Assembly: GCF_002015045.1 (NCBI RefSeq)
Contig: NZ_MUXX01000014.1
Coordinates: forward strand, 1 to 39,505
Length of the DNA stretch: 39,505 nucleotides
Direction: 5' to 3'
Source: Haemophilus paraphrohaemolyticus
Lineage (GTDB): Bacteria > Pseudomonadota > Gammaproteobacteria > Enterobacterales > Pasteurellaceae
Made by a program: the position numbers and the translations under genes. The notes under the pieces are model-generated. The model was not told the origin of the DNA. It searched no databases and saw only the letters and a program-made list of their open reading frames with translations. Of this stretch, positions 1 through 39,505 are shown piece by piece (positions within the stretch are counted from its first letter, which is position 1; every line of letters starts with the position of its first letter).

Positions 1-39
1 CTTTTTTAGATTTTTCAATTCTGTTTTTACTGATTTCAT
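1..39 (-). CDS. 5' end of an unidentified leftward gene (partial)
   Basis: Thirteen codons are visible (MKSVKTELKNLKK...) before the window edge. The ATG is preceded by AAGGAAATAAA, a good ribosome binding site for this phage. The fragment is too short to identify. It lies beyond the terminator of the left operon (254-275), so it is a separate transcription unit: either the leftmost phage gene, where lambda-type phages keep the integrase, or a flanking host gene. Confidence 0.35.
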   Translation of the reverse strand, partial: MKSVKTELKNLKK

Positions 40-141
40 TTTATTTCCTTAGTGGGAGTTATAAAGGTTTAAGAAATAATCAATATAAAATCATAATCTA
101 TTATTTCAATGAATACAGTAAGTTATTTCCTATTACATCTA

Positions 142-164
142 ACCGCTTGTATTCAACAAGCGGT
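142..164. terminator. Inverted pair of uptake sequences forming a hairpin
   Basis: ACCGCTTGT, five bases, then ACAAGCGGT forms a perfect 9-bp hairpin from two opposed copies of the Pasteurellaceae uptake 9-mer. Such pairs often serve as intergenic terminators in this family. There is no strong T-run on either side, so the terminator role is weaker than for the hairpin at 254-275. Confidence 0.45.
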
Positions 165-180
165 CAATTTTCATCAAAAA

Positions 181-223
181 CTTACAAGTAAACTATAAGC
201 TAACTTACAAGCTAACTTACAAG
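181..223. repeat. Four phased direct repeats, consensus CTTACAAGCTAA
   Basis: Units begin at 181, 193, 204 and 216, spaced 12, 11 and 12 bp, about one helical turn. Three contain CTTACAAG exactly and one has CTATAAG. They lie in a non-coding stretch between the left-operon terminator and the leftmost gene. Phased repeats of this kind suit protein binding, for example arm-type integrase or excisionase sites or a regulator of the gene starting at 39. The sequence alone does not decide between these. Confidence 0.5.
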
Positions 224-246
224 CTTTCAGTTCCTTTTGCTTGAGT

Positions 247-275
247 AAAAATAAAGCCACGCATTAACGTGGCTT
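247..275 (-). terminator. Rho-independent terminator of the leftward operon
   Basis: The stem AAGCCACG/CGTGGCTT (254-261 with 268-275) has a 6-base loop. On the minus strand it is followed by TTTATTTTT. It sits downstream of the small membrane protein gene at 328-498 and closes the left arm. Confidence 0.8.
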
Positions 276-327
276 GAGGAAATGATTATGCAGCAGCTTT
301 ATTGGCAAGAATTTTTGCAAGGTCTGT

Positions 328-498
328 TTATAAGTTTTTCTTCACAATTTCTGTAATCTCTTTTGCGTATTTTTCAAAAACTTTTGATTCTTCATTAAAG
401 AAAGCGTCGAACCATTTTTCTATTTGGGTCATAAAAAAATAATGAACGATACAGGAAACAATTAACGAAGTGATAAATGAGATAAATATTGTTTGCAT
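328..498 (-). CDS. Small single-span membrane protein (56 aa), possibly shortened by a nonsense codon
   Basis: I do not recognise the family. Residues 3-22 are a hydrophobic span (IFISFITSLIVSCIVHYFF), followed by an acidic and lysine-rich amphipathic tail, so a small inner-membrane protein is likely. The start ATG at 498 follows an AAAGAGAACC stretch. After the TAA stop the same frame stays open for 13 more codons (TDLAKILANKAAA) to a second TAA, just before the terminator at 254-275. The full-length gene may therefore have ended near 286. A TTGACA element at 536-541 and the terminator at 544-565 suggest it is transcribed separately from the pL operon. Confidence 0.5.
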   Translation of the reverse strand: MQTIFISFITSLIVSCIVHYFFMTQIEKWFDAFFNEESKVFEKYAKEITEIVKKNL

Positions 499-543
499 TT
501 TGGTTCTCTTTGAAAGTTATATTATGAAGTGCAGTTGTCAAAT

Positions 544-568
544 AAAAGGGGCTTAAGCCCTTTTTTTA
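544..568. terminator. Hairpin terminator, T-rich on both sides
   Basis: GGGCTTAAGCCC (549-560) is a perfect palindrome flanked by AAAAG and TTTTTTT, giving a longer A/T-extended stem. It lies right at the end of the mini-ORF 566-658 and probably ends leftward transcription from the pL operon. Confidence 0.65.
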
Positions 569-658
569 TCGCTTCGCCTCAATCATCGCATCAATGGCGT
601 TATGCCACACTTCAAGTTTGAGCAATATTTTGCGGATTAAATCCCAGTTGCGTTTCAT
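566..658 (-). pseudogene. DUF2513-like N-terminal remnant joined to a foreign tail (30 aa)
   Basis: The first 16 residues, MKRNWDLIRKILLKLE, look like the N-terminus of DUF2513 proteins, which are much longer. The last 14, VWHNAIDAMIEAKR, instead match the end of the gene at 7993-8187 (VWHNTIDAMIEKESK). At the DNA level about 34 nt are shared with two mismatches. The ribosome site AAGGAAAG is intact and the start overlaps the preceding stop by ATGA, so it may still be translated. I read it as a deletion chimera. Confidence 0.55.
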
Positions 659-741
659 TTGCTTTCCTTTTGAGGCGTTGAGCCTTTAATGAGGTTACGT
701 TCTTCTGCCCATTGTTCGGTTTGTTGAATTAGTTTTTGCAT
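655..741 (-). pseudogene. MazG-like N-terminal remnant (28 aa)
   Basis: MQKLIQQTEQWAEERNLI resembles the start of phage MazG-like / dATP-dGTP pyrophosphohydrolase proteins, which continue for another 80-100 residues with metal-binding EExxE motifs. Here the frame stops after 28 codons with PQKESK. The end KESK plus the overlapping ATGA is the same junction as at the end of the gene 7993-8187. The ribosome site AAGGAATACCT is good. I read it as a truncated gene. Function is presumably lost. Confidence 0.5.
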
Positions 742-753
742 AGGTATTCCTTG

Positions 754-951
754 TTAACAAATTTCAATCACGCCAACAGATTCTGCTTGTTTTAGAAAGG
801 CTTTCACTACATCTATTGCTTGCTCAACCTGTTCCGCTTGTTTTTTATCAGAGAGAAATTCTCCAGGTTTAATATAACCACCGAGAAACAAATCATAGTA
901 TGGATCTTCTGTAAAAACAGGTTCTTTAGCGTCTTTAAAATTAAATATCAT
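754..951 (-). CDS. Hypothetical small phage protein (65 aa)
   Basis: The family is not recognised. The protein is acidic and begins with an aromatic-rich segment (MIFNFKDAKEPVFTEDPYYDLFLGG) split from a helical second half (DKKQAEQVEQAIDVVKAFLKQ). There is no membrane span or signal. It starts with an ATG after AGGAGAACCAA. It sits in the leftward operon between the methylase-like gene and the mini-ORFs, and was kept intact while its downstream neighbours were truncated. Confidence 0.6.
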   Translation of the reverse strand: MIFNFKDAKEPVFTEDPYYDLFLGGYIKPGEFLSDKKQAEQVEQAIDVVKAFLKQAESVGVIEIC

Positions 952-980
952 TTGGTTCTCCTATCTGGACGGCTTAAATC

Positions 981-1592
981 TCAGCCGTCCTGTTGTAAGT
1001 AATAAAACGGGGTGAAGTAACAATCCATTACTTCACCCGTGAGGGGGTTAGCGTGTTGAATTTCTGCGGGAATGCCCAGTAGGGAAAGCTGGACAAAGCA
1101 CATTTGCACGCTTTTTAAGTCAATATCTTGTGCAATTACACGCAATTGAGTTTGTGGGTTAAAGCCTTGTTGTCGCATCGTTTCGCAAAAAGCGATGATA
1201 AGTGCACCGCTTCCACAGGTAGGTTCGTTTAAGGTGTAGTAACCTTGCTGTTCGATTTCTTGGCGGAATAAAATGCTTGCCATCAGGTTACCGATACTGA
1301 GCGGGGTGAAACATTGCCCACGTTGTTTGTTGGCAAGTTCTAACTGCATATAGCATTGTCCGAGAATATCTTGCGGTGCTTTTTCTGACTCATGGAGTAA
1401 GATTTGCCCCATTTGGTAGAATTGTTGCATCTCTTCATCGGTGTAGCGGGAATAGATGGCAAAATAGCGGTCTTCCCGATTGATAAAAGGTCGGCTGATA
1501 CTGCAAGCACAAATTTCCACGAAGTCTTGAAAGACACGGAGGTTGTCGTGCTTGCGTCCAAGTTGTTGGATAAGTTTGAGTAGCTCTTTCAT
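981..1592 (-). CDS. N6-adenine DNA methylase-like protein (203 aa)
   Basis: The start at 1592 (MKELLKL) overlaps the stop of the HNH gene by ATGA, which fits translational coupling. The motif NEPTCGSGALI is AdoMet-binding motif I of type I HsdM-like N6-methylases. GQCFTP before it is the usual approach to that motif, and IAQDID follows as the acidic loop. The catalytic NPPY/F motif is not evident: HANPLTG is the only NP-containing segment. The protein is far shorter than HsdM. It may be a phage-shortened methylase, or an AdoMet-binding protein without base transfer. Confidence 0.75.
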   Translation of the reverse strand: MKELLKLIQQLGRKHDNLRVFQDFVEICACSISRPFINREDRYFAIYSRYTDEEMQQFYQMGQILLHESEKAPQDILGQCYMQLELANKQRGQCFTPLSIGNLMASILFRQEIEQQGYYTLNEPTCGSGALIIAFCETMRQQGFNPQTQLRVIAQDIDLKSVQMCFVQLSLLGIPAEIQHANPLTGEVMDCYFTPFYYLQQDG

Positions 1593-2053
1593 CACAAACT
1601 TTCCAAAATACAAAGCTGTAAGTAGGTTGCGATAATTTTTTCATATTCTTCTTCTGTAGGATGGCTTTGGCTATTAGGCAGATTTTTAAGGCGAATAAGC
1701 TCATTTGCCTTTTCCTCTCCAATCTTCTCTACAATCCATTTTCCACTCTCAATTGGTTCATTGCCATACCACATATGGCAATAATGGCATAATGCAATGG
1801 CATTATCAGGATGGTAACGAATATTGTAGTAACGGCGTGAAAAGTTGTGTGAGCATTGCAGACCATTTGTTTTGGGTGGGTAGTGTTTGCCGCAACGTTC
1901 GCAGCAATAATTGGCTCGTTTTCGGATATAATCTGAGAAAATTAAATCTGCTTTAGTGTGAACGATTTTTTTTCTTTCGAGTGGCTTGTCGGTAAGCAGC
2001 TTTAACTTTGCACGAAGTTCAAGGTTTTCTTGGTAAAGTACTTCTAAATTCAT
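1592..2053 (-). CDS. HNH / NinG-like zinc-binding putative nuclease (153 aa)
   Basis: After a basic N-terminal helix the protein has a CCERCG knuckle at residues 50-55, then QCSHN at 66-70 and CHYCHMW at 89-95. This C..C...H...C..C layout with the segment YHPDNAIALC is typical of HNH endonucleases of the phage type. It overlaps both neighbours by 1-4 nt. Coupling to the methylase-like gene recalls a small restriction-modification pair, but such HNH genes also occur alone in phage recombination regions. Confidence 0.65.
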   Translation of the reverse strand: MNLEVLYQENLELRAKLKLLTDKPLERKKIVHTKADLIFSDYIRKRANYCCERCGKHYPPKTNGLQCSHNFSRRYYNIRYHPDNAIALCHYCHMWYGNEPIESGKWIVEKIGEEKANELIRLKNLPNSQSHPTEEEYEKIIATYLQLCILESL

Positions 2054-2484
2054 AGGGCTACCTCATCAATTTTTTGGCGAATATCTTCAAATGCTCCAAA
2101 CATTTTTAAATCTTGGGCTTTATCTAATCTGTCTGCATCAGTTCGCATAATTGCGATCGCGTTAATCGCTGCATCACAAATATCAAGTACGGTTTGATTG
2201 CGAGCGGTGTATGCCGTACGGCGGTTCTGTTCGAGGTAATCGAGTGTTTTGTCGATCACATTAGGGAGTTGTTTTAACACGGGTTTAATACTCCTTCTTG
2301 GTAGCGGTTTGATTGTTTTAGTTTTGGAGGGGGAACGCATTTCCATTCGGTGTATAATGGCATCGAGACGTTCTTTCTGTTTTTGTTGAAATTCAAGTTG
2401 TTTAGCTTGGCGTTTTTTTATCGATTGATTAGCAAGTAATCCAGCAGGGGAAATATTTTCTAAGAATGGGTTTGCTAAGTTCAT
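2050..2484 (-). CDS. Hypothetical phage protein (144 aa)
   Basis: The family is not recognised. The protein starts hydrophobic-neutral (MNLANPFLENISPAG), then has a very basic stretch (residues about 20-75, with QAKQLEFQQKQKERLDAIIHRMEMR), then a helical C-terminal half containing DAAINAIAIMRTDADRLDKAQDLK. It overlaps both neighbours by ATGA-type junctions, so it is translated as part of a coupled run. A nucleic-acid-associated role is possible but unproven. Confidence 0.6.
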   Translation of the reverse strand: MNLANPFLENISPAGLLANQSIKKRQAKQLEFQQKQKERLDAIIHRMEMRSPSKTKTIKPLPRRSIKPVLKQLPNVIDKTLDYLEQNRRTAYTARNQTVLDICDAAINAIAIMRTDADRLDKAQDLKMFGAFEDIRQKIDEVAL

Positions 2485-2771
2485 TTTTTCCCCCTCAATA
2501 TCTCCCGTCTTTCCTTTCTAGGCAGACAATTAAATTCAATGGTTTTGGCTAAATCGACTTGCTTAATAAACAGCTCATTTAGCTCAGTAATGCGGGCATC
2601 TTTGGCTTTTGCCATTTGTTTAAGCTGATGATTTTCTCGCAACAAGCGGTTGTTTTCGTGATGTAATTTGGCAAGGTTGCCTTTGAGATGCACGATCACA
2701 CGTGCCTGTTTGGTGTATTTGCTGATGTAGTCGTAAAGCTTTTTACGCAGGTAGAAGGGGTTAAGTAACAC
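2481..2771 (-). CDS. Hypothetical coiled-coil phage protein (96 aa)
   Basis: Residues about 25-65 form a predicted coiled coil (heptad leucines in LAKLHHENNRLLRENHQLKQ). A short basic C-terminus (PRKERREILRGKK) follows. It overlaps its upstream neighbour by 11 nt and its downstream neighbour by 4 nt in the leftward operon. No catalytic motif is seen. An adaptor or DNA-associated role is a guess. Confidence 0.6.
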   Translation of the reverse strand: MLLNPFYLRKKLYDYISKYTKQARVIVHLKGNLAKLHHENNRLLRENHQLKQMAKAKDARITELNELFIKQVDLAKTIEFNCLPRKERREILRGKK

Positions 2772-3561
2772 AGTATTTCTCCATAAATTGGTTAGCTCGG
2801 TCGAAGTCGGCTTTCATTTGAATAAACTTGATGAAGTGAGCGAATTCGTCTGGCTTTTCTAACACGGCTTTCTCAAAGGCGTTTTGGATATGGTCGAACC
2901 GTTTTTGGCTGATGCCTTTGAGGGCAAGTAAGCCGTCTCGATCTTTCATTCGGATATCATAAAACGAGGTTAAGCCGTAAGATTTTAGTAGTGCAGGAAA
3001 GGATTTATCGGTTTGGGTTAAATACGGCAAGATGCTTTGCATTTTCAACTCTTCACAGCCTTTTTGGCGTTCGATTTCCAATTCGTGGATGGAAAACAAC
3101 CGCTTGAAGGGGTTTTTAATATCGATAATGTCGTAGAGCTGCTCCATCGTGAAATCACGCCCTTCGGGTGAGGCAATGTAGTAAGGCGAGAGGATGTCTT
3201 TATAGTCGATTTCGTCCACTGCCTCGCCTAAATAGTAATCCAGTTCTTGGTCGAGATGTTCAAAGCGACATTTGTCTTTAAATCGCACAAAGTTGTGCGT
3301 GATGCCCCATTCGCCATTGATGCGGTAAAGCACACCATAAGTAATACCCCATTTTTGCGGGACTTCAAGGGTTTTGAAATAACGTCTGGCGTGAACTTTA
3401 TCTTTGATGATATTGCCGTTTAACACGTTCATCGTGGAGTATTCAGCCAGTCTTAAAATATTGAGTGAAAACGAACCTCTAACCGCTGCATCCAACTTGT
3501 TCGGCTTGGATTTCGCTTGTGTGCTAGGCGTTCGTTTGCGTGGTTTTGCAGATTTAGCCAT
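2761..3561 (-). CDS. Hypothetical phage protein with basic N-terminus (266 aa)
   Basis: I chose the ATG at 3561 because AAGGAA lies directly against an ATG six bases upstream, leaving that one no spacing. The first ~25 residues are strongly basic and low-complexity (AKSAKPRKRTPSTQAKSKPNK). A globular mixed region follows, and residues about 200-230 (GLLALKGISQKRFDHIQNAF) look like a helix-hairpin-helix-type DNA-binding turn. It lies next to the exonuclease and Bet, so a DNA metabolism role is reasonable. I do not recognise the family. Confidence 0.6.
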   Translation of the reverse strand: MAKSAKPRKRTPSTQAKSKPNKLDAAVRGSFSLNILRLAEYSTMNVLNGNIIKDKVHARRYFKTLEVPQKWGITYGVLYRINGEWGITHNFVRFKDKCRFEHLDQELDYYLGEAVDEIDYKDILSPYYIASPEGRDFTMEQLYDIIDIKNPFKRLFSIHELEIERQKGCEELKMQSILPYLTQTDKSFPALLKSYGLTSFYDIRMKDRDGLLALKGISQKRFDHIQNAFEKAVLEKPDEFAHFIKFIQMKADFDRANQFMEKYCVT

Positions 3562-3610
3562 TTTCATTTCCTTTTAGACAAAAAGCCACCGTAAAAACGA
3601 TGGCTTAGGG

Positions 3611-4225
3611 TTAATTCATCACACTCAACTCAGCCATCGTCACATCTAGCTCAAGTAAAAAGGCTTGTACCTCTTGCTCAATTTCTTGAATTACCGCCTC
3701 ATCACGGGGAATACGTTTACAGAAATAAGCGAGGTTATCGGGTAGGCGATTATCAAAGCTGACAAAATCGCACCATTTTCGTCCAGTTACAGCCATTTGC
3801 CATTGCATTTGTTTGTAATAGCGGTCGATTGGCTCTTTTTTGCGGAGTGTTTCAATATGGGTGGCAGTGTTTGGGCATTTGATTTCGATTAAGCCCTCCG
3901 CTCCCACTAATCCATCAGGGCTTGCTCCTGCAAAGTTGATTTCGGGGTGGTCGATAAAGCTCACTTCTTCCACGCTTTCGCCTGTTTCTAATTGATACCA
4001 GTTGCGAGCTTCGGCTTCTAGGTCGTTGCCGCGTTGCATGGCAGTAGATTTATAACCCTCTTCAACCTTGCCCGTTAAGCGTTCACACAATAATTGCATC
4101 AGGTAATTTTGTCGGCTGGTGGAATAGCCGCTTTTGGTTTTTGCCATTAAGTCGGCAATTCTCGAGGCGGTGACTTTGCCACGACGTTGTTCGAACCATT
4201 CTGGCGTGCCTTGTAAAACTGCCAT
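3611..4225 (-). CDS. YqaJ / lambda-type exonuclease (204 aa)
   Basis: This is the 5'-3' double-strand exonuclease partner of Bet in phage homologous recombination. It produces 3' single-stranded ends for annealing. Visible motifs of the PD-(D/E)XK fold are GNDLEAEA (glutamate near residue 70), SPDG (aspartate 104), the central IEIKCPN (114-120; E-x-K) and YYKQMQWQM (137-145), which closes the active site. Length matches the family (about 200-230). Its ATG lies directly after the Bet stop codon, the usual bet-exo order. A replication-recombination role in the early left operon is secure. Confidence 0.92.
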   Translation of the reverse strand: MAVLQGTPEWFEQRRGKVTASRIADLMAKTKSGYSTSRQNYLMQLLCERLTGKVEEGYKSTAMQRGNDLEAEARNWYQLETGESVEEVSFIDHPEINFAGASPDGLVGAEGLIEIKCPNTATHIETLRKKEPIDRYYKQMQWQMAVTGRKWCDFVSFDNRLPDNLAYFCKRIPRDEAVIQEIEQEVQAFLLELDVTMAELSVMN

Positions 4226-4984
4226 CTACGCCTCCTCATATTCCGCTTCTTGGATATTGTCATATTGTTTTGCTTTTTCCTTAATTCGGGTAATTTCATT
4301 CACCCCCACGATTTGACGCTGCTCTTTGGTCAGCGTGGTTTTCCAATAGGTTTCTAAATGGCTCGTGCCTTTTTTCGCTTCCTCTTCAAGCGTAAACACT
4401 AACGCCTCAAACTCTGGGTGAGTCGGATTGCCTGTGGTTGCCGATTTTTCAGGTGTGATATTTTGTGAGGTTTTGTCGCTCTCTTGGATGCGTTCTGCTT
4501 CGTCAGGCTCGTAAATACCTGACAAGCTAAAGGCAACACGGGCACACTGAATCGCCGCCTTATGGCGTAACATTCGTTTAGGATATTTTCGCCAAGGGTC
4601 GGTTTCACGCTTGCATTCATCTAGGTATTCTGTGACGACGGTCGGACGTTGCCTGTCTTTACGGTAAATACGACAAGTGCAGCTTTCTGCATCTTGTTCA
4701 AACTCAATGCCATCAAACTGTGGGTGTTTGTTGATGATCGCATACCAACCATCTACGCCTACAATGGGGATAATCCCCTCTTTATTCGGAAAGGCGTAGA
4801 TTTCATTTGTCCAAGGATTCAATTCATATTGGTTTGCTACCACCAGTAAAGCCACCATTTGATCAGGTGTTACGTTTTGCCCTTTGAAGGCGGTTGCCAT
4901 TAGCGTTTGAGGTAGGTTTTCACTGCTGCCCATTTCAAAGCGTTCAGCGAGTTTTTGGGTTAAGGTATTTAAAGCTGTGGTCAT
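4226..4984 (-). CDS. bet: Bet / RecT-type single-strand annealing protein (252 aa)
   Basis: The N-terminal two thirds match the Bet family: LLVVANQYELNPWTNEIYAF, then GWYAIINKHPQFDG, then WRKYPKRMLRHKAAIQCARVAF at about residues 130-153. The protein coats 3' ends exposed by the neighbouring exonuclease and anneals them to a complementary strand. The C-terminal ~80 residues are acidic and variable, as is usual. The start at 4984 follows AAAAGGAAAAGAAA. Length is close to lambda Bet (261 aa). Confidence 0.93.
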   Translation of the reverse strand: MTTALNTLTQKLAERFEMGSSENLPQTLMATAFKGQNVTPDQMVALLVVANQYELNPWTNEIYAFPNKEGIIPIVGVDGWYAIINKHPQFDGIEFEQDAESCTCRIYRKDRQRPTVVTEYLDECKRETDPWRKYPKRMLRHKAAIQCARVAFSLSGIYEPDEAERIQESDKTSQNITPEKSATTGNPTHPEFEALVFTLEEEAKKGTSHLETYWKTTLTKEQRQIVGVNEITRIKEKAKQYDNIQEAEYEEA

Positions 4985-5008
4985 TTTCTTTTCCTTTTAA
5001 TAATTGGA

Positions 5009-5078
5009 TTAACCGCTTGCCCGTTTCAATTTTGTAATTCCATCAAGCTAGTTAGTTTAAAGGAAGGCAAGCGGTTAA
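5009..5078. repeat. 13-bp inverted repeat built on uptake-sequence-like cores
   Basis: TTAACCGCTTGCC (5009-5021) and GGCAAGCGGTTAA (5066-5078) are perfect complements with a 44-base loop. The repeat sits in the gap between the 186-aa gene and bet. The loop is long for a terminator, and no T-run follows on the minus strand. It could fold the leftward transcript around the bet start or act as a processing site. Confidence 0.5.
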
Positions 5079-5083
5079 ATTCG

Positions 5084-5644
5084 TTACAGATTTTGCGATT
5101 GGGTTTTCTTGACCATATCGGCAAGGGCTGAGAACATTTCAGGCTCAAGTACGATAGTGTTGGCGTTCGCTCTTCGATCTAGCATTAAGCGAACGTTACC
5201 GTTTTTATCGACGAGGTAGCCATTTAAACCGTAAGGGGTAAATGGTTTGCGTTTTATAACAGTTGGTTTCGCTTTTGGCGTATCGTTTTCACTTATCATT
5301 TTGGTATTCTCAGGTGGGTAGCCATCATTAAATTTAATCACAGTGGTTTCTGGTTGATGTTCCACTTCTACATTCGATTTTTGAGTTCTGGTCTCAGTAA
5401 GTGGGTTGGTTTTGGCTACTTTTCCTTTGTTGTTAAGCTCAAATTGGATTTCAGTCTCGGTGGTTTTGAGAAGAGGAATACGGGTATTATTTTGTAAGTT
5501 GTAATCTTCTATTTTTCGATTCAAGGAGCGAATGCAATTCACCTTATTGGCAAAGGTAATTGTTTTTGCTACTACAACGTGGCTGATAATAAGCTCGCCT
5601 TTATAATGGTTTTCAGCTAACTTTAATACTCTGACTTTATTCAT
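5084..5644 (-). CDS. Hypothetical phage protein (186 aa)
   Basis: The family is not recognised. The N-terminal ~70 residues look like a compact beta/alpha domain (VRVLKLAENHYKGELIISHV). A Thr/Lys/Pro-rich linker (about 75-125) follows, and then a C-terminal module with TPYGLNGYLVDKNGNVRLML, which resembles a short beta-hairpin repeat. No signal or membrane span. It lies upstream of bet in the leftward operon. Confidence 0.6.
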   Translation of the reverse strand: MNKVRVLKLAENHYKGELIISHVVVAKTITFANKVNCIRSLNRKIEDYNLQNNTRIPLLKTTETEIQFELNNKGKVAKTNPLTETRTQKSNVEVEHQPETTVIKFNDGYPPENTKMISENDTPKAKPTVIKRKPFTPYGLNGYLVDKNGNVRLMLDRRANANTIVLEPEMFSALADMVKKTQSQNL

Positions 5645-5671
5645 TGGATTTCCTTGCGGTGGGTTAAATTC

Positions 5672-5977
5672 TTACAATGGTTTGCGTTCACCTGTTATCG
5701 GATTGATCGAATAACAAGTGTTATCCCATTTTTGGGGTGGTGGTAATTTGGCAATCACGCCTGTTATATGCGTTTTTCTGGATTGCGGCATTTCAAGTGG
5801 TTGCTTGAAACGAAAGCCGTCGAGGGCGTTTCGTTTTTCGATTTCACGGGCAAGACGTGCCATTGCGGCTTCTTTGCTTATGAACTTGGAGCGGTACATA
5901 ATGATGCGGTTGTATCGAACTCGTGCGTACCAAAGCCCTCTGTCTCGATGGGTGATTTCACAGGTGGCGTCAATCAT
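5672..5977 (-). CDS. Hypothetical phage protein (101 aa)
   Basis: Basic protein beginning with a beta-rich segment (CEITHRDRGLWYARVRYNRIIMYRSKF) that resembles small single-domain integrase or AP2-type DNA-binding folds (beta strands followed by a helix, SKEAAMARLAREIEKRN). That similarity is only visual. Its ATG overlaps the stop of the upstream lipoprotein gene (ATGA), so the two are translationally coupled. Confidence 0.6.
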   Translation of the reverse strand: MIDATCEITHRDRGLWYARVRYNRIIMYRSKFISKEAAMARLAREIEKRNALDGFRFKQPLEMPQSRKTHITGVIAKLPPPQKWDNTCYSINPITGERKPL

Positions 5978-6129
5978 GCGGGGCTCCTAAATTCACACAA
6001 ATGGCAAGTGGGGATATTTTTGGGAATAGCGGAGTCAGGTTGGCTGTCGAGGCAACCTCCAAGACTTAATACTGCACAAAAAAGCAGGGCGAAGAAAATA
6101 CCTATCAGGACTTTAAGCAAGGTTTGCAT
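5974..6129 (-). CDS. Small predicted lipoprotein (51 aa)
   Basis: A strong ribosome site (GAGGAGAG) precedes the ATG. Residues 1-24 are a signal peptide with a lipobox ending LSLGGC (Cys25-Leu-Asp). The short mature part carries a CHLC motif near its end. The Asp after the lipobox Cys would favour inner-membrane retention by the +2 rule. Lipoproteins of this size in early phage operons can act in exclusion, but nothing in this sequence proves that. Confidence 0.6.
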   Translation of the reverse strand: MQTLLKVLIGIFFALLFCAVLSLGGCLDSQPDSAIPKNIPTCHLCEFRSPA

Positions 6130-6139
6130 TTTTCTCTCC

Positions 6140-6286
6140 TCAATGCACCCATTTCTGGGCGTGTTTAACTAATTCTTCTAGCTCGTAGATTTCGAGTCTG
6201 CGGGCGTAGGTGGGGTTGCTTTGGTAGTTTCTTTGGGCTAACTTCAAGGCGATTTGGTATTTTTTAAGGGCTTGTTGTGCGTTCAT
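6140..6286 (-). CDS. Small hypothetical phage protein (48 aa)
   Basis: The start was placed at 6286 because AGAGGAAAG lies just before it. An upstream ATG in the same frame at 6340 has no such signal and overlaps the terminator region. The protein is an all-helical, basic peptide (MNAQQALKKYQIALKLAQRNYQ cut short here) with a tyrosine-rich centre. First gene after the antirepressor terminator. Function unknown. Confidence 0.5.
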   Translation of the reverse strand: MNAQQALKKYQIALKLAQRNYQSNPTYARRLEIYELEELVKHAQKWVH

Positions 6287-6337
6287 TTTTCTTTCCTCTT
6301 TCGGTGGAAATTTCATCAAAAGCTTAAATTTAGGGTG

Positions 6338-6377
6338 CAAAAAACCGCCCCACAGGAAAGGTGGAGTGTGAGGCGGT
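6338..6377 (-). terminator. Terminator downstream of the antirepressor gene
   Basis: On the minus strand ACCGCC-T-CACA pairs with TGTG-G-GGCGGT around a 12-base loop, followed by TTTTTTG. It separates the antirepressor gene from the rest of the left operon, so either the pL transcript passes it by antitermination or the genes to its left have another promoter. Confidence 0.75.
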
Positions 6378-6399
6378 GGGAGTATTCAGTTATTAAGGA

Positions 6400-7260
6400 T
6401 TATTTAAATACTGCGACTGAGGTTGCAGATTCGTTGTAGTGTCCGATTGCAAGCGGTCGGCGATTGGTGCGGTTGATACGGTCGTTAATTTTTCTGACGG
6501 CTGGGTTGGTGGTGCGAATATATCGCTGAACCACGTCCAAGTTAAATTCTACGCTGTTTTGCTGATGACTACGGAATGGGCGTAATGCGTGCATTAGGGT
6601 TTCTACGCTTTCGGAGAACCTTGTTACGGCGTAGTAGAAGTTCTGCCAGTCGAGCCACTCTTGCTCGGTTAGCTCCAGATTATCCATTCGGTCAATCGGG
6701 GCGTAGCTGTTGCCGAGTGTGGCTAGAAAGCTGATGGCATTTTCAAATTGTGAGGGTTTGAGTTGGTCGTATTTGCCCACTTTAAACAGACTTTTAAGTT
6801 GGCGATAGATTTCTGCGTAACTCATTCCTGTGCGGTGATGAGCTTTCACGACTGCCTCTTGGATTGCTTGCTGTTGTTCTGGGTTAATCGTGCGTTCGGC
6901 TTTTCCTTTAAACCAGTAGTCGTGCAATGCTTGGTAGCACTCTTTTTTGTATTTGATTAAGGTTTTACGAATTTCGGGTTTGCAACGGTTTACGTCGATG
7001 CCGAATAACCAGCCGTTTAAGTATTCGATGGGTAGGCAGATCATTTGATAATCTTTTCCATCATTTCCAGTCATCTTCATAATGAAGATAACTGAATTTA
7101 AGACATCATCACGTTTAATTCGATTATATTGTGATCCCCATTCTAAGCCGATATTGTCGCAAATCGGTTTCATTGCAGTGTAATGGACACCGCCTTGCTC
7201 GAATGTAACTAAAGACTGATTGTTGAATGAAATGGTTTGAGTGGAGATTTGATTTGACAT
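6400..7260 (-). CDS. ant: Phage antirepressor with P22-type N-terminal domain (286 aa)
   Basis: Residues 5-125 form a P22_AR_N-type antirepressor domain: SLVTFEQGGVHYTAMKPICD, then GLEWGSQYNRIKRD, then MICLPIEYLNGWLFGIDVNR and KYKKECYQALHDYW. Such proteins bind and inactivate CI-like repressors. The C-terminal part is a helical phage-specific domain. The gene is preceded by a C4 antisense RNA element and has its own leftward promoter at 7515-7544 and its own terminator at 6338-6377. It is therefore an almost self-contained immunity unit, as in P1/P7 immI and P22. Confidence 0.85.
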   Translation of the reverse strand: MSNQISTQTISFNNQSLVTFEQGGVHYTAMKPICDNIGLEWGSQYNRIKRDDVLNSVIFIMKMTGNDGKDYQMICLPIEYLNGWLFGIDVNRCKPEIRKTLIKYKKECYQALHDYWFKGKAERTINPEQQQAIQEAVVKAHHRTGMSYAEIYRQLKSLFKVGKYDQLKPSQFENAISFLATLGNSYAPIDRMDNLELTEQEWLDWQNFYYAVTRFSESVETLMHALRPFRSHQQNSVEFNLDVVQRYIRTTNPAVRKINDRINRTNRRPLAIGHYNESATSVAVFK

Positions 7261-7270
7261 TTTTATGCCC

Positions 7271-7277
7271 CTATGAG
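7271..7277 (-). promoter_or_regulatory. C4 target in the ant ribosome-binding region
   Basis: On the minus strand this reads CTCATAG, followed by GGGGC and then the ant ATG. It is the exact complement of CTATGAG in the upstream C4 element (7330-7336). A second copy of the target, CTCATAG, lies at 7494-7500 near the transcript start. Confidence 0.6.
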
Positions 7278-7291
7278 TTAGTTCTTTATTC

Positions 7292-7387
7292 GACCAACCT
7301 TAGTAGGGTTGATCGGGCTTCAACTACTGCTCATAGACAGCGGAGCTTATTTCCTTTCGGTATTTTATTAGGCTCTCTCGACCCGAT
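7292..7387 (-). ncRNA. C4 antisense RNA
   Basis: This segment of the ant leader has the features of the phage C4 antisense RNA that represses antirepressor synthesis in P1 and P7. A closing stem ATCGGG/CCCGAT (7382-7387 with 7312-7317) surrounds a GCTC/GAGC hairpin that displays CTATGAG. A second hairpin (GATCAACC with GGTTGGTC) follows. CTATGAG is complementary to the ant ribosome-binding region at 7271-7277. C4 blocks translation of the ant message in trans or in cis. Ends are approximate. Confidence 0.75.
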
Positions 7388-7413
7388 CTCTGAAAGTCGC
7401 AGATTTGCAACTT

Positions 7414-7446
7414 TAGATTTTCTAAATCTACAGATCTGTAGATTTA
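7414..7446. repeat. Three-part TAGATTT/AAATCTA element with mutually exclusive hairpins
   Basis: TAGATTT (7414-7420), AAATCTA (7424-7430) and TAGATTT (7439-7445) are arranged so that the middle block can pair with either outer block. The right-hand pairing is part of a perfect 24-bp palindrome (7423-7446, centre CAGATCTG). It lies inside the leader between the ant promoter and C4. It may be an operator, or an RNA switch affecting C4 processing. Confidence 0.55.
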
Positions 7447-7461
7447 AATTTTAGGCATAAA

Positions 7462-7500
7462 AAAACCGCTATGCTTTCGGGTGCGGGATACCGCTATGAG
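7462..7500 (-). terminator. Leader hairpin with T-run in the C4/ant transcript
   Basis: On the minus strand ATAGCGGTATCCCGC...GCATAGCGG is followed by TTTTTTTATGCC. CCGCTATG and CATAGCGG blocks plus the inner CCCGCACCCGAAAG region can fold in more than one way. In C4-containing leaders such a structure lies before the antisense RNA. It could terminate or process the transcript. Confidence 0.4.
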
Positions 7501-7514
7501 TTTGTAGTGCGGTA

Positions 7515-7544
7515 ATCATAATCCGATGTGAGCGGTGTTGTCAA
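7515..7544 (-). promoter_or_regulatory. Leftward promoter for C4/ant
   Basis: On the minus strand a perfect TTGACA (7539-7544) is followed after 18 bp by TATGAT (7515-7520). The start point would be near 7508. It is the best sigma70-type match in the left arm and would make C4 and ant independent of pL. Confidence 0.7.
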
Positions 7545-7575
7545 ACGGTTTTTTTAACGAGAACCGCAAAACTCG

Positions 7576-7632
7576 CCTTGTTGTGTCTTACTTCAGCAAG
7601 GAATATAATTGTTGCGTCTTACTTCAACAATT
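7576..7632. repeat. Tandem 26-nt hairpins with an identical loop
   Basis: Two inverted repeats lie five bases apart: 7576-7601 (stem CCTTGTTG/CAGCAAGG) and 7607-7632 (stem AATTGTTG/CAACAATT). Both have the ten-base loop [T/C]GTCTTACTT. The outer stem bases differ between copies, yet pairing is kept, including a G-U pair in the first. This is the pattern of conserved RNA structure. As DNA, the two are 31 bp centre to centre and overlap the promoter at 7581-7609, which would also fit a pair of operators. Confidence 0.7.
7581..7609 (+). promoter_or_regulatory. Possible promoter of the SieB-like gene
   Basis: TTGTGT, 17 bp, then a perfect TATAAT at 7604-7609. The start would fall within the second hairpin, so only that hairpin would be whole on this transcript or the promoter would be covered by a protein bound to the repeats. 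Confidence 0.45.
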
Positions 7633-7645
7633 ACAGGAATTTATT

Positions 7646-7969
7646 ATGTGGGAAGCGTTAATTAATCCCATCTTTTCCATCCTCAAATCTCATTTTGATG
7701 AGGTGATTATGCGTATTACAACGTGGTTTTTGTCGTTTATTCTTTGTTGGTTGCTTATTCCTGTTCATATTCAGATTGAGCTAATGGCAAGACCACTACC
7801 TGCTTTACCTGATTATGCTCTGGTTTACCTTTTCTACTTGGTTGCCGCAACTAGCTTTTGGCAAATGTTCCTCATCTTGTTGGATGTTGCAGCTCTTTTG
7901 CTCGAAAAATTTTCCAAACGTAGAAACGTTGATCCACAATCCGAGCGGGTTGAGATTAACCGCGAGTAG
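7646..7969 (+). CDS. SieB-like membrane protein, probable superinfection exclusion (107 aa)
   Basis: The start at 7646 follows TTACAGGAATTTATT. Two membrane spans are visible: residues about 22-42 (MRITTWFLSFILCWLLIPVH) and about 58-83 (DYALVYLFYLVAATSFWQMF and on). A charged C-terminal tail follows. It is on the plus strand in the middle of a leftward operon, as sieB is in lambda, and the family resemblance is in layout and hydrophobic pattern. It is shorter than SieB (about 190 aa). Identification is therefore tentative. The tandem hairpins just upstream suggest special control of its expression. Confidence 0.55.
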   Translation: MWEALINPIFSILKSHFDEVIMRITTWFLSFILCWLLIPVHIQIELMARPLPALPDYALVYLFYLVAATSFWQMFLILLDVAALLLEKFSKRRNVDPQSERVEINRE

Positions 7970-7992
7970 AAAAATAATACATTGCTTTAGGC

Positions 7993-8187
7993 TCATTTGC
8001 TTTCCTTTTCAATCATCGCATCAATGGTGTTATGCCATACTTCTGTACCAACCAGCTTGTCGGCTAAGATGCTTAAACCTGATGATTTCAGCTTTTTAAG
8101 CACTTTATTTTCCATTCGCTCAATGCGGTCTTGCTCGTCATATTCAGGCGGTAAGCCTAATGCGTTGTAATCTTCGTAACCTATCAT
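7993..8187 (-). CDS. Hypothetical small phage protein (64 aa)
   Basis: The ATG at 8187 has AAGGAGCAACTT in front of it. An in-frame ATG at 8208 lies inside a hairpin and lacks a ribosome site. The product is acidic and helical (YEDYNALGLPPEYDEQD, then ERMENKVLKKLK). Its last 14 residues, VWHNTIDAMIEKESK, recur as the tail of the truncated mini-ORF 566-658, and the DNA around its stop recurs in front of that mini-ORF. Function unknown. Confidence 0.6.
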   Translation of the reverse strand: MIGYEDYNALGLPPEYDEQDRIERMENKVLKKLKSSGLSILADKLVGTEVWHNTIDAMIEKESK

Positions 8188-8205
8188 AAGTTGCTCCTTG
8201 TTTAC

Positions 8206-8264
8206 CATTTAAAAGCACTCTTACTACAAAGAATGCTTTTAAATGCCCTTGCTTTCACAAGGGC
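8206..8264 (-). repeat. Two adjacent stem-loops between terD and the 64-aa gene
   Basis: CATTTAAAAGCA (8206-8217) pairs with TGCTTTTAAATG (8234-8245). Directly beside it GCCCTTG (8245-8251) pairs with CAAGGGC (8258-8264). The first has the same outer sequence as the stem-loops at 8911-8979 and 9201-9311. Together with TGTTTAC they share a 16-nt block with 8905-8920. These are likely features of the leftward transcript, such as processing sites. Confidence 0.6.
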
Positions 8265-8277
8265 AAAGGGCATAAGG

Positions 8278-8847
8278 TTATGCACCGAATTTAGCGATTA
8301 GAGTGCTTAAATTGCCTTCCAATGTCTCGCCAATCGCTTTGAATGACCAGCCATTTTCGTTGCGATACACTTCGCCAAAGATGATGGCAGTGTGGCTGCC
8401 GTTACCTTCGTCTTGCGGTTCAAAGCGTGCAATTTCTTCACCTGTTACATCATTGACTAAGCGAACGAATTCGTTTTGTACTTTTGAGAAGTTTTGATTA
8501 CGTTGTTTACCTTCGTAAATATCAACTGCAATCGCTACTTTTTGAATTTCTGCAGGTAGTGCGGTTAAGTCGATTAAAATGGTTTCATCATCGCCCTCGC
8601 CTTCACCCGTGCGGTCATCGCCTAATGTACGCGCTGCACCGTTTTCTGCAGATTTTTTCCCGAAATAAACCACATCTTTATCTGAACGTGTTTTACCGTC
8701 GGCATTTAATAAAAATGCGTGAGCATCTAAATCAAACGCTGCACCTGTGTCTGCAGTATCCCAACCTAAACCAACGCGTAATTTAGTTAAAGAGTTGTCT
8801 GTTTTGGTTAAATCTAAGGTTTCACCTTTGGTTAATACTAAAGCCAT
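8278..8847 (-). CDS. terD: TerD family protein (189 aa)
   Basis: It is a full-length single TerD domain. The N-terminus ALVLTKGETLDLTK, the block GLGWDTADTGAAFDLDAHAF (residues about 27-46) and the DDRTGEGEGDDETILIDL segment (calcium-binding acidic loops) are all present. TerD proteins bind calcium and are tied to tellurite resistance, stress response and phage resistance in the host ter operon. Here one stands alone as the first gene of the leftward phage operon, where lambda has N and cIII. The ribosome site AAGGAGTAATTT is strong. No other ter genes are nearby, which suggests a cargo gene. Confidence 0.93.
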   Translation of the reverse strand: MALVLTKGETLDLTKTDNSLTKLRVGLGWDTADTGAAFDLDAHAFLLNADGKTRSDKDVVYFGKKSAENGAARTLGDDRTGEGEGDDETILIDLTALPAEIQKVAIAVDIYEGKQRNQNFSKVQNEFVRLVNDVTGEEIARFEPQDEGNGSHTAIIFGEVYRNENGWSFKAIGETLEGNLSTLIAKFGA

Positions 8848-8910
8848 AAATTACTCCTTCTGGCATTTATTAAGTTAATCAAACGCTGTCTTTCCAGCTG
8901 TCAATGTTTA

Positions 8911-8979
8911 CCATTTAAAACAGCACACATCGAGGAAATCCAAGAGTAAAACTCGGCTTACGTATGCTGTTTTAAATGG
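8911..8979 (-). repeat. 18-bp stem-loop in the terD leader
   Basis: CCATTTAAAACAGCAC... (8911-8928) pairs over 18 positions with GTATGCTGTTTTAAATGG (8962-8979). The only non-Watson-Crick position is a G-U pair in the minus-strand RNA. An inner hairpin of CCGAG/CTTGG lies in the loop. The stem has the same ATTTAAAACAGC core as 9201-9311. Confidence 0.65.
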
Positions 8980-9003
8980 TGGCTACATTATTTCGTGCCC
9001 TGC

Positions 9004-9040
9004 AGCCAAGGGCGGTGTTATCGCTTACTCCCTTGTGGCT
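9004..9040 (-). repeat. Hairpin in the leader
   Basis: AGCCAAGGG (9004-9012) pairs with CCCTTGTGGCT (9030-9040) with a two-base bulge. A nine-pair stem, part of the structured leader. Confidence 0.5.
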
Positions 9041-9177
9041 CACTATCCACACCCCGTTTTCAGCTAACACACCACTTGATTTGTGATACACATCTTCTTG
9101 AGCGGTGGGTCTTTATGGGCTTCCACGCTTTGACTAACTCGCACCCTGCATTCGGGCAAGCGGTGTGTTTGATTTAA

Positions 9178-9191
9178 ATTGTTAAAGAGCA
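9178..9191 (-). promoter_or_regulatory. rRNA-operon-type boxA (nutL-like)
   Basis: The minus strand reads TGCTCTTTAACAAT, a perfect match to the boxA of gammaproteobacterial rRNA operons, where NusB/NusE (S10) load to make RNA polymerase resistant to termination. It is stronger than the lambda nut boxA. It sits about 150 nt into the pL leader. Confidence 0.75.
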
Positions 9192-9200
9192 TTAAGTTGA

Positions 9201-9311
9201 TTATTTAAAACAGCTTTCATCTTCCGTTTGCTTCAACGCTTGGCGGTCGTTGCGGATGTTTCCGCATTGATGGCTAAGGGTTTGGCTCTCCGTTAAAGCT
9301 GTTTTAGATAA
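9201..9311 (-). repeat. Large branched stem-loop at the start of the pL leader
   Basis: TTATTTAAAACAGCTTT (9201-9217) pairs with AAAGCTGTTTTAGATAA (9295-9311) with one mismatch. The ~77-nt interior holds a perfect small hairpin, TGCGGA-AACA-TCCGCA on the minus strand, and AACG/CGTT. It immediately precedes boxA on the transcript. Confidence 0.6.
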
Positions 9312-9312
9312 C

Positions 9313-9333
9313 GCCTGATTTTTGTTATCAGGC
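9313..9333. repeat. Hairpin at the 5' end of the pL transcript
   Basis: GCCTGAT (9313-9319), seven bases, ATCAGGC (9327-9333). T-rich sequence follows on the plus strand (TGTTTTGTTTTG), so it might also stop rightward transcripts. On the minus strand it would be the first structure of the leader. Confidence 0.45.
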
Positions 9334-9355
9334 TGTTTTGTTTTGATGGGCTTAG

Positions 9356-9437
9356 TTTAGTTAAAACTAAATAAAAAGTAAATAGATTATTTAGTTAAAA
9401 TTAAACAAAAACTTAAAGTAATTTAGTAAATAGTTGA
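9356..9437. promoter_or_regulatory. Left operator oL and pL
   Basis: Site 1 at 9356-9371 is the perfect palindrome TTTAGTTAAAACTAAA. Site 2 at 9390-9405 is TTTAGTTAAAATTAAA. A half-site TTTAGTAAATAGTT starts at 9422. Spacings are 34 and 32 bp. The same TTTAGT-N4-ACTAAA pattern occurs around cro/cI, so these are CI/Cro operators. pL would read leftward, with a TTGTTT...TATTTA pair between the sites on the minus strand. Confidence 0.7.
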
Positions 9438-9585
9438 TTTTAAAGCAGAAAAATTTTTGCGAGGGGTGTTTGATTGATTGTTTTTTGAGCTATGAAAAGT
9501 TTTTTTGTGATCTAGCTCGAAAATTTTGGAAGGAGTTTTAGACAAAAAATCGGGATTGGTTAATATGTAAGGGAAAGGAGGACTT

Positions 9586-9735
9586 ATGAAAGTTTCAATA
9601 GATGATGTTTTACTTGAATTAAGCAATTTGATTGGAAAGGATAGAGCTATACTACTGTTGCTATCACAAGCACTTGAGGACGGCTACGGGGAGTTGATAG
9701 CAATAGCGCATCAGGATATAGAGATTGAGGAGTAG
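9586..9735 (+). CDS. Small acidic protein next to oL (49 aa)
   Basis: A near-ideal ribosome site (AAAGGAGGACTT) precedes the ATG, and the frame runs 49 codons without rare features. The protein is acidic and helical (SIDDVLLELSNLIGKDRAIL) with an EIEE end. It reads rightward from oL and converges on the end of the rex-position operon. I do not recognise it. The strong ribosome site is the main reason to accept it. Confidence 0.55.
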   Translation: MKVSIDDVLLELSNLIGKDRAILLLLSQALEDGYGELIAIAHQDIEIEE

Positions 9736-9745
9736 TAGCAAAATA

Positions 9746-9766
9746 AAACCGCCATCGTGGCGGTTT
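9746..9766 (-). terminator. Terminator of the cI/rex-position operon
   Basis: AAACCGCCA-TCG-TGGCGGTTT is a perfect hairpin that begins a few bases after the stop of the 163-aa gene. The minus strand continues TTTTATTTTG. It may also stop the small rightward gene at 9586-9735. Confidence 0.8.
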
Positions 9767-9769
9767 AGG

Positions 9770-10261
9770 TTAGGAAAACTTACCTAAAAAAGAGTTCTTT
9801 GAATATTTCTCTTCAAAGGCATTATAAATATCAACTATACACTTTAAATAGGCTTGGTTGATATTTTTATACTGTCCTGCGTTCTGCTCCGAAGTTTTAG
9901 CATTTATACTCTCAATATCCACTGTTGCGTACCAGTGAAATTTGGAAAAGTGTTCGTAAATATTCTCCTGCAATATATTACGTTTTTCGTGCAAAATTTT
10001 TGTAATATGAATGGCAATATTTAATTTAGTAAGAAAGCAAGTGCTATAATAGTGAGTATCAGCTCTTTCTCTTCTGTCAGATAAGAAGAAATGAGAGGAG
10101 AGATTTTCCATTTCGCTGAGAATTTGCAATAAAGAATCAACCAAAACTTTGTCCTCAGCTCTTTTAGCAAATAGCCTAGATTGTCTTACGCCAACTATGG
10201 TGTATAACATTGCGCAAAGAGCGATACTATTCGAAGCATTAATAATATCATTCCAGTTCAC
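9770..10261 (-). CDS. Membrane-anchored protein of the rex-position operon (163 aa)
   Basis: One hydrophobic segment lies at residues about 7-25 (INASNSIALCAMLYTIVGV), and the rest is a long helical soluble domain with many Lys/Glu and several His/Tyr. No known catalytic motif is seen. The start overlaps the stop of the STAS-like gene by 14 nt, so the two are coupled. It occupies the place of lambda rexB, which also encodes a membrane protein. I infer a membrane effector or anchor for the ATPase/STAS pair. No family is recognised. Confidence 0.7.
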   Translation of the reverse strand: MNWNDIINASNSIALCAMLYTIVGVRQSRLFAKRAEDKVLVDSLLQILSEMENLSSHFFLSDRRERADTHYYSTCFLTKLNIAIHITKILHEKRNILQENIYEHFSKFHWYATVDIESINAKTSEQNAGQYKNINQAYLKCIVDIYNAFEEKYSKNSFLGKFS

Positions 10262-10595
10262 TATTATTTACCTTTAGCTCTTCTTCAGCATCTTGTAAGA
10301 TATTTTTAATTTGAATCTCATAAATAGGGAAATCACTAATTATTTCTAAACGCTCCCAGACATCTTTAAATGACATACCTTCATCGCGAATTAGACCGCC
10401 AAAGCTTTCATCAAGGAAAGACGAACCTACGGGAACAATACCATTAAAATCGACCTGGATTTTTTCATTTTCGCTATTTTGAAATGCATTTTTTAGTCTT
10501 TCTCGTCTAAACCGTTGTCCACTGAAGTTGCCGTCAGTTGGATATCTGCCAAATGGCACGGGAGAGAAGTCTGCAACCCTAATTTTTTCAATCAT
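10248..10595 (-). CDS. DUF4325 STAS-like domain protein (115 aa)
   Basis: It shows the DUF4325 signature throughout: FGRYPTDG at 15-22, SGQRFR at 25-30, IQVDFNGI at 46-53 and SSFLDESFGGL at 58-68. This fold resembles STAS anti-sigma-antagonist domains, which bind GHKL ATPases such as SpoIIAB/RsbW. Its upstream neighbour is such an ATPase, with only one base between stop and start. A switch pair is therefore a good inference: the ATPase would bind or modify the STAS-like protein. The cellular role is not established. Confidence 0.85.
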   Translation of the reverse strand: MIEKIRVADFSPVPFGRYPTDGNFSGQRFRRERLKNAFQNSENEKIQVDFNGIVPVGSSFLDESFGGLIRDEGMSFKDVWERLEIISDFPIYEIQIKNILQDAEEELKVNNSELE

Positions 10596-10596
10596 A

Positions 10597-11544
10597 TTAA
10601 TTGCCTTTTTCTGGTAAAATTAATGACCACACGATAAGTGTTCCTTTTATTTTGCATTGAGGAGAAGTTGCAATACAATTCTTTTTCTCATCACCTTGAC
10701 TATATTGATAAGAATAGATCACCTCATCAGTATAAATGGTTAGTCGCTCTTCCTCAACGAAATTTTGTATCACATTCTTCAAATCCTCGGAACCTTTCCC
10801 GCGTTTTCCTATACCATTATGATTAAATCTAGAATATCCTTTAGACATCAGCTCTTTCATTTTGTTAATTTTTTCTTGTGGGGCATTGTCATCGCTATCT
10901 GGGTAATAGGAGTTTAAGGCTCCGACACCTGCATCATAAATCAAGAAAACCATTCTATGAGCAGATGGACTATACCAACAACATTGCCACCAACGATTTC
11001 TTCTAAGAACTCTTTGCAAATAATCATTGCCAATGTATGCATGATGTTGAATGTTTAATAGAGCTTCGCTTATTGCCGTTAATAACACAATTTTTTGTTC
11101 CGCAGATATACCATCTATCTGAAAGATCATTTGGCTAGTGTTTATTTGAAGGGTTTCAATGGTCTCTTTACAGCCTGATTGATAATAATTACCGTCAATG
11201 ACGAGCTGAAGTATCTCATTTTCATTTTTTGCTTCTAAAGCTTTTTTTAATCCTGAGAGGATAATCCTAGCATAACCATCAGGATTGCTATTTTCTTCAG
11301 GGTAAATAATTGAGATTGCATTATGACGTTTACTTCTACACCTTACACTATGTACGGCAGAAAATAGAAGAAGAGTGCTTTCAGCATACGCCTCCTTAAT
11401 TCTAGATAAGTCAAGTATTATTCTTTTTCTTTGCCTAAAATATAAGTCCACCTCGTTAAGGAATGTAATGGTTTTTTCTCTATCTACGGAGGTACCACCG
11501 ATAGTGAATATTTCAGGTGCAATCAATCTAATTTGCTGAGCCAT
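10597..11544 (-). CDS. GHKL-type ATPase with N-terminal STAS-like region (315 aa)
   Basis: The C-terminal half has the GHKL (histidine-kinase-like) ATP site: N-box ISEALLNIQHH (E160, N164, H167/168), G1 box DAGVGA (204-209), a GIGKRGKGSEDL lid (244-255) and the closing GTLIVWSLILP (301-311). There is no phospho-acceptor His box or receiver domain, so it is closer to anti-sigma kinases than to sensor kinases. Residues 1-100 look like a STAS-like domain (RIILDLSRIKEAYAESTLLLF). First gene after cI in the same direction, 138 bp downstream with no terminator visible. Confidence 0.82.
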   Translation of the reverse strand: MAQQIRLIAPEIFTIGGTSVDREKTITFLNEVDLYFRQRKRIILDLSRIKEAYAESTLLLFSAVHSVRCRSKRHNAISIIYPEENSNPDGYARIILSGLKKALEAKNENEILQLVIDGNYYQSGCKETIETLQINTSQMIFQIDGISAEQKIVLLTAISEALLNIQHHAYIGNDYLQRVLRRNRWWQCCWYSPSAHRMVFLIYDAGVGALNSYYPDSDDNAPQEKINKMKELMSKGYSRFNHNGIGKRGKGSEDLKNVIQNFVEEERLTIYTDEVIYSYQYSQGDEKKNCIATSPQCKIKGTLIVWSLILPEKGN

Positions 11545-11682
11545 ATTGATATTCCATTCAATTACTACAATTCAAGCGACTCCTAAAAAATCCCCGCCTT
11601 CATCAAAAATTATCTCTTTCTACGATAGATTAGATATTACAAATAACTCCTATGCTCCACCGCTACGCCAATAATGCGGATG

Positions 11683-12351
11683 TTATAAATCTCTTGGATC
11701 AATTGGAAGAACTCGAACAAATTTCCCTATTACAATAGCTTTGTTAAATACATCTTCGGTAATATCAAATGGGTCATAGTTTTTATTATCCGATAATGCT
11801 CGATAAGTTCCGCCAGGAATTTTTTGAAGGCGTTTAATGTAAACTTCATTATCAATCGCAAAGATATAAATTCCTTCCCCGTAATAATTTCTCACGTTGG
11901 TATCAACGAATACCACATCGCCTTTATCAATGGTTGGGCTCATACTATCGGTTGGGATATTAATCATAAACAGTCCATCATCTGTTTTTCTACCAACAAT
12001 TTCTAATAAACCGTCTAATGAAAAATAAATAGCTTGAATAACATCTGGATACTCATTATTGATAATGCCACCAACACCGGCTTTAGCTTGTACATCTAAC
12101 AGCTCAATTTTAAAACGGTGAGCATCGCTTGGTGTCGTGCTGATAGACGAAATAATCAAAGCTTCTAGTTCAGGATCTGAATCAAGATAAAAAGATGGCA
12201 TACCATAATCTTGCTCAATACGTCTTGCGGCTCTTTCGCCAAAGGTTGCACCTTTTCTTAACTGTGAAATAAAACTTCTATCTTTTTTCGGGATAGATTG
12301 ACCTTCAAACCATTTCTCTAGGTTTTTCAAACGAATTTCTGACTTGTCCAT
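11683..12351 (-). CDS. cI: CI-type phage repressor (S24/LexA family, 222 aa)
   Basis: The N-terminal ~60 residues are a helix-turn-helix region (SFISQLRKGATFGERAARRIEQ). The C-terminal half is a LexA-like autoprotease: cleavage site Ala91-Gly92, catalytic Ser136 in TDSMSP and Lys173 in VYIKRLQ. It should therefore be cleaved when RecA is activated, which would make the prophage inducible by DNA damage. It binds the TTTAGT-N4-ACTAAA sites of oR and oL. It is transcribed leftward and very likely shares its transcript with the three genes downstream. Confidence 0.93.
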   Translation of the reverse strand: MDKSEIRLKNLEKWFEGQSIPKKDRSFISQLRKGATFGERAARRIEQDYGMPSFYLDSDPELEALIISSISTTPSDAHRFKIELLDVQAKAGVGGIINNEYPDVIQAIYFSLDGLLEIVGRKTDDGLFMINIPTDSMSPTIDKGDVVFVDTNVRNYYGEGIYIFAIDNEVYIKRLQKIPGGTYRALSDNKNYDPFDITEDVFNKAIVIGKFVRVLPIDPRDL

Positions 12352-12386
12352 TTTATTCTCTCCATTGAAGATTTTTGTTTATTTTA

Positions 12387-12469
12387 TTTAGTAACTGCTA
12401 AAGAAGAAAGAAAAATATTTACTAAATTTTTGATTTAGTCTAAACTAACGTTATTTATTTTAAACTAAA
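12387..12469. promoter_or_regulatory. Right operator oR with pR and pRM
   Basis: Sites of the oL type are at 12387-12402 (TTTAGTAACTGCTAAA), 12434-12449 (TTTAGTCTAAACTAAC) and 12454-12469 (TTTATTTTAAACTAAA), plus a half-site ending at 12426. They fill the gap between divergent cI and cro. For pR, TTGATT at 12430 with a TATTTA at 12452 is a possible -35/-10 pair. Confidence 0.7.
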
Positions 12470-12479
12470 CCAAACTCAA

Positions 12480-12683
12480 ATGAATTTAGCAAAATTTTTA
12501 AACAAGAAACCTAGAGGATTTAAGACTGAATTTGCCAGAAAAATTGGCACATCACCGTCTTTCTTGAGGCAGGTTGAAACAGGTTACTCAAAATGCCCTT
12601 TGGAATTAGCCAAGAAAATTGAAAAGGAAACTGGCGGAAAAGTGAGAAAACACGATTTGCGTCCAGATGTTTGGGAAAAATAG
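12480..12683 (+). CDS. cro: Cro-like transcriptional regulator (67 aa)
   Basis: Small helix-turn-helix protein: GFKTEFARKIGTSPSFLRQVETG spans the two helices, followed by LELAKKIEKETGG and a C-terminal HDLRPDVWEK typical of Cro/YdaS-type regulators. It is divergent from cI and first in the rightward operon. It is expected to bind oR/oL and block pRM during lytic growth. Confidence 0.85.
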   Translation: MNLAKFLNKKPRGFKTEFARKIGTSPSFLRQVETGYSKCPLELAKKIEKETGGKVRKHDLRPDVWEK

Positions 12684-12693
12684 GCAAATAAAA

Positions 12694-12714
12694 AACCACC
12701 GTAGCAACGGAGTT
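12694..12714 (-). terminator. Terminator of the antisense zinc-ribbon gene
   Basis: On the minus strand AACTCCG and CGGTGGTT pair with a one-base bulge around TTGCTA, followed by TTTTTTATTT. It lies 27 bp after the stop of the gene at 12741-13148. Confidence 0.6.
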
Positions 12715-12740
12715 CGAAAGAAGGTATAGCTAATATGATA

Positions 12741-13148
12741 TTACGGCAATGTTTCAAAAATGCGTTCAAATTCCGAGAGTGTAAACATACTTCGCCATTT
12801 GCAATTCGCACATTGAAAAGGGAAGGTTTTAAAGCTTCCACTAGCAACGATAAGACAGTTGGGGCAATAAACCGCTTTGATGTAGCCAGTCTGGGATTTT
12901 TTAAACGCCGCACCGTGTTCAAAGACAAATTGTTCCGCTGCGCGATAACTCGCTATTTCTTGCTCAAGTTCGGTGCACTTTGCTTTGCATTCGGTCAATT
13001 CTTTTTGGGTCGTTTCGTAGCTATATCTGAGTATTTCGAGCTGATCCTTCAAGAGAGCAATCCGCTCAGCCAAAACGCTGTTAGTTTCCATACCAGAGAG
13101 AATATCCAGTGTGGTTTTAACAGAAGTGTAGATAACAGAGATATCCAT
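12741..13148 (-). CDS. Coiled-coil zinc-ribbon protein encoded against the right operon (135 aa)
   Basis: The start at 13148 begins MDISVIYTSVKTTLDILSG, a recurrent N-terminus in prophage genes next to cro. A frame open further upstream has no ribosome signal. Residues about 25-75 are a coiled coil, and the C-terminus has a zinc ribbon with Cys95/98 and Cys113/116. Function is unknown. It is transcribed opposite to cro and its neighbours, has its own terminator, and would be antisense to the pR message, so it is probably a lysogen-expressed cargo gene. Confidence 0.75.
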   Translation of the reverse strand: MDISVIYTSVKTTLDILSGMETNSVLAERIALLKDQLEILRYSYETTQKELTECKAKCTELEQEIASYRAAEQFVFEHGAAFKKSQTGYIKAVYCPNCLIVASGSFKTFPFQCANCKWRSMFTLSEFERIFETLP

Positions 13149-13219
13149 AATAATGAACTCGATTTTGAGAATAGAACAGTTAGAAATTCTAATCAAAACG
13201 GGAATAAAGAGCAATAAAA

Positions 13220-13241
13220 AACCCGTGCAGTAACACGGGTT
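13220..13241 (-). terminator. Leftward terminator between the Rha gene and the antisense gene
   Basis: AACCCGTG (13220-13227) pairs with CACGGGTT (13234-13241). On the minus strand TTTTTTATTG follows. It would shield the antisense gene from leftward read-through. Confidence 0.6.
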
Positions 13242-13262
13242 CTATACAGGAATGAATCGTTT

Positions 13263-14015
13263 ATGAAAACGACAGAATTATTATCGATTACAGAAAAAAA
13301 TGCAAGCTTAACGATGAGTAGTCGTGAGATTGCGAAGTTGTGCGAGAAAGAACATCGTAGCGTATTAAGAGACATCGACAATATGCTTTCAGAGCTTGAA
13401 ATTCAATCTGCACAATTTTGTGCAGATTACATTGACAGCCGAGGACGGTCTTATCGCTGTTTCAATTTGCCAAAAGACTTAACCCTCACACTTATCGCTG
13501 GTTACAACGTGAAACTACGTAAACGCATTATCGACCGCTGGCAAGAGTTAGAAGCAAAACAAGCGGTGCAATTACCGCAGACTTTTGCGGAAGCCTTGCG
13601 TTTGGCAGCAGATTTGGAAGAGCAAAAACAGGCGTTGTTGCTCGAGAACCAGAAGCAATCAACACAGATTACCTCAATGGAAAGTTATTTCCGCAATGGC
13701 ATCACTGCACCGCAATTTGCGAAAGGTTTAAATGGCGTGAATTCTCAGAAAATTAACGATCATTTACAGCAGGTGAAATGGCTTTACAAAGATGGCAATA
13801 ACGATTGGCGGGTGACTTCTTACGCACGTGATCGCTATATGACGGAAGAGCCTGTGCCTATTTCACCACACGGCAAAGAGCCGTTTTTCACTTATCGCCC
13901 TGTGTTGCTGCAAAAAGGGGCAGCCAAAATTTATAAGTGGTACACGCAACAGAAATTAACAATGAAATCCAATTGGAACGGTGAATTTACACAAGATAAG
14001 GCGGTGGGGCTATGA
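13263..14015 (+). CDS. Rha-family regulator with KilAC/ANT C-terminal domain (250 aa)
   Basis: Residues about 15-100 are a Rha domain (MSSREIAKLCEKEHRSVLRD, then DYIDSRGRSYRCFNLPKDLT and AGYNVKLRKRIIDRWQELE). Residues about 115-240 are a KilAC/ANT-type antirepressor domain with FAEALRLAADLEEQ and the AKIYKWYTQQKL end. Such fusions are phage regulators thought to act as antirepressors. It is the first rightward gene after cro and overlaps the initiator gene by 4 nt. There are two more Rha proteins in the late region. Confidence 0.88.
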   Translation: MKTTELLSITEKNASLTMSSREIAKLCEKEHRSVLRDIDNMLSELEIQSAQFCADYIDSRGRSYRCFNLPKDLTLTLIAGYNVKLRKRIIDRWQELEAKQAVQLPQTFAEALRLAADLEEQKQALLLENQKQSTQITSMESYFRNGITAPQFAKGLNGVNSQKINDHLQQVKWLYKDGNNDWRVTSYARDRYMTEEPVPISPHGKEPFFTYRPVLLQKGAAKIYKWYTQQKLTMKSNWNGEFTQDKAVGL

Positions 14016-14791
14016 GTATGTTATTAACCGCTCAGGCAATGAAATTAAAAGTGGGCAATCCTACTCGTAAATTGGTGTTGCTGAAATTAGCGGACAATGC
14101 GAATGATAAAGGCGAATGCTTTCCAAGTTATCAGCATATTGCAGATCATTGCGAGGTAAGTCGTCGTTCTGTGATTTCACACATCGATGCACTTATCAAA
14201 ATGGGATTGGTGGAGAAAAAATCACGCAAAAATCAGGACGGTTCAAGTTCGAATTTGTACATTTTGCACCTTGAAAAGGGTAGTGAAAATATTTCACCCC
14301 CTAGTGAACGAATTTCACCCCCTAGTGAAAATGGTTCACTACCCCCTAGTGAAAATATTTCACCCATAACCAATCACTCTATTAACCAGTCAATTAACCA
14401 AAATAATATTGTGCGAACGGTGCAAAATTTCGAGGTGCACTTCGAACAATTTTGGCAAGCAGGGATGACGAAGGTGAACAAGCAAAAATCCTTGAAGAGC
14501 TTTAAATCTGCCTACGAGAGCTATCACGCTGAATATCCGACCACGTTGGAGGACTTTACGCAGATGCTGATTGACGATATTCGCAAGCGGTTAGCATTGC
14601 ACCAGTATGGCTTTGACAAGCTGCACCCTACCACGTATCTGAACAACTCGCGTTGGTTGGACGAATACCCAACAGTTGCAACATCGCCACAAAACTCGAC
14701 CGCTTCTACCAAGCCAAACGCCCACGTTGGCTTTGCAGAGCGAGATTATGGCACGACAGACACGCCTGATTGGGCTAAGGACTTGGTATGA
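14012..14791 (+). CDS. O-like replication initiator with winged-helix N-terminus (259 aa)
   Basis: Residues 1-90 are a winged helix-turn-helix (GNPTRKLVLLKLADNANDKG, then HIADHCEVSRRSVISHIDAL) of the phage-replication type. Residues about 93-117 are a proline-serine repeat (SENISPP, SERISPP, SENGSLPP, SENISP) encoded by the origin iterons. The C-terminus carries a domain with FWQAGMTKVNKQKSLKSFKSAY that is common in these initiators. It overlaps both neighbours by 4 nt and precedes the DnaC-like gene, the lambda O-P arrangement. Confidence 0.85.
   Translation: MSMLLTAQAMKLKVGNPTRKLVLLKLADNANDKGECFPSYQHIADHCEVSRRSVISHIDALIKMGLVEKKSRKNQDGSSSNLYILHLEKGSENISPPSERISPPSENGSLPPSENISPITNHSINQSINQNNIVRTVQNFEVHFEQFWQAGMTKVNKQKSLKSFKSAYESYHAEYPTTLEDFTQMLIDDIRKRLALHQYGFDKLHPTTYLNNSRWLDEYPTVATSPQNSTASTKPNAHVGFAERDYGTTDTPDWAKDLV
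14281..14362 (+). repeat. Origin iterons inside the initiator gene
   Basis: Four copies of TAGTGAANNNNNTTCA begin at 14281, 14302, 14323 and 14347 (steps 21, 21 and 24 bp), separated by C-rich ACCCCC stretches. Each is an inverted repeat. All spacings are multiples of three, so the reading frame is kept. Lambda's ori likewise lies inside O. Confidence 0.75.
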
Positions 14792-15630
14792 ACCCTGAAG
14801 AAAAATTCCAAGAGGAACTCAAAAACCTTGAGAGCCATTTGCAAGCAGCATTGCAAGGTTTCAAGCCGTTAGATGGCTGTGTGACATCGGAATCGGTGGC
14901 AAGCTGTGAGCATCACGGTAATTATCGCCAATGGGTACGCCGTTTTGATGTGATTGAACGGACGACCAGAACCGACTGCCCGCAATGCCTGCAAGGCGAG
15001 ATTGCTCGGTTAAAACAGCGTGAAGCGGAGCGGAAAGCACGGATGCAAATGGGCTTGATTGCTGATTTGAAATATCACTCTGGCGTGCCAAAACGTTTTG
15101 AGCAAGCGAGCTTTGAGAACTACGAGCAGACGGAGGCGAATGCTAAAGCAAAACGATTCTGCCAAGCCTATGCGAACAAGTGGCTAGAGCGTAAGGCGAA
15201 AGGTGGTGGGCTGATTTTGTGCGGTAAACCTGGTACGGGTAAGAACCATTTAGCTTGTGCGATTATCAATCACGTAATCGAGCAATACCAAGACGAAGCC
15301 TTGCTTACCACGGCGTTACGCATTGCCCGTAAAGTGAAATCCTCGTGGAACAAAAACGCAGAAGAGAGCGAAGAGCAAGTGATGCGAACCTACATTGCTC
15401 CTAATTTGCTGGTAATTGATGAAATTGGGGTGCAGTTTGGGAGCGAAGCGGAAAAAATCATTTTGTTTGAAATTATTAACGAGCGTTACGAAGCGATGAA
15501 ACCGACGATTTTAATCAGCAACCTATCACAACAAGAACTGGGGGCGTATGTGGGCGAGCGAATTGTTGACCGTATGCGAGAAGGTGGCGGTGCGATGATT
15601 GCGTTTGATTGGGAGAGTTACAGAAGATGA
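14788..15630 (+). CDS. DnaC-like helicase loader ATPase (280 aa)
   Basis: Walker A is GKPGTGKN at 146-153. The Asn in place of Ser/Thr is also present in E. coli DnaC. Walker B is LLVIDEIG at 207-214, and the sensor/arginine region ends RIVDRMREGG. An N-terminal Cys pair in TDCPQC (63-67) and CEHHG (40-44) may hold zinc. It should load the host DnaB helicase at the origin in the preceding gene. It is the functional counterpart of lambda P, as in DnaC-type phages. Confidence 0.9.
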   Translation: MNPEEKFQEELKNLESHLQAALQGFKPLDGCVTSESVASCEHHGNYRQWVRRFDVIERTTRTDCPQCLQGEIARLKQREAERKARMQMGLIADLKYHSGVPKRFEQASFENYEQTEANAKAKRFCQAYANKWLERKAKGGGLILCGKPGTGKNHLACAIINHVIEQYQDEALLTTALRIARKVKSSWNKNAEESEEQVMRTYIAPNLLVIDEIGVQFGSEAEKIILFEIINERYEAMKPTILISNLSQQELGAYVGERIVDRMREGGGAMIAFDWESYRR

Positions 15631-16184
15631 CCGAGCAACAATTTGACCGCGATACGTGGGAAACGCCTCAATACTTAACCCAGTGGGTGGGTAAACGTTG
15701 GCATTGCAGTATGGACGGCTGTGCTACTTTGCAAAATAAAAAATTCGGGCATTGGATTGGTACGAAATCTGGCGAAGATCGGGATTATTTGAACGTTGCA
15801 ACGGATTTTCTAGCCGATGGTTTGCCAGAGTTTTTAAGTGATTGGGGGAGCGGCTCACATAGCATTTTCGTCAATCCCCCTTACTCCGATGTTACGCCAT
15901 TTCTGCAGCAGGCAAAACGCTTGCGTGATGCAGGGCATTTAGTGGTGATGTTACTTAACAACGACAAATCTACGCAGTGGTATCAGCAATGCGTTCACGG
16001 TGTGGCAAATGAGGTGATTGATCTTGTGGGTGGTCGCATAGCGTTTATTAACCCTGTTACGGGCAAGGAAATCAAGGGAAACAGTAAAGGACAGATGATT
16101 GTGGTGTTCGATCCAACAATGGAAGATTTTGTGCAGCGGTCGGTAAGTCTGGATTTTGTGAAGAAGGTAGGTGGTTATGAGTAA
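15627..16184 (+). CDS. Phage Dam-type DNA N6-adenine methyltransferase (185 aa)
   Basis: ATG at 15627 overlaps the loader stop. An upstream TTG in frame was rejected. The protein has WETPQYL near the N-terminus and the catalytic NPPYS motif at 83-87 with the VNPPYSDVTPFLQQA context of phage Dam proteins. The C-terminus GGRIAFINPVTG follows family pattern. It would methylate adenine in the phage DNA, protecting it from restriction or affecting repair. Confidence 0.88.
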   Translation: MTEQQFDRDTWETPQYLTQWVGKRWHCSMDGCATLQNKKFGHWIGTKSGEDRDYLNVATDFLADGLPEFLSDWGSGSHSIFVNPPYSDVTPFLQQAKRLRDAGHLVVMLLNNDKSTQWYQQCVHGVANEVIDLVGGRIAFINPVTGKEIKGNSKGQMIVVFDPTMEDFVQRSVSLDFVKKVGGYE

Positions 16185-16485
16185 TAACAGCAACATTGAG
16201 CTAGTAAAGCAATTATTACAGAAAGCGGGTGTGGTCATTCACCCAAAATCAGGAGGGGTTATGGTCTATGCCTACCGAAATGGCAAGCAGTATGAAAGTT
16301 TTGTTTGCAGTTGGCTGGGTTCTAATCTGACGGTGTCGATTTCAATCGAGGGTAAGGCTGATTTGGAACAAAGTAGCAAGATTGCAAAATCGATTTTCGG
16401 AAAGCAATTTGCGGTAAGTCATTTAGCAGATTGTCCATTTGATGGGCAACAGGCGAATTATTTTAGTTGTGAGTTTTCACATTGA
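16177..16485 (+). CDS. Hypothetical phage protein (102 aa)
   Basis: The ATG at 16177 follows AAGGTAGGTGGTT. A GTG at 16171 is less likely. The first half is mixed alpha/beta, with the pattern LLQKAGVVIHPKSGG, VMVYAYRNGKQYESFVC and LTVSISIEGKADLEQ. Two C-terminal Cys lie in LADCPFDGQ and YFSCEFSH. Family not recognised. Confidence 0.55.
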   Translation: MSNNSNIELVKQLLQKAGVVIHPKSGGVMVYAYRNGKQYESFVCSWLGSNLTVSISIEGKADLEQSSKIAKSIFGKQFAVSHLADCPFDGQQANYFSCEFSH

Positions 16486-16492
16486 GGTGGCT

Positions 16493-16753
16493 ATGAAAAA
16501 GTTTAAAGCGGTTTGGAAATACGTGGTTGGAATGATGATTTTCCTCCCACTATGGTTTGTATTACTGGCTGTGAGTTTTTTAGCGTCCGTTTCACTCTTT
16601 ATTTTTTCTCTGGAATGGCAATTGAAGAGCGTTATGCGTGATTTTGGATTGCATTTTAATCCCTTTCCTAATTATTCGAAGATGGAAAAGACCTTGCGAA
16701 AACAAGTAGTAGAGGCGTGGAACGTGGAAGCCAAAACTAAACGAAAACGGTGA
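16493..16753 (+). CDS. Small membrane protein (86 aa)
   Basis: GAGGTGGCT precedes the ATG. Residues about 8-45 are one or two membrane spans (VVGMMIFLPLWFVLLAVSFL then SVSLFIFSLEWQL). A basic tail ends in KTKRKR. Located in the NinB/ninG-type middle of the right arm. Function unknown. Confidence 0.55.
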   Translation: MKKFKAVWKYVVGMMIFLPLWFVLLAVSFLASVSLFIFSLEWQLKSVMRDFGLHFNPFPNYSKMEKTLRKQVVEAWNVEAKTKRKR

Positions 16754-16802
16754 TCCACGCGGTGAAATGTGAAGACGGTGTAGTGTTTGCAGAGTGGGGT
16801 GT

Positions 16803-16928
16803 ATGCTTAGATTCTTAAAGAAATTGAAATGCACTTATCGAAACGGAAAGAGAGATGCGAAAAGTCGTTGTGGGAGTTTGGGTAAATGGCAAGCAAAGTT
16901 AAACACAAAACTGAAATCCTTGCGGTGA
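16803..16928 (+). CDS. Small basic phage protein (41 aa)
   Basis: Opens with MLRFLKKLKCTYRNGKRDAK and runs 41 codons, overlapping the start of the DUF1367 gene by 43 bp in another frame. Very basic, with two Cys (residues 10 and 27). A weak GTGGGGTGT ribosome site precedes it. Small overlapping ORFs of this sort are common in this part of lambda-like phages. The frame could also be chance. Confidence 0.35.
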   Translation: MLRFLKKLKCTYRNGKRDAKSRCGSLGKWQAKLNTKLKSLR

Positions 16929-17512
16929 AATATCCTAACGGTGCAGTGGTAGCTGAAACGGAATACGACCGCAATTTGTTGAAAAATTTACCGGTTGGCT
17001 GTGCGGTAAAGATTATGCCGATGGGCAATAACCGCAACTATCAGCACCACAAAAAGTTCTTTGCTCTGCTAGACACGGGCTTTGAATATTGGCAGCCGAA
17101 ATTTCAAGTAATGTCGGATATGGAGGTGTGGATTTGCGATGAGGTGTATAAGGGCGTAAGTAAAATTATGCCCACCGATACGCTTAGAACCTGGTTACGG
17201 GATTTTCTGGATAGTTTGGCGGAACGTATTACCAAGCATCGCCGTGAAAAACTCGATTACGAGGGGATGAAAACGCTTGAGGCATATTTAAACCACGTTA
17301 TGAAGCAAGCGGGCTTTTACGACATCAAGCCGAGTGCAGATGGTGGTACGCTGAAAGAGCGTTGGTCGATTTCGTTTGATAATTGTCCGCAGGAAAAATT
17401 CAACGAGATTTACAAAGGCGTATTTGGTGTGATTTGGAATGAAACGCTTTGCAACGTCTACCAAGACGAATGGGCGTTGGAGAATAAAATTAGTCAGTTG
17501 ATGGGGTTTTAG
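16886..17512 (+). CDS. DUF1367 family phage protein (208 aa)
   Basis: Family pattern of DUF1367, found between the replication genes and ninG in lambda-like phages. It includes RNYQHHKKFFALLDTGFEYW (residues about 50-70) and CNVYQDEWALE near the end. The role is unknown. The position suggests replication or recombination support. The ATG at 16886 lies after TTTGGGTAA. Confidence 0.75.
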   Translation: MASKVKHKTEILAVKYPNGAVVAETEYDRNLLKNLPVGCAVKIMPMGNNRNYQHHKKFFALLDTGFEYWQPKFQVMSDMEVWICDEVYKGVSKIMPTDTLRTWLRDFLDSLAERITKHRREKLDYEGMKTLEAYLNHVMKQAGFYDIKPSADGGTLKERWSISFDNCPQEKFNEIYKGVFGVIWNETLCNVYQDEWALENKISQLMGF

Positions 17513-17620
17513 ATGGATTTTTTCTGGATTGGTTTAGGTATGTGTTTGATTTTTATTGGTGCTGGCGTGAGTACGCTTCTTTTTGCTTATGCGTTGGAGG
17601 TGTTAAGTGGTAAGAAATAA
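17513..17620 (+). CDS. Small single-span membrane protein (35 aa)
   Basis: The ATG starts right after the DUF1367 TAG. The protein is almost entirely one membrane helix (FFWIGLGMCLIFIGAGVSTL) with a basic C-terminal SGKK. Its last 14 nt overlap the ninG start, so it is coupled to the neighbours. It could be a chance frame, but the tight packing supports it. Confidence 0.45.
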   Translation: MDFFWIGLGMCLIFIGAGVSTLLFAYALEVLSGKK

Positions 17621-18191
17621 ACCACCCAAACAGCATAAATGCAAAGAATGTGGCGAATACTATACAAAATTCCGCTCCACACAGCAGGTTTGCTCCGTAA
17701 AGTGTGCAATGGCGATGGGTAAGCGGAAAGCAGAAGAAAAACGCAAAAAACTAGAAAAAGCTGACCGCTTGGAAGCTAGCCGTCGTATGCGTGAGCGGAA
17801 AGAGAAACTAAAAAGCCGTCCCGATTGGCTGAAGGAAGCTCAAAAGGCGTTTAATGAGTTTATTCGGCTACGGGATAAAGATTTGCCGTGTATTTCATGT
17901 GGTCGCTATCACAAAGGGCAATATCACGCAGGGCATTATCGCAGCGTGGGGGCTTGCCCTGAATTGCGGTTTAATGAGGATAACGTCCACAAGCAATGCT
18001 CTGCTTGCAATAATCATTTGAGCGGTAACATTTTGGAATATCGGTTAGGGCTGATTGAGAAAATCGGGCTGGAACGGGTGGAATTTTTAGAGCGGCAAGA
18101 CCACCCACCGCTGAAGTTGTCTGTTGAAGAAATCAAGGATTTAATCAAGGTGTATAAGGCGAAGTGTAAGGAGTTGAAACATGGCGGATAA
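17607..18191 (+). CDS. ninG: NinG recombination protein (194 aa)
   Basis: GTG start with GGAGG eight bases before it. An N-terminal C..C zinc knuckle (CKECGEYY, then CSVKCAM) and a central basic helical region lead to a C-terminal HNH-like module with CISCGRYHKGQYHAGHYRS and QCSACN. This is the layout of NinG (Rap), a Holliday-junction nuclease that aids Bet/Exo recombination. Length agrees with lambda NinG (204 aa). Confidence 0.93.
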   Translation: MVRNKPPKQHKCKECGEYYTKFRSTQQVCSVKCAMAMGKRKAEEKRKKLEKADRLEASRRMRERKEKLKSRPDWLKEAQKAFNEFIRLRDKDLPCISCGRYHKGQYHAGHYRSVGACPELRFNEDNVHKQCSACNNHLSGNILEYRLGLIEKIGLERVEFLERQDHPPLKLSVEEIKDLIKVYKAKCKELKHGG

Positions 18192-18639
18192 ATTACTTGA
18201 TGAGCATAAGCAGGCGTGGATTGAAGCTCGGTTGAGTGAGTGGGGGGCGTGGGTTTATAGTGGTTTAGATTTTGAGTGCCGTACAAATATGATTGCGAGA
18301 TTGATGCTGTCGGTCGATCCAAATCAGGTTAAAGAGCCTGTGCGTGAGCAGTGCAACGATGAGCTGGGTATGGTAATTAGTTCGGTGGTGGGCTATTGCA
18401 TTAAGAAGCCTTGTCCGCAGGATTATAAATATCTGGAAGCAAAATATGTGTTTGGTCGTTCTGTGTATGCGATTGCGAAGTATCAGCACGCGAAAGACCC
18501 CTCAATAAAATTTGCCACTTGGAAATTAAGAGTGAGAGAAAGTATTAAAGCTTCAGAGTGGGTTGTCGCTAAATTTCTCGATCTTGCTATTAAAAATCAT
18601 AAAAATTCCCCTAAGTTACGTAAATTTGCATATTCTTGA
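18181..18639 (+). CDS. Q: Antitermination protein Q (152 aa)
   Basis: It belongs to the Q family with the pattern WGAWVYSGLDFECRTNMIAR, then DELGMVISSVVGYCIKK and AKYVFGRSVYAIAKYQ. It is last in the right early operon, and promoter pR' and terminator tR' follow immediately. Q loads on RNA polymerase paused near pR' and lets it read through tR' and the terminators of the late operon. Overlaps the ninG stop. Confidence 0.9.
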   Translation: MADKLLDEHKQAWIEARLSEWGAWVYSGLDFECRTNMIARLMLSVDPNQVKEPVREQCNDELGMVISSVVGYCIKKPCPQDYKYLEAKYVFGRSVYAIAKYQHAKDPSIKFATWKLRVRESIKASEWVVAKFLDLAIKNHKNSPKLRKFAYS

Positions 18640-18649
18640 AAAATAGTAC

Positions 18650-18678
18650 TTGCTTTTCCTACCTAAATAACCTATTAT
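18650..18678 (+). promoter_or_regulatory. Late promoter pR'
   Basis: TTGCTT (18650-18655), 17 bp, TATTAT (18673-18678), starting 12 bp after the Q stop. The transcript would meet tR' about 50 nt after the start, the lambda pR'-tR' layout. Confidence 0.75.
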
Positions 18679-18731
18679 ATCTGCAATGGTGGTCATCGTA
18701 TAAGTGATGTTCACCGAATGAATTTTACAGT

Positions 18732-18761
18732 CCTGATTGGTTTTCCAGTCGGGGCTTTTTT
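18732..18761 (+). terminator. Late-promoter-proximal terminator tR'
   Basis: CCTGATTGG (18732-18740) pairs with CCAGTCGGG (18745-18753) over nine positions with a TTTT loop. GCTTTTTT follows. Without Q, transcription from pR' should stop here. Confidence 0.85.
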
Positions 18762-18772
18762 ATTGGTGGAAT

Positions 18773-18979
18773 ATGAACATTACATTAGGTGATACGATTA
18801 AGATTGATGGTGAGGAAGTGCCAGAGTATTTGCTCAAGGCACTTTATGAATGTTTGAAAAACAAATATGCATTTTTAGCTAACAATTCTATTTGCTCTGG
18901 TGTTATTCAAGCTGAGAGACTGTCAGTAAATGGTTTGAAAATCCCATTAGACGCGATTACTTATCCTTGGAATAAATAG
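18773..18979 (+). CDS. Hypothetical small late protein (68 aa)
   Basis: Start at 18773 (MNITLGDTIKIDGEEVPEYL) after TGGTGGAAT. First gene beyond tR'. The N-terminal EVPEYLLKALYECLKNKYAF is helical, the rest beta-rich. It overlaps the end of the opposing gene 18957-19436 by 23 bp. Function unknown. Confidence 0.55.
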   Translation: MNITLGDTIKIDGEEVPEYLLKALYECLKNKYAFLANNSICSGVIQAERLSVNGLKIPLDAITYPWNK

Positions 18980-19436
18980 GTTCATACTGTTCAGCATTTT
19001 CATTGTAATTAATGCCCTCATACATCCACGCCACCACCTTTTTAACTAAGGTCTCATCGCTGATATTCATATAAGTATGTACCAATTCTTCTAGGAAAGT
19101 CGCAATTTGTATTTCACGAGGGTATAAATTGGCTTTGGCGAGATCGTAAAATATGCAGCCGTTATAGTAAATGTGGACTGCTTCTGGGTGGATTTGATAT
19201 TGGAGAGTTAAGTAATCTGAGGAAACGATACCGTTACTCTTTGATGGTGTGAAGAATATATCAACCTTTTTGTTAATTTGTGCGTGCTTGCATAAGATAT
19301 TAACGGCATCAGTAAAGTTTTTGAAAAGAGGATATATGTCTTGGGTGATGTCTAAAATAACGATGTTGAAATAATGTCGATATTGTTCAGGAATGTTATT
19401 TAGAATTTGCTGACGAGATATTCTTGTTTTATTCAT
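18957..19436 (-). CDS. Unknown cargo protein on the opposite strand (159 aa)
   Basis: AT-rich gene transcribed against the late genes, with RBS AGAGG and an ATG at 19436. A segment TFLEELVHTYMNISDETLVKKVVAWMYEGI (about 117-145; broken here into helices) has E-E-x-x-H and a later E-x-x-x-x, which recalls zinc metallopeptidase helices but is not a strict HExxH. There are two Cys (residues 49 and 94) and no signal peptide. An inverted repeat lies just upstream of its start. The layout fits a lysogen-expressed moron. No family is recognised. Confidence 0.65.
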   Translation of the reverse strand: MNKTRISRQQILNNIPEQYRHYFNIVILDITQDIYPLFKNFTDAVNILCKHAQINKKVDIFFTPSKSNGIVSSDYLTLQYQIHPEAVHIYYNGCIFYDLAKANLYPREIQIATFLEELVHTYMNISDETLVKKVVAWMYEGINYNENAEQYEPIYSKDK

Positions 19437-19444
19437 TTTAAACC

Positions 19445-19482
19445 TCTGTTAAGTTTGGTGTGGTAACCTAGATCTTAACAGA
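19445..19482 (-). promoter_or_regulatory. Inverted repeat in front of the opposite-strand cargo gene
   Basis: TCTGTTAAG (19445-19453) and CTTAACAGA (19474-19482) are perfect complements, and AACTTAAC follows at 19483-19490. They lie where the leftward promoter and ribosome site of the 159-aa gene must be, so an operator or a leader hairpin is plausible. Confidence 0.45.
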
Positions 19483-19489
19483 ACTTAAC

Positions 19490-19515
19490 GCCCACTGTAA
19501 CAGGTGGGCTTTTTT
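19490..19515 (+). terminator. Rightward terminator before holin
   Basis: GCCCAC (19490-19495), eight bases, GTGGGC (19504-19509), then TTTTTT. The late transcript must pass it to reach the lysis genes. Confidence 0.75.
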
Positions 19516-19541
19516 ATTGCCTCGAAAAAACGGGGTGGAGT

Positions 19542-19886
19542 ATGAAAAAAATGCCAGAGAAAAATCCAGACCTCTGGACTGTTGTAGTCGCCTACTTCGT
19601 TCAGCATAGTAGCTTTGTGTGCGGAGTGTTAGTGGCTTTTTTTGCATCCCTATCGAAATCATTTCTTTACGGTAAAAAAGACACAGCCAGAAGAGTTATT
19701 GTAGAAGCCTTTTTATGTAGCTTGATTGCAGGTTCAATCCGCCCTGTTCTTACGCATTTCGGGTTGGATATTGATTTAATCACGCCGATCGGCGCTGCAC
19801 TTGGCTTATTGGGTACAAGCGCAATTCGCCAGTTGATTTTGCGCTTTTTAAAAAACAAAGCAGGAGTGACAGAAGATGAAAACTAG
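19542..19886 (+). CDS. Phage holin, lambda-type (114 aa)
   Basis: Three hydrophobic spans can be placed at residues about 24-38, 56-70 and 80-96, with a charged C-terminus (AGVTEDEN). This pattern is that of the lambda-type phage holin family. GGGGTGGAGT precedes the ATG. It opens the inner membrane at a set time to release the endolysin in the next gene, which it overlaps by 11 nt. Confidence 0.8.
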   Translation: MKKMPEKNPDLWTVVVAYFVQHSSFVCGVLVAFFASLSKSFLYGKKDTARRVIVEAFLCSLIAGSIRPVLTHFGLDIDLITPIGAALGLLGTSAIRQLILRFLKNKAGVTEDEN

Positions 19887-20322
19887 TGAGAAAGGTTTGC
19901 AGTTTATCCGCCGTGAAGAAGGGGAACGCCTAACAGCGTATGCGGACATTATTGGTGTTTGGACGATTGGAGTCGGTCATACTGGTGCAGTTGATGGTAA
20001 GCCTGTTGCAAAAGGTATGGTTATTTCGGCTGATAAATCTCGAGAATTATTGAGTGCAGATTTGTTAAAGTTTGAATCAGCAATTACCCGCCTTGTAAAA
20101 GTGCCACTCAAACAATATGAGTTCGATGCTTTAGTTAGCTTAGTCTTTAACATCGGCGAGACAAACTTTGCGCGTTCAACGCTACTCAAAAAGCTCAATA
20201 CAAATGACTTTAAAGGCGCAGCGGAGCAATTTTTAGCTTGGAAAAACGCAGGTGGCCGTCCAGTACAAGGGTTGCTAAATCGCCGTAAACGCGAAAAGGA
20301 TATGTTCAATGGGCTTGCGTAG
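19876..20322 (+). CDS. GH24 phage lysozyme, endolysin (148 aa)
   Basis: The GH24 motif EGERLTAYADIIGVWTIGVGHT gives the catalytic triad Glu15, Asp24 and Thr30. The protein has no signal peptide or signal-anchor, so it needs the holin to reach the cell wall. It cleaves the glycan strands of peptidoglycan between MurNAc and GlcNAc. Typical T4-lysozyme-like length. Confidence 0.93.
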   Translation: MKTSEKGLQFIRREEGERLTAYADIIGVWTIGVGHTGAVDGKPVAKGMVISADKSRELLSADLLKFESAITRLVKVPLKQYEFDALVSLVFNIGETNFARSTLLKKLNTNDFKGAAEQFLAWKNAGGRPVQGLLNRRKREKDMFNGLA

Positions 20323-20647
20323 TGCTTTAATTGTTAGTGGTGTAGTAGTCGTTATTGGCGTTTCATCGGCTTTTATCCATCAGCGAAGTGTGATGAATCG
20401 GCTAATAAAAGAGAACGCCGAGCAGAAAATGTTGATCGCAGAACAGCAGTTAGCTAATCAGCAGTTAAACACTCAACTTGAGCAAGAACGGCAAGCGGTT
20501 GAAATTCACCAGCGAATTGTAAATGAGCTGCGCCAAAAAGTGGAGACGAAGCGTGAAAGCATTAAAAAAATACTGGTTAAAGAGCCTTGCGCTAACACCG
20601 ATATGCCTAATAGCGTTATTGAGCAGCTGCAGCAGTCCACGCATTAA
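20309..20647 (+). CDS. Rz-like inner-membrane spanin (112 aa)
   Basis: N-terminal membrane anchor at residues about 5-22 (SALIVSGVVVVIGVSSAFIH) followed by a long coiled coil (NQQLNTQLEQERQAVEIHQR and on). This is the layout of an i-spanin. Together with the nested o-spanin it fuses inner and outer membranes in the last step of lysis. Confidence 0.8.
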   Translation: MGLRSALIVSGVVVVIGVSSAFIHQRSVMNRLIKENAEQKMLIAEQQLANQQLNTQLEQERQAVEIHQRIVNELRQKVETKRESIKKILVKEPCANTDMPNSVIEQLQQSTH

Positions 20648-20831
20648 GACCGTTTACCTTACGCCACCGCAAGCTTATCTCACGCCTTGCCCGCAAACAA
20701 TGTTTACAGGCGAGACTTACGGAGATGCAATAGATTACCTAGTTGTAGTAATGAGCGAGCGGGATTTGTGTGCTAAGCAGGTTGATGGCATTCGCAAATG
20801 GGTTGAGATTAGCCACAATAATTTAAAATAA
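20553..20831 (+). CDS. Rz1-like outer-membrane lipoprotein spanin (92 aa)
   Basis: Starts with GTG at 20553 behind GGAGACGAAGC, inside the Rz gene in a different frame. The signal peptide ends in LIALLSSC, a lipobox; the mature part begins SSPRIKTVYLTPP and is proline-rich at first, as in Rz1. The 95-bp overlap with Rz is the usual embedded-spanin design. The C-terminal ~50 residues extend beyond a minimal Rz1. Confidence 0.8.
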   Translation: MKALKKYWLKSLALTPICLIALLSSCSSPRIKTVYLTPPQAYLTPCPQTMFTGETYGDAIDYLVVVMSERDLCAKQVDGIRKWVEISHNNLK

Positions 20832-20900
20832 TTTCAGTTTGTCTAACATCTTTAAATTGGTAGAGACCAAGCCTTCTCGGTAGTTTTGTTAGGACTAAAT

Positions 20901-20928
20901 AACCCGATCAGAAATGGTCGGGTTTTTT
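20901..20928 (+). terminator. Terminator after the lysis genes
   Basis: AACCCGATC (20901-20909) pairs with GGTCGGGTT (20916-20924), six-base loop, then TTTTTTATT. Confidence 0.75.
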
Positions 20929-20958
20929 ATTATCTAAAATTCAGCAGAAGGAAAAAAT

Positions 20959-21474
20959 ATGCAATTAGCTAATCCAGAAAACTTTAAGCGATTTGTACAA
21001 AATAAAGATGCAAAAACGATTACCACATCAGAAATGGTAGCAAAAGTTTTTGGTAAATATCATCATCACGTTATGCGTGATATTCGTGAAATTTTAGAGG
21101 CAGGAGATGATGAATTTAACCGAACCAATTTTGGTTTGGTTGAATATATCGACAAAAAAGGCGAAAAACGTCCAATGTTCGAGATGACAAAAGACGGTTT
21201 TATGTTGCTAGTTATGGGATATAAGACCAAAAAAGCAATGGCAATTAAAATTGCATACATCAAAGCCTTTAATTTTATGCAAGAGCAGTTAGTTCAAAGC
21301 GGAATGACACTCCTTGAACAATATTACCAAGTGCTTGGCGAATATCAGTCAGATAAACGTTTTGCGAGTTTATGCGGTGCTGGCTTAAGTCAATGGAAAG
21401 GTAAAAAGCCATTGCTTGAAGGAACGCTAAGCGTTTTTGAAGATAAACTGCAGATTGAACTGCCGATTAAGTAA
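20959..21474 (+). CDS. Rha-family regulator in the late region (171 aa)
   Basis: The Rha domain occupies residues about 15-105 (AKTITTSEMVAKVFGKYHHH, then NFGLVEYIDKKGEKRPMFEM). The C-terminal 50 residues, with GAGLSQWKGKKP and a lysine-rich end, match the tail of the second late Rha protein (26633-27172). It is next to the terminase small subunit, behind a terminator. Rha proteins act as phage regulators, but a role here is not shown. The pair may be cargo genes expressed from their own signals. Confidence 0.85.
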   Translation: MQLANPENFKRFVQNKDAKTITTSEMVAKVFGKYHHHVMRDIREILEAGDDEFNRTNFGLVEYIDKKGEKRPMFEMTKDGFMLLVMGYKTKKAMAIKIAYIKAFNFMQEQLVQSGMTLLEQYYQVLGEYQSDKRFASLCGAGLSQWKGKKPLLEGTLSVFEDKLQIELPIK

Positions 21475-21483
21475 GGATTTTCT

Positions 21484-22002
21484 ATGTCAGACGTGAAAGG
21501 AAAATCCACGTCTGGTCGTGGATTAACGCCTAAACAAGAAAAATTTTGTCAGCTTTATATTGAGCTGGGGAATGCGAGTGAAGCATATCGGCAAGCGTAT
21601 GATTGCTTAAAAATGCAAACGAGCACCATCAATACAAAAGCAAAAGAATTATTAAAGAACGGTCCGATCACGGTCCGTATTGAAGAACTGCAACAAGAGC
21701 ACAGACAACGCCATAATCTTACCATAGATAACATCATTGCTGACTTGCAAGAGTATCGTGATATTTGTATGGGAAGAAAGCCGCTTACCATTACCACCGT
21801 GGTAAAAAACGCTCAAGAAGGAACGGCTCAAAGCGTTAATACCGAATGTTTCGTTTTTGAACCGACAGGTGCAAACAAAGCCCTTGAGTTACTCGGTAAG
21901 CATCTTGGTATGTTTAAAGATAGAGTCGATGTGACCTCAGGCGGTAATGTGTTACCTGCAGTCATCAACATTAGTTTTAGCGATGAACCAGAAGAACATT
22001 AA
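21484..22002 (+). CDS. Terminase small subunit (172 aa)
   Basis: Matches the terminase_2 family: [26 protein letters not shown] (split here into a helix-turn-helix) followed by [19 protein letters not shown]. It recognises the packaging site on the phage DNA and feeds the large subunit. Its 3' end overlaps the large subunit gene by 20 bp. Confidence 0.9.
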
Positions 22003-23344
22003 ATTTCCCCCGAAATTCCGACCGCTCTTTGAATCTATTTGGCGTTTTATTATCTTCTATGGCGGACGTGGTTCTGGGAAAAGTTTCAGCATTGCCCGTG
22101 CGTTAGTGTTACGTGCTTATACTCAACCGATTCGGGTGTTGTGTTGTCGTGAAATTCAGAAATCGATTTCTGATTCTGTGATTCAGATGTTGGCAGATCA
22201 GATTGAAATGCTTGGCTTGCAAGCCTTTTTTGATGTACAGAAAACGCAAATTATCGGGCAGAACGGTTCTCGTTTTACGTTTGCTGGGCTGAAAACCAAC
22301 ATCACTTCAATCAAGTCAATGACGGGTATTGATGTGGTTTGGGTGGAAGAAGGCGAGAATGTTTCAAAAGAAAGCTGGGATGTGTTGATTCCGACCATTC
22401 GTGAAGATGGATCGCAGATTATTGTGAGTTTCAACCCGAAAAACATTCTGGACGATACTTATCAACGCTTTGTGATTCATCCACCTGAACGGTGTAAATC
22501 GGTCTTAGTGAATTGGCAAGATAACCCCTATTTTCCCAAAGAGCTATTAGAAGATTTGGAGCAAATGCGTGAGCGTGATTATGAGCTTTATCGTCACGTT
22601 TATGAGGGCGAACCTGTCGCTGATTCTGATTTGGCGATTATTAAGCCTGTTTGGATTGAATGTGCTGTTGATGCTCACAAACGTTTGAACTTTACCGCAA
22701 GCGGTCGAAAAATTGTGGGCTTTGACGTTGCCGATGATGGGGCTGATGCGAATGCTATCTGTTTTGCACACGGTTCTGTGGTGCTTGGTTTAGAAGAGTG
22801 GCGGGGCGAAGATGTGATTAAATCAGCATTACGCACCCATTCAAAAGCAGTGGAATGGCAAGCAGATGAAATTGTTTTCGACTCTATCGGTGTTGGTGCG
22901 GGTGTGAAAGCAAAATACCGAGAAATTGAGACGAATCAGATCAACTGTATCGGCTTTAATGCGGGTGCTGCGGTGTTTAATCCTGATTCCTTTTACACAC
23001 AAGGCAAGAAAAACGGTGATATGTTCGCCAATATTAAAGCACAAGCGTGGTGGCAATTACGAGATCGTTTTTATAAGACCTATCGTGCGATCAAATACGG
23101 CGATGTTTATCCCGTTGATGAAATGATTTCACTCAGTAGCGATATACCTGATTTGGACTATTTAAAAGCAGAACTCTCTCGCCCTCGCGTAGATTACGAT
23201 AATAACGGCAAAGTACGGGTAGAAAGTAAGAAAGATATGCGTAAGCGTGGAATTCCCTCGCCGAATAAAGCGGATGCACTCGTGATGTGCTTTGCCCCAA
23301 TTAGACGCGATGTGCTCAAACAAACCGCCCTCAAACTCTATTAA
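21983..23344 (+). CDS. Terminase large subunit (453 aa)
   Basis: ATG at 21983 ([16 protein letters not shown]) is inside the terS end. Walker A is YGGRGSGKS at 26-34 and Walker B VVWVEEGE at 118-125. The C-terminal half has nuclease-domain features: [24 protein letters not shown] and PNKADALVM. It matches the PBSX-type phage terminase family. It cuts concatemers and drives DNA into the procapsid through the portal. Confidence 0.93.
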
Positions 23345-23353
23345 GGATTCACT

Positions 23354-24742
23354 ATGTCAGTTCATCTTCCCACCGCTGAAATGGTGGAGTTAACCAAGAA
23401 AACCAAAATCATTGATGATTTACTCGGTGGCACGGCAACAATGCGAAAAGCCGCACAAGCCTACCTTTTTCAAATGGAAATGGAAGAGCCCGATAGTTAC
23501 CGCAAACGCCTTGAGCGTTCAACCCTTTATCCTGCCTTGTCGGAAACCCTTTCGCAAATGACAGGTCGTGTATTCTTCAACCCGATTGATGTTGCCGATG
23601 TGACAGAAACAGTGCGAGCCCTTTTTGATGATGTGGATTTAGTAGGCAATAACCTTGATGTGTTTGCCTCCCGCTGGTTTTATTCCGCCTTGGCATATGG
23701 TTGCTCTTTTGCTTTGATTGATTTCACGCGTGTTGAAGCGGTGAAAAGCCGTGCGGAAGAGAAAGCCTTAAATGCCCGTCCTTATTGGGTGCATATTAAA
23801 CCGCATCAAGTACTGGGAATGAAAACCGCACGAGTAAATGGTAAACAAGCAATTACTCAATTTCGCTATGTTGTCAATGAACAGGTTGAGGATGGCGAAT
23901 TTGGTGTAAAAACCGTGAAATACGTTTATGTGTATGAAATCGGCAAAGTGCGGAAATTTAGCGAAGCAGAGGGTGAATTTCGTTTTGAATCGGAATTGCA
24001 ACTGACGGCACAAAATCGACCGCTTGATTTTGTGCCTGTCGTGCCATTTATCACCAAGCGTAACGAACTCACTAATGCCATTGAGCCGCCTTTAATGGAG
24101 TTGGCGTATTTGAATGTAAAACACTGGCAAAGCCAATCAGATCAGGACAACATTACTAACATTGCTCGCGTACCGTTGTTAGCGATTTATTCCAATGATG
24201 AAGTGAAACAGCTTGCTATTGGTGGCAGTGCGGTTCATCTTCCAACGGGTAGCTCAATGCAATTTGTTGAACATTCAGGACAAGCCATTGCTTCAGGTGT
24301 GGAAAGCCTCAAAGACTTAGAAGAGCAAATGAAAACCGCAGGGGCGAAGTTGCTTACCAAAACCGCCTTAGCAATGACTGACAGCCAAGCCCGCGATGAA
24401 GCAGGCAAAGAAATTTCCCAATTGCGATTGCTTGCTAATCGTTTTGAAGATGCGATTGATTTAGCCTTGGAATATACAGGGCATTGGCTTGGCATTGCCA
24501 AAGAGCACGTGGGTAACGTGCAGATTTCGGGCAACATTGAAAACGACCTTGACCCTTCTGCTTCAATGGCAAGCGTGATTCAGTTGCGTAATGCAGGCGT
24601 GATTTCGAATCAATCCACCTTTGACGAAGCCAAACGCCGCGGCTTATTGGCAGACGGCTTAGAATGGGACACAGAGCAAGAACGCCTGCAATCGGAGGGA
24701 ATGCATTTTGACCTCGAAGAAACATCAGAAAAAAACGCTTAG
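23354..24742 (+). CDS. Portal protein, DUF4055 family (462 aa)
   Basis: The DUF4055 portal family is seen across the protein: YRKRLERSTLYPALSETLSQ at the N-terminus, FASRWFYSALAYGCSFALID in the wing region, LAYLNVKHWQSQSDQDNITN and the long coil near the end. The portal forms the dodecameric DNA gate at one capsid vertex. It precedes the MuF-type gene and overlaps its start by 35 bp. Confidence 0.88.
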   Translation: MSVHLPTAEMVELTKKTKIIDDLLGGTATMRKAAQAYLFQMEMEEPDSYRKRLERSTLYPALSETLSQMTGRVFFNPIDVADVTETVRALFDDVDLVGNNLDVFASRWFYSALAYGCSFALIDFTRVEAVKSRAEEKALNARPYWVHIKPHQVLGMKTARVNGKQAITQFRYVVNEQVEDGEFGVKTVKYVYVYEIGKVRKFSEAEGEFRFESELQLTAQNRPLDFVPVVPFITKRNELTNAIEPPLMELAYLNVKHWQSQSDQDNITNIARVPLLAIYSNDEVKQLAIGGSAVHLPTGSSMQFVEHSGQAIASGVESLKDLEEQMKTAGAKLLTKTALAMTDSQARDEAGKEISQLRLLANRFEDAIDLALEYTGHWLGIAKEHVGNVQISGNIENDLDPSASMASVIQLRNAGVISNQSTFDEAKRRGLLADGLEWDTEQERLQSEGMHFDLEETSEKNA

Positions 24743-26288
24743 ACAACGTATTGCCCATGCTTTAACTGACCGCAAAATCTTGTATTTTCGCTATGATGCT
24801 CACTTGCGACAACAGGTGTACAAGCGGTTAAATGCACTGCAAAAATTGCTGATTAACCGCATCAGTGCTATCGGTGTTGAAGCTTTGCCCGCGAAAAAAC
24901 TGGATAAACTGCTCACCGAACTGCAAACAGAGATTGCAAAAACTTACCAAGAAACGACCGCTTACACGCAAGACGAGTTAAGCGGTTTTTTATCGCTTGA
25001 AGCAGCCAAAATCAGCCAGCTTTATAACGATGAAATCGGCTTTGATTTGTTTAATGATGTACCAAAAGAACGGATTAAAGCGATTAAAAACGTTGCTGTG
25101 ATTGAAGGGCAACCGTTAGAAGCATGGTGGAATAAACAGCGTGCCGATTTAGCCTTTAAATTTGAGGGGATTATCCGCTCTGGTGTAGCAGAAGGCAAAC
25201 AAAACGGACAACTTGCCACTGAAGTGCGTGAGTTAATGAGCGTTAGCCGTCGTACCGCAGATACTTTAGTCATTACCTCTGTGGCAAAAGTGGCTGACAC
25301 TGCCCACGAAGCCTTGCGTGATGCCAATCTTGATATTCTGCAAGGCGAAGAGCATCTTTCTACCCTTGATATGCGAACTTCTACCGTTTGCCAAGTGCGT
25401 GATGGCAAGCAATGGGATTTAGGCAAAAAGCCAATCGGACATAACATTCCCTACAAGCGCCCACCGTTGCACCCACGTTGTCGTAGCATTCTTCAGCTTG
25501 TGACCAAAAGCTGGGAAGAATTAGGCGTGCAAGGTATGCAAGAAATGCCCACCAGCACCCGTGCCTCAATGGACGGTCCAGTTGATGAGCGGGTTAACTA
25601 TGAGAGTTGGCTCAACAGTAAAACAGCTGAAGAGAAAGAGCAGATTCTGGGTAAAGGTAAAGCCGATTTATGGCAACGTGGTGTAATTACTTTCTCGGAT
25701 ATGTTAGACCAATCTGGCAGGGCGTTGACGTTGAGGGATTTACAAAAATCCTATACGCAATCTTGGATAGCGGAAGATATTTATCAACGTATTTCAGAAG
25801 AAGTAAAAAACAGTCTTAAAATTCAGGCATTTAAAGCCGCTTATAACATTACTCATCACGAGCTTGTTGCAATGAAAGCCTACACGAGCGAGCTTTATTG
25901 GGATTTAAATTACAATATGCGTAATGATAATCTTACACTAACCGATAAGCGGTTTATTGCTGTGGTAAATCAAGGGTTGGACAAAGTGCCTGCTTATAAC
26001 GGTATGACTTATCGCGATACGACTTTGCCAGATGAGGTATTAGAAAAATATCAGATAGGTAAAATAGTCACAGAAAAAGCTTTTACGAGTTCAAGCATTG
26101 ATAATAGTTTATCAACTTTTAAAGGTAATGTTCGATTTATTATTCAAAGTAAGAATGGTAAAATAATCGAAGATATTAGTGATTATCCTGATGAACGAGA
26201 AGTTTTATTTAAAGATAGAACTAAGTTCTTTATAAAAGATCGCTATATGAATGGTAATGTTACCGTAATTGAAGCGAGGGAATTATAA
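24708..26288 (+). CDS. MuF/SPP1-gp7-type head protein fused to an ADP-ribosyltransferase domain (526 aa)
   Basis: Start is TTG at 24708 behind GGAGGGA; no early ATG exists. Residues about 130-265 are the MuF/gp7 minor head protein (STLDMRTSTVCQVRDGKQW then YKRPPLHPRCRSILQ). Residues about 380-526 carry the R-S-E signature of ADP-ribosyltransferases: Arg436 in YRDTT, Phe-Thr-Ser-Ser-Ser at 459-463, and the E-x-E at 496-498. The head domain attaches to the portal inside the capsid, so the toxin domain is probably packaged and injected. The target of ADP-ribosylation cannot be read from sequence. Confidence 0.88.
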   Translation: MTSKKHQKKTLRQRIAHALTDRKILYFRYDAHLRQQVYKRLNALQKLLINRISAIGVEALPAKKLDKLLTELQTEIAKTYQETTAYTQDELSGFLSLEAAKISQLYNDEIGFDLFNDVPKERIKAIKNVAVIEGQPLEAWWNKQRADLAFKFEGIIRSGVAEGKQNGQLATEVRELMSVSRRTADTLVITSVAKVADTAHEALRDANLDILQGEEHLSTLDMRTSTVCQVRDGKQWDLGKKPIGHNIPYKRPPLHPRCRSILQLVTKSWEELGVQGMQEMPTSTRASMDGPVDERVNYESWLNSKTAEEKEQILGKGKADLWQRGVITFSDMLDQSGRALTLRDLQKSYTQSWIAEDIYQRISEEVKNSLKIQAFKAAYNITHHELVAMKAYTSELYWDLNYNMRNDNLTLTDKRFIAVVNQGLDKVPAYNGMTYRDTTLPDEVLEKYQIGKIVTEKAFTSSSIDNSLSTFKGNVRFIIQSKNGKIIEDISDYPDEREVLFKDRTKFFIKDRYMNGNVTVIEAREL

Positions 26289-26567
26289 ATGTCAGTGCTT
26301 GATTTACCTTTAGAGGAGCAAAAACGGATTGCGAAAGAGGTTTTTCAAATGCCTTTTGAAGAATGGGTGGAAGATATGAAAACTTCTTTGAAAGAGGCAA
26401 AAGAATTTCAAAAGAAACTTGAAAATTACAAACCGACCGAAGAAGAAAAGGCTCGTAAAATAAAAGCACTTCGAGAAAATCCCAATGCTATTCATTTCTA
26501 CCGTAGAGTAACTGATAATTACAATTTAACGGTGGAAGAAGCGATTGAAGCCATTAGACGTAGTTAA
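26289..26567 (+). CDS. Small helical protein downstream of the ART domain, possible immunity partner (92 aa)
   Basis: The ATG begins right after the TAA of the MuF-ART gene, so the two are translated together. The protein is highly charged and helical (EWVEDMKTSLKEAKEFQKKL). No known family is recognised. Strict coupling to a toxin domain suggests an antidote or a chaperone. A terminator follows at 26583-26613. Confidence 0.55.
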   Translation: MSVLDLPLEEQKRIAKEVFQMPFEEWVEDMKTSLKEAKEFQKKLENYKPTEEEKARKIKALRENPNAIHFYRRVTDNYNLTVEEAIEAIRRS

Positions 26568-26582
26568 TAAAACATTATATTG

Positions 26583-26613
26583 AACCGCTTACAGCAATGT
26601 AGGCGGTTTTTTT
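26583..26613 (+). terminator. Strong terminator after the ART partner
   Basis: AACCGCTTACA (26583-26593) pairs over 11 positions with TGTAGGCGGTT (26598-26608), loop GCAA, then a T-run of seven. Confidence 0.85.
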
Positions 26614-26632
26614 ATATCTAAATAATGGAAAA

Positions 26633-27172
26633 ATGATGAACTTACAAAAAATTGAAAACTTTAACCAATTTGTCCAAGTTAAAGGCAACAAAATTATTAC
26701 TGATATTTTAACCATTGCACGCGTGTTTGGTAAACGTCATACGGAAGTATTGCGTGCGATCAGAAACTTGCATTTACCCAATGAATTTAGCCAACGCAAT
26801 TTTGCGTCGGCTAATTATTTTGATAAACAAGGTAAATCTCGTTTAATGTACGAAGTCACGAAAAACGGCTTTATGTTCCTTGTAATGGGCTTTAACGGGC
26901 AAAAAGCGGATGCGTTGAAAGTGGCATTTATTGAAGCCTTTGACTACCTCATTACTCAAGCCAATAAATCAAGCTATCAACTTTTGGAAGAATATCAGCA
27001 ACTTTGCCTGAATAAAAGAATGGAAGAAGAATTTGCAAGCTATTGCGGAAAAGGCTTAAATCGCTGGAAAGGGAAAAAGCCGAATTTGCAGCATAAAATA
27101 CAATCTTTGGAAGATAAAATCCAAATTAACTTGAATCTAATGATTGATGAAAATTTGTTAACGAATAAATAA
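26633..27172 (+). CDS. Second late Rha-family regulator (179 aa)
   Basis: The Rha domain runs from about residue 10 to 105 (IARVFGKRHTEVLRAIRNLH, then SANYFDKQGKSRLMYEVTKN). The C-terminal tail (CGKGLNRWKGKKPNLQ, then EDKIQINLNL) matches that of the gene at 20959-21474 but not the one at 13263. An ATG three bases downstream is nearly equal as a start. It lies between terminators, between the ART partner and the scaffold, where structural genes are normally continuous. This is a mobile cargo-like position. Confidence 0.85.
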   Translation: MMNLQKIENFNQFVQVKGNKIITDILTIARVFGKRHTEVLRAIRNLHLPNEFSQRNFASANYFDKQGKSRLMYEVTKNGFMFLVMGFNGQKADALKVAFIEAFDYLITQANKSSYQLLEEYQQLCLNKRMEEEFASYCGKGLNRWKGKKPNLQHKIQSLEDKIQINLNLMIDENLLTNK

Positions 27173-27203
27173 ACCCTGAACATTATAGCATTCAGGGTTT
27201 TTT
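27172..27203 (+). terminator. Terminator after the second late Rha gene
   Basis: AACCCTGAA (27172-27180), ten bases, TTCAGGGTT (27191-27199), then TTTTTATT. Together with the hairpin at 26583-26613 it brackets the Rha gene. Confidence 0.8.
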
Positions 27204-27288
27204 ATTACCCCCAAATTCACCGCGCTTAATGCGGTTTTTTTACGCCTTGGAAAAGGTACAACCTTAACTAACTGGAAGGAAATCCAAT

Positions 27289-28023
27289 ATGAAATTAAAA
27301 CTTGATGAAAATGGGCACGTGGTTGTTGAAAACGGGATGCCTGTGTATGTTCACGAAGACGGGAAGGAAATTCCGTTTGATGCCACAAAAGCCACAGCCA
27401 AAATCGCAGAGCTTAACAGTGAGGCGAAAAAACACCGTGAAGCCAAAGAGCAGGCGGAAGCAAAACTTTTGGCATTTTCGGGGATTGACGATCCGAAAGC
27501 AGCAATCAAAGCCTTGGAAACGGTGAAAAATCTCGATGATAAGAAGTTGATTGATGCGGGCGAAGTGGAAAAGGTGAAAGCAGAAATGCGTAAAACCTTT
27601 GATGAACAACTGGCAGAATCCAAATCTCAAGCTGAAAAACTGCAATCGCAATTGCACGCAGAACTAATTGGTGGTTCGTTTGCTCGTTCTAAATATGCTG
27701 CAGAACATTTAAATTTACCTTCTGATGTGGTGCAAGCCTTCTTCGGTAAGCATTTCAGTATTTCAGATGAAGGTAAAGTGGTGGCGAAGTTCGCCGATGG
27801 CAATGAAATTTACAGCCGTTCACGCCCAGGTGAAAAAGCTGATTTTGAGGAAGCATTAGAGGCGTTAGTCGGGGCGTATCCAAATAAAGATGCGATTTTA
27901 AAACCATCAGGCACATCAGGTTCAGGTGCAGGCACAGGAACAGGCGGTGGTAATGCCCCGAAATCCCTTGCCGAATGCAAAACTGACGCAGAAAAAATTG
28001 CGTATATGCAACAACATTCATAA
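27289..28023 (+). CDS. Probable scaffold protein (244 aa)
   Basis: Residues about 30-125 are a continuous, highly charged coiled coil (AELNSEAKKHREAKEQAEAK and on). The C-terminal 90 residues include a small folded part and a Gly/Ser/Thr linker (SGTSGSGAGTGTGGG). This organisation and the position just before the major capsid gene fit a scaffolding protein needed for procapsid assembly. No protease gene is seen nearby. Confidence 0.75.
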   Translation: MKLKLDENGHVVVENGMPVYVHEDGKEIPFDATKATAKIAELNSEAKKHREAKEQAEAKLLAFSGIDDPKAAIKALETVKNLDDKKLIDAGEVEKVKAEMRKTFDEQLAESKSQAEKLQSQLHAELIGGSFARSKYAAEHLNLPSDVVQAFFGKHFSISDEGKVVAKFADGNEIYSRSRPGEKADFEEALEALVGAYPNKDAILKPSGTSGSGAGTGTGGGNAPKSLAECKTDAEKIAYMQQHS

Positions 28024-28026
28024 TCG

Positions 28027-28070
28027 GGTGCAAGAGATTGCACCTTTTTTATTTACGGTGCAATCGCACC
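28027..28070 (+). terminator. Terminator and second hairpin before the capsid gene
   Basis: GGTGCAA (28027-28033) pairs with TTGCACC (28038-28044) and TTTTTT follows. A second hairpin, GGTGC-AATC-GCACC (28057-28070), uses the same core, so the two can exchange partners. It may adjust capsid expression. Confidence 0.65.
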
Positions 28071-28088
28071 ATAACATAGGAGCTTATT

Positions 28089-29039
28089 ATGGCTTTTGAC
28101 TTACAAGTCTTCAACAAACAAACGCATTTAGCGTTAACTGAAACTGTCGATCAAGATATTGAAAAATTCAATCAAGCCTCAGGTGGCGTGATTACCTTGC
28201 AAAACGCCCCAACGCAAGGTGATTTTGATATTCGTGCGAGCTTTAAAGCGATTCAAGGCTTAGTGCGTCGTCGTAATGCTTATGGCAGTGGTACAGTGCA
28301 AGCGAAACGCTTAGAGCAATTACTCAATGTAGCCGTAAAAGTGGCTGCAGGCACGCACCCGATTGAGTACGAGCCGCAACAATATCGTTGGGTATTACAA
28401 AACCCTGAGCTTGCGGCGGTAGAAATCGGGCAACAACTTGCCAAAGCCCGTTTAGCGGATATGTTAAACACCGCAATTTTAGGGGCAGTTGCCGCAATTG
28501 GTGGACAAACTACAGCCGTGTTAGACGACAAGAAAAACGCTCCGAATTTCCGTACGCTCAACAAAGCGGCAGCATTATTTGGCGACCGCTCTAGTGCATT
28601 AAAAGCGTGGATTGTGCATTCAACCACCTTACACACCTTGTACGACAACGCCTTAACCAACGCAGAACGTTTGTTTACTTACGACAACGTGAGTGTGATG
28701 CGTGATCCCTTTGGTCGCTTGTTTGTGGTTACAGACAGCCCTGCATTAGTGGATAGCACTGGTGCGGCTTATAACACGCTTGGCTTACAAGAAAATGCGG
28801 TGATGGTGAGCGGTAACAACGACTTCAACAGCGAAATGCAGCCAAAATTAGGCGGTGAAAATATCGCAGCGGTTTATCAAGCAGAATGGACTTATAACTT
28901 AGGTATTCTCGGTTATGAGTGGGATATGACTGCAGGCGGTAAATCTCCTGATGATACTAAATTAGGGGCTTCAGCCAACTGGCGTAAAACGGCTACCTCA
29001 TTGAAAGATACTGCAGGCGTGTTGGTGAAAACCAAGTAG
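28089..29039 (+). CDS. Major capsid protein (316 aa)
   Basis: It is an acid-rich, HK97-fold-like capsid protein by position and pattern (AFDLQVFNKQTHLALTETVD, then a C-terminal half with FGRLFVVTDSPAL and YNTLGLQENAVMVS). It has the beta-rich pattern of phage capsids but no strong known motif. It lies between scaffold and connector genes, behind a strong ribosome site (ATAGGAGC), and is followed by a stable hairpin, as is common for the most abundant phage message. Confidence 0.85.
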   Translation: MAFDLQVFNKQTHLALTETVDQDIEKFNQASGGVITLQNAPTQGDFDIRASFKAIQGLVRRRNAYGSGTVQAKRLEQLLNVAVKVAAGTHPIEYEPQQYRWVLQNPELAAVEIGQQLAKARLADMLNTAILGAVAAIGGQTTAVLDDKKNAPNFRTLNKAAALFGDRSSALKAWIVHSTTLHTLYDNALTNAERLFTYDNVSVMRDPFGRLFVVTDSPALVDSTGAAYNTLGLQENAVMVSGNNDFNSEMQPKLGGENIAAVYQAEWTYNLGILGYEWDMTAGGKSPDDTKLGASANWRKTATSLKDTAGVLVKTK

Positions 29040-29056
29040 TCATGACAAAAGTGAAA

Positions 29057-29082
29057 CCCCAAGTAACGCGAATTACTTGGGG
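29057..29082 (+). terminator. Hairpin after the capsid gene
   Basis: CCCCAAGTAA (29057-29066) pairs perfectly with TTACTTGGGG (29073-29082), followed by CTTCTTTC. A moderate terminator or message-stabilising hairpin. Confidence 0.7.
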
Positions 29083-29119
29083 CTTCTTTCATTCCAACTT
29101 CCAACACAAGAAGGAATAA

Positions 29120-29278
<159 letters not shown>

Positions 29279-29287
29279 GGAGCAAAA

Positions 29288-29725
29288 ATGACCGCTTATC
29301 TTTCCGTAGAAGAAGCCAATGCGTATCACAATTTACGAATGAGCAAAGAGGCGTGGGCAGAGTTAGACGAAGAGGAAAAGGCTCGTCGCTTGGTGAGTGC
29401 GTCAGATTTCTTAGATGTGAATTACCGCTTTATGGGCGAAAAAGCCGACCCAATGCAGCTACGCCAATTTCCGCGTAAAGGATTTGAATCGTTAAAAATC
29501 CCTACTGCAATTATCTATGCTGTGTGTGAACTGGCATTACAAGAAAATCTCAACCAAAACGCAGAGCAGAAGATGACCAGCGTGAAAGTCGGCAGTTTAT
29601 CGGTCAATTATGATCACCGTTCAACGATTGCCGATAGCAGTAACCGCTTTGATTATGTTAGGCAACTGTTAGTCGCTTGGTTAGATCGCAGTAGCTTTGG
29701 CGTGGTGAAATTGGAGCGTGGCTAA
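29288..29725 (+). CDS. Head-tail adaptor, DnaT_2-like (145 aa)
   Basis: The pattern MTAYLSVEEANAYHNLR... ARRLVSASDFLDVNYRF followed by QFPRKGF and CELALQENLNQ is that of small adaptor proteins (called DnaT-like ssDNA-binding in some annotations). Its position after the capsid, with the next genes in head-closure order, supports a head completion role. It overlaps the next gene's start by one base. Confidence 0.75.
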   Translation: MTAYLSVEEANAYHNLRMSKEAWAELDEEEKARRLVSASDFLDVNYRFMGEKADPMQLRQFPRKGFESLKIPTAIIYAVCELALQENLNQNAEQKMTSVKVGSLSVNYDHRSTIADSSNRFDYVRQLLVAWLDRSSFGVVKLERG

Positions 29726-30084
29726 TGCAACTTTATCAAAACTTACAGCAGGTCTCGACCAAGCTTATTCGCCAGTTTGGCAGCCCTTGTGTGATTTCAC
29801 AAGTGAAAACGGGCAAATATAACCCCGAAACGGGCGAGGTCAGCCAATCAAAACGCCGTGTATCGGCATCCTGTTTATTTGATACGCTTGCCTACGATTT
29901 TAGCCGTCAGACCACTCATGCCGATGTTCAAGTGGGCGATGTGTTGATGTTACTCACTGAAAAAGCTGATGTGAACGACATTGTGTCTGTCAATGGCGAA
30001 AAGTGGCAAGTGATTCGGGTGCAGCCGATTCGTCCTGCACAACAAGCGATTTATTATCAAGCACAAGGAAGACGTTATGGGTAG
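29725..30084 (+). CDS. Head-tail joining / head closure protein (119 aa)
   Basis: Small beta-rich protein with QVGDVLMLLTEKADVNDIVS and KWQVIRVQPIRPA, the typical layout of head-tail stopper proteins. It overlaps both neighbours by 1-8 nt. Named by order: adaptor, stopper, gp10-like, terminator. Confidence 0.65.
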   Translation: MQLYQNLQQVSTKLIRQFGSPCVISQVKTGKYNPETGEVSQSKRRVSASCLFDTLAYDFSRQTTHADVQVGDVLMLLTEKADVNDIVSVNGEKWQVIRVQPIRPAQQAIYYQAQGRRYG

Positions 30085-30475
30085 ATTTAGTGCCACCATT
30101 GATGGCTTTGTGGATTCCGCATTATTGGCTCAAACACAAGGCTTTCGCAAAATTGCGTTAGATATCCTCAACAAGGTACAGAAGAAAACACCTGTTGATA
30201 GTGGCGCGTTGCGACGTTCATGGACGGTTGCCTTGAATGCTGTACCGAGCAATTACGATGGCAGTCAAATTGCCATTGCTCAGGCTCGGTTGTCCGATAC
30301 GATAGTGATTGCGACGGACAAACCTTACGCCCCTATGCTAGAGTATGGGTTATATCCTAGCCCTTCCAAAACAGGGAAGACACAACGCGGTTATTCTGTG
30401 CAAGCCCCTCAAGGGATGATTCGCATTTCTGTGGATGAAATCAATGCGTATTATGCTCAACATTCAACGCTGTGA
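30077..30475 (+). CDS. HK97 gp10-family tail component (132 aa)
   Basis: KIALDILNKVQKKTPVDSGALRRSW at residues about 27-48 is the HK97 gp10 signature, followed by YAPMLEYGLYPSP. In lambda terms this is gene Z, a protein that completes the tail so it can join the head. Confidence 0.88.
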   Translation: MGRFSATIDGFVDSALLAQTQGFRKIALDILNKVQKKTPVDSGALRRSWTVALNAVPSNYDGSQIAIAQARLSDTIVIATDKPYAPMLEYGLYPSPSKTGKTQRGYSVQAPQGMIRISVDEINAYYAQHSTL

Positions 30476-30483
30476 GGCAGGCA

Positions 30484-30882
30484 ATGAAACCGCAAATTCG
30501 ACGCATTTTAGAAAGTCATTTAGCAAAATTGGATTCTTTTCCGACCGCTTGGGAAGGGGTGAAAACAGAGCCTAAACTGCCTTATCAAGCGGTCTATTTA
30601 TCGGTCAATACAGCAAATACCAGTACGATTTCCGATAAACCGCTTGCGACAGAAACGGGCTTTTTACAGCTCACCTTATTTTTTGACAACGGGCAAGGCA
30701 CAAAAGCGATTGAGCAGAGAGCGAGTCAGTTACGCCAACATTTCTACGGCTTGAGTGTGGTTGAATCCCACATTCAGCTGATTATTCATCACCCACCGCA
30801 AATCGGTGGGCTTTTTTTATCAGGTAATAGCCTTGCGTTGCCGATCACAATTTCTTTCACCGCCTATGAATTAGGAGCATAA
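30484..30882 (+). CDS. Tail terminator protein, DUF4128-like (132 aa)
   Basis: The ATG at 30484 follows GAGGCAGGCA. A GTG 12 bases upstream is open but less likely. The mixed alpha/beta protein (MKPQIRRILESHLAKLDSFP, then QIGGLFLSGNSLALPITISF) fits the U-type tail terminator family that caps the tail tube. Followed by a cargo gene rather than by the tube gene. Confidence 0.7.
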   Translation: MKPQIRRILESHLAKLDSFPTAWEGVKTEPKLPYQAVYLSVNTANTSTISDKPLATETGFLQLTLFFDNGQGTKAIEQRASQLRQHFYGLSVVESHIQLIIHHPPQIGGLFLSGNSLALPITISFTAYELGA

Positions 30883-30910
30883 TTTGATGCAAGTCTTAAT
30901 CTTTCTATTG

Positions 30911-30916
30911 TATAAT
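30911..30916 (+). promoter_or_regulatory. TATAAT box before the cargo gene
   Basis: A perfect TATAAT lies 23 bp before the start of the 228-aa gene, preceded by TTG. No good -35 lies 16-18 bp upstream: TTGATG at 30884 is 21 bp away. A weak independent promoter is possible. Confidence 0.35.
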
Positions 30917-30938
30917 TTTAGAAAAATTGGAGGCCAAA

Positions 30939-31625
30939 ATGAAAAAAACTCTTAAAATTCTATTTGTGATTTTTTTTGTTTTTCCTTTTGTAATAGGTGT
31001 AATTAAAAGCCTAACGAGTTCTAATGGCGAAGGGAAATCCCAAAATCAAAACAAGGATGAAACAGAAAGAACACTTTCCCAAAGCGATTTTGAAAAGGTG
31101 TATTTACCTATGACGAAAAAGGCTTATCCTAAAGCTCATAAAAAATGGGGGGATGATGGTTTTCATAAAATCAACGCCTTAGCGTATGATGCTGCGAAAC
31201 TTGCTTATCAATCTAAGCGATGTGATGAGATTATAGATGTTAGTTTATCTGATAACCAAAGCGAGCCGAAATCTAGAATTGTATTTTTTGTAGATTGTAA
31301 AAATAAGGAACGCTTTTATATTAGCGAGAATGATATAAAATCAAAATTAACTGTACAATCTGTTAAGGAAAAGTTTGGGAAAATTGGTCAATATGAATAT
31401 TATCGTTATTGCTTAGATATGGTTAAAAAAAGAGCCAATTTCCCTGCAACTGTCGATTCAAGTATTTTTAATAAAATAGTTCGCCCTAGTGTTACTGGGG
31501 ATATTGTTGTTCAATTAGAATTTTCGGCAAAAAATGCATTTGGCGTAGAAGGCAAATATAATGCAGAATGTAGCTTTTATGAGCATAATCGAACAGCAGA
31601 TATAAAGATTACAGAAATAAAATAA
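30939..31625 (+). CDS. Membrane-anchored or secreted cargo protein in the tail region (228 aa)
   Basis: Start at 30939 behind TTGGAGG. The N-terminus is a signal peptide or membrane anchor (KKTLKILFVIFFVFPFVIGV, residues 2-21). The remaining ~200 residues are Lys/Glu-rich with four Cys (about 94, 118, 157 and 214). No family is recognised. The gene is clearly richer in A/T than its neighbours, sits between tail terminator and tail tube where no such gene belongs, and has its own terminator built from uptake sequences. It is a good moron candidate. Confidence 0.75.
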   Translation: MKKTLKILFVIFFVFPFVIGVIKSLTSSNGEGKSQNQNKDETERTLSQSDFEKVYLPMTKKAYPKAHKKWGDDGFHKINALAYDAAKLAYQSKRCDEIIDVSLSDNQSEPKSRIVFFVDCKNKERFYISENDIKSKLTVQSVKEKFGKIGQYEYYRYCLDMVKKRANFPATVDSSIFNKIVRPSVTGDIVVQLEFSAKNAFGVEGKYNAECSFYEHNRTADIKITEIK

Positions 31626-31638
31626 AAATTTTAAAAGT

Positions 31639-31675
31639 AACCGCTTGTAAGAATTTGGCTTACAAGCGGTTTTTT
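31639..31675. terminator. Uptake-sequence terminator after the cargo gene
   Basis: AACCGCTTGTAAG pairs with CTTACAAGCGGTT (13 bp), then TTTTTATT. It contains two opposed ACAAGCGGT uptake 9-mers, a typical Pasteurellaceae design. Confidence 0.88.
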
Positions 31676-31706
31676 ATTGCCAAAATTTTCATTATGGAGG
31701 AATTGT

Positions 31707-32720
31707 ATGGCAAATTCACAAGGGACACAGCGTTCGGTGGCACTGTCTAAAGAAACCACTTTCGGCACGAAACCTGCCAAAAACATGGCGAAATTATTGC
31801 CTCGTATTGAAACTTCACTTAACGTTAATTTTGAGTCATTCCAGTCTGAAGAAATTCGTACAGACATGCAACGTGCGGCTTCGATTGTCGGGTTTGAAAA
31901 AGTCGAAGGCGATGTAAAAGGTGAACTTGCCGCAGGTCAATGGGCGTGGGCATTTGCCGCTGCTTTACGGGGTGCTTTTGGTGCTGAAGCGAAACCGCCG
32001 ATTATCAAGAAAACCGCAAACGGGCAAGGTGAGAAAAATGGCAAGATTTTAGTTATACCACAAACTGCACATTCGACGGATAGCTTCACGATTGAAGACT
32101 GGTTTAAAGATATTGGCTTATCTCGCCAGTATCTCGGTTGCCGTGTATCAAAATTATCACTGGAAGTGGAGCCGAATGGCATTGCCTCTGTTACCGTCAC
32201 CTTTTTAGGGCAACGTGGGGAAGAGCAAACAGCCCAATACTTTACCAATCCGCCTGATATTGCACAATCGGGCAAACTAGCGGGCGTGAAAGGGTCATTG
32301 CAAGTCAATAAGCAACAAATGGCACTGATTACCTCATTTAAGCTCGATATTGATTTGAATGCATCCAGTGAAGCCGTGCTAGGGGCGACTTATGCCCCCG
32401 ATGTGTTCATTGGCACCGTTGCCGTCAGTGGTTCGTTTACGATGTATCTGCAAAATAAAGCTATGATTGATGCGGTACGTCTTGGCACAAATCTTTCACT
32501 AGCCTTGCGAATGGATGCCGAAACAAGCAACGACAGCGATTATATGGCAATCATCTTACCAGCAATTAAGGTAACGTCCTCTGAAATCGATGACGGGGCG
32601 AAAAACTTAATGCAAACCCTTAATTTTGATGCCTTCCCAGGTGTGTGGGATGCAGCCAGCACGATTGACGACAGCTTAAAAGTGGCGACCACGATGATTG
32701 TACAAGATACGTTGGCTTAA
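31707..32720 (+). CDS. Tail tube (major tail) protein (337 aa)
   Basis: Start at 31707 behind ATGGAGG. It fits the phage tail tube type 2 family with TTFGTKPAKNMAKLLPRIET near the N-terminus, a central beta-rich part, and GTVAVSGSFTMYLQNKAMID. It forms the hexameric rings of the tail tube. A perfect palindrome terminator follows. Confidence 0.85.
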   Translation: MANSQGTQRSVALSKETTFGTKPAKNMAKLLPRIETSLNVNFESFQSEEIRTDMQRAASIVGFEKVEGDVKGELAAGQWAWAFAAALRGAFGAEAKPPIIKKTANGQGEKNGKILVIPQTAHSTDSFTIEDWFKDIGLSRQYLGCRVSKLSLEVEPNGIASVTVTFLGQRGEEQTAQYFTNPPDIAQSGKLAGVKGSLQVNKQQMALITSFKLDIDLNASSEAVLGATYAPDVFIGTVAVSGSFTMYLQNKAMIDAVRLGTNLSLALRMDAETSNDSDYMAIILPAIKVTSSEIDDGAKNLMQTLNFDAFPGVWDAASTIDDSLKVATTMIVQDTLA

Positions 32721-32732
32721 TACCTTTACAAG

Positions 32733-32757
32733 CGGTCAATATTGACCGTTTTTTTTT
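32733..32757 (+). terminator. Terminator after the tail tube gene
   Basis: CGGTCAATATTGACCG (32733-32748) is a perfect palindrome followed by nine T. An uptake-type ACAAGCGGT overlaps its left arm. Confidence 0.8.
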
Positions 32758-32775
32758 GCAACATAAGGAAATTTT

Positions 32776-33177
32776 ATGGACTTAAAAAATTTATCAAAAT
32801 CAGCTTTAGCAGAAACGTTCACCTTTAACTTACTTCATCCTGAAACGAGTGATGAATTGGGGGTGAAAATCAGTGTGGTGTCGGCAAAATCAGACAAGGC
32901 ATTTGCTTACTTGCAGAAAAAACTGAAAAAAGAGCAATTGCGTGAAATTGAAAATGCCAAAAGTCGTAAGCCTCAATTAAAAGGTTTAGATGAATTACGC
33001 ACAGAAACCTTAGAGCTTGCCTTAAGCCGCTTAGAGAATTGGGACGGTTTAGAATGGGAAGGTAAACCACTTGCCTTTAGCGAAGAAAATGCCCGTATGG
33101 TATTGAGTGAATGCGATTGGATGATTGATCAAATCCTGGAATATTCCAACGATTTGGGAAAGTTCTTGACGGCTTAA
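32776..33177 (+). CDS. Tail assembly chaperone G (133 aa)
   Basis: Family of gpG-like chaperones by order and pattern (a helical protein with LSKSALAETFTFNLLHPE and a long central helix ETLELALSRLENWDG). It reaches its stop just after a GGGAAAG slip site. Chaperone for the tape measure protein in lambda, where it is made as G and as the frameshift product GT. Confidence 0.8.
   Translation: MDLKNLSKSALAETFTFNLLHPETSDELGVKISVVSAKSDKAFAYLQKKLKKEQLREIENAKSRKPQLKGLDELRTETLELALSRLENWDGLEWEGKPLAFSEENARMVLSECDWMIDQILEYSNDLGKFLTA
33156..33162 (+). other. -1 ribosomal frameshift site GGGAAAG
   Basis: In the G frame the codons are TTG GGA AAG, so the heptamer is X XXY YYZ, identical to lambda's slip site. 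Slipping back one base enters the frame of the next ORF with no stop between. The join yields a 247-aa GT protein. Confidence 0.85.
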
Positions 33178-33518
33178 TTGACGACTTGCTGCGTTACGCC
33201 CAAAAAGAGTTTGAGCTGGATAAACACCCCAAAGAGAGTAAAGCGACCTTGCGGGCACATTTACTCTCGCTGTATGAGCAGACAGGCGAAATGCCCGTCG
33301 AGCTTGAAAATGAGCCACCGAATGATGCGGTGGCTTATTTATTGGGTTATTTCCAACAACTTTCCACGGCAAGGCAGTGCGGAATGAGCTTGAACCCGCT
33401 TACTTTTACGGAAATGGAGGCGTGGGGCAGGCTCTATAAAATGAAGCTCGACAGTTGGGAAATTGATGTGATTAAACAATTGGATTTAATTTATCTCAAC
33501 ACGCAAATGGAGCATTGA
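33162..33518 (+). CDS. T domain of the GT tail chaperone, reached by frameshift (118 aa)
   Basis: This frame is open from the slip site to 33518 and lacks its own ribosome site. An ATG at 33186 is internal. DUF1799-like features are VAYLLGYFQQLSTARQCGMS and the LTFTEMEAWGRLYKMKLDSW end. The stop (TGA) overlaps the ATG of gene M. In a complete tail operon the tape measure gene would follow here. Confidence 0.8.
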   Translation, partial: VLDGLIDDLLRYAQKEFELDKHPKESKATLRAHLLSLYEQTGEMPVELENEPPNDAVAYLLGYFQQLSTARQCGMSLNPLTFTEMEAWGRLYKMKLDSWEIDVIKQLDLIYLNTQMEH

Positions 33519-33844
33519 TGGAAACCTTAAATTTTAGTCCTGATTATCAAGCGAGCAAAAAGCAAAGCCCGAAATTGAGTGAGGTTGATTTTGGCGATGG
33601 CTATACCCAATCTCGCCCGCAAGGGTTGAACCATAATCGAGCGACCTTTAATCTGACTTTTAGTGGTAATCCTGCTCATATTCGGCAGATTGATGATTTC
33701 CTCACAAGACACGGTGGCTATCAAGCCTTTCTCTGGACGCCACCTTTTGGTCAACAGGGGAAATATAAATGTAAAGAGCATCAAATTACCTACCAACAAA
33801 GCTATTGGCAACTGACTGGCGAGTTTGAGGAGGTCGTTTCATGA
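33518..33844 (+). CDS. Minor tail protein M (108 aa)
   Basis: M-type tail tip protein with EVDFGDGYTQSRPQGLNHN near the N-terminus and LTRHGGYQAFLWTPPFGQ in the centre. The start ATG at 33518 overlaps the stop of GT. GGAG lies six bases upstream. It overlaps the L gene by 4 nt. Confidence 0.85.
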   Translation: METLNFSPDYQASKKQSPKLSEVDFGDGYTQSRPQGLNHNRATFNLTFSGNPAHIRQIDDFLTRHGGYQAFLWTPPFGQQGKYKCKEHQITYQQSYWQLTGEFEEVVS

Positions 33845-34554
33845 CCGCAAATATCACCCCCAAATTCCAGCTCGAACTGGCAAAACTGGAACAAACAGCG
33901 TTGCTTGACTTATTCGAAGTCGATATGCAACAGCTTACGGGCAAAGACGGCAATCGTGGCGAGCTGTTCCGTTTTTATGCGGGTACAAATGAACTCACTC
34001 AGCCGATTATTTGGCAAGGTAACCGCTACACACCCTTTGGGGTAAAGGCTGAAGGCTTTGAAATGTCAGGGCAGGGGGCGAGCAATCGACCAACGCTCAC
34101 AGTAGTCAATTTTGATGGCTTTGTGACCACCCTCTCGAACAACTTCGAGCAATGCTTAGGTGCGATTGTACGCAGACGGCAAGTGTATGCCCAGTTTTTA
34201 GATGCAGCGAACTTTAAAGAGGGCAACCGCAATGCCGATCCACAGCAAGAGCGAGTGAGTTATTACCTGATTGAGCAATTAACCACGCTCACGCAAGATA
34301 TTGCTACCTTTACGCTGGCGTTGCCGACCGAAACCGATAATGCCTTGATTAACAAGCGAACGATTTTAGTCACGTGCCCGTGGGTGTATCGCTCAACCGA
34401 ATGCGGTTATACGGGCAACCCTGTTGCGGACGAAAAAGACCAACCGACCACCGACCCAAAAAAAGACAAATGTTCGGGGTGCTTGCGGGGTTGCCAACTA
34501 CGTAATAACACCCTCAACTATGGTGGGTTTATTGGGGTCAATAAATTGGGGTAG
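33841..34554 (+). CDS. Minor tail protein L (237 aa)
   Basis: L-type tail tip protein with cysteines at 179, 188, 211, 214 and 218 near the C-terminus. In lambda L a [4Fe-4S] cluster is bound by this region. Middle segment with SGQGASNRPTLTVVNFDGF fits. Precedes K as in lambda. Confidence 0.85.
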   Translation: MTANITPKFQLELAKLEQTALLDLFEVDMQQLTGKDGNRGELFRFYAGTNELTQPIIWQGNRYTPFGVKAEGFEMSGQGASNRPTLTVVNFDGFVTTLSNNFEQCLGAIVRRRQVYAQFLDAANFKEGNRNADPQQERVSYYLIEQLTTLTQDIATFTLALPTETDNALINKRTILVTCPWVYRSTECGYTGNPVADEKDQPTTDPKKDKCSGCLRGCQLRNNTLNYGGFIGVNKLG

Positions 34555-34557
34555 AAA

Positions 34558-35289
34558 ATGAAAACGATTGAACAAACCATTTTAGACCACGCTAAACAAT
34601 GCGAACCGCAAGAAGCGTGCGGGTTGATTCTCAGCGACCCTATGATGGGCGAGCGGTTTTATTACCCTTGCCAAAACGTGGCAACAGATCCACTCAATTT
34701 CTTTGAGATTACCCCCGAAGAACAAATTGAGGCGGAAAAACTGGGGTGGATTGAGGCGATTGTTCATTCACACCCGAATGGCGAACCTGTGCTCTCACTT
34801 GCCGACCGTCAAATATTCGCTCACACCGATTGCGATTGGCTTTTAGTCTGTGATGGCAGATTGCAACGTTTCCCGAAAATTGCACCGCTTGTTGGCAGAA
34901 CCTTTGAGCACGGCAAAACCGATTGTTACACGTTGTTTAAAGATTTCTACTTTTTAGCAGGTTTAGATATGGATGAGTTCAATCGTCCCGATGAATGGTG
35001 GCACAACGGGCAAAATCTTTACTTGGATAATCTCGAAGGGCAAGGCTTCAAGCGGTTAGATTCTCAGGAAACTTTGCAAATTGGCGATGTAATCTTAATG
35101 CAAGTAGGGGCGAACGTGCCGAATCACGCAGGCATTTACTTAGGCAGTCAGATGGTGTTGCACCATAGTCCCAAACGACTTAGCAAGCGAGATTTATACG
35201 ATGGCTACTGGCTCAAACATACACACTCGATTTGGCGACATAACAATGCCGAGCAGTTGGGTTTTTCCATTCCGATTTCTACTTTATAG
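34558..35289 (+). CDS. Tail assembly protein K with JAMM and NlpC/P60 domains (243 aa)
   Basis: Residues 1-110 are a JAB/MPN+ metalloprotease-like domain with HSHPNGEPVLSLADR (His70, His72, Ser80, Asp83). Residues about 115-243 are an NlpC/P60-type cysteine peptidase domain with Cys123 in KTDCYTLFKDF and His190 in NHAGIYL. The same two-domain layout occurs in lambda K. It may cleave peptidoglycan or mature tail parts. Confidence 0.9.
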   Translation: MKTIEQTILDHAKQCEPQEACGLILSDPMMGERFYYPCQNVATDPLNFFEITPEEQIEAEKLGWIEAIVHSHPNGEPVLSLADRQIFAHTDCDWLLVCDGRLQRFPKIAPLVGRTFEHGKTDCYTLFKDFYFLAGLDMDEFNRPDEWWHNGQNLYLDNLEGQGFKRLDSQETLQIGDVILMQVGANVPNHAGIYLGSQMVLHHSPKRLSKRDLYDGYWLKHTHSIWRHNNAEQLGFSIPISTL

Positions 35290-35298
35290 GGCATCTCT

Positions 35299-35892
35299 AT
35301 GATCAAGATTAAATTCTACGGCTCACTCAAGCGTTTTGGCACGGATTTTCAGCTGGATTGCCAAACGGTGGCAGAGGCGTTAAAAGCCTTAATGAGCCAA
35401 CTAAAAGGACTGCGTCACATGATGCAACAAGGGATGTATAAAGTCCGTATTGGTTCGCAATATTTAGATAATCGATACCTGGAAAAAGGCTTGCATTACC
35501 GCTTGAGAGCAGGAATGACGGTGCATTTTACCCCAGTGTTAAAAGGGGCGAAGCGTGGTGGCGTATTTGGCGTGATTGCGGGTATTGCTTTGATTGGTGC
35601 AGCTGTGTTACTTGGCCCTGTCGGTGGCATTATCAGCTCTCAAGCGGCAATGATGTTGGGCGGAATGGGGGCGTCTATGTTACTAGGGGGCGTGGCACAA
35701 ATGCTGACCAAAACGCCGAGTATGGGTAATTTCAACGAGCAAGAGAAAAAATCTTCAACGGCATTCAGTGGGCTACAAAATCGGGTCGCACAAGGGCAAG
35801 CCATGCCACTGGCTTACGGGCGAATTTTGGTGGGCTCGATGATTATTTCGCAAGGGATTGAGACCTTTGATGTAGTAGAAGAGAAAAAATAA
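35299..35892 (+). CDS. Tail assembly protein I (197 aa)
   Basis: I-type protein: an N-terminal ubiquitin-like or beta-grasp region (IKIKFYGSLKRFGTDFQLD) and a C-terminal part with glycine-rich hydrophobic spans (GVFGVIAGIALIGAAVLLGP) and a final PLAYGRILVGSMIISQGIE. It is between K and J as in lambda. Confidence 0.85.
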   Translation: MIKIKFYGSLKRFGTDFQLDCQTVAEALKALMSQLKGLRHMMQQGMYKVRIGSQYLDNRYLEKGLHYRLRAGMTVHFTPVLKGAKRGGVFGVIAGIALIGAAVLLGPVGGIISSQAAMMLGGMGASMLLGGVAQMLTKTPSMGNFNEQEKKSSTAFSGLQNRVAQGQAMPLAYGRILVGSMIISQGIETFDVVEEKK

Positions 35893-35901
35893 GGGGCTAT
35901 T

Positions 35902-38900
35902 ATGGGATTATTCCGCAAAAAGAAAAAAAAAGCACATACGCCCGTTGAGGCAAAAGAGAGTGGACGCAGTAAACAACGTATTAAAATTGTGGAAGTGCTT
36001 TCAGAAGGGGAAATTGAAGGTTTAGTAGACGGGTTAAAATCGGTCTATTTAGACAAAACCCCGATTGAAGCCAAAGACGGTTCGCACTATTTCAAAAACA
36101 TGGAAATTGAAGGGCGTGAAGGGACGCAAACCCAAGAGGTTATGCAAGGCTTTCAAGCGGTCGAAAAAGAAGTTTCCGTTTCAACTGAAATCACCCAACG
36201 CACCGCTTTAACCCGTACGGTTACCGATGCTAATGTGAATCGCCTTCGCTTAACCTTGGGCGTACAAGCTTTATTTGAGCAGAACGACCAAGGCGACACC
36301 AATCCAGTTACCATTGAGTTAAAAATTACCGTCGGCACACAACAGATTCCATTTACCATTTATGGTAAATACAGCTCACCTTATTCCCGCTCAATTGAGG
36401 TGACAAATTTGCCAGCAGTGCCCTTTACCATCAAAGTGGAACGTATCACTGCCGATTCCACCTCAAGCCGCTTGGCGAATAAAACGATGTGGGCGAGCTA
36501 TACCGAAATCATTGACGCCCAATTCCGCTACCCGAATACCGCCTATATGGGCATGAAATTCGACTCGGAGTATTTCAACAATATTCCCACTCGCACCTAT
36601 GAAATCTATGGTATCAAAGTGCGTGTGCCGAGCAATTACAACCCTGAAACACGCACTTATACGGGGTTATGGGATGGCACATTTAAAGTCGCTTACACCA
36701 ATAATCCTGCGTGGATTTTGATGGATATTGTTACCCACAAACGTTACGGCTTAGGCGACCGCTTGGGTGAGTTTAGCGTAGATAAATGGGCGCTTTATCA
36801 AATCGCCCAGTATTGTGACCAGATGATTCCTGATGGTTTTGGCGGGCAAGAGCCTCGCTTTACGTGTAATTTATGGCTGACGGAACAACGCAGTGCTTAT
36901 GATGTGCTCTCTGATTTATGCTCGATTTTCCGTGCGATACCAGTATGGAATGGCACAGAGCTCACTTTTATTATGGATAGACCCTCCGATCCTGTTTGGA
37001 CTTACACCAATGCCAATGTGGTAGGAGGGCAATTTTCACGCCAGTATTCAGCAATGAAAGCACGCCATAATGCGATTCAAGTGGAATACAAAGATGCCGA
37101 GAACAACTACGAGAGCACGATTGAGTATATTTCTGATGATGAGCAGATTCGTAAATTCGGTTTAAACCTCAAAAAAGTGAGCGCTTTTGGCTGTACTTCA
37201 CGTGGACAAGCGTTCCGCACAGGTAAATGGATTTTAGAAACTGAACGCCTTGAAACCGAAACAATTACTTTCACGGTGGGAAGTGAAGGCTTAATGAATA
37301 TCCCTGGCGATATTATCCGCGTGAGCGACAACCACTTTGCAGGCACAAATATTGGTGGACGAGTACAAGCAATTCACGGTCGAATCCTTACGCTTGACCG
37401 TGAAATTCAATTCAGTGCGAATCATTTTTTAAGTTATATCAACGCTCAGGCGAAACATCAAAAAATACGCATTACCGCTGTTTCTGGCAAGCAGGTGACG
37501 TTAGAGTCCGAGCCTGTTGGATTGAGCTTACAAGGGGTGTGGTCGCTTTTAACGCAGACAGTTGCCTCTCAACTTTATCGTTGCATGACGGTAACGGAAA
37601 ACGAAGAGGGCACTTACACCATTTTTGCCTTGCAACACGAACCGCAAAAAGAGGCGATTGTCGATAACGGAGCGAGTTTTGAGCCTCGCAACACCAGTGT
37701 GATAAAAACGCCAACTTTGGAAAGCCTCAATGCGGAGGCGACTCCAAACGGCTTAAAGCTTAACTGGTCGTCTACGGCTGGGGTGGGTACGCTCACTTAT
37801 GATATTAAGATCCTGAAAGCGGGCAATTTGTATGCCTACCATAAAGGTATCAGCAGCACCGAATTTTCTACAGATGATTTGCCCGATGGAGATTACACTG
37901 CGATTGTGATCGCTAAAAATGCAAGCGGTCAAATGCTGAGTGAAAAATCGCAAAGCTTTACCATAAATCGACCGCCTGTACCGCGTGATGTGGCGGTGCT
38001 CGGCGGGCTAGGTAATATCACGATCTCGTGGGCGTGGGTAGATGATTTCACCCAAACTGAAATCTGGGCCAGCGAGCAGGATAACCTTGCCACCGCACAA
38101 CGTTTAACCAAGCTCACTGCAAAAATGTACAGCCATGAAGTCGGTGCAAAACAGGTGCGTTATTACTGGCTTAGACACGTGCGTGGGCAAAATGTTGGGG
38201 CGTTTTATCAACAAGCGGGCGTGCGAGGCGAAAGCTCGGTAGATATTGATAAAGAGCTGAAACTGCTGAATGAAAAGCTCAGTCAAAACATCATCAACGA
38301 AGTGTTTGATACTGCAGCCCCTGCACGTAAGTTAGAGATGGTAAAAACCGTGGCGAACCTTAATGTGAACCAGTTTCAAGGGGTAAAACAGGTTTACAAT
38401 GAAAGAGACGGCAAGTTGTATCTCTGGAATGGCAGTCAGTACACATCAAAAATACAAGCCTCTGAAATAGCGGGTCAATTAAGTCAAAATCAACTTGATC
38501 ATGCATTAATTAACCAACTCAACACAGCAAAAGATTCTGCGACACAAGCCGTAGCACAATCACAAGAGGCTAAACGTAAAGTAGCAGAGCTGTCGTCTGA
38601 ATTTAATAATATTAACTTTGATGTAGGTGCTCGTAACTATCTGCTTAATTCAGCGGAAAATAGAACATCGTGGACAGTGTCACAATCTGCAAAAGAAAGC
38701 TGGCAAGGTAAAAAGCTCACGCTTTCTTTTAGTCTTAACGCGAAAGGCATTATCAGGGGCGGGCGTAATCGTGTCGGTTTATCTATGTTTTTGTACTACA
38801 CCGATAATACGTATACGTGGATTGAGTGTTGGTTAAGCAACCATCAAGGCGATTATAGTGGTAGATTAAAATCAACAATCCAGTTACTTGATAAGCCGAT

Positions 38901-39505
38901 TAAAAGTATTTCAAACTGCTCATTTAAAGTTGAGGTTGGTGGGGGAACTTGTGTTGCCACACATCCTAAATTAGAGATAGGGAGTATTGCGACTGACTGG
39001 AGCCCAGCCCCAGAAGATTTGACGACAACTATCCAGTTTGAAGACATTAAGCGATCGCTTACAAATGAATCGAATACGAGGATAGCGTGGGAAAACTCAG
39101 CTAACTCTCGTATTGGCAATGCTGAGGCGACAATTAATCAATTAGGCGGAACCAAAGCCAACAAAGATGAAGTGGCAACTGTTGCTGCACAAGCGTTAAG
39201 GTCTCAATGGCAATCTGATGCTAAAGCTAAGGTAGACGAGGTTAGTCGAGCTATATCATCAGAGACTAAAGCTCGAACTGATTGGCAACGCTCTGCTGAA
39301 TCTAAGATTAATCGTGTAGATGGATTTTCGGCTCGCATTGACGAAATAAATCGGACTGTGACCGATGTATCGGGTAAAGTATCGGCAACTCGCACTATTA
39401 AAACTCAGGCTATTGCTGGAGGCAGGACTGCTATTGCTGGCATTGCACTTGGGGCGGCTAATTCAGGTAAGGATGTCGAGAGTTCAGTTATTGTGATGGC
39501 GGATA
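35902..39505 (+). CDS. Host specificity / tail tip protein J (5' part, 1201 codons)
   Basis: It starts ATGGGATTA after AAGGGGCT and runs off the window. The N-terminal ~600 residues are the J hub (SEGEIEGLVDGLKSVYLDKT, then SIFRAIPVWNGTELTFIMD). Residues about 595-780 hold fibronectin type III-like repeats (PTLESLNAEATPNGLKLNWS, then RPPVPRDVAVLGG). A carbohydrate-binding-like insert (VGARNYLLNSAENRTSW, about 910-1030) precedes helical repeats and a DUF1983-like end (IAGIALGAANS). Receptor binding in lambda lies in the C-terminus, which is cut off here. Confidence 0.9.
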   Translation, partial: MGLFRKKKKKAHTPVEAKESGRSKQRIKIVEVLSEGEIEGLVDGLKSVYLDKTPIEAKDGSHYFKNMEIEGREGTQTQEVMQGFQAVEKEVSVSTEITQRTALTRTVTDANVNRLRLTLGVQALFEQNDQGDTNPVTIELKITVGTQQIPFTIYGKYSSPYSRSIEVTNLPAVPFTIKVERITADSTSSRLANKTMWASYTEIIDAQFRYPNTAYMGMKFDSEYFNNIPTRTYEIYGIKVRVPSNYNPETRTYTGLWDGTFKVAYTNNPAWILMDIVTHKRYGLGDRLGEFSVDKWALYQIAQYCDQMIPDGFGGQEPRFTCNLWLTEQRSAYDVLSDLCSIFRAIPVWNGTELTFIMDRPSDPVWTYTNANVVGGQFSRQYSAMKARHNAIQVEYKDAENNYESTIEYISDDEQIRKFGLNLKKVSAFGCTSRGQAFRTGKWILETERLETETITFTVGSEGLMNIPGDIIRVSDNHFAGTNIGGRVQAIHGRILTLDREIQFSANHFLSYINAQAKHQKIRITAVSGKQVTLESEPVGLSLQGVWSLLTQTVASQLYRCMTVTENEEGTYTIFALQHEPQKEAIVDNGASFEPRNTSVIKTPTLESLNAEATPNGLKLNWSSTAGVGTLTYDIKILKAGNLYAYHKGISSTEFSTDDLPDGDYTAIVIAKNASGQMLSEKSQSFTINRPPVPRDVAVLGGLGNITISWAWVDDFTQTEIWASEQDNLATAQRLTKLTAKMYSHEVGAKQVRYYWLRHVRGQNVGAFYQQAGVRGESSVDIDKELKLLNEKLSQNIINEVFDTAAPARKLEMVKTVANLNVNQFQGVKQVYNERDGKLYLWNGSQYTSKIQASEIAGQLSQNQLDHALINQLNTAKDSATQAVAQSQEAKRKVAELSSEFNNINFDVGARNYLLNSAENRTSWTVSQSAKESWQGKKLTLSFSLNAKGIIRGGRNRVGLSMFLYYTDNTYTWIECWLSNHQGDYSGRLKSTIQLLDKPIKSISNCSFKVEVGGGTCVATHPKLEIGSIATDWSPAPEDLTTTIQFEDIKRSLTNESNTRIAWENSANSRIGNAEATINQLGGTKANKDEVATVAAQALRSQWQSDAKAKVDEVSRAISSETKARTDWQRSAESKINRVDGFSARIDEINRTVTDVSGKVSATRTIKTQAIAGGRTAIAGIALGAANSGKDVESSVIVMAD

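Follow-up and report, generated by a model that had tools for sequence, protein, structure and literature searches.

A prophage-borne kinase, STAS-like switch and membrane protein: a probable membrane-output relative of VapKSC

Each of the SpoIIAB/SpoIIAA, RsbW/RsbV and SiaB/SiaC sets joins a STAS protein to a GHKL serine/threonine kinase in a chromosomal sigma-factor or signalling circuit. From a different direction comes lambda RexAB, whose genes follow the phage repressor gene, include one membrane component, and have been proposed to act in exclusion.

According to Chambers et al. 2026 (EMBO J; PMC13373217), VapKSC comprises a kinase, a STAS antitoxin, and the VapC toxin; it is presented as a toxin-antitoxin system, and gives about 2-log protection against one phage. 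The same paper describes CapK, an ssDNA-activated kinase that responds to DNA damage, together with its repressor CapS. An aromatic residue in the STAS domain serves for ssDNA in both kinases (F54 in VapK and W68 in CapK), and CapKS lies beside restriction-modification genes in 88 of 443 instances.

The locus considered here lies in a prophage of Haemophilus paraphrohaemolyticus. The window, meaning the whole stretch of DNA analysed, is the 39,505 nucleotides of contig NZ_MUXX01000014.1. A sequence-only reading had proposed a prophage-encoded defence or exclusion system that it could match to no named system. That last statement no longer holds, since VapKSC and CapKS (PMC13373217) are close named relatives.

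Three genes behind a prophage repressor

All three genes lie on the minus strand, where the sequence-only reading had placed them. An S24-type (cI-like) repressor gene (11683..12351; PF00717, E 6.1e-19) precedes them on the same strand, and a gap of 138 bp (11545..11682) separates the repressor stop from gene 1. Gene 1 (10597..11544; 315 aa) encodes a probable STAS-GHKL kinase, identified through its motifs, structure model, nearest solved folds, and alignment with a VapK-like protein. One base separates it from gene 2 (10248..10595; 115 aa), which encodes a DUF4325 STAS-like switch protein. Gene 3 (9770..10261; 163 aa, GTG start) overlaps gene 2 by 14 nt and encodes an N-terminal membrane helix followed by a helical bundle. 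The start codons of the trio agree with those of the closest relatives in alignments. As the earlier reading had it, the unit closes with a terminator-like hairpin, a 9-pair stem with a T-rich tail (9766-9746, minus strand), and the consensus scan found no terminator-like match on the minus strand of the 138-bp gap. It found no promoter-like match there either; promoter-like matches were fewer in the region than in shuffled sequence. The trio of the Haemophilus prophage is probably made together with the repressor.

GHKL residues N164, H168, D204, G206, G249, and G251 of gene 1 are identical in all 60 aligned kinases; the ATPase N-box noted earlier is intact in all of them, a check that the earlier reading had itself named. 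Gene 1 alone matches HATPase_c_2 (Pfam) at E 0.0072, under the curated cut-off, so the GHKL assignment is drawn from the family alignment and the structure model. (Fourteen of 21 kinase family members match HATPase_c_2 at E <= 1.) Foldseek ranks HSP90 and GyrB at the top for the gene 1 model, and the solved structures closest in fold to the kinase domain are the STAS-protein kinases of the SpoIIAB/SpoIIAA, RsbW/RsbV, SiaB/SiaC set. Among PHROGs, the protein matches phrog_3364 (E 1.8e-35), a family without assigned function.

The fold search scarcely covered the N-terminal part of the kinase. This part is a probable STAS domain, to judge from its predicted order of strands and helices and from alignment with the VapK-like kinase of locus L052. 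There, the kinase profile gives an hhalign E of 6.6e-10 over 232 columns, STAS part included. No helix-turn-helix (HTH) match was found at the kinase N-terminus in Pfam, and the first predicted strand starts at residue 4. Through the same L052 alignment, position 51 or 53 is the probable equivalent of the ssDNA-contact residue VapK F54. Tyr or Phe occurs at either position in 16 of 60 kinases (eight commonest residues tallied); with so few, the kinases of the trio may not share the ssDNA signal. Most of the distant kinases (e.g. L002, L048, and L070) have a Lys/Arg-rich stretch ahead of the first strand, and the window kinase lacks this long basic N-terminal extension.

Gene 2 is a DUF4325 protein (PF14213, E 1.1e-12; 47.8 bits against a cut-off of 23; match at 25-87), and also matches the C-terminal end of phrog_5816 (E 4.3e-14), another family without assigned function. 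No HTH match was found in its 115 aa with Pfam, and thus no winged HTH after the DUF4325 domain. Its candidate phosphosite is G57-S58-S59-F60. The S58 position holds Ser in 79 of 80 viral loci, which were collected with a motif, SFL[ED]E[AV]FG, that fixed S59 and left S58 free; in alignment A6, four of 20 members have Pro there. Two further serines align with S58, one in the L052 protein and the other Ser66 of the Escherichia VapS chain 9z7o, and Ser66 is taken as VapS S48 (phosphoserine) after an 18-residue tag. Long DUF4325 frames provide a comparison. Thirty loci were read, comprising 27 long frames (>= 160 aa, mostly about 350 aa) and three others, and 26 of the 27 have no Ser or Thr at either switch position. 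(The other three were one stand-alone frame without Ser or Thr and two trio-type loci outside the pattern used.) The switch serine therefore mostly accompanies a separate kinase gene.

Individual matches between gene 2 and VapS are weak. The gene-2 profile found two matches at E <= 10 among 177,635 PDB sequences: a STAS protein (E 0.1) and VapS (9z7o; E 0.36, 66 profile positions). A three-sequence profile found the same STAS protein and missed VapS, and hhalign gave a probability of 51.5 percent for the match to VapS. A VapS fragment matched two genome loci (E 2.8e-8 and 7.3e-4), both of them already above the DUF4325 cut-off at 50.3 bits each. Taken with the kinase alignment, these comparisons indicate that the kinase and switch of the trio are related to VapK and VapS. 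These two loci, L052 (7336-9114) and L053 (1-1202, its kinase cut by the contig start), are VapKSC-like, with a VapS-like protein of the DUF4325 family; judged by eye, the frames behind their VapS-like genes look PIN-like.

The third gene was expected to encode a single-span membrane protein, and one hydrophobic segment is indeed present, near the N-terminus. The model (pLDDT 93.4) contains one long helix that continues into a bundle. Gene-3 proteins share a pattern of N-terminal hydrophobic segment, basic stretch, helical domain, and a near-invariant Thr (T113), and by this comparison are one family of low identity. Arg and Lys are in excess after the segment in 55 of 56 gene-3 proteins, averaging 4.5 over the 15 residues that follow and 0.5 over the stretch of up to 12 residues that precedes it. 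By this bias, the bundle is expected on the cytosolic side of the membrane, the compartment in which genes 1 and 2 act. Gene 3 thus probably consists of one membrane helix carrying a helical bundle that faces the cytosol. It matches no Pfam family, and Foldseek on its model returned nothing at E <= 0.001. Its identification as a known pore-former or sensor was considered and found unsupported, the VIA-align rows being generic bundles.

No DNA-binding domain was found in any of the three proteins in searches of Pfam, PADLOC, PHROGs, and NCBIfam. NCBIfam gave no match of any kind to them, and the best match in PADLOC-DB 2.0.0 was a non-significant one of gene 1 to PDC-S57 (E 0.014), with none for genes 2 and 3.

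A conserved and portable unit

Single-sequence searches with the window proteins gave few matches at most (one phage; one plasmid; three relatives besides the query), and several gave none. The family was reached by profiles that include Marinobacter phage AS1 and a Pasteurella multocida plasmid carrying phage genes, both of which have the same trio after a repressor-type gene. The gene-2 motif gave 217 viral relatives, the best 80 of which were kept. A kinase lies directly upstream of gene 2 in 76 of these 80 contigs, and a gene-3 family member directly downstream in 73; both neighbours are present in 70, whose kinases comprise 59 distinct sequences. (Neighbours were called at E < 0.1 with profiles built from other loci.) In three of the four loci without a kinase, gene 2 lies within about 500 bases of the start of the available DNA (L117, L128, and L140, not L088). 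The seven without a gene-3 match comprise L085, L133, and L140, whose downstream frame has a hydrophobic segment; L082, whose frame lacks one; and L095, L097, and L098, which have no frame.

A scan of 369 gammaproteobacterial genomes with the gene-3 profile, independent of gene 2, matched ten. Nine of the ten adjoin a PF14213 match; the profile itself includes a sequence from one of these nine genomes (G003). The remaining match, in G067 (E 5.7e-4), is partial and lacks a PF14213 neighbour. Among loci preselected by genes 1 or 2, a DUF4325 gene immediately precedes all 113 gene-3 matches. The three genes do, then, occur together elsewhere, and the kinase, STAS-like switch, and membrane protein form one conserved, portable cassette, often on phages.

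Plasmid copies occur in Vibrio alfacsensis, V. scophthalmi, Novosphingobium, Leptospira, and Acinetobacter, and a sixth plasmid match in Pseudomonas (H11). The gene-3 profile missed the third genes on the V. scophthalmi and Leptospira plasmids. On the Acinetobacter wuhouensis plasmid (L160, 3617-5990), an IS3-type element splits the kinase gene. A Kiritimatiellota MAG (L007) carries the trio. A search of E. coli genomes with one viral trio gave no near match.

In every one of 46 viral loci measured, the trio has a lower GC content than its flanks, the difference averaging -0.10; the window trio stands at 0.347 against 0.418 for the window as a whole. The likeness to the rexAB position noted earlier is correct for this prophage but fails as a general rule: in the other viral contigs, Peptidase_S24 was found in six of 40 immediate upstream genes (40 of 55 listed genes scanned), and phage positions vary. 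That the trio always follows a repressor was accordingly rejected. Lower GC, plasmid copies, and varied phage positions together mark the trio as mobile cargo.

Two chromosomal copies adjoin defence genes: L006 lies directly after a type I restriction gene, and L049 after PDC-M30B/M41B-like and PD-T4-4_A-like genes. PADLOC was run on neighbours of trio loci (145 proteins) and of control, non-trio DUF4325 loci (118 proteins), leaving out proteins > 900 aa or < 110 aa and scoring families rather than protein counts. Families were matched near both, including Gabija and SoFic models around control loci, and no clear excess of defence families was seen among trio neighbours relative to controls. 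Since matches are also plentiful at control loci, this comparison does not support an enrichment of defence genes near the trio.

The remainder of the window has features of its own. Of 50,697 phage records, none closely matches bases 14000-38900. A full-length TerD-domain protein (8278-8847, minus strand; PF02342, E 4.1e-65) is encoded about 0.9 kb beyond the trio terminator, and looks like unusual phage cargo. On the plus strand are a Dam-type phage adenine methylase (15609-16184; PF05869, E 6.4e-28); two Rha/ORF11CD3-type regulators amid structural genes (20959-21474 and 26633-27172; PF09669, E 2.3e-30 and 3e-24); and a Mu F-like head protein (24708-26288) with matches to ADP-ribosyltransferase families in its C-terminal part (PF01129, E 5.6e-11; PF03496, E 4.8e-07).

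A model for the trio, and its rivals

The analysis points to a trio that is probably a membrane-output relative of VapKSC, and probably a defence or exclusion cassette. At rest, the DUF4325 protein would bind the membrane-anchored bundle and hold it inactive. Infection or DNA stress would trigger the STAS-GHKL kinase, which, by homology, would phosphorylate the switch protein at its G-S-S-F motif. The phosphorylated protein would then release gene 3, which, perhaps assembling in the inner membrane, would halt the cell or block the incoming phage. Presumed co-expression with the repressor would arm the lysogen against other phages.

That the trio is a portable kinase/STAS-switch/membrane-protein cassette working like VapKSC, with a different output, is given a probability of roughly 0.55. 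Counting against it are the plentiful PADLOC matches at control loci, the low share of kinases with Tyr or Phe at position 51 or 53, the Pro at the S58 position in part of alignment A6, the weak individual matches to VapS, the top Foldseek ranks of HSP90 and GyrB for the kinase, and the uninformative fold matches of gene 3. A broader proposition falls a little short of an even chance: a widespread antiphage system, the membrane-output sister of VapKSC, in which the kinase frees a membrane-acting effector from its DUF4325 inhibitor by phosphorylation. It would range over Proteobacteria, carried there by prophages, plasmids, and chromosomes, and would extend to at least one genome of Kiritimatiellota and, as a probable copy, to the Leptospira plasmid.

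The membrane protein might instead stand at the input. Gene 3 would then be a sensor or anchor reporting a membrane event, such as phage injection or loss of potential, and the output would be an unlinked host target; this seems unlikely, at perhaps one chance in five.

Much less probable is a prophage regulator, the switch detecting DNA damage in the lysogen and adjusting induction or the immunity tied to the repressor. The trio directly follows the repressor in this prophage, as it does in Marinobacter phage AS1 and the phage-like plasmid of P. multocida, and CapK responds to DNA damage (PMC13373217); against this, such repressors were found at few of the upstream genes scanned in other viral contigs, none adjoins the plasmid copies in the regions listed, and none of the three proteins matched a DNA-binding domain in the profile searches. 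Equally improbable is a toxin-antitoxin-like maintenance module without a special anti-phage role: genes annotated as PemK/MazF, RelE/HigA, or nucleotidyltransferase/HepT occur within a few kb of some plasmid copies, and VapKSC itself is described as a toxin-antitoxin system (PMC13373217), but this reading overlaps with the VapKSC-like cassette, and carriage by at least 217 viral contigs suits defence equally or better.

If the VapKSC-like cassette is the right reading, the kinase/STAS switch of sporulation, CapKS, and VapKSC would be a general trigger with varied outputs: a repressor, an RNase, or a membrane protein. Stand-alone DUF4325 proteins would acquire a role, and the apparent loss of the probable ssDNA residue raises the question of what signals such kinases can sense. 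The cassette is both common (at least 217 viral contigs recovered with a single short motif) and compact (1.8 kb), and so is directly testable.

Place among kinase-STAS switches

No Rex-named family appears, by family name, among the Pfam and PHROGs matches of the trio proteins. The window unit resembles lambda RexAB in its post-repressor genes, one membrane component, and proposed exclusion, but has three genes, including a kinase. The SpoIIAB/SpoIIAA, RsbW/RsbV, and SiaB/SiaC sets share the GHKL kinase and STAS partner; their kinases, however, stand alone without an N-terminal domain, and no membrane protein belongs to the set. Single-gene DUF4325 fusions (about 350 aa, phrog_5816-like) carry the domain of gene 2 at the C-terminus of a longer protein, mostly without the switch residues.

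CapK and CapS come closer, with a GHKL kinase acting on a STAS protein and restriction-modification neighbours, as at L006. They differ in the kinase HTH and the CapS winged HTH, both absent from the window proteins, and in a separate immune operon behind, absent behind the window trio. VapKSC shares the order of kinase, STAS-type protein, and third protein in a three-gene operon; a kinase with STAS and GHKL domains and no HTH; and a DUF4325-family switch with a serine at the aligned site. Its third protein, however, is the PIN-domain VapC, where the trio has a membrane-anchored helical bundle, and its probable ssDNA aromatic appears not to be conserved among trio kinases. No description of the three-gene form was recognised in the open-access literature, preprints lying outside the search.

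Lacking the PIN toxin of VapKSC, and the HTH and winged HTH of CapKS, the trio falls outside both. It belongs among the GHKL kinase-STAS switch operons, as a separate form.
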